Origin: a virus
Length of the DNA: 33,235 nt
Virus record (IMG/VR): IMGVR_UViG_3300028025_000013
Location: 1 to 33,235 of that record
Strand: one strand, 5' to 3'
Shown here: positions 1 through 33,235 of the stretch, in pieces
How positions within the stretch are numbered: position 1 is the stretch's first letter
How the letters are laid out: every line of letters starts with the position of its first letter
Made by a program: the position numbers and the translations under genes
The notes under the pieces: model-generated
Database searches by the model: none
What the model saw: the letters and a program-made list of their open reading frames with translations, nothing else
What the model was told of the DNA's origin: nothing

Positions 1-120
1 AAACTGATTTATATTGATGGTTCACTTTGGAGGTTGAATAAGGTCTTGGATTATAACCCTATGGACTTTAACGTGACCAAAGTTGAACTTATTAAAGTAA
101 TTGAATTAACATACGTTTAA
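1..120 (+). CDS. 3' end of tail tip/baseplate protein (partial; full copy at 31195-33228)
   Basis: This is the last 39 codons plus the TAA stop of the 677-residue protein encoded complete at 31195-33228. The fragment has no start because the window cuts the circle here. It is not a separate or broken gene. The tape measure gene begins one base after the stop, at 122. Confidence 0.95.
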   Translation, partial: KLIYIDGSLWRLNKVLDYNPMDFNVTKVELIKVIELTYV

Positions 121-127
121 TATGGCA
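1..127. repeat. Left copy of 127-bp terminal redundancy (circular assembly overlap)
   Basis: These 127 bases are identical to 33109-33235. The copy holds the last 40 codons (including stop) of the tail tip gene and the first two codons of the tape measure gene. An exact 127-base overlap equals a common largest k-mer of short-read assemblers, so I read it as the overlap left when a circular graph was cut. It is not good evidence for a physical terminal repeat. It does indicate that the genome is complete and either circular or circularly permuted. Confidence 0.95.
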
Positions 128-1777
128 GAGGAAATAATAGGTCTCAAGATAGAAGTTGATGGGAGTGATGTAGGCAAATCGGTTGGTTCATTAAAGAAGC
201 AACTTAGAGAAGCACAAAATGAAGTCACGGCATTATCTGATAAGTTCGGAGCAACATCTAAAGAGGCAATTAATGCAGCAAAGAAGGCAGCACAGTTAAA
301 GGATGCCATCGGAGATGCGAAAGCGTTAACAGATGCCTTCAATCCTGATGCAAAGTTCAAAGCATTAACCGCATCTTTGTCGGGCGTTGCAGGTGGATTC
401 GCTGCATTGCAAGGTGCAGTCGGATTGTTCGGAAAGCAAACAGAAGCAGTTGAGAAAACCTTGTTAAAGGTTCAGTCTGCGATGGCACTTTCACAAGGTT
501 TACAGGCGGTTGGTGAGAGTATAGATTCATTCAAGCAGTTGGGTGCAGTAATCGGTAATAGCGTTTCTAAGGCATTCGGAACGCTTAGGAGTGCTATCAT
601 ATCAACTGGTATAGGTGCATTGGTTGTCGGTGTTGGTTTGTTGATTGCCAATTTTGAAACAGTTAAAAAAGTAGTACTTAATTTCATACCTGGTCTTGGC
701 AAACTTGCTGATTTTGTAGGTAATCTTGTTACAAAGTTTACTGATTTTGTAGGTATCACTTCAGAAGCAGATAGGGTTCTTGAAAAGTTAAGCAAGACAA
801 ATGCAAAGGCGAATGAGAACATAGAGGCAAGAGTAAAGTTATTGACTGCACAGGGTGGCAAAGAAAAAGAGGTTTACGCACTGCAAAAGGAAGCGAATGC
901 GAATGAAACGAATGCACTGCGTGAAAGGTTGAAACTTACTGGAACACTAACCGAGGAAGAAGCAAAAAGGTTCAGAGAGTTAAAGGTTGAGAATGCGGTC
1001 CTTGATGAAACAGAGAAAAAAAGAATAGCAGACAGAAATGCACAAATAGCAAAAGAAGCAGCAGAAAAGCAAAAGGAAAAAGATAAGATAAGGGCAGATT
1101 ACGAGGAAGGTCAAAACTTAATCCGTAGAGAAAAGGAACTTGCAGCAAACCTAACCACTACACAAATTCTTGGAATAACGGCAGCAGGTAAAGATGCACT
1201 TGTACAAACTCAAGTGGTTGCTAAAGGTGTAACAGATGCAATCATTGTAAGTGCTACTCAACAAGCAGAAGCAAAGAAGCAGTTAACCGATTATGAGAAA
1301 AATTTAGAAAAGCAGAAATTTGATGCACAAGTTCAACTTGCTTTACAATCACTTGCGACAGTTGGAAGTTTAATAGACCAAAACAGTGCAGCAGGTAAGG
1401 CAATTGCAGTTACTCAAGCAATCATAAACACTTACCAAGGTGCATCTAAAGCATTGGCACAAGGCGGTATCTTTGGACCAGTTGCAGCAGCAGCGACAAT
1501 CGCAGCAGGATTTATAAATGTTAAAAAGATTATCAGTACAAAAGTACCATCTGCAAAAGGAACGGGTAATGTTGCTGAATCAGGTAGTCCATCAATGTCT
1601 ATGTCTGCTGCACCAATCTCACCATCTGCACCAATTCAAAACACAGTAACTTCATTAAGTCAGCAATCCATCAACCAAATGGGGTCAGCAGCAGGTAGGG
1701 CATACGTTGTTGAATCTGACATCACCAACCAACAAGAAAAGATAATAAGAATAAACCGAGCAGCAAGACTTGGGTAA
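122..1777 (+). CDS. Tail tape measure protein
   Basis: This 551-residue protein probably sets tail length and fills the tail tube before DNA ejection. Residues 15-65 are Lys/Glu/Ala-rich and predicted helical. Residues 85-180 are Gly/Ala-rich with a strongly hydrophobic stretch near 158-177. A charged coiled-coil region follows at about 215-340, then a second Ala/Gly-rich hydrophobic stretch near 440-480 and a Ser/Pro-rich tail. That alternation is typical of tape measure proteins, although 551 residues is short and implies a modest tail. It follows the two tail tip genes and precedes the prohead protease. Placement after the tip genes is unusual, since tape measures commonly follow the chaperone directly. 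The start is an ATG one base after the previous stop. Confidence 0.85.
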   Translation: MAEEIIGLKIEVDGSDVGKSVGSLKKQLREAQNEVTALSDKFGATSKEAINAAKKAAQLKDAIGDAKALTDAFNPDAKFKALTASLSGVAGGFAALQGAVGLFGKQTEAVEKTLLKVQSAMALSQGLQAVGESIDSFKQLGAVIGNSVSKAFGTLRSAIISTGIGALVVGVGLLIANFETVKKVVLNFIPGLGKLADFVGNLVTKFTDFVGITSEADRVLEKLSKTNAKANENIEARVKLLTAQGGKEKEVYALQKEANANETNALRERLKLTGTLTEEEAKRFRELKVENAVLDETEKKRIADRNAQIAKEAAEKQKEKDKIRADYEEGQNLIRREKELAANLTTTQILGITAAGKDALVQTQVVAKGVTDAIIVSATQQAEAKKQLTDYEKNLEKQKFDAQVQLALQSLATVGSLIDQNSAAGKAIAVTQAIINTYQGASKALAQGGIFGPVAAAATIAAGFINVKKIISTKVPSAKGTGNVAESGSPSMSMSAAPISPSAPIQNTVTSLSQQSINQMGSAAGRAYVVESDITNQQEKIIRINRAARLG

Positions 1778-1787
1778 AACAAAACAA

Positions 1788-2684
1788 ATGGAAAAGAATA
1801 TACCTATTTTTAATTTAGAGATTACCAGTGACCTTGAGGATGATGTTGAGGTAGATACGATTAGTTTAGTTGACAGACCTGCTATTGAGAGGTCATTCCT
1901 TGCCTTCAACGAGGATGAGTTTGCTGAATCCTATACAGACTATCCCGAATCTGCAAAGAATAACGCACAAAGGGCATTGGATTGGGTAGAGAAGCACGGA
2001 TGGGGTTCTTGTGGTGAGGCAACTGGCAAAATAAGAGCAAACACCATCGCAAAGGGTGGACCTATCACGAGGGACACGATTGCTCGGATTAGTGGATTCA
2101 AGAGGCATCAACAGAATAAAGATGTCCCATACTCAGAAGGTTGCGGTGGTCTTATGTGGGATGCGTGGGGAGGTACTTCCATGATTGAGTGGGCAAGTAA
2201 TAAGTTAAAGGAAATTGATAAACAGAAGTTTGTCATCCAAGATGAAGAGCAACAAATCATCAGCGGTCCATTAATGTTGGCGGATACAAATATCTATCGC
2301 AACGACCATAACGGAGAATATTTTGTGCGGTTCAGTAAGGAAACGATAAAAAAGATTGCACAACGCTACTTCAAGAAAGGATACCAAGCAAACGTGAACC
2401 TTATGCACGATTCGGGGCAGTCGGTTGAAGGGGTGACTATGTTTGAATCATTTATAAGCGACAAGGTTAGAGGAATCTACCCCATGAAAGGATTTGAGGA
2501 TGTACCCGATGGGTCTTGGTTTGGTTCATTCAAGGTAGATAATCCCGAAGTATGGGCAGAGATTAAAGCAGGAAATGTCAGAGGGTTTAGCGTAGAAGGA
2601 CAGTTTAATTACAAGAAAACAGGAGATAAAAAGATTGAGCAACTATGGGAAAATGTCTTAGAAGTGCTATCTAAAGTTAAGTAG
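1788..2684 (+). CDS. Prohead protease, XkdF-like, with an extra N-terminal module
   Basis: This is a probable capsid maturation protease of 298 residues. The opening (DVEVDTISLVDRPAI) and the C-terminal half (ISGPLMLADTNIYRN, NLMHDSGQSVEG, VRGFSVEGQF) resemble the XkdF-type phage protease family. Counting from the ATG at 1788, His207 and Ser268 are the likely catalytic pair by analogy with HK97-type proteases. Between them and the N-terminus, at about residues 52-140, lies an inserted module rich in Trp, Gly and Cys (ALDWVEKHGWGSCG, SEGCGGLMWDAWGG). I know similar segments from Bacteroidota phage proteins but cannot name a function. The frame stays open to a TTG at 1770, but the ATG at 1788 with its A-rich leader is the better start. 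It lies directly before scaffold and capsid genes, as expected for a protease. Confidence 0.75.
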   Translation: MEKNIPIFNLEITSDLEDDVEVDTISLVDRPAIERSFLAFNEDEFAESYTDYPESAKNNAQRALDWVEKHGWGSCGEATGKIRANTIAKGGPITRDTIARISGFKRHQQNKDVPYSEGCGGLMWDAWGGTSMIEWASNKLKEIDKQKFVIQDEEQQIISGPLMLADTNIYRNDHNGEYFVRFSKETIKKIAQRYFKKGYQANVNLMHDSGQSVEGVTMFESFISDKVRGIYPMKGFEDVPDGSWFGSFKVDNPEVWAEIKAGNVRGFSVEGQFNYKKTGDKKIEQLWENVLEVLSKVK

Positions 2685-2707
2685 CATTTTTTCATAGCGT
2701 TGATTGA

Positions 2708-2740
2708 GGCAGGGTATTTCTATACCTTGCCTTTTTTCTT
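2708..2740 (+). terminator. Hairpin with U-tract between protease and scaffold genes
   Basis: GGCAGGGTAT (2708-2717) pairs with ATACCTTGCC (2722-2731), a 10-bp stem with one G-T pair and a TTCT loop. Six T, one C and two T follow. It looks like an intrinsic terminator or attenuator 47 bases before the scaffold start. It rules out the longer reading of the scaffold frame back to a TTG at 2700, which would run through the stem. Confidence 0.7.
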
Positions 2741-2786
2741 ATATGGTACATTGATTAATGCCTTCTATTTATTGCTAAAAGTTATT

Positions 2787-3380
2787 ATGACAACTTTAGA
2801 AGCAATTAATAAGATAAAACAAATGTTTGCAGATGCAGGTGAACTCCCTAAACCATCTGCAATGCCATTGCAATCTATGGCAGAGTATGTCTTGAAAAGC
2901 GGTGCAAAGGTGATGATTGATAAGTTTGAGGTTGGCGGTAAGGTTACCCTGGTTGATGAGGGTGGCAACGAAGTTCCTGCTCCTGCAGGTGACCATGAGT
3001 TAGTTGATGGTTCTGTTATCACACTTGATGACAATTCTATCATCACTGCAATTAAAGTCCCTGAAGTAGAACTTCCTGAAGTTCCTGAGGTACAAATTGA
3101 AGTTGAATCTAAGAAGATAGAAGAGGACATGATGAAGAAGAAGATTGAAGAAATGCAGAAGCAACTTGATGAGATTAAGATGGCATACGATGCCAAACTT
3201 GCCTCTCAAGAAGCAAAGTTCAGCAAGGGCATGAGTGATGTTTCAGATGTTTTGGTTCAACTTTTAAACACACCATCTGCAAACGCTACAGAAACACCAA
3301 AGGAAAAGTTTAATCAGCATTTTGAGAAGAAAGAAGATAAAATCAGTCGCTTTCTTGCATTCGCAAAGACAATTAAGTAA
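2787..3380 (+). CDS. Putative capsid scaffolding protein
   Basis: This 197-residue protein is called a scaffold from position and composition. It lies between the protease and the major capsid gene. Its centre (residues about 75-125) is Glu/Val/Pro-rich and then becomes a strongly charged coiled coil (about 110-150, with KKKIEEMQKQLDEIKMAYDAK). The C-terminal end is polar. The N-terminal part (residues 1-75) holds a Gly-rich segment with EVGGKVTLVDEGGNEV that may be a small beta domain. The ATG at 2787 is chosen because the frame upstream crosses the terminator hairpin. No family is recognised with certainty; a capsid decoration or head-assembly role is possible. Confidence 0.6.
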   Translation: MTTLEAINKIKQMFADAGELPKPSAMPLQSMAEYVLKSGAKVMIDKFEVGGKVTLVDEGGNEVPAPAGDHELVDGSVITLDDNSIITAIKVPEVELPEVPEVQIEVESKKIEEDMMKKKIEEMQKQLDEIKMAYDAKLASQEAKFSKGMSDVSDVLVQLLNTPSANATETPKEKFNQHFEKKEDKISRFLAFAKTIK

Positions 3381-3410
3381 AAATATCTCAAACAATAAAA
3401 ATTAAATAAA

Positions 3411-4361
3411 ATGAGTTTTAGTGTAGGAACATTGGCAAACTATACCAAAGAGAACGAAGCACTTCTTGTTGCATCTTCTGTCCTTGGTAGCAAAACTGCT
3501 TCACTTATTAAGGAGCAAGGTAATGTAATGCTTGGAGTAAAATCGGCAGAAACCATCAATATCATGGATACTGATGCAATCTTTCAAGATGGTTCTTCTT
3601 GCGGATTTAACGCATCAGGTCTGACATCTTTCACACAAAGGACCGTAACCGTTGGTAAAATCAAGGTTAACGAAGCATTGTGTATGAAAGACCTTGAAGC
3701 AAAGTATTTGCAAAAAGCACTCCCTGCAGGTTCTATGTATGATAGCATGGTTTATTCTGAGGAGTATTCAAGAAGGAAGACAGAAAAAATCTCTTCACAA
3801 CTTGAGAAGGCTTTGTGGCAAGGTAACACATCAAGCGTTGATGTAAACTTGAACAAGTTCACAGGTTTGATTTCTTTGATTACTACCGCAGGTGCATCTG
3901 TTGTAAATGCCAATAGCGTTGCTTATCATGGTTCAGTAGAAACTGCAATCACTGCAGGAAATGTTATCAGCATCTTTGATTCTATCTACAAAGCAATCCC
4001 CGCCCAAGTTGTTGACAAGGATGATATGGTAATCTTCTGTGGTATGGACACTTTCCGTACTTACACTGTTGCCTTGAAAACTGCTAATCAGTTTCATTAC
4101 ACAGTAGACCAAAAGGCAAATGGTGAGTTCATCCTCCCTGGCACTACCATCAAGGTAATTGCAGTACAAGGTCTGAATGGTACAAATGACATCGTAGCAG
4201 CAAGGATTTCTAACTTGTTCATCGGAACTGACCTTCTGAACGAAGAGGAAAGATTTGAAATCTTCTACGCTAAGGAAGCAGACCAAGTAAGGTTCGTATC
4301 TGAATTCAAAATGGGTGTAAACTTTGCATTCCCTGATGAGATTGTTAAGTTCTTCGTTTAA
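3411..4361 (+). CDS. Major capsid protein
   Basis: This 316-residue protein is the probable HK97-fold shell subunit. Support is its position after protease and scaffold, its length, and features typical of such subunits in Bacteroidota phages: a helical N-terminus, a central part with many short beta strands, the segment DKDDMVIFCGMDTFRTY before the C-terminal third, and an ending where residues contact a bound or assembled state (DQVRFVSEFKMGVNFAFPDEIVKFFV is split by charged turns). The leader aaattaaataaaATG fixes the start. A hairpin follows the stop by 11 bases and probably shapes or stabilises its abundant mRNA. Confidence 0.75.
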   Translation: MSFSVGTLANYTKENEALLVASSVLGSKTASLIKEQGNVMLGVKSAETINIMDTDAIFQDGSSCGFNASGLTSFTQRTVTVGKIKVNEALCMKDLEAKYLQKALPAGSMYDSMVYSEEYSRRKTEKISSQLEKALWQGNTSSVDVNLNKFTGLISLITTAGASVVNANSVAYHGSVETAITAGNVISIFDSIYKAIPAQVVDKDDMVIFCGMDTFRTYTVALKTANQFHYTVDQKANGEFILPGTTIKVIAVQGLNGTNDIVAARISNLFIGTDLLNEEERFEIFYAKEADQVRFVSEFKMGVNFAFPDEIVKFFV

Positions 4362-4372
4362 ATAACATTGTA

Positions 4373-4407
4373 GGTGAGGGGTGGTATCCATCCCTTGCCT
4401 TCATTTT
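4373..4407 (+). terminator. Hairpin after major capsid gene
   Basis: GGTGAGGGGTGG (4373-4384) pairs with CCATCCCTTGCC (4388-4399), a 12-bp stem with three G-T pairs and a TAT loop. TTCATTTT follows. The next gene starts at 4420, too close for a promoter in between, so this is more likely a leaky terminator or an mRNA-stabilising hairpin than a full stop. Confidence 0.6.
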
Positions 4408-4419
4408 AAATTTTATAAT

Positions 4420-4932
4420 ATGCCGTGTGCTTTAACTCAAGGATATGTATTGGATTGTAAAGAATCCATTGGTGGTATCAAAGCGGTTTGGTTCATTCCA
4501 TTCGGTGATGTTACTACGATAACAGAGGCATCAGGTGTTGTTACTACTATTACAAAGTCAGCAGGAAAGGTTTTTTATAAGTATCAACTTGTAAAGCAAA
4601 CCTCTTCACTTACTGAGAATATCACTGCCTCCGTTGAGAATGGCACTGTATTCTATGCCCAAGAATTATCAATCATCCTCAATAAACTTCAAGCAAGTAC
4701 AAGAAATGAGATTTTGCTTCTTGCAAAAAATAATCTCCTTGCAGTAGTTCAGGATGGCAACGATAAATATTGGTTGCTTGGTAAGGTCAACGGTGCTGAT
4801 TTGACTGGTGGTAATGGTGCGACTGGTACTGCTTTCGGAGATAGGAATGGTTACACATTGACCTTCACAGGCAATGAACCTGCACTTGCTCCTGAAGTTT
4901 CAAGTTCAATAATTGCAGGATTAACTGCGTAA
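4420..4932 (+). CDS. Putative major tail (tube) protein
   Basis: This 170-residue protein belongs to a type I associate with Bacteroidota phages and prophages, opening with ALTQGYVLDCKESIGGIKAV. The middle has alternating beta strands (FYKYQLVKQTSSLTENI, NGTVFYAQELSIILNKL). The C-terminal part, YWLLGKVNGADLTGG followed by RNGYTLTFTGNE, resembles the end of tail tube proteins, where a final strand carries G-x-TLTF-x-G. It sits between two hairpins, as expected for an abundant structural protein. A head decoration protein is the main alternative. The ATG at 4420 is chosen because the GTG at 4381 lies inside the hairpin. Confidence 0.5.
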   Translation: MPCALTQGYVLDCKESIGGIKAVWFIPFGDVTTITEASGVVTTITKSAGKVFYKYQLVKQTSSLTENITASVENGTVFYAQELSIILNKLQASTRNEILLLAKNNLLAVVQDGNDKYWLLGKVNGADLTGGNGATGTAFGDRNGYTLTFTGNEPALAPEVSSSIIAGLTA

Positions 4933-4954
4933 ATAGGAAGGTTTAGAATTGAGT

Positions 4955-4986
4955 AAGGGTGTCCATTTCGGATGCCCTTTCTTTTT
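4955..4986 (+). terminator. Hairpin with U-tract after tail-tube candidate
   Basis: AAGGGTGTCC (4955-4964) pairs with GGATGCCCTT (4970-4979), a 10-bp stem with two wobble pairs and an ATTTC loop. The run T-C-TTTTT follows. It lies 22 bases after the stop at 4932 and 35 before the next ATG. It resembles the hairpins before scaffold and after the capsid gene. Confidence 0.65.
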
Positions 4987-5020
4987 GGGTAAAAGTCAAA
5001 GGATTACCTATTTAGACATA

Positions 5021-5398
5021 ATGATACAACTGACACAAGGTTCAACTGAGTTCATTTACCTAACATTAACGGAGAAGCAAACGATTGCTACTCCTAATTA
5101 CCTTTTCCGATTTGTCAATAGGACTACACGGGATGAGGTAGTTTTTGTTTTGCTGAATGCTCTTGATGTATCACCTTTCAAGGATAGGTACAATAAGTTC
5201 AGTATTAAAGTACCAAAGTACTTTGGATTAGGTAACATTGGGGAGTGGTTGTATTATGTCTATGAGCAATCAAGTGCGTACAATGTAGACTATACCCAAG
5301 CAACGGGATTACTTGAGCAAGGAATAATGCAACTGTCACCATCAACCACATTTGAGTACACTCAACACGAGGTTGATAATACATATATAACAAGATGA
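5021..5398 (+). CDS. Conserved small phage structural protein, function unknown
   Basis: This 125-residue protein opens with MIQLTQGSTEFIYLTLTEKQ and contains YLFRFVNRTTRDEVVFVLL and FGLGNIGEWLYYVYEQSS. It reads as an all-beta sandwich with a conserved GEW-Y-V-YEQ strand. I have seen this kind of protein beside head and tail genes of Bacteroidota phages, where it is usually annotated as hypothetical. A head-fibre, adaptor or baseplate role is possible but not shown. The ATG at 5021 is preferred over the TTG at 4949, which would place the hairpin in the coding region. Its stop overlaps the portal start in an ATGA. Confidence 0.6.
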   Translation: MIQLTQGSTEFIYLTLTEKQTIATPNYLFRFVNRTTRDEVVFVLLNALDVSPFKDRYNKFSIKVPKYFGLGNIGEWLYYVYEQSSAYNVDYTQATGLLEQGIMQLSPSTTFEYTQHEVDNTYITR

Positions 5399-7383
5399 AT
5401 GAATTAGTAATATTAAACTTCCAAGAGGCAAGGCAACCTGAATATAGAGAAAAGAGGGGGAAAGGGTATATTGAATTTGGTGAAAAGAATGATTACCCTA
5501 ACTATCTTTTGGCACTTTACAACAAGAGTCCAAAGCATAACGCTATTGTTAAAGGCAAGGTTAATTACATCATAGGCAACGGATGGAAGAGTGATGAATC
5601 CGACCCGATAGCGGAGCAGTTCATTGCTCAACCGAATCAATTTGAATCTTTGGATGATTTAACGAGGAAGGTATCTATTGATATTGAGATATTCGGAGGT
5701 GCTTACCTTGAGGTTATTTGGTCCGTTACTGGTGGGCAGTTGACTGATGTCTTGCACATTGACTATACTAAAATTAGGTCCAACACGGATAATACGCAGT
5801 TTTGGTACAAGAAAGATTGGAATGAGAGAAAGGATGAGTTAATCCCGATGATGGCATTCAACACGAAGGTCAGACAGGGTAAGCAGATACTTTATATAAA
5901 AGAGTATAGACCAGGTTTGGACACTTATGCTCTTCCAGGTTATATGGGTGCATTGAACTATATAGAATCCGATATAGAAGTCAGCAGACACGTTCTTGGC
6001 AATGCCCAAACGGGATTCAGTGCATCCAAACTTATTACCCTTCCCAATGGTGAACCTTCACCCGATGAGAAAAGGAACATTGAAAGAAGGTTTACAGATA
6101 GGTTTAGTGGCAGTGATGGTAAAAAGTTTATCTTATCTTTCACCACTGACCCTGCAAGGAAACCAATCATAGAGGACCTCGGTGCAAGTGATATCACTAA
6201 GGAGAACTTCACCAATGTTGACTTGATTATACAAAACAATTTGTTCGCAGGTCATCAGATTACCTCACCAAGTCTTTTTGGTATTGCAGAACCTGGTCAG
6301 TTGGGAAGCAGAACTCAGATGAGGGATTCTTATGAAATCTTCAAAAATACCTATGTAAACGATAAACAGAAGTTCCTTGAATCTATATTCAATCAACTTG
6401 CAACATTAAAGGGTGCGACTTCTGAAATCACAATTATACCAGTTGAACCTATCGGATTTGAATTGAGTGAGGCAGCACTTTTGCAGATTGCTCCTAAAGA
6501 ATGGTTATTGGAGAAAGCAGGTATAGATGTTGCAAAATATGCACCAACTGCCACAACTGAACCAAGCATAAACCAAGAACAAGCAGAGGTAAACGATAAT
6601 CTCAAGAACCTAAGCGGTAGACAATACCAACACTTGATGCGTGTTATTAGGCAATTTTCTCAAGGTAAGATATCCAAAGAGATTGCAGTTACTATGCTCA
6701 AGTCAGGTCTTGGAATGACTGACAACGAGGTTAATGCTATGCTCGGAATAGATGATGACCCAATGACAGAAGACCTAAACTTTTCTGCACTTGATGAGGA
6801 CACTGTTATAGGCTTATTCAGAGAGGTTGGAGAACCGAAGGCAGATTATAATATCATCCAATCAAAGGCGGTTTTTAGCAGTCGGGATGCGTTTGCAGAG
6901 GGTGATTTAATAGACAAGACATTAGATAAGCAAATCCTTGCCTTGATTGATAAGGACAGGAAGATAAGCATTGATGACATTGCAAAGGCGGTAAGGAAAA
7001 GCAGAGAGGTGGTACAAGGAAGATTGAGTTACTTGGTTGAATCGGGTGCGGTAAGTTATGACCCAAAGATTGAGGAAAGGAAACTCACCAAACCATTAAG
7101 CAAGTTGGTGGATGATATGGATGTGACAACCTTTGAAGTCAAGTATTCTTATGAATGGAAACCGATTGTACCAAGTGATGAAAGGGATACTAAAAAACAT
7201 CCATCCAGGTCATTTTGCCGAAAGTTAATGGAAGAGGAGAGACTTTGGAGTAGAAGCGGAATTGAGATGCTAAGTGCAAGACTTGGGTACTCCGTATTTG
7301 ACAGAGGCGGTGGATGGTGGGGAGATTCTCCCTCTTGCAGACACGAATGGAGAAGGAACGTAGTAGTTAAAAAGAAAAAATAA
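5395..7383 (+). CDS. Portal protein with C-terminal winged-helix-like and Cys/His extension
   Basis: This 662-residue protein probably forms the dodecameric portal ring. Residues 25-110 (EKNDYPNYLLALYNKSPKH, then NYIIGNGWK and IDIEIFGGAYLEV) and 270-335 (ENFTNVDLIIQNNLFAGHQI, then SPSLFG and QLGSRTQMRDSYEIF) match the order of portal motifs in Bacteroidota phages. Two extra parts follow the portal core. Residues about 507-556 resemble a winged helix (DKQILALIDKDRKISIDDIA, SREVVQGRLSYLVESGAV). Residues 580-660 hold Cys608, Cys648 and His650 in a pattern (ARLGYSVFDRGGGWW, CRHEW) like the C-terminus of Mu gpF-type minor head proteins. No separate minor head gene was seen, so the portal may have absorbed that role. 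It overlaps the previous stop by four bases. Confidence 0.8.
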   Translation: MNELVILNFQEARQPEYREKRGKGYIEFGEKNDYPNYLLALYNKSPKHNAIVKGKVNYIIGNGWKSDESDPIAEQFIAQPNQFESLDDLTRKVSIDIEIFGGAYLEVIWSVTGGQLTDVLHIDYTKIRSNTDNTQFWYKKDWNERKDELIPMMAFNTKVRQGKQILYIKEYRPGLDTYALPGYMGALNYIESDIEVSRHVLGNAQTGFSASKLITLPNGEPSPDEKRNIERRFTDRFSGSDGKKFILSFTTDPARKPIIEDLGASDITKENFTNVDLIIQNNLFAGHQITSPSLFGIAEPGQLGSRTQMRDSYEIFKNTYVNDKQKFLESIFNQLATLKGATSEITIIPVEPIGFELSEAALLQIAPKEWLLEKAGIDVAKYAPTATTEPSINQEQAEVNDNLKNLSGRQYQHLMRVIRQFSQGKISKEIAVTMLKSGLGMTDNEVNAMLGIDDDPMTEDLNFSALDEDTVIGLFREVGEPKADYNIIQSKAVFSSRDAFAEGDLIDKTLDKQILALIDKDRKISIDDIAKAVRKSREVVQGRLSYLVESGAVSYDPKIEERKLTKPLSKLVDDMDVTTFEVKYSYEWKPIVPSDERDTKKHPSRSFCRKLMEEERLWSRSGIEMLSARLGYSVFDRGGGWWGDSPSCRHEWRRNVVVKKKK

Positions 7384-7976
7384 TGAGCAGGAATATACTT
7401 TTTATATCAGTAGATACGATAAAGGACAGAACAGGTTTGCACGTTAATGTAGACCCTAAGTTAGTATTTCCTGATATCCTTTATGCACAGGATGCTTACA
7501 TACTCCCTGCATTGGGTACGGCATTATATGAGAAGTTACAAACGGGTATTGAATGCGGTGATTTGAATTGTGATGAAGAAACCTTGCTGAACACCTACAT
7601 AACACCTTGCCTTGTTTACTATGTTATGAGTGAGTTGCCAATGGCACTATCTTATCAATTCTACAATAAAGGAGTGGTAAGAAAGTCGGGAGATAATCAA
7701 ACCGAACCAAGTGCATCAGAGTTGGCAGATGTTGCCAATCGTTATGGAGCAAGGGCGGAGTTCTACAAGCAAAGGTTAATCAAGTACCTCAAGCAAGAAT
7801 CTCAAGCAAGTGGCAAATATCCTGAGTACATAAACCCTGGCACGGGTGTTGATACCATTGTCCCCGATAATGATGCATACACTACTACAATATGGTTGGG
7901 GGATTATGATTGTGGGAGGTATAAAACATTTGAAGAGAAATATCAAGGAGATATAAATAGATGCTGTGGCGAATAA
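7383..7976 (+). CDS. Head-tail connector-like protein (DUF6712-like)
   Basis: This 197-residue protein begins NILFISVDTIKDRTGLHVNV and is largely helical, with ILPALGTALYEKLQTGI and YYVMSELPMALSYQFYNKGV. This resembles the DUF6712 group of phage proteins, which I take to be head-tail connector subunits because they sit between portal and tail terminator, as here. The C-terminal third (TIWLGDYDCGRYKTF) is polar. The gene starts on the last base of the portal stop. Its own 3' end overlaps a tiny open frame at 7961. The family match is from memory of sequence style, not a search. Confidence 0.6.
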   Translation: MSRNILFISVDTIKDRTGLHVNVDPKLVFPDILYAQDAYILPALGTALYEKLQTGIECGDLNCDEETLLNTYITPCLVYYVMSELPMALSYQFYNKGVVRKSGDNQTEPSASELADVANRYGARAEFYKQRLIKYLKQESQASGKYPEYINPGTGVDTIVPDNDAYTTTIWLGDYDCGRYKTFEEKYQGDINRCCGE

Positions 7977-8029
7977 AACATATACTAAAAAGAACCAAGA
8001 GAAACTGCGTGTGTATCTTGAAAAAATAA
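7961..8029 (+). CDS. Possible 22-residue peptide between connector and tail terminator genes
   Basis: ATG at 7961 opens a 22-codon frame reading MLWRIKHILKRTKRNCVCIL followed by two Lys and TAA. It is basic and amphipathic. AAGGAG lies at 7945-7950, 10 bases before the ATG, which is notable in a genome with few such sites, although that stretch also codes for the end of the connector. The frame fills an otherwise empty 56-base gap. It could be real or chance. Confidence 0.3.
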   Translation: MLWRIKHILKRTKRNCVCILKK

Positions 8030-8032
8030 AAA

Positions 8033-8482
8033 ATGACAACCCTAAACAATCTGATAAAGACAATAGAGGACTTGGGAAATGCCCATCAACAAATCAAGAC
8101 AACCTTTTACGGGAACGCTTTTGATTTCTTGAGCAAGGGTACAGACAATGTCTACCCTGCTTTATTCTTTGATTTAACGGGTGCTTCTATCAATGGCAAG
8201 AGTTCTACAATCAACTTCACCTTGTTCTTCTGTGATAGGGTACTTCCTGAGCAATCAAATGAGCAAGAGGTATTGTCTGACCAGTTGCTAACTGCTCAAG
8301 ATATCATCGCACAGTTACATTATAACGATTACGATTTTGTTCTTCAAGATGCAGTAACACTTGATTTTTTTACGGAGGATACACCTGAATATCTTGCAGG
8401 AGTGAGTGCAACGATTGCTCTTGATTTACCATACTTGCAGAATAGGTGTGAAGTTCCAACAGACTACACTTATCCATCATAA
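8033..8482 (+). CDS. Putative tail terminator / completion protein
   Basis: This 149-residue protein starts with MTTLNNLIKTIEDLGNAHQQ and has a short alpha/beta layout: an N-terminal helix, beta strands around YPALFFDL and INFTLFFCDRV, a long helix with NEQEVLSDQLLTAQDIIAQL, and strands ending ATIALDLPYLQNRCEVP. This is the pattern of tail terminator proteins (lambda gpU-like) as found in Bacteroidota phages. It would cap the tail tube and join it to the head. It lies after the connector and before fibre genes. The leader aaaaaataaaaaATG sets the start. Confidence 0.6.
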   Translation: MTTLNNLIKTIEDLGNAHQQIKTTFYGNAFDFLSKGTDNVYPALFFDLTGASINGKSSTINFTLFFCDRVLPEQSNEQEVLSDQLLTAQDIIAQLHYNDYDFVLQDAVTLDFFTEDTPEYLAGVSATIALDLPYLQNRCEVPTDYTYPS

Positions 8483-8503
8483 ACCTATTTAAAGAAAAAG
8501 AAA

Positions 8504-8851
8504 ATGGCATCAGATTTCAGACCAGGTAAACTTGATATACAAATTTGGAGGAATGACACTTGGCAGCAGGTGTTTACTCTTTTGGCAGATACTACACCAA
8601 TCAACCTATCGGGTGCAACAGTTTATATTCAGGTCCGCAAAGGGTGTGCAGGTACTCTTGCACTAAGTTTAACAAACTCAAGCGGTGTAATTATCGGAGG
8701 TGTAAGTAATAATCAAATTACAGTGAACAAGTTGGTAGATATTGCCAAGGGTAATTACGTTTGGGATATGCAGGTAACTTTTACAACTGGTGTTGTAAAG
8801 ACTTACTTGGAAGGTGATTTTATTGTTTATGATGATGTAACTAAACCATAA
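8504..8851 (+). CDS. Beta-sandwich fibre adaptor-like protein (BppU N-terminal-like)
   Basis: This 115-residue protein reads as a single immunoglobulin-like beta domain: DIQIWRNDTWQQVFTL, INLSGATVYIQVRKG, then ITVNKLVDIAKGNYVWDMQV and YLEGDFIVYDDVT. The order 'strand, NLSGATVYIQVRK, ... GNYVWDMQVTF' recalls the N-terminal domain of BppU-type baseplate proteins, which anchors receptor-binding proteins. It sits directly before the large fibre gene, with three bases between stop and next start. It probably links fibre and tail, but this is inferred from fold-like pattern and position. Confidence 0.5.
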   Translation: MASDFRPGKLDIQIWRNDTWQQVFTLLADTTPINLSGATVYIQVRKGCAGTLALSLTNSSGVIIGGVSNNQITVNKLVDIAKGNYVWDMQVTFTTGVVKTYLEGDFIVYDDVTKP

Positions 8852-8854
8852 GAG

Positions 8855-11620
8855 ATGAGTATTGATGTAAATGTTCAGAATGATTTAGTCATTGTTACTG
8901 AAAGCAGTGAAGACATAACGGTAAACGTAAGCAATGCAGCAGGTCCTGCGGGAGTGGGTGTTCCTGTTGGTGGAACTACGGGTCAGGTATTAAAGAAGTT
9001 TACCAATACTAATTACGATACATATTGGGCAGCAGATGCATCGGGTTTAACCTCGGTTGGACTTTCTATGCCTTCAGCATTTGCAGTCAGCAATTCGCCT
9101 CTAACAAGCAATGGAACGATAGCGGTAACAGGTGCAGGAACTGCCTCACAATATGTCAGAGGTGATGGTTCACTTGCTACATTACCAAGTAATTCAAGTG
9201 GAGGAAGTTCGGTAGCGTATTACCTTAATGGTAGTGTTGCTGCAAGTGTTGGTACTTATTATCAAATGAGCAAGACTGCAGTTATTGGAACTGGAACTGA
9301 TTTTTCAAAAGCAGGAAATGGTTTAATTTCTCAATTCTTAACAGATGTAGCAGACCCAAATAGATTAGAAATTCCTGCTGGTGCTTGGAATTTTGAGATG
9401 TATTTTAGTGCATCATCTTCGGGGGGAACTCCTGCATTCTATGTTGAATTATTAAAATATAATGGCACAACTTTTACATCGATTGCATCATCGTCAGCAG
9501 TTCCTGAAGCAATTACAAGTGGGACTATCATTGACTTGTATTTGACTTCATTAGCAATTCCTCAGACAACTTTATTATCTACTGATAGATTAGCAATAAG
9601 AGTTTACATTGTCAATAGTACGGGTGGTAGGACTATTACAATGCACACCGAAAATTCACATTTATGTGAGATAATTACAAACTTCGCAGGTGGAGTAAGT
9701 GCTTTAAATGGTTTGACTGCAAATACTCAATACTTCGCAACGGGTACAAGTGGTACTGACTTTGCGATTAGTTCAGCAACCGACACACATACATTCAATC
9801 TCCCAACTGCAAGTGCAACCAATAGAGGTGCATTGAGTTCTGCTGATTGGTCAACGTTTAGCGGTAAGGTTGGCGGTAGCGGTACATCTGGACAGGTTGC
9901 GTATTGGGATGGAACGAGTTCGCAGACGGGTTCAAATAATTTGTTTTGGGATGCTGCGAATGCAAGGTTGGGGATTGGGACTAATACGCCATCAGTTGAT
10001 TTACATTTAAAAAAAGCAGGTACAGTTACTTCAACTATAGAAACCACAACTTCAACAGGAAGAACTATAACTCAAATTGCTTCATCTATAAGTAATTATT
10101 TAGATTGGAGGTCGCATGGTGCTTCATTTACAAGCGAAACTTGGTTTGGTCAAAATAGTGCAAGTCTTTTAACTTGTTCTTCAAATGGTGGAAAATTTGT
10201 AATAGGTACTTATGATAGTCGCGATTTTATACTTGGTACTGCAAATACTGAACGTGCGAGATTTTTTGCAACGGGCAATTTTATTGTAGGCGGAACCACC
10301 GATGGCGGTCAGCGTTTGCAGGTAATTGGTGATGCGTTTATTAAGGGGAGTGGAGCAACGAGTGCGACAACAGGGTTAACAGTTCAAAATAGTTCAAGCA
10401 CAAATTTATTCAGATTAAGAAACGATGGTGTTGCAATTTTAGGAAGTGGTGGTGCATTATATTTAGCAGCAGCAAATGATTTCTTGTTTTTAGAATCTAC
10501 TACTGGTAGCGGTTCAAAAAATAACTTTGTTTCATATTTACAAACAAGTCATACAAGCGGTACTAACAATGGAATTTTAAGCAATGGTCAGTATACTATT
10601 TCATCGGGTTCGGGAGTATGGAATTTAATTAATATAGCACCTGGAATTAATCAGACAGGTACTGCTACGGGGATTACTCGTGGTCTATATGTCAATCCAA
10701 CCTTAACCGCTGCTGCTGATTGGCGGTCAATAGAATGGTCAAACAATAGCGGTTGGGGATTGTATGGGGCAGGGACTGCGAATAATTATTTGGGGGGTAA
10801 TTTGGGCATAGGTAGTGCAAGTTTATCAAATGCAAACTTGGCAATAGAAAAAAACATAAGCGGTTCAACTTCTGCTTATGGTGTTCTTCTTAATTCTGTT
10901 ATTCAATCTGGTGTAACTGCGAATGCTTATGGATTCCGTTCATTATTAACTACACAGGCAGCATCATTTACATTAAGCAATATATATCATTTTGTTGCAT
11001 CACAAACTACACAAGGAGCAGGTTCAATTGTATTGAACCAAATTGGTTTTGAGTGTGGTGATATGAATAATGCTTATACCAACATTGCATATCGTGGGCA
11101 AATAAGTCAAGGTACTTTGCAATGGAATCTCTACATGAATGGTACTGCAAGTAACTACCTTGCAGGGCAATTATTGATAGGAACAACCACAAAGGGAACC
11201 TTTGCTCTTGATGTCAACGGAACGGCAAGGGTGAGTGGGAATACAACAATTAGTTTGAATCAGAATGCTGAAACAAGTTTAACAATTGCAAATACAAATT
11301 CGGGTTCATCATCCGTTAGTGTAATGTATATTAATTCTGATGCAGCAGCTGGTAGTTTTCAATTCGGAAAATATAGCACAAATAGAGCAGTATATAAAAT
11401 TTTTAATCCAAAGGATGCTTTTATTTATAATGGTACAGCCGGAGACATTTCTATATTGAATGAAGTTGGTGCAATTAAATTCGCAGCAGGTGGTTCATCA
11501 ACGGCGCACATGACTATCAAATCAAATGGTAGGATTAATATGTCATCATTGCCAACATCATCAGCAGGATTAAGTACCGGTGATTTGTGGAATAATTTAG
11601 GAATATTATCAATAGCATAA
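8855..11620 (+). CDS. Tail fibre / receptor-binding protein
   Basis: This 921-residue protein is Ser/Thr/Gly/Asn-rich with very low Lys and Arg content. After a short N-terminal attachment part (residues 1-40, with AAGPAGVGVPVGGTTGQVL) it has segments of the type SGQVAYWDG, LFWDAANARLGIGT, NNYLGGNLGIGS and ASNYLAGQLLIGTT. These are repeats that recur in fibre proteins of Bacteroidota phages. It ends SSAGLSTGDLWNN and a short hydrophobic tail, also typical. No intramolecular chaperone peptidase (S74-type) motif was seen. It probably forms a trimeric fibre that recognises a surface receptor. Segments between the conserved repeats look more AT-rich, which suggests modular exchange. Confidence 0.75.
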   Translation: MSIDVNVQNDLVIVTESSEDITVNVSNAAGPAGVGVPVGGTTGQVLKKFTNTNYDTYWAADASGLTSVGLSMPSAFAVSNSPLTSNGTIAVTGAGTASQYVRGDGSLATLPSNSSGGSSVAYYLNGSVAASVGTYYQMSKTAVIGTGTDFSKAGNGLISQFLTDVADPNRLEIPAGAWNFEMYFSASSSGGTPAFYVELLKYNGTTFTSIASSSAVPEAITSGTIIDLYLTSLAIPQTTLLSTDRLAIRVYIVNSTGGRTITMHTENSHLCEIITNFAGGVSALNGLTANTQYFATGTSGTDFAISSATDTHTFNLPTASATNRGALSSADWSTFSGKVGGSGTSGQVAYWDGTSSQTGSNNLFWDAANARLGIGTNTPSVDLHLKKAGTVTSTIETTTSTGRTITQIASSISNYLDWRSHGASFTSETWFGQNSASLLTCSSNGGKFVIGTYDSRDFILGTANTERARFFATGNFIVGGTTDGGQRLQVIGDAFIKGSGATSATTGLTVQNSSSTNLFRLRNDGVAILGSGGALYLAAANDFLFLESTTGSGSKNNFVSYLQTSHTSGTNNGILSNGQYTISSGSGVWNLINIAPGINQTGTATGITRGLYVNPTLTAAADWRSIEWSNNSGWGLYGAGTANNYLGGNLGIGSASLSNANLAIEKNISGSTSAYGVLLNSVIQSGVTANAYGFRSLLTTQAASFTLSNIYHFVASQTTQGAGSIVLNQIGFECGDMNNAYTNIAYRGQISQGTLQWNLYMNGTASNYLAGQLLIGTTTKGTFALDVNGTARVSGNTTISLNQNAETSLTIANTNSGSSSVSVMYINSDAAAGSFQFGKYSTNRAVYKIFNPKDAFIYNGTAGDISILNEVGAIKFAAGGSSTAHMTIKSNGRINMSSLPTSSAGLSTGDLWNNLGILSIA

Positions 11621-11638
11621 ATTTAAAATAAAATAAAA

Positions 11639-11938
11639 ATGGCAAAACAAATCTCACCTATCAATGTATGGGTAAATGGCGAAAGCAAACAAGCGGAGTA
11701 TTTTCAAGTTACTTGCATTAATGACAACTACGAAAATTCAGCAACGAATTATTGGCAGTTGTTCACCAAGAACGTAGATGTTGAAGGTGTTGAATCAATG
11801 GGTGAGCAAGTTGCTCAAGGCAATCTCACGATTCAGGGGGAGCAATACGTTGAGTGGGGAGATGTCCCTGCAATGAGTATAAATGCTTGGATTTATAATT
11901 GGTCTGCTGAACAACTTAATTTAGTAATTTTACCTTAA
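11639..11938 (+). CDS. Small protein following fibre gene, function unknown
   Basis: This 99-residue protein begins MAKQISPINVWVNGESKQAE and contains EQYVEWGDVPAMSINAWIYN. It appears to be beta-rich and soluble. I have seen similar small proteins directly after fibre genes in Bacteroidota phages, which suggests a fibre-associated or fibre-tip subunit, but no function is known to me. The leader aaaataaaataaaaATG marks its start. Confidence 0.6.
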   Translation: MAKQISPINVWVNGESKQAEYFQVTCINDNYENSATNYWQLFTKNVDVEGVESMGEQVAQGNLTIQGEQYVEWGDVPAMSINAWIYNWSAEQLNLVILP

Positions 11939-11948
11939 ATTTTATACT

Positions 11949-12080
11949 ATGACACTTGTAGAAATGAAGGCTGCTGCCTATGACCTGCTCGCTAACTTAG
12001 AGTACATTCAAAAGCAACTCCAAGAAATCAACCAAAAGATTGCAGAAGAACTCCAAAAAGAGAAAAACGAAAATGGATAA
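11949..12080 (+). CDS. 43-residue coiled-coil protein
   Basis: ATG at 11949 opens a 43-codon frame reading MTLVEMKAAAYDLLANLEYI and then a heptad-like Gln/Glu/Lys helix (QKQLQEINQKIAEELQKEK). It lies 10 bases after the previous stop and overlaps the next gene (12073) by eight bases, the tight packing seen elsewhere. It is probably a single amphipathic helix that oligomerises. Its place before the lysis genes suggests a link with tail or lysis proteins, but function is unknown. Confidence 0.65.
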   Translation: MTLVEMKAAAYDLLANLEYIQKQLQEINQKIAEELQKEKNENG

Positions 12081-12348
12081 AAAGATTAGTGCATTACCGA
12101 TTTCATTTGAGCAGTTCAGTAAAGACCCCGTTAAAGGTTTTCTGTTCATTACATTAATCGCAATTGGTTACTTATATGTAGACCAAAAGTTAATGTATAC
12201 CGAGCAAATTGAGAGTCAAGGTTCAAAGATAGAGAAGTTAGAAGCAAAGATAGACGCACTTGGGGTTCAACTCAAGAGGTCTGATTCATTGCTTTCTGCC
12301 ACAACATCTAAAATCTTAGTCCTTCAAGAACTCGGAAAAATCAAATGA
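12073..12348 (+). CDS. Membrane-anchored coiled-coil protein, inner-membrane spanin candidate
   Basis: This 91-residue protein has a soluble N-terminus of about 20 residues, one transmembrane segment at about 22-36 (GFLFITLIAIGYLYV), and then a predicted coiled coil at about 44-85 (SQGSKIEKLEAKIDALGVQL). That is the layout of an inner-membrane spanin or of a phage membrane adaptor. It starts the lysis cassette and overlaps the lipoprotein gene by four bases. The ATG at 12073 is chosen over a non-ATG upstream start because the 43-residue gene occupies that region. Confidence 0.6.
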   Translation: MDKKISALPISFEQFSKDPVKGFLFITLIAIGYLYVDQKLMYTEQIESQGSKIEKLEAKIDALGVQLKRSDSLLSATTSKILVLQELGKIK

Positions 12349-12698
12349 AACGATTAATTGTAATACTATTTTTTTCATCATGTGCAACACCTATCAAGGA
12401 GGATAAAGTTCTTCTTGATGGTGTTGACACTATCCTAATGCAATCAAAGGAACATATAGACACAGTTGTGAAGTTCCTACCTAAAGTTGACAAGCATATT
12501 GAGAAAGCAGAGAAGGAAGTGTTGACCAATGTGCAAAGCATCAAGATGCAAAATGCTAAACTCAAAGAGGATGCTAAAATAGTCAAGACAATTACAATTA
12601 GAGATACCATCATCATCAAGGAAAAGACTAACTTTTGGGGTAGGAAAAGAACCTCTACTGATTCAATATCAACAATAGATTCAACTGAACAACAATGA
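12345..12698 (+). CDS. Lipoprotein with coiled coil, outer-membrane spanin candidate
   Basis: This 117-residue protein has a short signal (MKRLIVILFFSSC) with Cys13 as the probable lipidation site. The lipobox FSSC is not canonical but lipobox rules are looser in Bacteroidota. A charged helical region follows (about 40-85, SIKMQNAKLKEDAKIVK), then DTIIIKEKTNFWGRKR and a Ser/Thr/Asp tail. Together with the preceding membrane protein it resembles a two-component spanin pair, which would fuse the two membranes in the last step of lysis. It overlaps both neighbours by four bases. Confidence 0.55.
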   Translation: MKRLIVILFFSSCATPIKEDKVLLDGVDTILMQSKEHIDTVVKFLPKVDKHIEKAEKEVLTNVQSIKMQNAKLKEDAKIVKTITIRDTIIIKEKTNFWGRKRTSTDSISTIDSTEQQ

Positions 12699-12913
12699 AA
12701 CAATTCTTTTGTGAAGAAAACGGCAGACTATCAATGAAAAGGTTATGCGGATTTATTTGCGTAATCATTATTTGCGTAACGATGTATCATAATTCTTTCC
12801 ATGAAACTGAACCAAGTGAGGCACTTGTTTACTCTGTGTCTGCTCTTGCGTTTGGTTGTTTGGGTTTAACTTCAGCAGAGAAAATATTTAAGAAAGATGA
12901 AAATAAAGATTGA
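12695..12913 (+). CDS. Putative holin
   Basis: This 72-residue protein has two hydrophobic segments, near 16-32 (KRLCGFICVIIICVTMY) and near 43-62 (LVYSVSALAFGCLGLTSAEK), and a charged C-terminus (KIFKKDENKD). This is the size and topology of a class II holin and matches the style of holins in Bacteroidota phages. The lysozyme lacks a signal peptide, so a holin is needed to release it. The gene lies between the lipoprotein and the one-piece spanin candidate. Confidence 0.65.
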   Translation: MKQFFCEENGRLSMKRLCGFICVIIICVTMYHNSFHETEPSEALVYSVSALAFGCLGLTSAEKIFKKDENKD

Positions 12914-13388
12914 CCCACTTAATATCTTGCTAATCGCATTGATATTGGTATTTGCTATTTTTTGGTTGCTATCATGTAATCCTGTAAAGCAGGTTTTGCG
13001 TGACCAAGAGAAACTTGAGGAAGTTGCAAAGGTTGTAGTAAAGGGGGGATGGTGTGCGAATGATACTACATTTATCACCAAGTCTGATACCTTGGTTGAG
13101 GTAGATACCTTGGTGAGGATTGATACCCTTACTGATACCTATATACTAAACGATACTGTTTATTTTACCAAGTGGAAAACAAGGGACATCACCAAGTCTA
13201 TCACCATTCACGATACAATCAAGTCCTTCATTGTAGATAATGCTCGTGTGAGGTTATTACAGGCAGATTCAGCACGTTTAACAACTGAGGTAGGTGAATG
13301 GAAAGCAAAAGCAAAACAAAGGCAATTATGGTTGTTTTTTATAATTGCAATCATAGCAGTAGGATTATACATTAAATCTAAAATATGA
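12897..13388 (+). CDS. Unimolecular spanin-like protein (N-terminal lipobox plus C-terminal membrane segment)
   Basis: This 163-residue protein has a hydrophobic signal at residues 8-26 ending in the lipobox LLSC with Cys27. A polar periplasmic part follows, including three hexapeptide repeats DTLVEV, DTLVRI and DTLTDT (18-bp repeats in the DNA near 13086-13139). A C-terminal transmembrane segment sits at about 144-159 (WLFFIIAIIAVGLYIK). A lipid anchor at one end and a membrane helix at the other is the architecture of one-piece spanins such as T1 gp11. It overlaps the holin by 17 bases and the lysozyme by four. If the lipobox is not used, the protein is simply bitopic. Confidence 0.55.
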   Translation: MKIKIDPLNILLIALILVFAIFWLLSCNPVKQVLRDQEKLEEVAKVVVKGGWCANDTTFITKSDTLVEVDTLVRIDTLTDTYILNDTVYFTKWKTRDITKSITIHDTIKSFIVDNARVRLLQADSARLTTEVGEWKAKAKQRQLWLFFIIAIIAVGLYIKSKI

Positions 13389-13828
13389 AACTGAACAAAG
13401 AAGGTGCAGACCTGATTAAAGCATTTGAAGGATGTAAATTGAAAGCATACCAATGCTCTGCAATGAAGTGGACCATCGGTTACGGCAATACCTTCTATGA
13501 GGATGGTAAACCAGTAATGACGGGTCACGTTATCACCCAAGAGAAAGCAGAGCAACTCTTTGAACTCATTGCAAGTGACTTTGCAGGTAAGGTTGCAAAA
13601 TTAGTGCCAACGCATATAACTTCTAATCAATTCGGTGCATTAGTTTCGTTTGCATATAATTGTGGAATAGCAAATCTTCAGAAGTCAACATTGCTAAAAA
13701 AGGTTATTGCTAATCACAATGATGCAACCATAAAGGATGAGTTCCTAAAGTGGAACAAGGCAGGTGGCAAGGTTCTTGCAGGACTTACAAGAAGAAGGAT
13801 AGCGGAATCTAATCTTTATTTCAAATGA
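13385..13828 (+). CDS. Endolysin, GH24 lysozyme (T4/lambdoid type)
   Basis: This 147-residue muramidase cleaves peptidoglycan glycan strands. The N-terminal catalytic motif is clear: Glu15 in FEGCKLKAYQ, then Thr30 in WTIGYGNT. The residue nine after Glu15, Asp20 in T4 lysozyme, is Cys24 here. The pattern E-8x-C-5x-T is a known variant in this family. The rest (NQFGALVSFAYNCGI, LAGLTRRRIAESNLY) fits GH24. No signal peptide or SAR segment is present, so export depends on the holin. It overlaps the upstream spanin candidate and the downstream phosphoesterase by four bases each. Confidence 0.9.
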   Translation: MKLNKEGADLIKAFEGCKLKAYQCSAMKWTIGYGNTFYEDGKPVMTGHVITQEKAEQLFELIASDFAGKVAKLVPTHITSNQFGALVSFAYNCGIANLQKSTLLKKVIANHNDATIKDEFLKWNKAGGKVLAGLTRRRIAESNLYFK

Positions 13829-14793
13829 CAAAAGTACAAACCTGCGTTCAGTATCGTGAGAAGTATGGATGGGATATGCCGACCTTAAAACTTGCAAGGA
13901 TTATTTATCAAGATAATCCTTTGTTGTTTAATTCACTTGATACTGCAAGGACTGCTTTAAGAAGCATTGAGGGTAAAAGTGGTGCAAGAACAAGAATAAG
14001 AAAAGATATTGAAGAAAGACCAAGGAATCCCTACAATCTTCCTCAATCAGATGAGGCAATTTACCAACCTTATGACCTAAAAGCGAAGCGTTTGTTGGTT
14101 CTTTCCGACATCCACATACCTTACCACAATATAGAGGCATTGACTTGCACGTTTGATTTTGCAAAAACAGAAAAGCCTGACGCAATATTACTTAACGGAG
14201 ATACTCTTGATTTTTTCGGTTTATCAAAGTTTATAAAAGACCCAAAGAAAAGAAGTGTAGCACATGAACTCCAAGCATTCAAAGATTTAATGGAGGTTTT
14301 GCATAAGACATTTAATGCTAAAGTTTATTACAAGATGGGAAACCATTGTGAGAGATATGAGCATTTCCTATGGATGAAAGCACATGAACTTGTAGGAATT
14401 GAAGAATTTGATTTTAGCAATATATTAAAAGCAAGGTCTGAAGGTATTGAAATAATTAAAGATAAAAGGGTAATTAAGGCAGGAGATTTAAGCATTATTC
14501 ATGGGCATGAATTTGGTAGTAGTATCTTTTCTCCTGTGAATGTGGCAAGGGGTTTATATATGCGTGGTAAAGTTTCTGCAATGCAAGGACATTCCCATGC
14601 GACCTCCGAGCATACTGAGATTGATATGGATGGTAAAATAGTAACAACTTGGTCCGTTGGTTGTTTATGTGAACTCAATCCACAATACAGACCACTTGCA
14701 AATAAATATAATCACGGTTTTGCCATTGTTGATATTGATGGTCAAGATTATCAAGTTAGAAACAAAAGAATACATAAGGGGAAGATTCTTTAA
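13825..14793 (+). CDS. Calcineurin-like metallophosphoesterase
   Basis: This 322-residue protein carries all five metallophosphoesterase motifs: Asp95 and His97 in LSDIHIPYH, Asp126 in LNGDTLDFF, Asn173-His174 in MGNHCERY, His226-x-His228 in IIHGHEFG, and His256-x-His258 in QGHSHAT. It therefore probably binds two metal ions and hydrolyses a phosphoester, perhaps in nucleic acid or nucleotides. The N-terminal 85 residues are outside the catalytic core and contain a region that may contact DNA (KSGARTRIRKDIEERPRN). It directly follows the lysozyme gene although it is unlikely to act in lysis. The substrate is unknown. Confidence 0.85.
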   Translation: MTKVQTCVQYREKYGWDMPTLKLARIIYQDNPLLFNSLDTARTALRSIEGKSGARTRIRKDIEERPRNPYNLPQSDEAIYQPYDLKAKRLLVLSDIHIPYHNIEALTCTFDFAKTEKPDAILLNGDTLDFFGLSKFIKDPKKRSVAHELQAFKDLMEVLHKTFNAKVYYKMGNHCERYEHFLWMKAHELVGIEEFDFSNILKARSEGIEIIKDKRVIKAGDLSIIHGHEFGSSIFSPVNVARGLYMRGKVSAMQGHSHATSEHTEIDMDGKIVTTWSVGCLCELNPQYRPLANKYNHGFAIVDIDGQDYQVRNKRIHKGKIL

Positions 14794-14808
14794 TCATGTT
14801 AAACATGA
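14794..14808. promoter_or_regulatory. 15-bp palindrome, possible operator
   Basis: TCATGTT-A-AACATGA is a perfect inverted repeat with seven-base arms and a single central base. The loop is too short for a good RNA hairpin, so it is better read as a protein-binding site. It begins immediately after the phosphoesterase stop and ends six bases before the -7-like box at 14815, where the -33 element would be expected. Confidence 0.4.
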
Positions 14809-14814
14809 ATATAG

Positions 14815-14822
14815 TATATTTG
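14815..14822 (+). promoter_or_regulatory. -7-like promoter box upstream of HNH gene
   Basis: TATATTTG matches the Bacteroidota -7 consensus TAnnTTTG. No TTG lies 19-21 bases upstream; the palindrome at 14794-14808 occupies that place. Start of the HNH gene is 15 bases downstream, so the leader would be very short. It may be weak or need an activator. Confidence 0.35.
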
Positions 14823-14836
14823 CATAAATATATTAT

Positions 14837-15313
14837 ATGAAAAAATGTAACGTATGTAATCAAGTAAAAGACTTGTTAGAATTTGTTAAGCATAAAGAAT
14901 GCAAGGATGGTCACACGAATTGTTGCAAAAAGTGTAAATTGGAATTGCAGAAAATTAGCAGACAAAAAAATAATAATAAGTATACTAAGATTTATGAAAA
15001 GACTGTTACTGGATTTCTTATGAGAACATATAGAAATATGCAAAGCAGGATAAATGGTATACAATATAAAAAGCATCATTTGTATGCAGGTAAAAGTATT
15101 TTAAGCAAAGATGATTTCTACAATTGGGCAGTGTTAAATAATGAGTTTAAAAAATTATTTGAGGTATGGGAAAAGAATAATTATCAAAATAGATTGACTC
15201 CATCTGTAGACAGATTAGATGAAAAACACGGTTATAGTATTGATAATATGCAATGGATAACACATTCAGAAAATAGCAGAAAGGGTGCTTTGAGTAGGTT
15301 TAAAAAAGTTTAA
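14837..15313 (+). CDS. HNH-type endonuclease-like protein with N-terminal zinc finger
   Basis: This 158-residue protein has Cys4-x2-Cys7 and Cys30-x2-Cys33 at the N-terminus, a treble-clef-like zinc finger with LEF in the middle. A Lys/Asn-rich linker follows. The C-terminus holds SVDRLDEKHGYSIDNMQWIT, a pattern (D-R-x-D...GY...N-x2-W) common in HNH-related phage endonucleases and homing-type proteins. The gene looks more AT- and Asn/Lys-rich than its neighbours and has its own promoter-like box, which fits a mobile insertion. Cleavage activity is inferred, since the first His of an HNH motif is not obvious. Confidence 0.6.
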   Translation: MKKCNVCNQVKDLLEFVKHKECKDGHTNCCKKCKLELQKISRQKNNNKYTKIYEKTVTGFLMRTYRNMQSRINGIQYKKHHLYAGKSILSKDDFYNWAVLNNEFKKLFEVWEKNNYQNRLTPSVDRLDEKHGYSIDNMQWITHSENSRKGALSRFKKV

Positions 15314-15315
15314 CT

Positions 15316-15555
15316 ATGGAAGAGGACCTCATTTTAGGTGAAGGCGAAGAGGTTGAGGAAATCATTGAAGAAGTAGGTTATACCTATCCTGAGTACATAA
15401 CTTGCTCGGTTGAGGTCCTGACAATGTTGGAAACCGCTAATCCTATGACCCGTGAAGAGGTAGAAAAGGTGCAGGAAATTAAACAACTTTGTTTAGAAAT
15501 GCTTGAATTTTCTGTAAAATCCATGCACGGAATGCTATTTACCAATGACATTTGA
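15316..15555 (+). CDS. Acidic small protein, function unknown
   Basis: This 79-residue protein is very acidic at its N-terminus (EEDLILGEGEEVEEIIEEVG) and then helical (ANPMTREEVEKVQEIKQLCL). It starts two bases after the HNH stop and is followed by the strong terminator at 15587. Small acidic phage proteins sometimes mimic DNA or bind host regulators, but nothing specific is recognisable here. It could also be a structural accessory as the last gene of the late unit. Confidence 0.55.
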   Translation: MEEDLILGEGEEVEEIIEEVGYTYPEYITCSVEVLTMLETANPMTREEVEKVQEIKQLCLEMLEFSVKSMHGMLFTNDI

Positions 15556-15586
15556 CTGTGCATTGTGTTTATTTTAATGTGATTCT

Positions 15587-15617
15587 CCCCTGATATATCA
15601 ATATCGGGGGTTTTTTT
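15587..15617 (+). terminator. Strong intrinsic terminator
   Basis: CCCCTGATAT (15587-15596) pairs with ATATCGGGGG (15601-15610), a 10-bp stem with one T-G pair and an ATCA loop. Seven T follow directly. It is the best terminator in the window and closes the late/lysis transcription unit. The region 15556-15719 has no gene; besides this terminator and the promoter at 15662 I see only AT-rich sequence. Confidence 0.85.
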
Positions 15618-15661
15618 ATGGGTAATCGCAAAGAAATATTTTAAAAAAGATTAAAAAAGTG

Positions 15662-15691
15662 TTGTTTATATGAAATAAAGAGTTAGATTTG
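15662..15691 (+). promoter_or_regulatory. Bacteroidota-type promoter for early genes
   Basis: TTG at 15662-15664, a 19-base spacer, then TAGATTTG at 15684-15691 match the Bacteroidota housekeeping consensus (TTTG, 19-21 bases, TAnnTTTG). It lies 45 bases after the strong terminator and 28 bases before the next ATG. Transcription would start near 15698. It probably drives the small early genes from 15720 onward. Confidence 0.7.
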
Positions 15692-15719
15692 CTAAACAAT
15701 CACACTTAAAAAATACAAA

Positions 15720-15896
15720 ATGCAACAAGTAGAAATCACAAAAGGCAAACTTCTTCAGGTATCTCATGGTGGAAAATTTCAATTGTGGAGATATAAAAGA
15801 GTTGAGTATGTTCTCTATGTTACCGATGGAACGTATATGACAAGGAAGCAAGATGAGATGATGGCAAAAAAGTTAGAACTCAAACCAGTATTTTAA
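15720..15896 (+). CDS. 58-residue early protein, function unknown
   Basis: The ATG at 15720 after cttaaaaaatacaaa opens a 58-codon frame reading MQQVEITKGKLLQVSHGGKF and then QLWRYKRVEYVLYVTDGTYM. It is basic and mostly beta. As the first gene after the early promoter it is a good candidate for an early host-interaction protein, but no family is recognised. The frame, leader and promoter distance all support it being real. Confidence 0.65.
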   Translation: MQQVEITKGKLLQVSHGGKFQLWRYKRVEYVLYVTDGTYMTRKQDEMMAKKLELKPVF

Positions 15897-15913
15897 GGGA
15901 GTTGATACTCCCT
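15896..15913 (+). terminator. Short hairpin after first early gene (no U-tract)
   Basis: AGGGAGT (15896-15902) pairs with ACTCCCT (15907-15913) around a TGAT loop. The stem starts on the last base of the TAA stop. There is no run of T after it, so it is more likely an attenuator or mRNA-end-protecting hairpin than a full terminator. Confidence 0.4.
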
Positions 15914-15939
15914 ACTTAATCACCTTAAAACCAAAAACA

Positions 15940-16026
15940 ATGAAAGCAAAAAGAATCATCACTTGGGCAACAATTATCGCAATGCTTTGGGTAGTAGGGC
16001 AACTGCAAGACCAATTTTGTAGGTAA
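15940..16026 (+). CDS. 28-residue single-span membrane peptide
   Basis: ATG at 15940 after the leader ttaaaaccaaaaaca opens a 28-codon frame: MKAKRIITWATIIAMLWVVG followed by QLQDQFCR. A basic start, a 15-residue hydrophobic segment and a polar end suggest a single membrane span. The stop shares one base with the next start. Function is unknown; small early membrane peptides often act on host or on superinfection. Confidence 0.55.
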   Translation: MKAKRIITWATIIAMLWVVGQLQDQFCR

Positions 16027-16151
16027 TGAATGCCAAGAAGATACTGCAACCTATATGGGTAAAATGCAGAATTTGCAAATCACTTTACACAATCACAATA
16101 AAAACACAAAGCAAATGTCCAAGATGCCACTGCCTAAATGGGGCGACTTAA
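16026..16151 (+). CDS. 41-residue zinc-ribbon protein
   Basis: ATG at 16026 opens a 41-codon frame beginning MNAKKILQPIWVKCRICKSL and continuing to KCPRCHCLNGAT. Cys14-x2-Cys17 and Cys31-x2-Cys34 form a probable zinc ribbon. It begins on the last base of the previous stop. Com-like small zinc proteins in phages have this layout and can bind RNA or DNA, but the role here is unknown. It overlaps the next gene by 37 bases in another frame. Confidence 0.55.
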   Translation: MNAKKILQPIWVKCRICKSLYTITIKTQSKCPRCHCLNGAT

Positions 16152-16303
16152 ACACCTTTGAGAGACACAAGTTACTCGGTGAACTTATAGACGCTATGAT
16201 TTATAGCGGAGAAGCAGTACAACACCTGAAAGTAACTGTTGAGCAGTTCAGATTGATGGGATATGTTAGGTCTGTAATTTTACCACAAAACGAAGAACAA
16301 TGA
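16115..16303 (+). CDS. Small helical protein, function unknown
   Basis: From the ATG at 16115 the protein has 62 residues: MSKMPLPKWGDLNTFERHKL followed by LGELIDAMIYSGEAVQHLKV. The frame extends to an ATG at 16055, but that would overlap the zinc-ribbon gene by 97 bases, so 16115 is preferred; 16124 is also possible. The GDLNTFERHKLLGELIDA segment is the kind of conserved motif I associate with small Bacteroidota phage proteins of unknown role. It overlaps the next gene by four bases. Confidence 0.55.
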   Translation: MSKMPLPKWGDLNTFERHKLLGELIDAMIYSGEAVQHLKVTVEQFRLMGYVRSVILPQNEEQ

Positions 16304-16527
16304 AACCAAAAACATTAAAAGAATTTCAAGAGTACCTTCAGCAAGAACTTGACTACGGATGGAAAGAACGCACAGAATGGACAAGAGGTTTTGATGATTG
16401 CCTCATTAGGTACATCCAAAAGATAAACGAGTTCATCGGAGAAGAACCAGTTAAAGAAGAAACCTGTCCCGAATGCGATGGGAAAGGATGCAAAGATTGT
16501 ACATTTTTAAAACCTGAAGAAATATGA
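16300..16527 (+). CDS. 75-residue protein with DnaJ-type zinc motif
   Basis: The N-terminal 50 residues are helical (LKEFQEYLQQELDYGWKERT, RGFDDCLIRYIQKINEF). The C-terminus holds CPECDGKGCKDC, a compact Cys-x2-Cys-x-Gly-x-Gly-Cys-x2-Cys motif like one half of a DnaJ zinc-binding domain. It probably binds one zinc ion. It overlaps both neighbours by four bases and belongs to a run of small zinc proteins. No specific function can be assigned. Confidence 0.65.
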   Translation: MKPKTLKEFQEYLQQELDYGWKERTEWTRGFDDCLIRYIQKINEFIGEEPVKEETCPECDGKGCKDCTFLKPEEI

Positions 16528-16700
16528 TAGAACAAGCGACAAAAGTATGCGGTCGGTGCAAGAAAGAAAAACTCAAAACTGATTTTCACAAAAGCAATAC
16601 AAGGGTAGACAAGTTGAGCAATCGTTGCAAGGTCTGTGAGAAGATAGTAAAGAGCAAGAAGCACAATGACCCTTATGCGGACCTATACAGAATATTTTAA
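16524..16700 (+). CDS. 58-residue zinc-finger protein related to HNH finger
   Basis: ATG at 16524, overlapping the previous stop, opens a 58-codon frame reading MIEQATKVCGRCKKEKLKTD and then FHKSNTRVDKLSNRCKVCEK. Cys9-x2-Cys12 and Cys35-x2-Cys38 are spaced by the same distance as the cysteines in the HNH-like protein at 14837, and the acidic-Phe pair sits at the same offset (DF here, EF there). It looks like a free-standing copy of that zinc finger without the nuclease part. Confidence 0.65.
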   Translation: MIEQATKVCGRCKKEKLKTDFHKSNTRVDKLSNRCKVCEKIVKSKKHNDPYADLYRIF

Positions 16701-16719
16701 TCAATAAAAACCAAAACAA

Positions 16720-16890
16720 ATGACAAGGCAAGAACTTAGAAGATTGAGAAGAGCAAAGGAAATCACACAGGAAAAGTTAGCAGAATTGTCAGGCATCTCA
16801 CTGGCAACTATCAACAGAGCAGAGAAAAGCGGAAAGGTCAGACTGTGTACAATGCAAAAATTATTTCAAGTTTTAGAAGAAATTAATTAA
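16720..16890 (+). CDS. XRE-family HTH regulator (Cro/CI-like), 56 residues
   Basis: ATG at 16720 after tcaataaaaaccaaaacaa opens a 56-codon frame: MTRQELRRLRRAKEITQEKL followed by AELSGISLATINRAEKSGKV. This is a complete short helix-turn-helix of the Cro/C1 type (Q-E-K-L-A-E-L-S-G-I-S-x2-T-I-N-R-x-E). It has no dimerisation or protease-sensitive domain, so it is Cro-like in size. It is the only clear DNA-binding repressor candidate in the genome and could act at the palindrome at 14794, but that link is untested. Confidence 0.8.
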   Translation: MTRQELRRLRRAKEITQEKLAELSGISLATINRAEKSGKVRLCTMQKLFQVLEEIN

Positions 16891-16915
16891 CTTTAACACA
16901 AATCAAATCACAACA

Positions 16916-17197
16916 ATGAAAAAACAAGTCACAACAAATGTCCGCATACCTGCGGAATGGTTAAAGATTTCCCTTGCAGACATTATGATTATGGTTACCG
17001 CTACCATTAATGATGCGGAGGATTATGTAGATGTCCAAGTAAGGGAAATGCTTATACCAGGTTACCACTGCATCAACATTCTTCCTCAGTTTCATTCTGC
17101 CTTCTATGAATTGGTAGAACAGAAGTGCATGGATGCTTACACGTTCAAGATGGACTCAGAGTATGACCACGAATACTATTGCGATTATGTACTATGA
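16916..17197 (+). CDS. Hypothetical early protein
   Basis: This 93-residue protein starts after the leader aatcaaatcacaacaATG. It has VRIPAEWLKISLADIMIMVT near the start and an acidic Tyr-rich end (DSEYDHEYYCDYV). It appears soluble, alpha/beta, with no recognised motif. It lies between the XRE regulator and the recombination genes. No function is proposed. Confidence 0.6.
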   Translation: MKKQVTTNVRIPAEWLKISLADIMIMVTATINDAEDYVDVQVREMLIPGYHCINILPQFHSAFYELVEQKCMDAYTFKMDSEYDHEYYCDYVL

Positions 17198-17534
17198 TAG
17201 AATTGAGATGACCCTTGAGGTCCGTGGCGAAGTCCGTGCAACTGCTTACCCATTAAGGAATCACGAATCAGTAGAGAGGCAGAGAAGACAATGGTACTAC
17301 TTTTACGGATTAAAGAGCATCAAGGAATGGGAAATCTATATTACCCAAAAATCCATGATGCAGAACTCAATGCCTTACAGAATAGAAAAACCTTTTCCAT
17401 ATTTACTAAAATCACAACAAAATGGCACAGAACAAGAATCAGAATCAAGACCAGTCAGTCTCTATTGCGAACCAGTTGATACTTCAGGGGGACTTATCCA
17501 AGTTGTCGGCAAACGACAAAGTGAGGTATTATAA
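17187..17534 (+). CDS. Hypothetical protein with long overlap into RecT-like gene
   Basis: The ATG at 17187 gives 115 residues; the ATG at 17208 (MTLEVRGEVRATAYPLRNHE) is an alternative with no overlap upstream. The first part, with RQWYYFYGLKSIKEWEIYIT, reads like a genuine protein. The frame then runs 113 bases into the next gene with no stop, through sequence that contains the A-rich leader of that gene. The last 40 or so residues are thus less convincing. A lost stop or an indel near 17340-17420 may have lengthened it. Confidence 0.45.
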   Translation: MYYDRIEMTLEVRGEVRATAYPLRNHESVERQRRQWYYFYGLKSIKEWEIYITQKSMMQNSMPYRIEKPFPYLLKSQQNGTEQESESRPVSLYCEPVDTSGGLIQVVGKRQSEVL

Positions 17535-18144
17535 TGGTTATTGTGAAAGAATGGGACTTGACCCATTTACCAAACCTTTTGACATCCTCAGACTTAACGG
17601 CAAAGAGGTACTTTATTGCACAAGGTCAGGAACTCAGCAACTTAACAAACTGCACAAGGTATCGCACCTAATCACCTCAAGGGATACAAACGCTGAAGCA
17701 GGTGTTTATATTGTAACAAGCAAGGCATCTCTTCCTGATGGCAGATGTACGGAAAGTATCGGAGCAGTCAATATTGCAGGACTTAAAGGTGAGATGTATG
17801 CAAACGCGATAATGAAAGCGGAAACCAAGGCAAAACGGAGGGCAACACTTGACCTCTTAGGATTGGGTGTTTTGGATGAATCAGAGGCAGAAACCATCCC
17901 TAATGCAACCACAGTGGCATTGCAAACAATGGTTGAAGCATTGCCTCAGATGGAGGTAGAATCTGTTGAGGTTATTGAGGAAGATGCAGAGTTGAGCATT
18001 GGCAGACTTGCAATTGCAATAAAAAAGGCAAGTAACATTGTAGAACTCAAGGCGGTGTATGATGCCAACAAACACAAAATAGAAACGAACACATTTATAA
18101 AAGAACAATTAAAAACAAGAAAAAATGAAATACTTAAAGGTTAA
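17422..18144 (+). CDS. RecT-like single-strand annealing protein
   Basis: This 240-residue protein probably anneals single-stranded DNA in phage recombination. The core KVRYYNGYCERMGLDPFTKP, then DILRLNGKEVLYCTRSGTQQ, ITSRDTNAEAGVYIVTSKAS and KAETKAKRRATLDLLGLG follows the order seen in RecT-like phage proteins. The C-terminal 70 residues are acidic, then helical. The leader aaaatcacaacaaaATG fixes the start. SSB-like and nuclease-like genes follow, as expected for a recombination module. The exact subfamily is not certain. Confidence 0.65.
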   Translation: MAQNKNQNQDQSVSIANQLILQGDLSKLSANDKVRYYNGYCERMGLDPFTKPFDILRLNGKEVLYCTRSGTQQLNKLHKVSHLITSRDTNAEAGVYIVTSKASLPDGRCTESIGAVNIAGLKGEMYANAIMKAETKAKRRATLDLLGLGVLDESEAETIPNATTVALQTMVEALPQMEVESVEVIEEDAELSIGRLAIAIKKASNIVELKAVYDANKHKIETNTFIKEQLKTRKNEILKG

Positions 18145-18562
18145 TGAAATAATCACAAGGGTGGGGGATGTTGCTTTCACCAAATTTGCAATTGAACTTA
18201 TGGCAGATGCCATCCAAGAGCAGGTAAACGATGGATTGCTTGACCCTTTAGAACTGGCAATTAAGTTCAATGGTTTAGAACAACTGGTTAAGTCGGTTAA
18301 ATCCCGAATTACTGCCAATGTTCTCTCAGAACTTATGAAACACCCTAAGGGAAAAGCAGAGGTACTTGGTGCAGTTGTTTCCAATATGGAAACAGTCAAG
18401 TACGATTATTCAGACCTACCTGGTTGGTCCGAACTTGAAGAGCAGATTGTCTTGTTAAAGGAAAAGCAAAAGGAAATAGAAGACAAAGAAAAGACCTACC
18501 ACAAAGGAGACCTGCCCATAAAGTCAGTAACTTCAACCTTCAAAATTCAACTTTCAAAATAA
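18125..18562 (+). CDS. Hypothetical protein of recombination module
   Basis: This 145-residue protein is mostly helical, with ELMADAIQEQVNDGLLDPLE near the start and a coiled coil at about 100-125 (EEQIVLLKEKQKEIEDKEK). Its end, KSVTSTFKIQLSK, is basic. It overlaps the RecT-like gene by 20 bases and is followed within five bases by the SSB-like gene, so it probably acts with them. A nuclease inhibitor or recombination cofactor role would fit position but no motif supports it. Confidence 0.55.
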   Translation: MKYLKVNEIITRVGDVAFTKFAIELMADAIQEQVNDGLLDPLELAIKFNGLEQLVKSVKSRITANVLSELMKHPKGKAEVLGAVVSNMETVKYDYSDLPGWSELEEQIVLLKEKQKEIEDKEKTYHKGDLPIKSVTSTFKIQLSK

Positions 18563-18567
18563 CAATT

Positions 18568-18831
18568 ATGCAAAAATTAATCAGCCTAAACATTGACGTG
18601 AGTAAAATTGACGCTAAAAGATTGTACAAGGGTAAAAAAGGGCAATATTTGTCCGCGACTTTATTCCTCAAAGAAGAAGTGGACCAGTACGGAAACAATG
18701 GGTTCATAGTTGAATCCATCACCAAGGAAGAAAGGGAGAAAGGTCTTAAAGGCACAATTATAGGTAATGCCAAGTTTATGGCAGCAGGTGGACCTTCAAA
18801 GCAAGAAGAACCTCAAGACTTACCATTCTGA
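18568..18831 (+). CDS. SSB-like protein with C-terminal DLPF motif
   Basis: This 87-residue protein starts MQKLISLNIDVSKIDAKRLY, has beta strands typical of a small OB-like fold (GQYLSATLFLKEEVDQYGNN), and ends in EEPQDLPF. An acidic C-terminal tip ending in DLPF is the protein-recruitment tail of bacterial single-stranded DNA-binding proteins. At 87 residues it is shorter than host SSB. It sits beside the annealing protein and nuclease-like genes. Binding of single-stranded DNA is inferred. Confidence 0.6.
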   Translation: MQKLISLNIDVSKIDAKRLYKGKKGQYLSATLFLKEEVDQYGNNGFIVESITKEEREKGLKGTIIGNAKFMAAGGPSKQEEPQDLPF

Positions 18832-18842
18832 TTGAAAACCAA

Positions 18843-18867
18843 AGGAGAGGTTGTAATGACCTCTCCT
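18843..18867 (+). terminator. Perfect 9-bp hairpin after SSB-like gene
   Basis: AGGAGAGGT (18843-18851) pairs with ACCTCTCCT (18859-18867) around a seven-base loop. It begins 12 bases after the SSB-like stop. The following AATTCTTTCC is only weakly T-rich, so it may be a partial terminator or a processing or stability hairpin. The next gene starts 11 bases further on. Confidence 0.5.
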
Positions 18868-18878
18868 AATTCTTTCCT

Positions 18879-19244
18879 ATGTTAGTTGGACACCTACAAA
18901 AGAACTTTGATATAGATTTACGTTTTGGAAACGATGGGGAAAGTATTGCACTATCACTTCTAAATGGAGGTCAGAAAATAGAAGTTAAAACAGATAGGAT
19001 TGCACACCTTACAGGGAACATTGCAGTAGAATTTAGATACAAAGGTTATCCATCAGGAATCAGTACAACTGAGGCAGACTATTGGGCATTTGTTTTGTAT
19101 AATCATTTACGGATATTTTTTATTGAGATAAATGAGTTGAAAGCAATTGCACGGGAATGTTACAAAGAAGGTAGAATTAAAAATGGTGGAGATAACAATA
19201 GGTCAGAAATGGTTTTAATTCCTTTAACCAAATTAATTAAATAA
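18879..19244 (+). CDS. PD-(D/E)XK-like nuclease
   Basis: This 121-residue protein has the core GQKIEVKTDRIAHLTGNIAV, with Glu35-Val-Lys37 as the probable catalytic E-x-K, followed by EFRYKGYPSGISTTEADYWA. This order (IEVKTDR, TGN, E, SGI, DYW) is one I know from small phage endonucleases of the PD-(D/E)XK fold. Asp19 or Glu21 in GNDGES may be the upstream acidic residue. It could resolve recombination intermediates or act as the exonuclease partner of the annealing protein. Confidence 0.6.
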   Translation: MLVGHLQKNFDIDLRFGNDGESIALSLLNGGQKIEVKTDRIAHLTGNIAVEFRYKGYPSGISTTEADYWAFVLYNHLRIFFIEINELKAIARECYKEGRIKNGGDNNRSEMVLIPLTKLIK

Positions 19245-19245
19245 C

Positions 19246-19356
19246 ATGAAAAGAATCTTTGAGTGGGTTTATTTTATTTTTGTATCTATACCAGTTGCAA
19301 TCATTGTCCATATCTTAGCATCAATTGCATTAATGCTTAAAATTAAATTCAAATGA
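19246..19356 (+). CDS. 36-residue membrane peptide
   Basis: ATG at 19246, one base after the previous TAA, opens a 36-codon frame: MKRIFEWVYFIFVSIPVAII followed by VHILASIALMLKIKFK. Most of it is hydrophobic with basic ends, so it is a probable single-span membrane peptide. Its TGA overlaps the next ATG by four bases, which supports translation. Function is unknown. Confidence 0.6.
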   Translation: MKRIFEWVYFIFVSIPVAIIVHILASIALMLKIKFK

Positions 19357-19601
19357 GAGATTTAACCTATCATCTTGAGAACGCAGTTGAGTATCTAGTT
19401 TATGACCTTGGCATTGAGGATATAGATGAACGCAGAGCAAAGGCGGTCACCTATCGGTCAGGCAAGTGCGTATGCAACTTTATGGGATATCCACCTAATA
19501 AGATTAGCGACTTGAGGCAGGTTGGTCGCAAAGTTATCAGTAGGATTGATGGCAAAACCTATGCAGTCCGAGTGAAGAAAAAGGTTGAAGATGTTAAATA
19601 A
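19353..19601 (+). CDS. Hypothetical protein
   Basis: This 82-residue protein has an acidic helical start (NAVEYLVYDLGIEDIDERRA) and a basic end (GRKVISRIDGKTYAVRVKKK). Two cysteines (CVC, middle) are not a full zinc motif. It starts in an ATGA overlap. A promoter-like sequence lies inside its last five codons and beyond, so it ends a transcription unit while the next begins. No function is recognised. Confidence 0.6.
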   Translation: MRDLTYHLENAVEYLVYDLGIEDIDERRAKAVTYRSGKCVCNFMGYPPNKISDLRQVGRKVISRIDGKTYAVRVKKKVEDVK

Positions 19602-19614
19602 AATATTATATTTG
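19585..19614 (+). promoter_or_regulatory. Bacteroidota-type promoter before replication genes
   Basis: TTG at 19585-19587, a 19-base spacer and TATATTTG at 19607-19614 match the Bacteroidota consensus with the same spacing as the promoter at 15662. Transcription would start near 19620, about 110 bases before the initiator gene. The -33 part lies in the end of the previous gene. Confidence 0.6.
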
Positions 19615-19734
19615 GAGTACTTGATAGGGGAACATCAGGTACAAGAAAAACTTATTAATGCCTTAGAAAGGTTCGGAGGTTTGCAAGAGCAGACCTGTTC
19701 CCCCCGAATCTTTTTAAGGTATTTTTTATTATGA
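19591..19734 (+). CDS. Possible 47-residue protein overlapping leader region
   Basis: ATG at 19591 opens a 47-codon frame (MLNKILYLEYLIGEHQVQEK, then LINALERFGGLQEQ) ending in an ATGA overlap with the initiator gene. That overlap is the usual packing here and supports it. Against it, the promoter box lies inside the frame, so a transcript from that promoter would lack the ATG, and the region also forms a strong RNA fold (19627-19703). Transcripts from upstream could still express it. Confidence 0.4.
   Translation: MLNKILYLEYLIGEHQVQEKLINALERFGGLQEQTCSPRIFLRYFLL
19627..19703 (+). ncRNA. Candidate structured leader RNA of the replication operon
   Basis: GGGGAACA (19627-19634) pairs perfectly with TGTTCCCC (19696-19703). 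Inside it GGTTTGC (19678-19684) pairs with GCAGACC (19689-19695) around AAGA, and this hairpin abuts the closing stem with no gap, which allows stacking. A small hairpin CCTT-AGA-AAGG sits at 19661-19671. The element lies in the leader made by the promoter at 19585 and ends 28 bases before the initiator ATG. It could control initiator translation or replication. It resembles no riboswitch I can name. Confidence 0.4.
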
Positions 19735-20477
19735 ATACTGGACAAATAGTAAAGAGCAAGTCAACCGAAAGGTTCACAACTTTACCAAATGAGTTGATAA
19801 AGTCCAAGTCTCTGTCTCTTGATGAAAAAGGTCTTTTGAGTTATTTATTATCACTTCCATCAGATTGGGTCATCTACAAAAAGAATCTGTACAATAACCT
19901 TCCCGATAAACCAGGTAGCATAGATAGGGCATTTAAGGGGTTGCAGTCTAAGGGTTATATCTTATCAATCAAGATGCATGACCAAGGAACAGGAAGGTTT
20001 GTAGGTTGGAATCATATTGTCTATGACATACCTGCCGAAAGTGAACCTATCCGAGTTCGGGGAAACCCGACATCGGAAATTACCGACCTCGGTGAAAGTG
20101 CCATTATACAAAAGACTAATTCCATACAAAAGAAAGATTTAATACAAATAAAAGAATTAGAGTTTATTTCTGATGATTGGGAAAATATTTGGAAAGGATG
20201 GATGGAATATAAAAAGGTTGAGCATGGCAATAAGTTTAAGTCTTCCAAGACTGAACAGACTGCCATAAACAACTTAGTAGAACTTTCAAGCGGTGATTTA
20301 GAAACTGCAAAAAAAGTTATCAATCAAAGCATATCAAATAACTATAAAGGATTATTCAAACTTAAAGAAACTAAAAATGTTACCACTAAATCAAGTTCTG
20401 ACATCTATGCAGAACGCAGAGCAGAACTCCATCAGTACGCAGAAAAAATTGACCAACTCAGAGGAATTAGACCTTGA
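19731..20477 (+). CDS. Replication initiator with N-terminal winged helix
   Basis: This 248-residue protein has an N-terminal helix-turn-helix domain of the type found in phage replication initiators: FTTLPNELIKSKSLSLDEKG, then LLSYLLSLPSDWVIYKKNLY and SIDRAFKGLQSKGYILSIKM, at residues about 14-82. A low-complexity linker (about 100-143) follows, then a helical C-terminal part (WENIWKGWMEYKKVEHGNKF, SSKTEQTAINNLVELSSG). The linker DNA holds the iteron-like repeats at 20035-20098. The layout (DNA-binding head, linker with origin, C-terminal partner domain) matches lambda O in logic, not in sequence. No polymerase is encoded, so host replication proteins must be recruited. Confidence 0.65.
   Translation: MNTGQIVKSKSTERFTTLPNELIKSKSLSLDEKGLLSYLLSLPSDWVIYKKNLYNNLPDKPGSIDRAFKGLQSKGYILSIKMHDQGTGRFVGWNHIVYDIPAESEPIRVRGNPTSEITDLGESAIIQKTNSIQKKDLIQIKELEFISDDWENIWKGWMEYKKVEHGNKFKSSKTEQTAINNLVELSSGDLETAKKVINQSISNNYKGLFKLKETKNVTTKSSSDIYAERRAELHQYAEKIDQLRGIRP
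20035..20098. repeat. Four 16-bp iteron-like repeats, candidate origin
   Basis: CCGA recurs at 20035, 20051, 20067 and 20083, exactly 16 bases apart. The last three continue as the palindrome CCGA-NN-TCGG: CCGAGTTCGG, CCGACATCGG and CCGACCTCGG. Sixteen is not a multiple of three, so the repeat is read in different frames and cannot come from protein repetition. It lies inside the initiator gene. The likely role is binding of the initiator at the replication origin; an operator is the alternative. Confidence 0.65.
20106..20159. repeat. Three AT-rich 18-bp repeats, candidate unwinding element
   Basis: ATACAAA starts at 20106, 20124 and 20142, exactly 18 bases apart; the first two copies share ATACAAAAGA. 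The stretch is strongly A-rich on the + strand and lies seven bases after the 16-bp repeats. This is where a DNA-unwinding element is expected. Because 18 is six codons, it also appears in the protein as repeated Ile-Gln, so a protein-level cause is possible. Confidence 0.45.
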
Positions 20478-21135
20478 GAGGTTTAAACTATCAAGGACAT
20501 CACAACCAATAGCATCACTAAGCACTGCATTGGTTATTGATGAACTTATTAACGGGATGCAGAAACTTGGTGTTAAAGCAGATAAGATGCCAAACAATGC
20601 AGATATGTTAATCATGTACAAGTCAATAATGGAGGAATACCCTAACATTAAGGTAGGCGAAATCTCTCTTGCTTTTGACTTAGCAGCAAAGGGTAAACTT
20701 GACATAGAAGCAGAAACTTATCAAAACTTCTCAATGTTATACCTTCACAGATTGCTTAGAGCATTCGCAAGGTATGGGATGCAGAAACTTAATGAAATTA
20801 AACCAGTAGAAGAAAGCAAATGGCAACCAAGGTTTATTACGGATGATGAAAAGATAGAGACTGCGTTTGATTGTTATAAAAATTTTCGCATTTGGGATAG
20901 CATCGTATTCGGGGTGGATGTCTTCCATATCCTTCACAAGCAAGGCAAAATCATTGTAGAGGTTGAAGATACCTATGACAAGGTCCTGAAGGCAATGAAT
21001 GAGAAGATGTTTGAAGGTTCAAGGCAAGACAAGATAGACATCAAGAACAAAATGAAGGATGATGACTACATGGAGCATCAATGCTATCGGATGGCGGTAG
21101 CAGATTATTTCACTAAACTAATTAACAGAGGGTAA
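20407..21135 (+). CDS. Replication-associated protein, possible helicase-loader analogue
   Basis: From the ATG at 20407 the protein has 242 residues; an ATG at 20377 would add ten. It overlaps the initiator gene by 71 bases (101 from 20377). It is largely helical: VIDELINGMQKLGVKADKMP, MLIMYKSIMEEYPNIKVGEI, then MLYLHRLLRAFARYGMQKLN. No ATPase motifs are visible. By position after an initiator with an internal origin it occupies the place of lambda P, the helicase loader. I recall similar unnamed proteins at this place in Bacteroidota phages. The function is inference from context only. Confidence 0.5.
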   Translation: MQNAEQNSISTQKKLTNSEELDLERFKLSRTSQPIASLSTALVIDELINGMQKLGVKADKMPNNADMLIMYKSIMEEYPNIKVGEISLAFDLAAKGKLDIEAETYQNFSMLYLHRLLRAFARYGMQKLNEIKPVEESKWQPRFITDDEKIETAFDCYKNFRIWDSIVFGVDVFHILHKQGKIIVEVEDTYDKVLKAMNEKMFEGSRQDKIDIKNKMKDDDYMEHQCYRMAVADYFTKLINRG

Positions 21136-21440
21136 TGGACTTGACGGCAGGAATGATAACAAAGTTTGCACTTATCAAGTTGGAATCCAAAGGTTACTAT
21201 GTTTGGCGAAATAACAATTTGAGTGTACCTGGTCGCAAGTTCATTGGTGAAAGAGGGGTAGCAGATATCACAGGATTTTGCAAGACAACAGGCAAGGCGG
21301 TTTATTGTGAGGTTAAAACTATTAAGGATAAATTAAGCGATTTTCAAATAGTATTTCTCAATAGAGCAAAGAATGCAGGTGCTTTGTGCTACCTTGCAAC
21401 TGACAATAAAGGTATCCCTGAACTGAATGAATGGGTCTGA
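21135..21440 (+). CDS. VRR-NUC domain nuclease
   Basis: This 101-residue protein is a stand-alone VRR-NUC domain of the PD-(D/E)XK fold: GVADITGFCKTTGKAVYCEV followed by KTIKDKLSDFQIVFLNRAKN. The catalytic residues are probably Asp44 (GVADI), Glu59 and Lys61 (EVK), and Gln71 (DFQ) completes the family pattern. Such phage proteins act on branched or flapped DNA. It starts on the last base of the previous stop and overlaps the sigma-like gene by 10 bases. Confidence 0.8.
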   Translation: MDLTAGMITKFALIKLESKGYYVWRNNNLSVPGRKFIGERGVADITGFCKTTGKAVYCEVKTIKDKLSDFQIVFLNRAKNAGALCYLATDNKGIPELNEWV

Positions 21441-21946
21441 CTAAAAACGATATCATAGCAGGTCTATACACTGACAAGGATATAGACAATGCCATCAAGA
21501 AAATGCAACCATTTGAGTTGCAGGATGACTTGAGGCAGGAGATGTTTATGGTATTGTGTGAGATGGATGAAGAGAAGTTTATGACATACCATAAGGGTGG
21601 ATTTCTAAAGTTCTACTTGGTCCGCACTATGCTGACAATGATAAAGTCCGATAGGTCAACCTTCTTCAATAAGTTCAGAAAGGTCTTCACCGAATGGACC
21701 GAGAAGCATGATGCACCCGATGTAAGTGATACTATTCAAACCGATGAGATAACTGTAAAACTAAATAACTCTTTAAAGATACTGCATTGGTACGAACTTG
21801 AAATCCTTAGACTATATTCCGAGAATGGGCAGAACATAATGTCCCTTTCACGGGACACTGGTATTCCTTATCGTTCCCTTATGAAGACAATTAAAAAAAG
21901 TCGCACTTTACTTAAATATAAAATCAAAAATTATGTTATTGATTAA
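21431..21946 (+). CDS. Phage sigma-like factor
   Basis: This 171-residue protein has a first part like sigma region 2 (FELQDDLRQEMFMVLCEMDE, then GGFLKFYLVRTMLTMIKSDR) and a last part like region 4 (HWYELEILRLYSENGQNIMS, then LSRDTGIPYRSLMKTIKKSR), with a clear helix-turn-helix. The arrangement resembles ECF-type sigma factors. It probably redirects host RNA polymerase to late promoters, which would explain why the late genes lack the Bacteroidota housekeeping promoter pattern. A non-sigma HTH protein remains possible. Confidence 0.65.
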   Translation: MGLTKNDIIAGLYTDKDIDNAIKKMQPFELQDDLRQEMFMVLCEMDEEKFMTYHKGGFLKFYLVRTMLTMIKSDRSTFFNKFRKVFTEWTEKHDAPDVSDTIQTDEITVKLNNSLKILHWYELEILRLYSENGQNIMSLSRDTGIPYRSLMKTIKKSRTLLKYKIKNYVID

Positions 21947-22184
21947 GGTTGTAATCGCATCCCTTTTCTTTGTCTTTTACTTTATAGACATGGCAAGACT
22001 GCCTGAGAAGTGGAAAATCAATTTTAAACCATTTAATTGCAATATGTGCCTCAGTGTATATGTTGCCATTGCTTTGTACTTCGTGCCTTTAATGGTCCTT
22101 AATTGCACGTTGGTGGCATTCGTTGCAGGGGTATCTGCTCCGCTATTTCGTAACCTAATGAACAATATATTTTTTAAAAAATAA
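21933..22184 (+). CDS. Small membrane protein
   Basis: This 83-residue protein has hydrophobic segments near 1-18 (LLIKVVIASLFFVFYFIDM), 38-55 and 57-72. The motif FKPFNCNMCLSVYVA in the middle is one I associate with conserved small membrane proteins of Bacteroidota phages. Its two cysteines (CNMC) could form a disulphide or bind metal. It overlaps the sigma-like gene by 14 bases. Function is unknown. Confidence 0.6.
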   Translation: MLLIKVVIASLFFVFYFIDMARLPEKWKINFKPFNCNMCLSVYVAIALYFVPLMVLNCTLVAFVAGVSAPLFRNLMNNIFFKK

Positions 22185-22188
22185 ATAC

Positions 22189-22491
22189 ATGACACAGGAA
22201 GACGAGCAATTTATACAAGAGAACATTTACAACTTTGAATGTGTTAAGATTGGGTTTATGAAGAACCTTCCTTTGCACATCTTGGTTGGATATGAGCAGA
22301 TTTACAGAAAGTATCTTGACCCTGGTTTCATTCTGACAAGTTGGTGCAGTTCATGTGTGAGTAGCATGATGAAGAGATTGATTACCTTTTGGGATGAGTA
22401 CCAAGCAAAGAAGGTCCTTGATGCAGAAGTAGTACAAGAACCAGTACAAGAACCAAAGAAGAAAGGTAGACCATTTAAAAATAAGCAATGA
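22189..22491 (+). CDS. Hypothetical protein with basic AT-hook-like tail
   Basis: This 100-residue protein is helical (EDEQFIQENIYNFECVKIGF, MMKRLITFWDEYQAKK) with Cys pair WCSSC in the middle. The C-terminus has a repeated QEPVQEP followed by KKKGRPFKNK, which contains the GRP core of an AT-hook. It may therefore touch DNA, but the core is unknown. It overlaps the first glycosyltransferase gene by four bases. Confidence 0.55.
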   Translation: MTQEDEQFIQENIYNFECVKIGFMKNLPLHILVGYEQIYRKYLDPGFILTSWCSSCVSSMMKRLITFWDEYQAKKVLDAEVVQEPVQEPKKKGRPFKNKQ

Positions 22492-23492
22492 GAATCATCA
22501 CAGTCGGTCAAAGAAACTCAGGGGTATCTTTTCATAGGTTGTTCAATCCCGTAATCTATCTGCCAAAAGAATATGCAATGATGACAGATGTACTAACCGA
22601 GGAAGAACTTCAAAAAGAGTATGACATTCTTTTCATCAATCGGTATATGGCAGGAATGGAGGTTGATGAGGTTGTAAGGTTACGGGAGAAGTACGGATTC
22701 AAGTTGGTAGTGGATGTTGATGATTATTGGAACTTAGATGCTTGGCATATCCTTTACGGAAAATATCCTACTCAAAAGGTCATAGACCATATAAAGGTAG
22801 CAGACTTGGTTATCTGCTCTAACAATGATTTAGCGGTTCACGTTGATGAACTTAATCCTAATTGGATAGTAATACCAAACGCATTACCTTATGGTGAGGA
22901 CCAGTTCACAGATGTAAAGACTGAATCCGATAAGGTCCGATTTGTTTATGCAGGTTCAGTAACACACGAGAAGGACATTGCAATCCTAAAGAATCCAATG
23001 AAAAGGGTGGCAGGAGATTCAATGGTTAAGAATAACGCAAACTTTATTCTATGCGGTTACTCAGAAGACAAGGAAGTAGTTAACGTTTGGGGCAGAATGA
23101 TTAATGACTATATGTGTGGTTTTAAGGTTGATGGGTACATACGCGGTGCGTTACCAGTGGACCAATATATGAACTTTTATAATGAAGCAGATGCTTGTCT
23201 TGTTCCTTTGGTGGATTCCAAGTTCAACTCAATGAAGTCTAACCTCAAGGTCTTGGAGGCAGCAACGAAAAATGCACCTGTTATCTGTTCCAATGTGAAA
23301 CCTTATGCAGAGTGTAAGCATATCATCCGAGTGAATAATCAGTCAGATTGGTTCACAAATATTAAAAAAGTTGTCAAAGATGCTATTTATAGACAAGAGA
23401 TGGGTCTTGCCAACGGAGAATGGTGCAGGGAGAACTTTGATTTAGTCAAGGTAAATAAATTAAGAAATCAGGTTTTTCAATCAATTAAATAA
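22488..23492 (+). CDS. GT-B glycosyltransferase (GT4-like)
   Basis: This 334-residue protein reads as a GT4-type transferase. The N-terminal domain has MRIITVGQRNSGVSFHRLFN and DVDDYWNLD; the C-terminal nucleotide-sugar domain has RFVYAGSVTHEKDIAIL, DQYMNFYNEADACLVPL and NLKVLEAATKNAPVICSNV, where Glu in KVLEAA is the usual donor-binding Glu. No signal peptide is present, so it acts in the cytoplasm. It opens the modification block. Donor and acceptor sugars cannot be read from the sequence. Confidence 0.75.
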   Translation: MRIITVGQRNSGVSFHRLFNPVIYLPKEYAMMTDVLTEEELQKEYDILFINRYMAGMEVDEVVRLREKYGFKLVVDVDDYWNLDAWHILYGKYPTQKVIDHIKVADLVICSNNDLAVHVDELNPNWIVIPNALPYGEDQFTDVKTESDKVRFVYAGSVTHEKDIAILKNPMKRVAGDSMVKNNANFILCGYSEDKEVVNVWGRMINDYMCGFKVDGYIRGALPVDQYMNFYNEADACLVPLVDSKFNSMKSNLKVLEAATKNAPVICSNVKPYAECKHIIRVNNQSDWFTNIKKVVKDAIYRQEMGLANGEWCRENFDLVKVNKLRNQVFQSIK

Positions 23493-23504
23493 AAAACAAT
23501 TCAA

Positions 23505-23747
23505 ATGAAGGCACAATTGACATTTGACCTTGATGATTACGATGATAGCATTGCACATTTAAGATGTATTCAATCATCTGATATTTGCATGGTCTTATGG
23601 AACTTTATGAATAACACAAAAAAAGAAGTAACTGAGAAAGCATTAAAAGATGAACTTGATATAGATGATGCAGTTAATTCTGCTTACCATAAGTTATGGG
23701 AGATGTTAGATGAAAAAAGTATTAACATTGACAAACTTGTAGACTAA
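23505..23747 (+). CDS. Small acidic hypothetical protein
   Basis: This 80-residue protein is acidic and helical: MKAQLTFDLDDYDDSIAHLR, then ALKDELDIDDAVNSAYHKLW. It lies between two glycosyltransferase genes with a leader aaaaaacaattcaaATG and ends on the first base of the next start. No motif is recognised. Confidence 0.6.
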   Translation: MKAQLTFDLDDYDDSIAHLRCIQSSDICMVLWNFMNNTKKEVTEKALKDELDIDDAVNSAYHKLWEMLDEKSINIDKLVD

Positions 23748-24529
23748 TGGAGAAGGTACTAATCGCAATGGCGGTACACGATACCGAAGAGAATAAAAGG
23801 TCAGAACTTACAAAGCAGGTCCTTAGAGAATTGTATAATCAAGATGTTTTCTTTTACAATGACTTTTGGATTATAGATAATAACTCTTGTGACGCAACTA
23901 AAAAGATACTTGCATCTTGGGCAGAGACTGGTCACGTAAATCTTATCACCAATAAAGAGAACATTGGAACTGCTGAAGCAATTAATCTTGCTTGGAAGAA
24001 TCGCAAACCAGGTCAGCACTGCATTAAGATGGATAACGATGTTACTATTGATGACCCTTATTGGGTTAATAAAATGGTTGAGGCAATTGAACGTGAACCC
24101 AAGATTGGTATTGTAGGACTGAAGCGTAAAGATTGTTGGGAAGAACCTAATCACGCACTACCTGATTGGAGAAGTGAATTGATTATGCTACCACACTTCG
24201 CAGGTCAGAGATGGATAATAGTTGAAAAATGTCATCACATAATCGGTACTTGCCAAATGTACTCCTCCGCTTTGCTTGACAAAATAGGGTATCTTTGCCA
24301 ACCTAACCTCTACGGTTATGATGATGTTCTTGCATCTCATAGGTCAACAGTTGCAGGGATGTGGAATGTGTTCTTGCCTCACATAGAGATTGAACACATA
24401 GACAAAGGAGAAACGGAATACCAAACGTGGAAGGAGAAGCATAGTGCAGAGGTAACCCAACAGGTAATCAAGATGACCCATGAATACTATCACGGCACAA
24501 GACCAATATACTACAATCCTTTTCAATGA
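23747..24529 (+). CDS. GT-A glycosyltransferase (family 2-like)
   Basis: This 260-residue protein has the GT2 layout: VLIAMAVHDTEENKRSELTK, FWIIDNNSCDATKKILASWA, NKENIGTAEAINLAW and the metal-binding DND at residues 96-98 (IKMDNDVTIDDPYW). A later acidic His-containing part (LYGYDDVLASHRSTVAGMWN) may be the catalytic base region. No membrane segment is present. It is one of three different glycosyltransferases here, which suggests stepwise building of a glycan. Confidence 0.75.
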   Translation: MEKVLIAMAVHDTEENKRSELTKQVLRELYNQDVFFYNDFWIIDNNSCDATKKILASWAETGHVNLITNKENIGTAEAINLAWKNRKPGQHCIKMDNDVTIDDPYWVNKMVEAIEREPKIGIVGLKRKDCWEEPNHALPDWRSELIMLPHFAGQRWIIVEKCHHIIGTCQMYSSALLDKIGYLCQPNLYGYDDVLASHRSTVAGMWNVFLPHIEIEHIDKGETEYQTWKEKHSAEVTQQVIKMTHEYYHGTRPIYYNPFQ

Positions 24530-25146
24530 AAGTAATAGTATCACTTGACAATCCCAACCATGCAGGTTGGTTGAAGTTTGAGGAATCACTCAAGCAACAC
24601 GGATGGTCCTATCATCCAATAGTCAGAGAATGGAAGGGGTTTGGTACTAAGATTATCGGACTTTATGAGTACCTATGCTCAACTGATATAGATGAGTTCA
24701 TCTACCTTGATGCTTACGATAATTATTGCATTGCAAGTCCGCATGAGTTTAAGTTTAAAAAGAAGGACTACCCAATGATAGTATCAAGTGAGAAAGGATG
24801 CTATCCCGATACGCATAAGATGGGAATGTTTCCAGTAGTAAATCACGAATGGAAGTTTCTAAATAGCGGACAGATATACGGCAATAAGGAACACTTCATT
24901 AGTGTTTACAATAGTAATCCTCCGAGATTTGAGGATGATGACCAAAGATGGTACACTGAACGATTCCTTGCAATGCCTGACAAGATAGGACTTGATTATT
25001 GTAATATCTTCCAATCAGTAGCGTTTGAGGTGGAAGGTGACTTTACCCTAACGTACAATAGATTGTACAACAATAAAACACATACCTTCCCAATGTTTAT
25101 TCATGGGAATGGCAAGACTGACATGAGCAAATTTTACTTATTATGA
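24526..25146 (+). CDS. PLOD-type glycosyltransferase-like protein
   Basis: This 206-residue protein has EFIYLDAYDNYCIASPHEF, with Asp62 and Asp65 as a D-x2-D-type metal site, then IVSSEKGCYPD, WKFLNSGQIYGNKEHFISVY, FEDDDQRWYTERFLAM and MFIHGNGK. This order (LDAYD, S-x-E-x2-C-x-P, FLNSG, DDQ, HxNG) is that of the glycosyltransferase domain in lysyl hydroxylase/procollagen glucosyltransferases and their viral relatives. It probably transfers a hexose, but the acceptor in a phage is unknown. It overlaps both neighbours by four bases. Confidence 0.7.
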   Translation: MKVIVSLDNPNHAGWLKFEESLKQHGWSYHPIVREWKGFGTKIIGLYEYLCSTDIDEFIYLDAYDNYCIASPHEFKFKKKDYPMIVSSEKGCYPDTHKMGMFPVVNHEWKFLNSGQIYGNKEHFISVYNSNPPRFEDDDQRWYTERFLAMPDKIGLDYCNIFQSVAFEVEGDFTLTYNRLYNNKTHTFPMFIHGNGKTDMSKFYLL

Positions 25147-25814
25147 TGGAAGAACTGGTTAAAGAATATACCGACAAGGTAAACGCAGACCAAGAACTTA
25201 AAGAGTATAGGGACTGGATAGAAGCAAACGCATTCGGATTCGGTGAAAGATGCTTCTTGTGGATGTGGAACGATATCATCAAGAGAATGCCTCAAGAATT
25301 TACCTTTATGGAGATTGGAGTTTTCAGAGGGCAGATACTTGGACTTGTTGCTCTACTTGCAGAAAGACACGGCAAAAAGGTTAGGCGAATCGGGATTACT
25401 CCGCTTGACACATCGGATGGGCATTGGGAATCAGACTACGAAGCAGACATTAAGAAACTGCATGACACATTTAAGATTGCCGATGATTACGAACTAATCA
25501 CATTAGATTCAACCAATCCCGTAGCAGTTAAACTTGCCTCACAGAATCCACCCGATGTCCTATACATAGATGGAGGACATACTTATGAGGTGGTAATGTC
25601 TGACCTCAAGAACTATCTGCCAATCCTAAAGGTAGGCGGTACATTGGTAATAGATGACTGCAATAATGCTATCCCAATGCCTTGGGGTTACTTTGCAGGT
25701 ATCCAATCCGTATCAAACGCAGTAGACCAATTCCTCCCAAGAGAAGGACAGACAGAACAATGGAAGCATGAACTGAACCTGGTACATAACAGAGTATTAA
25801 CTAAACTAAAATAA
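25143..25814 (+). CDS. SAM-dependent methyltransferase (class I)
   Basis: This 223-residue protein has the SAM-binding motif FMEIGVFRGQILGL (Glu57 to Gly63), the acidic LYIDGGHTYEVVMSDLKNYL and KVGGTLVIDDCN, as in Methyltransf_24-type enzymes. Such enzymes often methylate sugars or small hydroxyl groups and occur in glycan clusters, which agrees with its place after three glycosyltransferases. Two adjacent ATG codons at 25143 and 25146 are both possible starts. Confidence 0.7.
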   Translation: MMEELVKEYTDKVNADQELKEYRDWIEANAFGFGERCFLWMWNDIIKRMPQEFTFMEIGVFRGQILGLVALLAERHGKKVRRIGITPLDTSDGHWESDYEADIKKLHDTFKIADDYELITLDSTNPVAVKLASQNPPDVLYIDGGHTYEVVMSDLKNYLPILKVGGTLVIDDCNNAIPMPWGYFAGIQSVSNAVDQFLPREGQTEQWKHELNLVHNRVLTKLK

Positions 25815-26995
25815 TGAATCCAATCACAGTTAAAATCAGCGAGGTAAAGTCTAACCCGAACAATCCAAGAATCATCAAGGATGACAAGTTCCAAAAGTTA
25901 GTCAAATCAATCAAGGAGTTCCCTGAGATGCTTAACATTAGACCTATCGTAGTAAATGCGGATATGGTAGTCTTGGGAGGTAATATGCGTTTAAAGGCTT
26001 GTAAGGAAGCAGGTATCAAAGAGTTAGCAATCATTAAGGCAGAAGACCTGACAGAAGACCAACAGAAGCAGTTCATCATCAAGGATAATGTCGGGTTCGG
26101 TGAATGGGATTGGGAAGACCTTGCGAATAATTGGGATGCAGAACAGTTGACAGATTGGGGGTTAGATATTCCTGACTTTAAACACGAAGAAGAAGCAGAG
26201 GAGGATGACTATGAAATACCCGAACATTTAAAGACAGATATTGTCCTGGGGGATATATTTGAAATAGGTCCTCATAGGTTAATTTGTGGGGATAGCACTC
26301 AAACAGATACATTTGCAAAACTATTTGAAAATCAATTAGCGGATTTAGTTGTAACCGACCCACCTTACAATGTGGCATACGAAGGGAAAACAAAGGATGC
26401 TTTGACTATTGCAAACGATAGTATGTCCGATGATTCCTTTTATCAGTTCCTTTACGATTTCTACACGGCATTAGGAAGTTACACCAAAGCAGGTGGTGCT
26501 TGGTATGTTTGGCATGCAGATTCCGAAGGGGCAAATTTTAGGTCAGCAATGAAGAATGCAGGAATAATGGTAAAGCAATGTCTTATTTGGGTTAAAAATT
26601 CAATGGTAATGGGTAGACAAGATTACCAATGGAGACACGAACCTTGCCTTTATGGATGGAAAGAAGGTGCTGCTCACGGATGGTATTCAGATAGAAAGCA
26701 GACAACTATTTTAGAATTTGACCGACCAAGCAGGAACGCAGAGCATCCAACGATGAAACCAATCCCTTTAATTGCATATCAAATAGGGAATAGTAGTAAG
26801 CAGGGAGATATCGTAGCGGATGCTTTTGGGGGTTCTGGAACTACAATGGTGGCAGCACATCAGTTAAATAGGAAGGGTTACCTCGTGGAATTTGACCCTA
26901 AATACTGCCAAGTAATAGTGGACAGGATGATGAAACTTGACCCTACTTTGGAAGTAAAGAGGAACGGGGAGAAGTATACTAAAACAATGGACTAA
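25814..26995 (+). CDS. ParB-domain/DNA methylase fusion (beta-class N4/N6 methyltransferase)
   Basis: This 393-residue protein has an N-terminal ParB/sulfiredoxin-like domain (residues 1-90; SNPNNPRIIKDDKFQKLVKS, VVLGGNMRLKACKEAGIKE). A methylase domain follows with DPPY at 182-185 and FGGSGTT at 338-344. DPPY before the SAM-binding FxGxG motif is the beta-class order. It probably methylates adenine N6 or cytosine N4 in phage DNA, protecting it from restriction. No cognate restriction enzyme is present. It stands directly before the terminase genes, three bases from the small subunit start. Confidence 0.85.
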   Translation: MNPITVKISEVKSNPNNPRIIKDDKFQKLVKSIKEFPEMLNIRPIVVNADMVVLGGNMRLKACKEAGIKELAIIKAEDLTEDQQKQFIIKDNVGFGEWDWEDLANNWDAEQLTDWGLDIPDFKHEEEAEEDDYEIPEHLKTDIVLGDIFEIGPHRLICGDSTQTDTFAKLFENQLADLVVTDPPYNVAYEGKTKDALTIANDSMSDDSFYQFLYDFYTALGSYTKAGGAWYVWHADSEGANFRSAMKNAGIMVKQCLIWVKNSMVMGRQDYQWRHEPCLYGWKEGAAHGWYSDRKQTTILEFDRPSRNAEHPTMKPIPLIAYQIGNSSKQGDIVADAFGGSGTTMVAAHQLNRKGYLVEFDPKYCQVIVDRMMKLDPTLEVKRNGEKYTKTMD

Positions 26996-26997
26996 CA

Positions 26998-27378
26998 ATG
27001 GCAAAGCGAATCAAGCAAGAACACGGAGGCGAGATACAGAATTGGGAGAAGGGAGTATCAGGAAACCCAAACGGCAGACCGAGGAAATATGTATCACTTC
27101 TCAAAGAGCAGGGGTACAAGTTAGCGGAGGTCAATGATTGCATCCAAGCAATTATGTCAATGGATATGCAGGAACTTAAAGCAGTATGGGATAACCCGAA
27201 AGCAACCGTATTGGAGAAGACCATTGCAGGGGCATTGAGAAAGTCACTGGAGAAGGGAAGCCTTTATTCAATTGATACCTTACTCACCAGGGTATATGGC
27301 AAACCAAAGGAAACGGCACATATAACCAATGATGGGAAGATTGAGGTGGTATTTACCAAAGGAAAGACCATTCTATGA
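26998..27378 (+). CDS. Terminase small subunit-like (DUF5681-type)
   Basis: This 126-residue protein opens with a basic region and the motif KGVSGNPNGRPRK, the hallmark of DUF5681-type proteins that precede large terminase genes. The rest is helical (DCIQAIMSMDMQELKAVWDN, KTIAGALRKSLEKGSLYSID). It probably recognises the packaging site and hands DNA to the large subunit. It overlaps the large subunit gene by four bases, which supports the assignment. Confidence 0.75.
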   Translation: MAKRIKQEHGGEIQNWEKGVSGNPNGRPRKYVSLLKEQGYKLAEVNDCIQAIMSMDMQELKAVWDNPKATVLEKTIAGALRKSLEKGSLYSIDTLLTRVYGKPKETAHITNDGKIEVVFTKGKTIL

Positions 27379-28532
27379 TAATTGAACTACCTGAAGCACA
27401 CGAAAACCAACAAGCAATCCTTGACAGTTCAGCAAGGTTTAGGGTGGTGATGTGTGGCAGAAGGTTTGGCAAGTCTGAACTCTCACAGGTAGAGATTATA
27501 AAGAATGCCATTGTGGGGCAAACTGTTGCCTATATTACCCCGACTTATAACCTTGCCAAGACTTTCTTTGACAAGTTAGCAAAAGCAGTACCATTCGCTT
27601 CTAATCGGTCCGATTTGACTATTGAGTTCCCGAATGGCGGTTCAGTTCAGTTTTTTACAGGGGAGAGGTTAGATAACCTGCGAGGCAGAAAGTTCCACCT
27701 GGTTGTGGTAGATGAGGCAAGTTTCATACCCGACCTTGAAGGCGGTTGGTTAAATAGTATCAGACCTACCCTGACCGATTACAAGGGTAAGGCATTGTTC
27801 CTGTCTACTCCAAAGGGTAAGAACTACTTTTACTCATTGTTTATGAAAGGGAACGGAGGTGAGGAAGATTGGCAATCGTTTAAGTTTAGTACCTATGACA
27901 ATCCTTACATAGATAAGTCAGAGGTTGATAGTGCAAGGATGCAACTGCCTGAGGTAGTCTTTGAGCAGGAGTACATGGCAAACCCTGCCGAGAATGCTGC
28001 CAATCCTTTTGGGTCTGCTTATATTCGCCAGTGCATATTCCCAATGTCTACCAATCCTGTTGCCTGTTATGGCATAGACCTTGCCAAAGCGGTTGACTGG
28101 ACTGTGGTAATTGGTTTGGATAAGAATGGTTCTGTATGTCATTTTGAGAGGTTTCAAAGAGATTGGAGGCAAACTAAGGAGTATATCATCAATCTACCTA
28201 AAGCACCAATCCTGATGGATTCTACGGGGGTAGGTGACCCAATATTTGAGGATATGCAACGTGAGGGTCTTGAAGTGCAAGGGTATAAGTTCAGCAGTAC
28301 CTCAAAGCAGATGCTAATGGAGGGACTTGCCTCCGCTATTCATCAAAGGAAAATAACATTCCCAAGCGGTCCTATTGTGGATGAGTTAGAGATATTTGAA
28401 TACCAGTACACATCCTTTGGAGTAAAGTACTCCGCACCTCAAGGATTCCATGATGACTGCGTAGTTAGTCTGTCCCTTGCTTGGCAACACCTTCAAAAGA
28501 ATGTGGGGAGTGGTAGATATTCATTTGCATAG
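27375..28532 (+). CDS. terL: Terminase large subunit
   Basis: This 385-residue protein is the ATP-driven packaging motor and nuclease. The ATPase part has Walker A CGRRFGKS (27-34), Walker B LVVVDEA (109-115) and the coupling motif STPKG (144-148). The nuclease part has acidic residues Asp235 (GIDLAK), Asp282 (MDSTGVGD) and Asp360/361 (FHDDCV). It is compact compared with many large terminases. The motif set is complete, so the gene appears functional. Gene order, terminase then tail genes with portal far downstream, is not the common terminase-portal-capsid order. Confidence 0.95.
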   Translation: MIIELPEAHENQQAILDSSARFRVVMCGRRFGKSELSQVEIIKNAIVGQTVAYITPTYNLAKTFFDKLAKAVPFASNRSDLTIEFPNGGSVQFFTGERLDNLRGRKFHLVVVDEASFIPDLEGGWLNSIRPTLTDYKGKALFLSTPKGKNYFYSLFMKGNGGEEDWQSFKFSTYDNPYIDKSEVDSARMQLPEVVFEQEYMANPAENAANPFGSAYIRQCIFPMSTNPVACYGIDLAKAVDWTVVIGLDKNGSVCHFERFQRDWRQTKEYIINLPKAPILMDSTGVGDPIFEDMQREGLEVQGYKFSSTSKQMLMEGLASAIHQRKITFPSGPIVDELEIFEYQYTSFGVKYSAPQGFHDDCVVSLSLAWQHLQKNVGSGRYSFA

Positions 28533-28568
28533 GAACTTCCATTTTTCACATTTAAACTATTTAACATT

Positions 28569-29246
28569 ATGAATTGGTCAAACGTTACAGTCTTCCAATA
28601 CCAACAGATTAATGAACTCTATGCAAATAGCAAGGACCTTACCGACCTTGACATATCTGTAAAGGTTGCCTCAATACTGACTAATCAAACGGAGAATCAG
28701 ATTGATAGTTTACCAGTTAAGGAACTTGGACCACTATTGCAATCAATTGCATTCATCAACGAAGAGATTAAACCTGAGGCGGTAAAGGTGCTAAAGATTA
28801 ACGGGAAGAGATATAAATGCGTTTATGATGTGAGGAATATACCTGCCTCCAGGTATATTGAATCTAAGCACTTCAGTAACGATGTAATGGGCAATCTGCA
28901 TAAGATTATGGCGTGTATGGTTATTCCACAGAAGAGGGGATGGTTTGGGTGGGTAGATGATAAATACGATGCAAGTAAGCATTCAGATTACGCACAGGAT
29001 ATGCTTGAAGCACCTATCCAATCCGTTCTTGGTTCGGTGGTTTTTTTTTATCAAGTATTCAGGCTTTGGATAAAGAATTCAAGGGATTATATGGTGAACC
29101 AAATGATGGAGCAGGGAGTGGAGAAGATGAAAGCGGAAGAAGTGCATCAGGTTTTATGCACCATTATGGATGGATTTACCAAACCAAACTGGTTGCCGAG
29201 TTTGAAGGAATCACACTTGACCAAGCATTTAACTTACCTGTCATAA
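28569..29246 (+). CDS. Tail assembly chaperone, zero-frame product
   Basis: This 225-residue protein begins MNWSNVTVFQYQQINELYAN, a start I associate with tail assembly chaperones of Bacteroidota phages. It is largely helical. At codon 159-160 it crosses a run of nine T (29041-29049). Residues 161-225 overlap a second frame in -1 that continues to 29329. This is the position and logic of lambda gpG/gpGT, where a frameshift product bridges tube subunit and tape measure. The stretch 28533-28568 before it holds only an AT-rich leader. Confidence 0.65.
   Translation: MNWSNVTVFQYQQINELYANSKDLTDLDISVKVASILTNQTENQIDSLPVKELGPLLQSIAFINEEIKPEAVKVLKINGKRYKCVYDVRNIPASRYIESKHFSNDVMGNLHKIMACMVIPQKRGWFGWVDDKYDASKHSDYAQDMLEAPIQSVLGSVVFFYQVFRLWIKNSRDYMVNQMMEQGVEKMKAEEVHQVLCTIMDGFTKPNWLPSLKESHLTKHLTYLS
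29042..29048 (+). promoter_or_regulatory. Slippery heptamer for -1 ribosomal frameshift
   Basis: T-TTT-TTT lies in zero frame as the end of codon GTT and two TTT codons. Slippage back by one base on these codons re-pairs perfectly with the same tRNA. The -1 frame is open from here to 29329. No clear downstream pseudoknot was identified by eye. Confidence 0.6.
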
Positions 29247-29329
29247 ACTTCCTCAATGACCTTGCCTACCTCAAAGCGAAGATGGAACATGATAACGAAC
29301 TAATACGAAAGAGTTATGGCAAAAGTTGA
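29048..29329 (+). CDS. Tail assembly chaperone, -1 frame extension (T-like part)
   Basis: This is the -1 frame downstream of the slippery site. It encodes 93 residues, giving a fusion of about 253 residues with the first 160 of the zero-frame product. It has no ATG near its beginning (the first in-frame ATG is 38 codons in), so it is best explained as a fusion. The part YGWIYQTKLVAEFEGITLDQ followed by AFNLPVINFLNDLAYLKAKM reads like a genuine folded domain and resembles the C-terminal part of such chaperones. A single-base error in the T run would produce the same picture. Confidence 0.6.
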   Translation, partial: LSSIQALDKEFKGLYGEPNDGAGSGEDESGRSASGFMHHYGWIYQTKLVAEFEGITLDQAFNLPVINFLNDLAYLKAKMEHDNELIRKSYGKS

Positions 29330-30008
29330 TACGATTGTAGTAGTAAATGATGCGATAATTGAATCGGAGGCATCAAAGCGTAAAGATTATGCCTCATTAA
29401 AAGAATTGCCATTCGTTGAGAAGGTAATGATTGCCTATGCTGCAAGATTCATTATTCAGGTGCAGAAGAACTTGATTAATGATAATAAGACCGATACTGG
29501 TAGACTTGAAAGAGATATTCAGCAAGGGGACATCATAAAGGCAAACGGGTCTTATCTTATAGACATCGGTTATCCTAAGAGTTCAGAGGCAGCAAAATAC
29601 TATGACTTTGTAAATAAAGGTGTTAAAGGTTTTAAATCAGGTACACCCAATTCACCTTATCGCTTTAGGTCCGCATATCCTTCTATGAATGGACCGATGG
29701 TAACTGCTATCCAAAAGTGGGTAAAAAGGAACGCAAAGTTATCAAGAAGGGAGGACCAAAAGTATAACCTAACAAGTCTGCAAAGGAAAAGAAAGTCTGT
29801 TTCGGAATTAAACACTGGTCGCACTACTGCTTACCTTATAGCAAGGAAGATTAAACAAAGGGGATTACCGAGAACGGGATTCTTTGATGATGCCATTACT
29901 CAGGTGTTTAATGACCAATTTTATAATAAAATGGCAGAAGCAGTGGGGGGAGATGTAAGAGTGTACATAAAACAGGCTGCTTCGCTAATTAATGAAGAGA
30001 AGAACTAA
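29316..30008 (+). CDS. Neck / tail completion-like protein (HK97 gp10-like, tentative)
   Basis: This 230-residue protein is basic. It has an N-terminal helical part, then TDTGRLERDIQQGDIIKANG, YYDFVNKGVKGFKS and a C-terminal RTGFFDDAITQVFNDQFYNK. The pattern 'TGRLERDI ... YY-x-FV-x-KG' recalls the HK97 gp10-like family that joins tail and head. Its place among tail genes, between chaperone and tail tip, fits a tail morphogenesis role. It overlaps the frameshift extension by 14 bases. Confidence 0.4.
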   Translation: MAKVDTIVVVNDAIIESEASKRKDYASLKELPFVEKVMIAYAARFIIQVQKNLINDNKTDTGRLERDIQQGDIIKANGSYLIDIGYPKSSEAAKYYDFVNKGVKGFKSGTPNSPYRFRSAYPSMNGPMVTAIQKWVKRNAKLSRREDQKYNLTSLQRKRKSVSELNTGRTTAYLIARKIKQRGLPRTGFFDDAITQVFNDQFYNKMAEAVGGDVRVYIKQAASLINEEKN

Positions 30009-30010
30009 TT

Positions 30011-31198
30011 ATGGCAATAACAGTTAATAGCATACCCGAACAATACGCATCCATACATGATGACCTTTGGTTTGTTGTGGATAGTACCAATAAAGCATCA
30101 ACCAATTTTAAGTATGTGTTTGATGTCTATGTAGATGCGGTCTTGGTAGCAAGAATAAAGCAGTTCCCCGATGTGACCAGTACCAAAGGGATATTCAATG
30201 CAGGGAACATTATGAGGAACTATGCTTCTTCATACTTTACTCCGAATACTGCCACTACCCTTTTCAGTTCATCTACTGACAACATTTACAAGGAATTTAC
30301 CATAAAATACGGAGAGGAATATGGTGGAATTACTTACACGAATCTCATTGAGCAAACCTATGTCGCATTCAACTTCTACTATCCCGACTTTTACAATCCT
30401 GCACAATCTCCGACCTATTTTAAGTCATACATCAACGAATGGTTAACCAATAGAGACTTGAGCAATGTTGAATGTGCATTCACGGATAAGTTACATATTG
30501 GGTATATGTACGCATCAGGAGTAACTACAAATGTGTATCCATCGGTGCAACTTTATAACGAGAACGGGACTACAAGCGGAAGTGCAGTAACAACCGCAAC
30601 AGACCCTCAAGAGTCTTTTAGTCTGCTTGACATCTCACCAACTGCAATTAATTCTTGGTATGGGTCAACAGTCATCCCACAATCTGCATACTCATACGGC
30701 ATTAAATTGCACAATGGGTCAAGTTTCGGGGATGAAGTAAGGGTTAAGTTAGTTTGCAATCCTAACTACTCACCGATAGCATTGCACTTCTTGAATCAGT
30801 TAGGAGGTTACGATACAATGCACTTCAGATTGGTCAACAAGGAAGCAAGGAACGTGGAATCAAAGCAGTACGAAGGTAGCAAGTTTAGATACAATGCTTC
30901 TGCGGTTGCAATGCGTTCCTATGATGATTACAACAGAATCAACCCTGGTGCAACTAAGTATGTGGTTGAGCATACAACAATGTACAAACTGCGAAGTAAT
31001 TATTTAAATGTAACTGATTACAATTGGTTGAGGGAATTAATCCAATCACCTGAAGTCTACTTTGAGCAAGGTGGGTACTACTATCCTATTGTCACTATGA
31101 CAAGCAATTGGGAGGAGAAGAAGAGGATTGCAGACAAGATGTTCAATCTTGAGTTAGATGTGCAGATTGCAAATAAAAAATATTCTCAATTTAGATGA
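30011..31198 (+). CDS. Tail tip / baseplate protein, upstream of hub
   Basis: This 395-residue protein is beta-rich with many Tyr and Asn residues: DLWFVVDSTNKASTNFKYVF, PDVTSTKGIFNAGNIMRNYA near the start and VTDYNWLRELIQSPEVYFEQ near the end. It resembles the conserved distal tail proteins that precede the hub in Bacteroidota phages. It starts two bases after the neck-like gene and overlaps the next by four. I cannot map it to a named fold. Confidence 0.5.
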   Translation: MAITVNSIPEQYASIHDDLWFVVDSTNKASTNFKYVFDVYVDAVLVARIKQFPDVTSTKGIFNAGNIMRNYASSYFTPNTATTLFSSSTDNIYKEFTIKYGEEYGGITYTNLIEQTYVAFNFYYPDFYNPAQSPTYFKSYINEWLTNRDLSNVECAFTDKLHIGYMYASGVTTNVYPSVQLYNENGTTSGSAVTTATDPQESFSLLDISPTAINSWYGSTVIPQSAYSYGIKLHNGSSFGDEVRVKLVCNPNYSPIALHFLNQLGGYDTMHFRLVNKEARNVESKQYEGSKFRYNASAVAMRSYDDYNRINPGATKYVVEHTTMYKLRSNYLNVTDYNWLRELIQSPEVYFEQGGYYYPIVTMTSNWEEKKRIADKMFNLELDVQIANKKYSQFR

Positions 31199-33228
31199 GG
31201 ACCGAAATATACATAGATAATTACAGACTTGATTTAACAAAGAACATCTCAGCAGAGTTTACCTATGCGATTGATGAGATACAAGACTTTGCAACAAGGA
31301 ACACCTCATTTAGTAAAACAATAGTACTACCTGGTAATGATACAAATAATAAGTTATTCGGTAATATATTTGAGTTCGGAAATGCCAATCTATACAATGA
31401 AGGACAACCAAATGTGGGTTACAACTTCAATGCAACCAAGTCAGTTCCTTGCATTATCTTGGTAGATAAGATTCAGATATTTAAGGGTGTTCTTAGGATG
31501 CTTGAAATCATCATAGATGATAGAAGCATTGAGTACGAGGTCTGTGTGTTCGGTGAGTTGGGTGGATTCATTAACGCACTTGGGAATAGTAAGTTAGAAG
31601 ACATAGACTTTGGAATTGCTGATACCATTTGGAACTATACTAACATTCAGAATAGTTGGGATAACATTAGCGGTACTGGTGTTTACTTCCCTTTGATAGA
31701 CTATGGGGTAGAATCAACCAATAAGGTAGACTTTTCTTTTGATGCCTTCAGACCTGCTTTGTATGTAAAGCAATACCTTACCAAAATACTTGACGGGTCA
31801 GGTTATACCTATGACTTCCCTTTGCTTAGTACGGCATTGATGAACAGATTGGTGATTCCTCACAATCAGAAGACACTAACCAAAAGCACTGCACTTAACT
31901 TACTTGCAACGGCAAAGGTAAAGAACTATATCAACGCAGCAGGTAATGTTGAATTTGACATTCTTAATGCAGGAAACTTTACCATCACGGGAAGTGGTAG
32001 CGACTTTACCTATAATTCAGCAACGGCATTCTCAGGAAGCATTACCTTGAACATATCAGGAGTCATTAATGCAATCAGTCCAACAAGCGACTTTACGATT
32101 CAATTGCGTAAGAATGGTACACCTATTTCGGGGGTTACTTACACTACCCCTGGGAGCAATTACAACTTCAATGCAGACCTCAGTGTGTCATTGGTTACGC
32201 TTGTCAATACTGATACTTTAGATGTTGATTTAGTAGGTAATTTCTCAGATTTAGATATTGAATCGGGAAACTTTAGCGTTATATCAAGCAATCCAACAGA
32301 GGTTACTGTTAACTATGGGGATAGTATTGTAATCAATAACACAATACCAAAGGGGGTCTTTCAGAAGGACTTCTTTGCATCTATTGTAAAGATGTTCAAC
32401 CTTTATGTGTATGAGGACAAACTTGTAGAGAAGAAACTTATCATTAAACCATTTATAGACTTCTATGATGGCAGTCAGGTTGATTGGACTGCTAAGGTAG
32501 ACCGAGGAAGTGTAATGAGGTTGAAACCAATGTCAGAGTTTACTGCACGTTACTATGATTACAAGTACAAGCAAGACAATGATTTCTATGCGGAGAACTA
32601 CCGCAAGAAGTTCAATGAAGGATATGGTGATTTCATTTATGATAGTGAGAATGAGTTTGTAAAGGAGGTGGATGCAACCGAGATAATATTTGCAGGAACA
32701 GTCCTATACAGAAAAACGGGAACAGATAAGATATACCCTGCCATTTACAAACTATCCAACGAGAATACCAAAGAAGATAAGATGGATTCTGTCATAAGGA
32801 TTCTTCAAGCAAAGAAGATTACTGGTGTTACTACTTGGAGTATTCGCAATGGTGTTGGTGGAAGCGTTATTGCATCTTATAGTGATTATGGTTATGCAGG
32901 ACATTTAGATGACCCGTATAATTCACAAGCGGATATCAATTGGGGAGCAACTAAAGAGGTGTACTATAATCCAACATCTGTCACGGCAGCGAATCTATTT
33001 AATGGGTATTGGTCCGAGTACATTGCAGAAATAACTGACAAGGATAGTAAACTACTGACCTGCTCATTGAAATTGAATGAGGTTGACATTTATAACCTTG
33101 ATTTTAGCAAACTGATTTATATTGATGGTTCACTTTGGAGGTTGAATAAGGTCTTGGATTATAACCCTATGGACTTTAACGTGACCAAAGTTGAACTTAT
33201 TAAAGTAATTGAATTAACATACGTTTAA
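31195..33228 (+). CDS. Tail tip / hub protein
   Basis: This 677-residue protein begins MRTEIYIDNYRLDLTKNISA and has FATRNTSFSKTIVLPGNDTN and CIILVDKIQIFKGVLRMLEI in its first 110 residues, a start I associate with tail tip proteins of Bacteroidota phages. A Gly/Ser/Asn-rich beta insert at about 245-370 may be a carbohydrate-binding or surface-exposed domain. The C-terminal half contains FQKDFFASIVKMFNLYVYED, a common segment in such hub proteins. It precedes the tape measure gene across the circle junction. The last 40 codons are repeated at 1-120. Confidence 0.6.
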   Translation: MRTEIYIDNYRLDLTKNISAEFTYAIDEIQDFATRNTSFSKTIVLPGNDTNNKLFGNIFEFGNANLYNEGQPNVGYNFNATKSVPCIILVDKIQIFKGVLRMLEIIIDDRSIEYEVCVFGELGGFINALGNSKLEDIDFGIADTIWNYTNIQNSWDNISGTGVYFPLIDYGVESTNKVDFSFDAFRPALYVKQYLTKILDGSGYTYDFPLLSTALMNRLVIPHNQKTLTKSTALNLLATAKVKNYINAAGNVEFDILNAGNFTITGSGSDFTYNSATAFSGSITLNISGVINAISPTSDFTIQLRKNGTPISGVTYTTPGSNYNFNADLSVSLVTLVNTDTLDVDLVGNFSDLDIESGNFSVISSNPTEVTVNYGDSIVINNTIPKGVFQKDFFASIVKMFNLYVYEDKLVEKKLIIKPFIDFYDGSQVDWTAKVDRGSVMRLKPMSEFTARYYDYKYKQDNDFYAENYRKKFNEGYGDFIYDSENEFVKEVDATEIIFAGTVLYRKTGTDKIYPAIYKLSNENTKEDKMDSVIRILQAKKITGVTTWSIRNGVGGSVIASYSDYGYAGHLDDPYNSQADINWGATKEVYYNPTSVTAANLFNGYWSEYIAEITDKDSKLLTCSLKLNEVDIYNLDFSKLIYIDGSLWRLNKVLDYNPMDFNVTKVELIKVIELTYV

Positions 33229-33235
33229 TATGGCA
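33109..33235. repeat. Right copy of 127-bp terminal redundancy
   Basis: This copy is identical to 1-127. It contains the end of the hub gene, its TAA at 33226-33228, and the first two codons of the tape measure gene (33230-33235), which continue at 128 after joining. One copy should be removed before coordinates are used for a circular map. Confidence 0.95.

Follow-up and report, generated by a model that had tools for sequence, protein, structure and literature searches.

We examined the window, a viral record of 33,235 nucleotides (IMGVR_UViG_3300028025_000013) taken at its full length, at a locus that encodes a replication initiator followed by an overlapping partner gene (Table 1). The initiator matches a PHROG of replication initiation proteins at E 1e-14, and Pfam HTH_36 at E 5e-4, a match below Pfam's cut-off. 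AlphaFold2 gives the initiator a pLDDT of about 80-89 for residues 21-100 and <50 for residues 106-144, with the winged helix predicted fairly confidently and the helical C-terminal part less certain. The low-pLDDT linker is the stretch encoded by the site array and the AT-rich units described below. A structural search with the winged helix-turn-helix (wHTH) domain returned DnaB, RepA (pTZ2162/pSK41-type), RctB and DnaD among the best matches, at modest Z scores of 7-9 that other winged helices approach too.

Close relatives and contigs resembling Bacteroides phages carry homologs of the partner immediately behind the initiator. The partner gene matches a PHROG of unknown function, and its model is all-helical, with no PDB match by profile or fold. 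We considered it as a known helicase loader and rejected this, as it belongs to no family of known function and matches nothing in the PDB; judged by its position, it is a putative helicase-loading helper. Among the genes scanned, which cover part of the record's ORFs, there is no DnaB-type helicase. The record is classed as linear and may be a fragment of a genome. No direct DNA relatives were found in the phage collection, and protein similarity to phages of Bacteroides and kin points to a host of Bacteroidota type. The initiator is flanked by a weakly Rad52-like protein (17422-18144) and a weakly VRR-NUC/Holliday-resolvase-like protein (21135-21440), a gene order resembling that of TP901-1 (annealing protein - ssb - rep - RusA). 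Further along, two glycosyltransferases, a PLOD-type glycosyltransferase domain and a sugar or small-molecule methyltransferase cluster in mid-genome (22488-25814), next to an ORF (25814-26995) that fuses a ParB-N-like domain to an N6/N4 DNA methylase domain.

Table 1. Features of the initiator locus, in window coordinates.
Feature	Position	Strand	Remarks
Replication initiator, 248 residues	19731-20477	+	wHTH at residues ~20-97, disordered linker 106-144, helical C-terminal part
Site 1, CCGAAAGTGA, half-degenerate	20035-20044	+	left half-site, in the 16-base register
Site 2, palindrome CCGAGTTCGG	20051-20060	+	codes for R-x-R
Site 3, palindrome CCGACATCGG	20067-20076	+	codes for P-T-S
Site 4, palindrome CCGACCTCGG	20083-20092	+	codes for D-L-G
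AT-rich region, three 18-base units (20106, 20124, 20142), proposed DNA unwinding element	20106-20159	+	from AT content and synonymous divergence
Phased element ATACAAAAGACTAAT	20106-20120	+	13 bases past site 4; matches CTACTAAATACTAAT at 12/15
Partner gene	20377-21135	+	overlaps the initiator 3' end, at the position of a helicase loader

An earlier note on this DNA had described four copies of CCGA at exact 16-base steps, three of them completing a palindrome, and we confirmed both the positions and the sequences. The copies at 20051, 20067 and 20083 are full CCGANNTCGG; in the half-degenerate one at 20035, CCGA is retained in nearly all close relatives, even where the amino acids differ. 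All four sites lie inside the disordered linker, ~300 bases into the initiator gene. The spacers in such arrays consist largely of A/T, which makes up 89-100% at positions 12-14 of a 16-base unit. Over the 33-kb record, CCGANNTCGG does not occur beyond the three linker copies, with 0.08 expected by chance, and 0 of 100 shuffles reached three. The genome-wide count that the note had proposed accordingly shows no equally spaced or clustered sites elsewhere in the record. The GC skew, whose cumulative curve it had also proposed to compute, is positive over nearly the whole record; the curve climbs with no minimum and neither supports nor refutes an origin here. The site bound by a dimer could be either CCGA-NN-TCGG or TCGG-N6-CCGA: the edges of the array favour the former pairing, and the one-turn spacing and A/T spacer favour the latter.

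A step of 16 bases shifts the reading frame from each site to the next, so that the sites read R-x-R, P-x-S and (D/E)-x-G. When one member was taken from each of 34 clusters, many of them retrieved by the site pattern itself, the sites occupied all three frames and the spacing was exactly 16 in 34 of 40 cases. Serine 115, invariant in the 34-member alignment, is specified by CCGANNTCGG. Synonymous recoding of linker residues 96-125 (n=200,000) gave three sites in no sequence and two sites in 9. For 19 distinct close relatives, the mean pairwise synonymous divergence of 0.22 outside the region falls to 0.016 at third positions within half-sites (p 0.0002, codon resampling) and to 0.035 in the AT units, and the drop is confined to codons about 101-145. 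Relatives at ~50% protein identity keep the 16-base palindrome steps while the encoded residues are altered. The array and the AT-rich element are selected at the DNA level. The constraint on the coding sequence that the earlier note had proposed is borne out by the loss of sites on recoding and the collapse of synonymous divergence, as is the retention of the repeats at synonymous sites in relatives. In the 16-base branch, constraint on the DNA has clearly dictated the protein linker in each of the three frames.

The three AT-rich units were found at the positions and 18-base steps reported before. They had been placed seven bases after the array, which is correct if the array is taken to run to the end of its fourth 16-base unit; the last palindrome ends at 20092, leaving a gap of 13 bases to the first AT-rich unit. 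AT content is 78% in the 60 bases downstream of the array vs 64% for the initiator gene, and in 28 representatives it is 0.77 after the array vs a gene mean of 0.66. The 18-base step is a multiple of three, so the AT units alone could be a peptide repeat; conserved synonymous positions indicate that they too are under DNA constraint. Directly downstream of the array, the AT-rich repeats keep a fixed register of 13 bases in the window and 11 in TP901-1 relatives. The best match of the linkers to the family element CTACTAAATACTAAT averages 11.80/15 vs 10.44 (sd 0.10) after synonymous recoding; the motif was derived from members of the scored set, which favours the absolute match and affects the recoding comparison less. 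Of the 32 members with at least 12 matches, 12 have their nearest site ending 11 bases upstream of the element, and another 11 have it ending 13 bases upstream.

The element resembles motifs of bacterial origins. The strand of the DnaD recognition element (DRE) of Bacillus subtilis oriC is CTACTATTACTTCTACTA (PMC10201434), and DnaA-trios are 3'-GAT-5' (PMC10721633), the complement of CTA. The DRE strand begins like CTACTAAATACTAAT. The likeness is short and AT-rich only, and the window's own copy, ATACAAAAGACTAAT, is weaker. Since the DnaD-like fold of the initiator domain (2v79, Z 6.8) adds to the sequence likeness, we treat a relation of the family element to DRE or DnaA-trios as a lead, and no more. 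If the phased element is a motif recognized as single strand, bacterial oriC and the origins of phages would have an opening element in common.

We searched for the array without reference to the protein. Viral contigs, scanned completely, contain 32 loci with three sites spaced 16 bases apart, and 32/32 lie in the linker of this initiator family. The same three-site scan of 257 billion bases of genomes gave 8 matches, none in the family. These are mostly exact or near-exact tandem copies, spacer included, unlike the phage arrays, in which the spacer and the two central bases mostly differ between copies; named bacterial genomes with the three-site array were dropped as a route to the host, none of the 8 matches being in the family. 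With the requirement set at two sites 16 bases apart, viral contigs gave at least 119 loci, and 90 of the 119 listed match the initiator profile, a few of them marginally. Those outside the profile, among the loci listed, are mostly on GC-rich contigs and are taken as chance or other repeats. In the whole records of ten relatives the sites are few, and in 8, judged from their positions, they cluster in the initiator array; record G009 has no perfect sites and record G008 has two scattered ones. Perfect sites are also absent or altered in relatives L036, L050 and L064-L075. The last form a sister clade with a different recognition helix (GKDSISSAWDEL), in which CCGANNTCGG is lost and 15-base repeats of GGAAAGCGG are found instead, possibly reflecting a change of site specificity. 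One further initiator (L196:1116-1967) carries five CCGANNTCGG at spacings of 16, 76, 32 and 16, which amounts to two site groups in one gene.

Named phages with homologous initiators and the same linker layout span several phyla. The arms are CCGC-NN-GCGG in phiEF-1.1, CCGT-NN-ACGG in a Parageobacillus phage and CCGA-NN-TCGG in a Terrisporobacter phage, and CCAT-NN-ATGG and CCAC-NN-GTGG are present in IMG/VR relatives. In 56 representatives the linkers hold 107 sites vs 12 expected after synonymous recoding; as some of these were retrieved by pattern, the fair figure is that for the protein-found relatives, with 74 CCxyNNy'x'GG sites vs 16.5 in synonymous recodings (maximum of 500, 26), in a family set that rests on the first profile. 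Scanning for CCAC-NN-GTGG at 15-base steps without regard to the protein gave 55 loci, 31 of them in the initiator family; for loci with non-identical copies the count, taken from the list, is 21/24. On the wHTH tree, which is short (96 columns), has long branches and includes CCGA members that were partly pattern-selected, the palindrome-arm type changes 5 times for 6 types. No smaller number is possible, and such a pattern would be expected of initiators that each recognize their own site. The layout is not universal, since no such array is found in several more distant relatives (a Caldicellulosiruptor plasmid, a Helicobacter prophage and a Pectobacterium phage). Two plasmid rep genes of the DUF6017 type (L330 and L333) show CCAACATTGG and CCGACATCGG palindromes among five-codon repeats in their Rep linkers, which suggests the same origin layout in conjugative plasmids.

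A more general proposal, to which we assign slightly less than even odds, is that HTH_36 phage initiators and some DUF6017 plasmid Reps share one compact intragenic origin grammar across phyla. It would consist of 2-5 palindromes CCxy-NN-y'x'GG at 15/16-base steps with A/T spacers, followed at 11/13 bases by a CTACTAAATACTAAT-like element working like DRE or DnaA-trios; the wHTH would read positions x and y as a specificity code, and the 16-base branch would spend all three linker frames on encoding the origin. This cross-phylum grammar and the phased element would be the parts of specialist interest. The layout provides a DNA signature by which sequence alone can point to the origin within an HTH_36 initiator gene, and it ties an initiator to its binding site.

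We propose that the array and the AT-rich element, lying in the linker-coding part of the phage's own initiator gene, are its replication origin, with a probability of about 0.88. The earlier note's picture of a binding-site-type array next to an AT-rich element within the initiator gene is upheld at the level of sequence. The initiator's winged-helix domain would bind the four 16-base-spaced sites as dimers or higher oligomers, and the resulting nucleoprotein complex would strain the phased AT-rich stretch and open it. The opened strand, together with the C-terminal part of the initiator and probably the product of the overlapping downstream gene, would then help to load the host's replicative helicase; a host helicase is proposed because none of DnaB type was seen among the genes scanned. 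For uncultured phages of Bacteroidota type, a large group, the locus offers a candidate origin.

The initiator might instead bind the array as an operator for autoregulation or as a copy-control site, with the origin elsewhere. Initiators often bind sites in or near their own genes, and our evidence speaks for a binding array and not directly for initiation. We nevertheless consider an operator improbable: the array sits ~300 bases inside the gene and is adjoined by a phased AT-rich element with its own synonymous constraint, the record has no second array of such sites, and the homologous repeats of TP901-1 and Tuc2009 serve as origin (PMC8965321). Less probable again is a binder other than the initiator, for instance a phage regulator, a partition protein or a factor of the host. 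Binding by the initiator is a prediction, and the record also encodes the ParB-N/DNA-methylase fusion, but the sites sit in homologs of one gene and the sequence of their arms tracks the tree of that protein.

That the pattern is a mere peptide repeat or codon-bias artefact would fit a linker predicted to be disordered and repeat-rich, as well as the 15-base-step relatives, whose array reads as a five-residue peptide repeat. This account is already contradicted by the synonymous-site tests, and we give it almost no weight: the 16-base steps run through all three frames, the sites are lost in synonymous recodings and the synonymous positions are frozen at the array.

A replication origin at this locus can be compared with several known systems. 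RepA_N initiators (pSK41, pTZ2162) and the RepA of the Vibrio cholerae PLE have wHTH domains among the best structural matches (4pql, Z 8.0; 5kbj, 7.8; 4pt7, 7.5; 4pta, 6.8), with Z 6.8-8.0 over 78-81 residues, a range that unrelated wHTH proteins come close to. RepA_N-type iterons contain inverted repeats converging on a poly-A tract (PMC7145576), similar to the TCGG-A/T spacer-CCGA of the phage array. These systems differ in having other iterons and, for PLE, an origin in a noncoding region, and none of 34 members of the initiator family matches RepA_N (PF06970) at E 0.01, the main match being HTH_36. In SPP1, gp38 binds direct repeats beside an AT-rich DUE inside its own gene, at oriL (PMC6316719), and the likeness to the phage origin proposed here is one of layout.

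The lambda origin in gene O likewise has four binding sites and an AT-rich tract in the middle of an initiator gene, followed by a partner gene (PMC7466680), although its annotated 18-base iterons stand at 20-24-base steps. The earlier note had found the protein not evidently related to O, and this holds: hhalign gives a probability of 0.1%, and there is no Phage_rep_O match. A PHROG named 'O-like' matches the initiator at E 1e-5, pointing at most to a remote kinship. An apparent likeness to the lambda AT tract (ACAAAAGAC...TACAAAAGAAA) was rejected, as it falls within dinucleotide shuffles (p 0.13). As O is unrelated by hhalign, the resemblance to lambda is one of layout, an analogy and not membership.

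The closest known system is that of the lactococcal phages TP901-1 and Tuc2009, whose replisome organizers (ORF13 and ORF16, respectively) bind direct-repeat-rich regions in their own genes that act as the origins, on experimental evidence according to PMC8965321. The N-terminal wHTH of the initiator aligns with TP901-1 Rep at 38% identity over 95 aa by blastp (E 9e-18, single comparison), and hhalign gives a probability of 99.4% (E 1.3e-21). The earlier suggestion of an independent case does not stand, as this domain is homologous to that of a Rep whose origin lies within rep (PMC8965321). In the same linker, TP901-1 rep carries 10-base palindromes CCAGATGTGG at 15-base steps, followed by an AT-rich repeat, CTACTAAATACTAAT; recombination and resolvase genes lie nearby, as in the phage record, where the Rad52 match is weak. 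TP901-1 differs in its arms (CCAG vs CCGA here), its step (15 vs 16), an unrelated C-terminal half and its Lactococcus host. Judged from these sequences, the putative phage origin is a Bacteroidota-phage branch of the TP901-1-type intragenic origin design, a kind already known from lactococcal phages; it is ordinary in kind and unusual in clarity.
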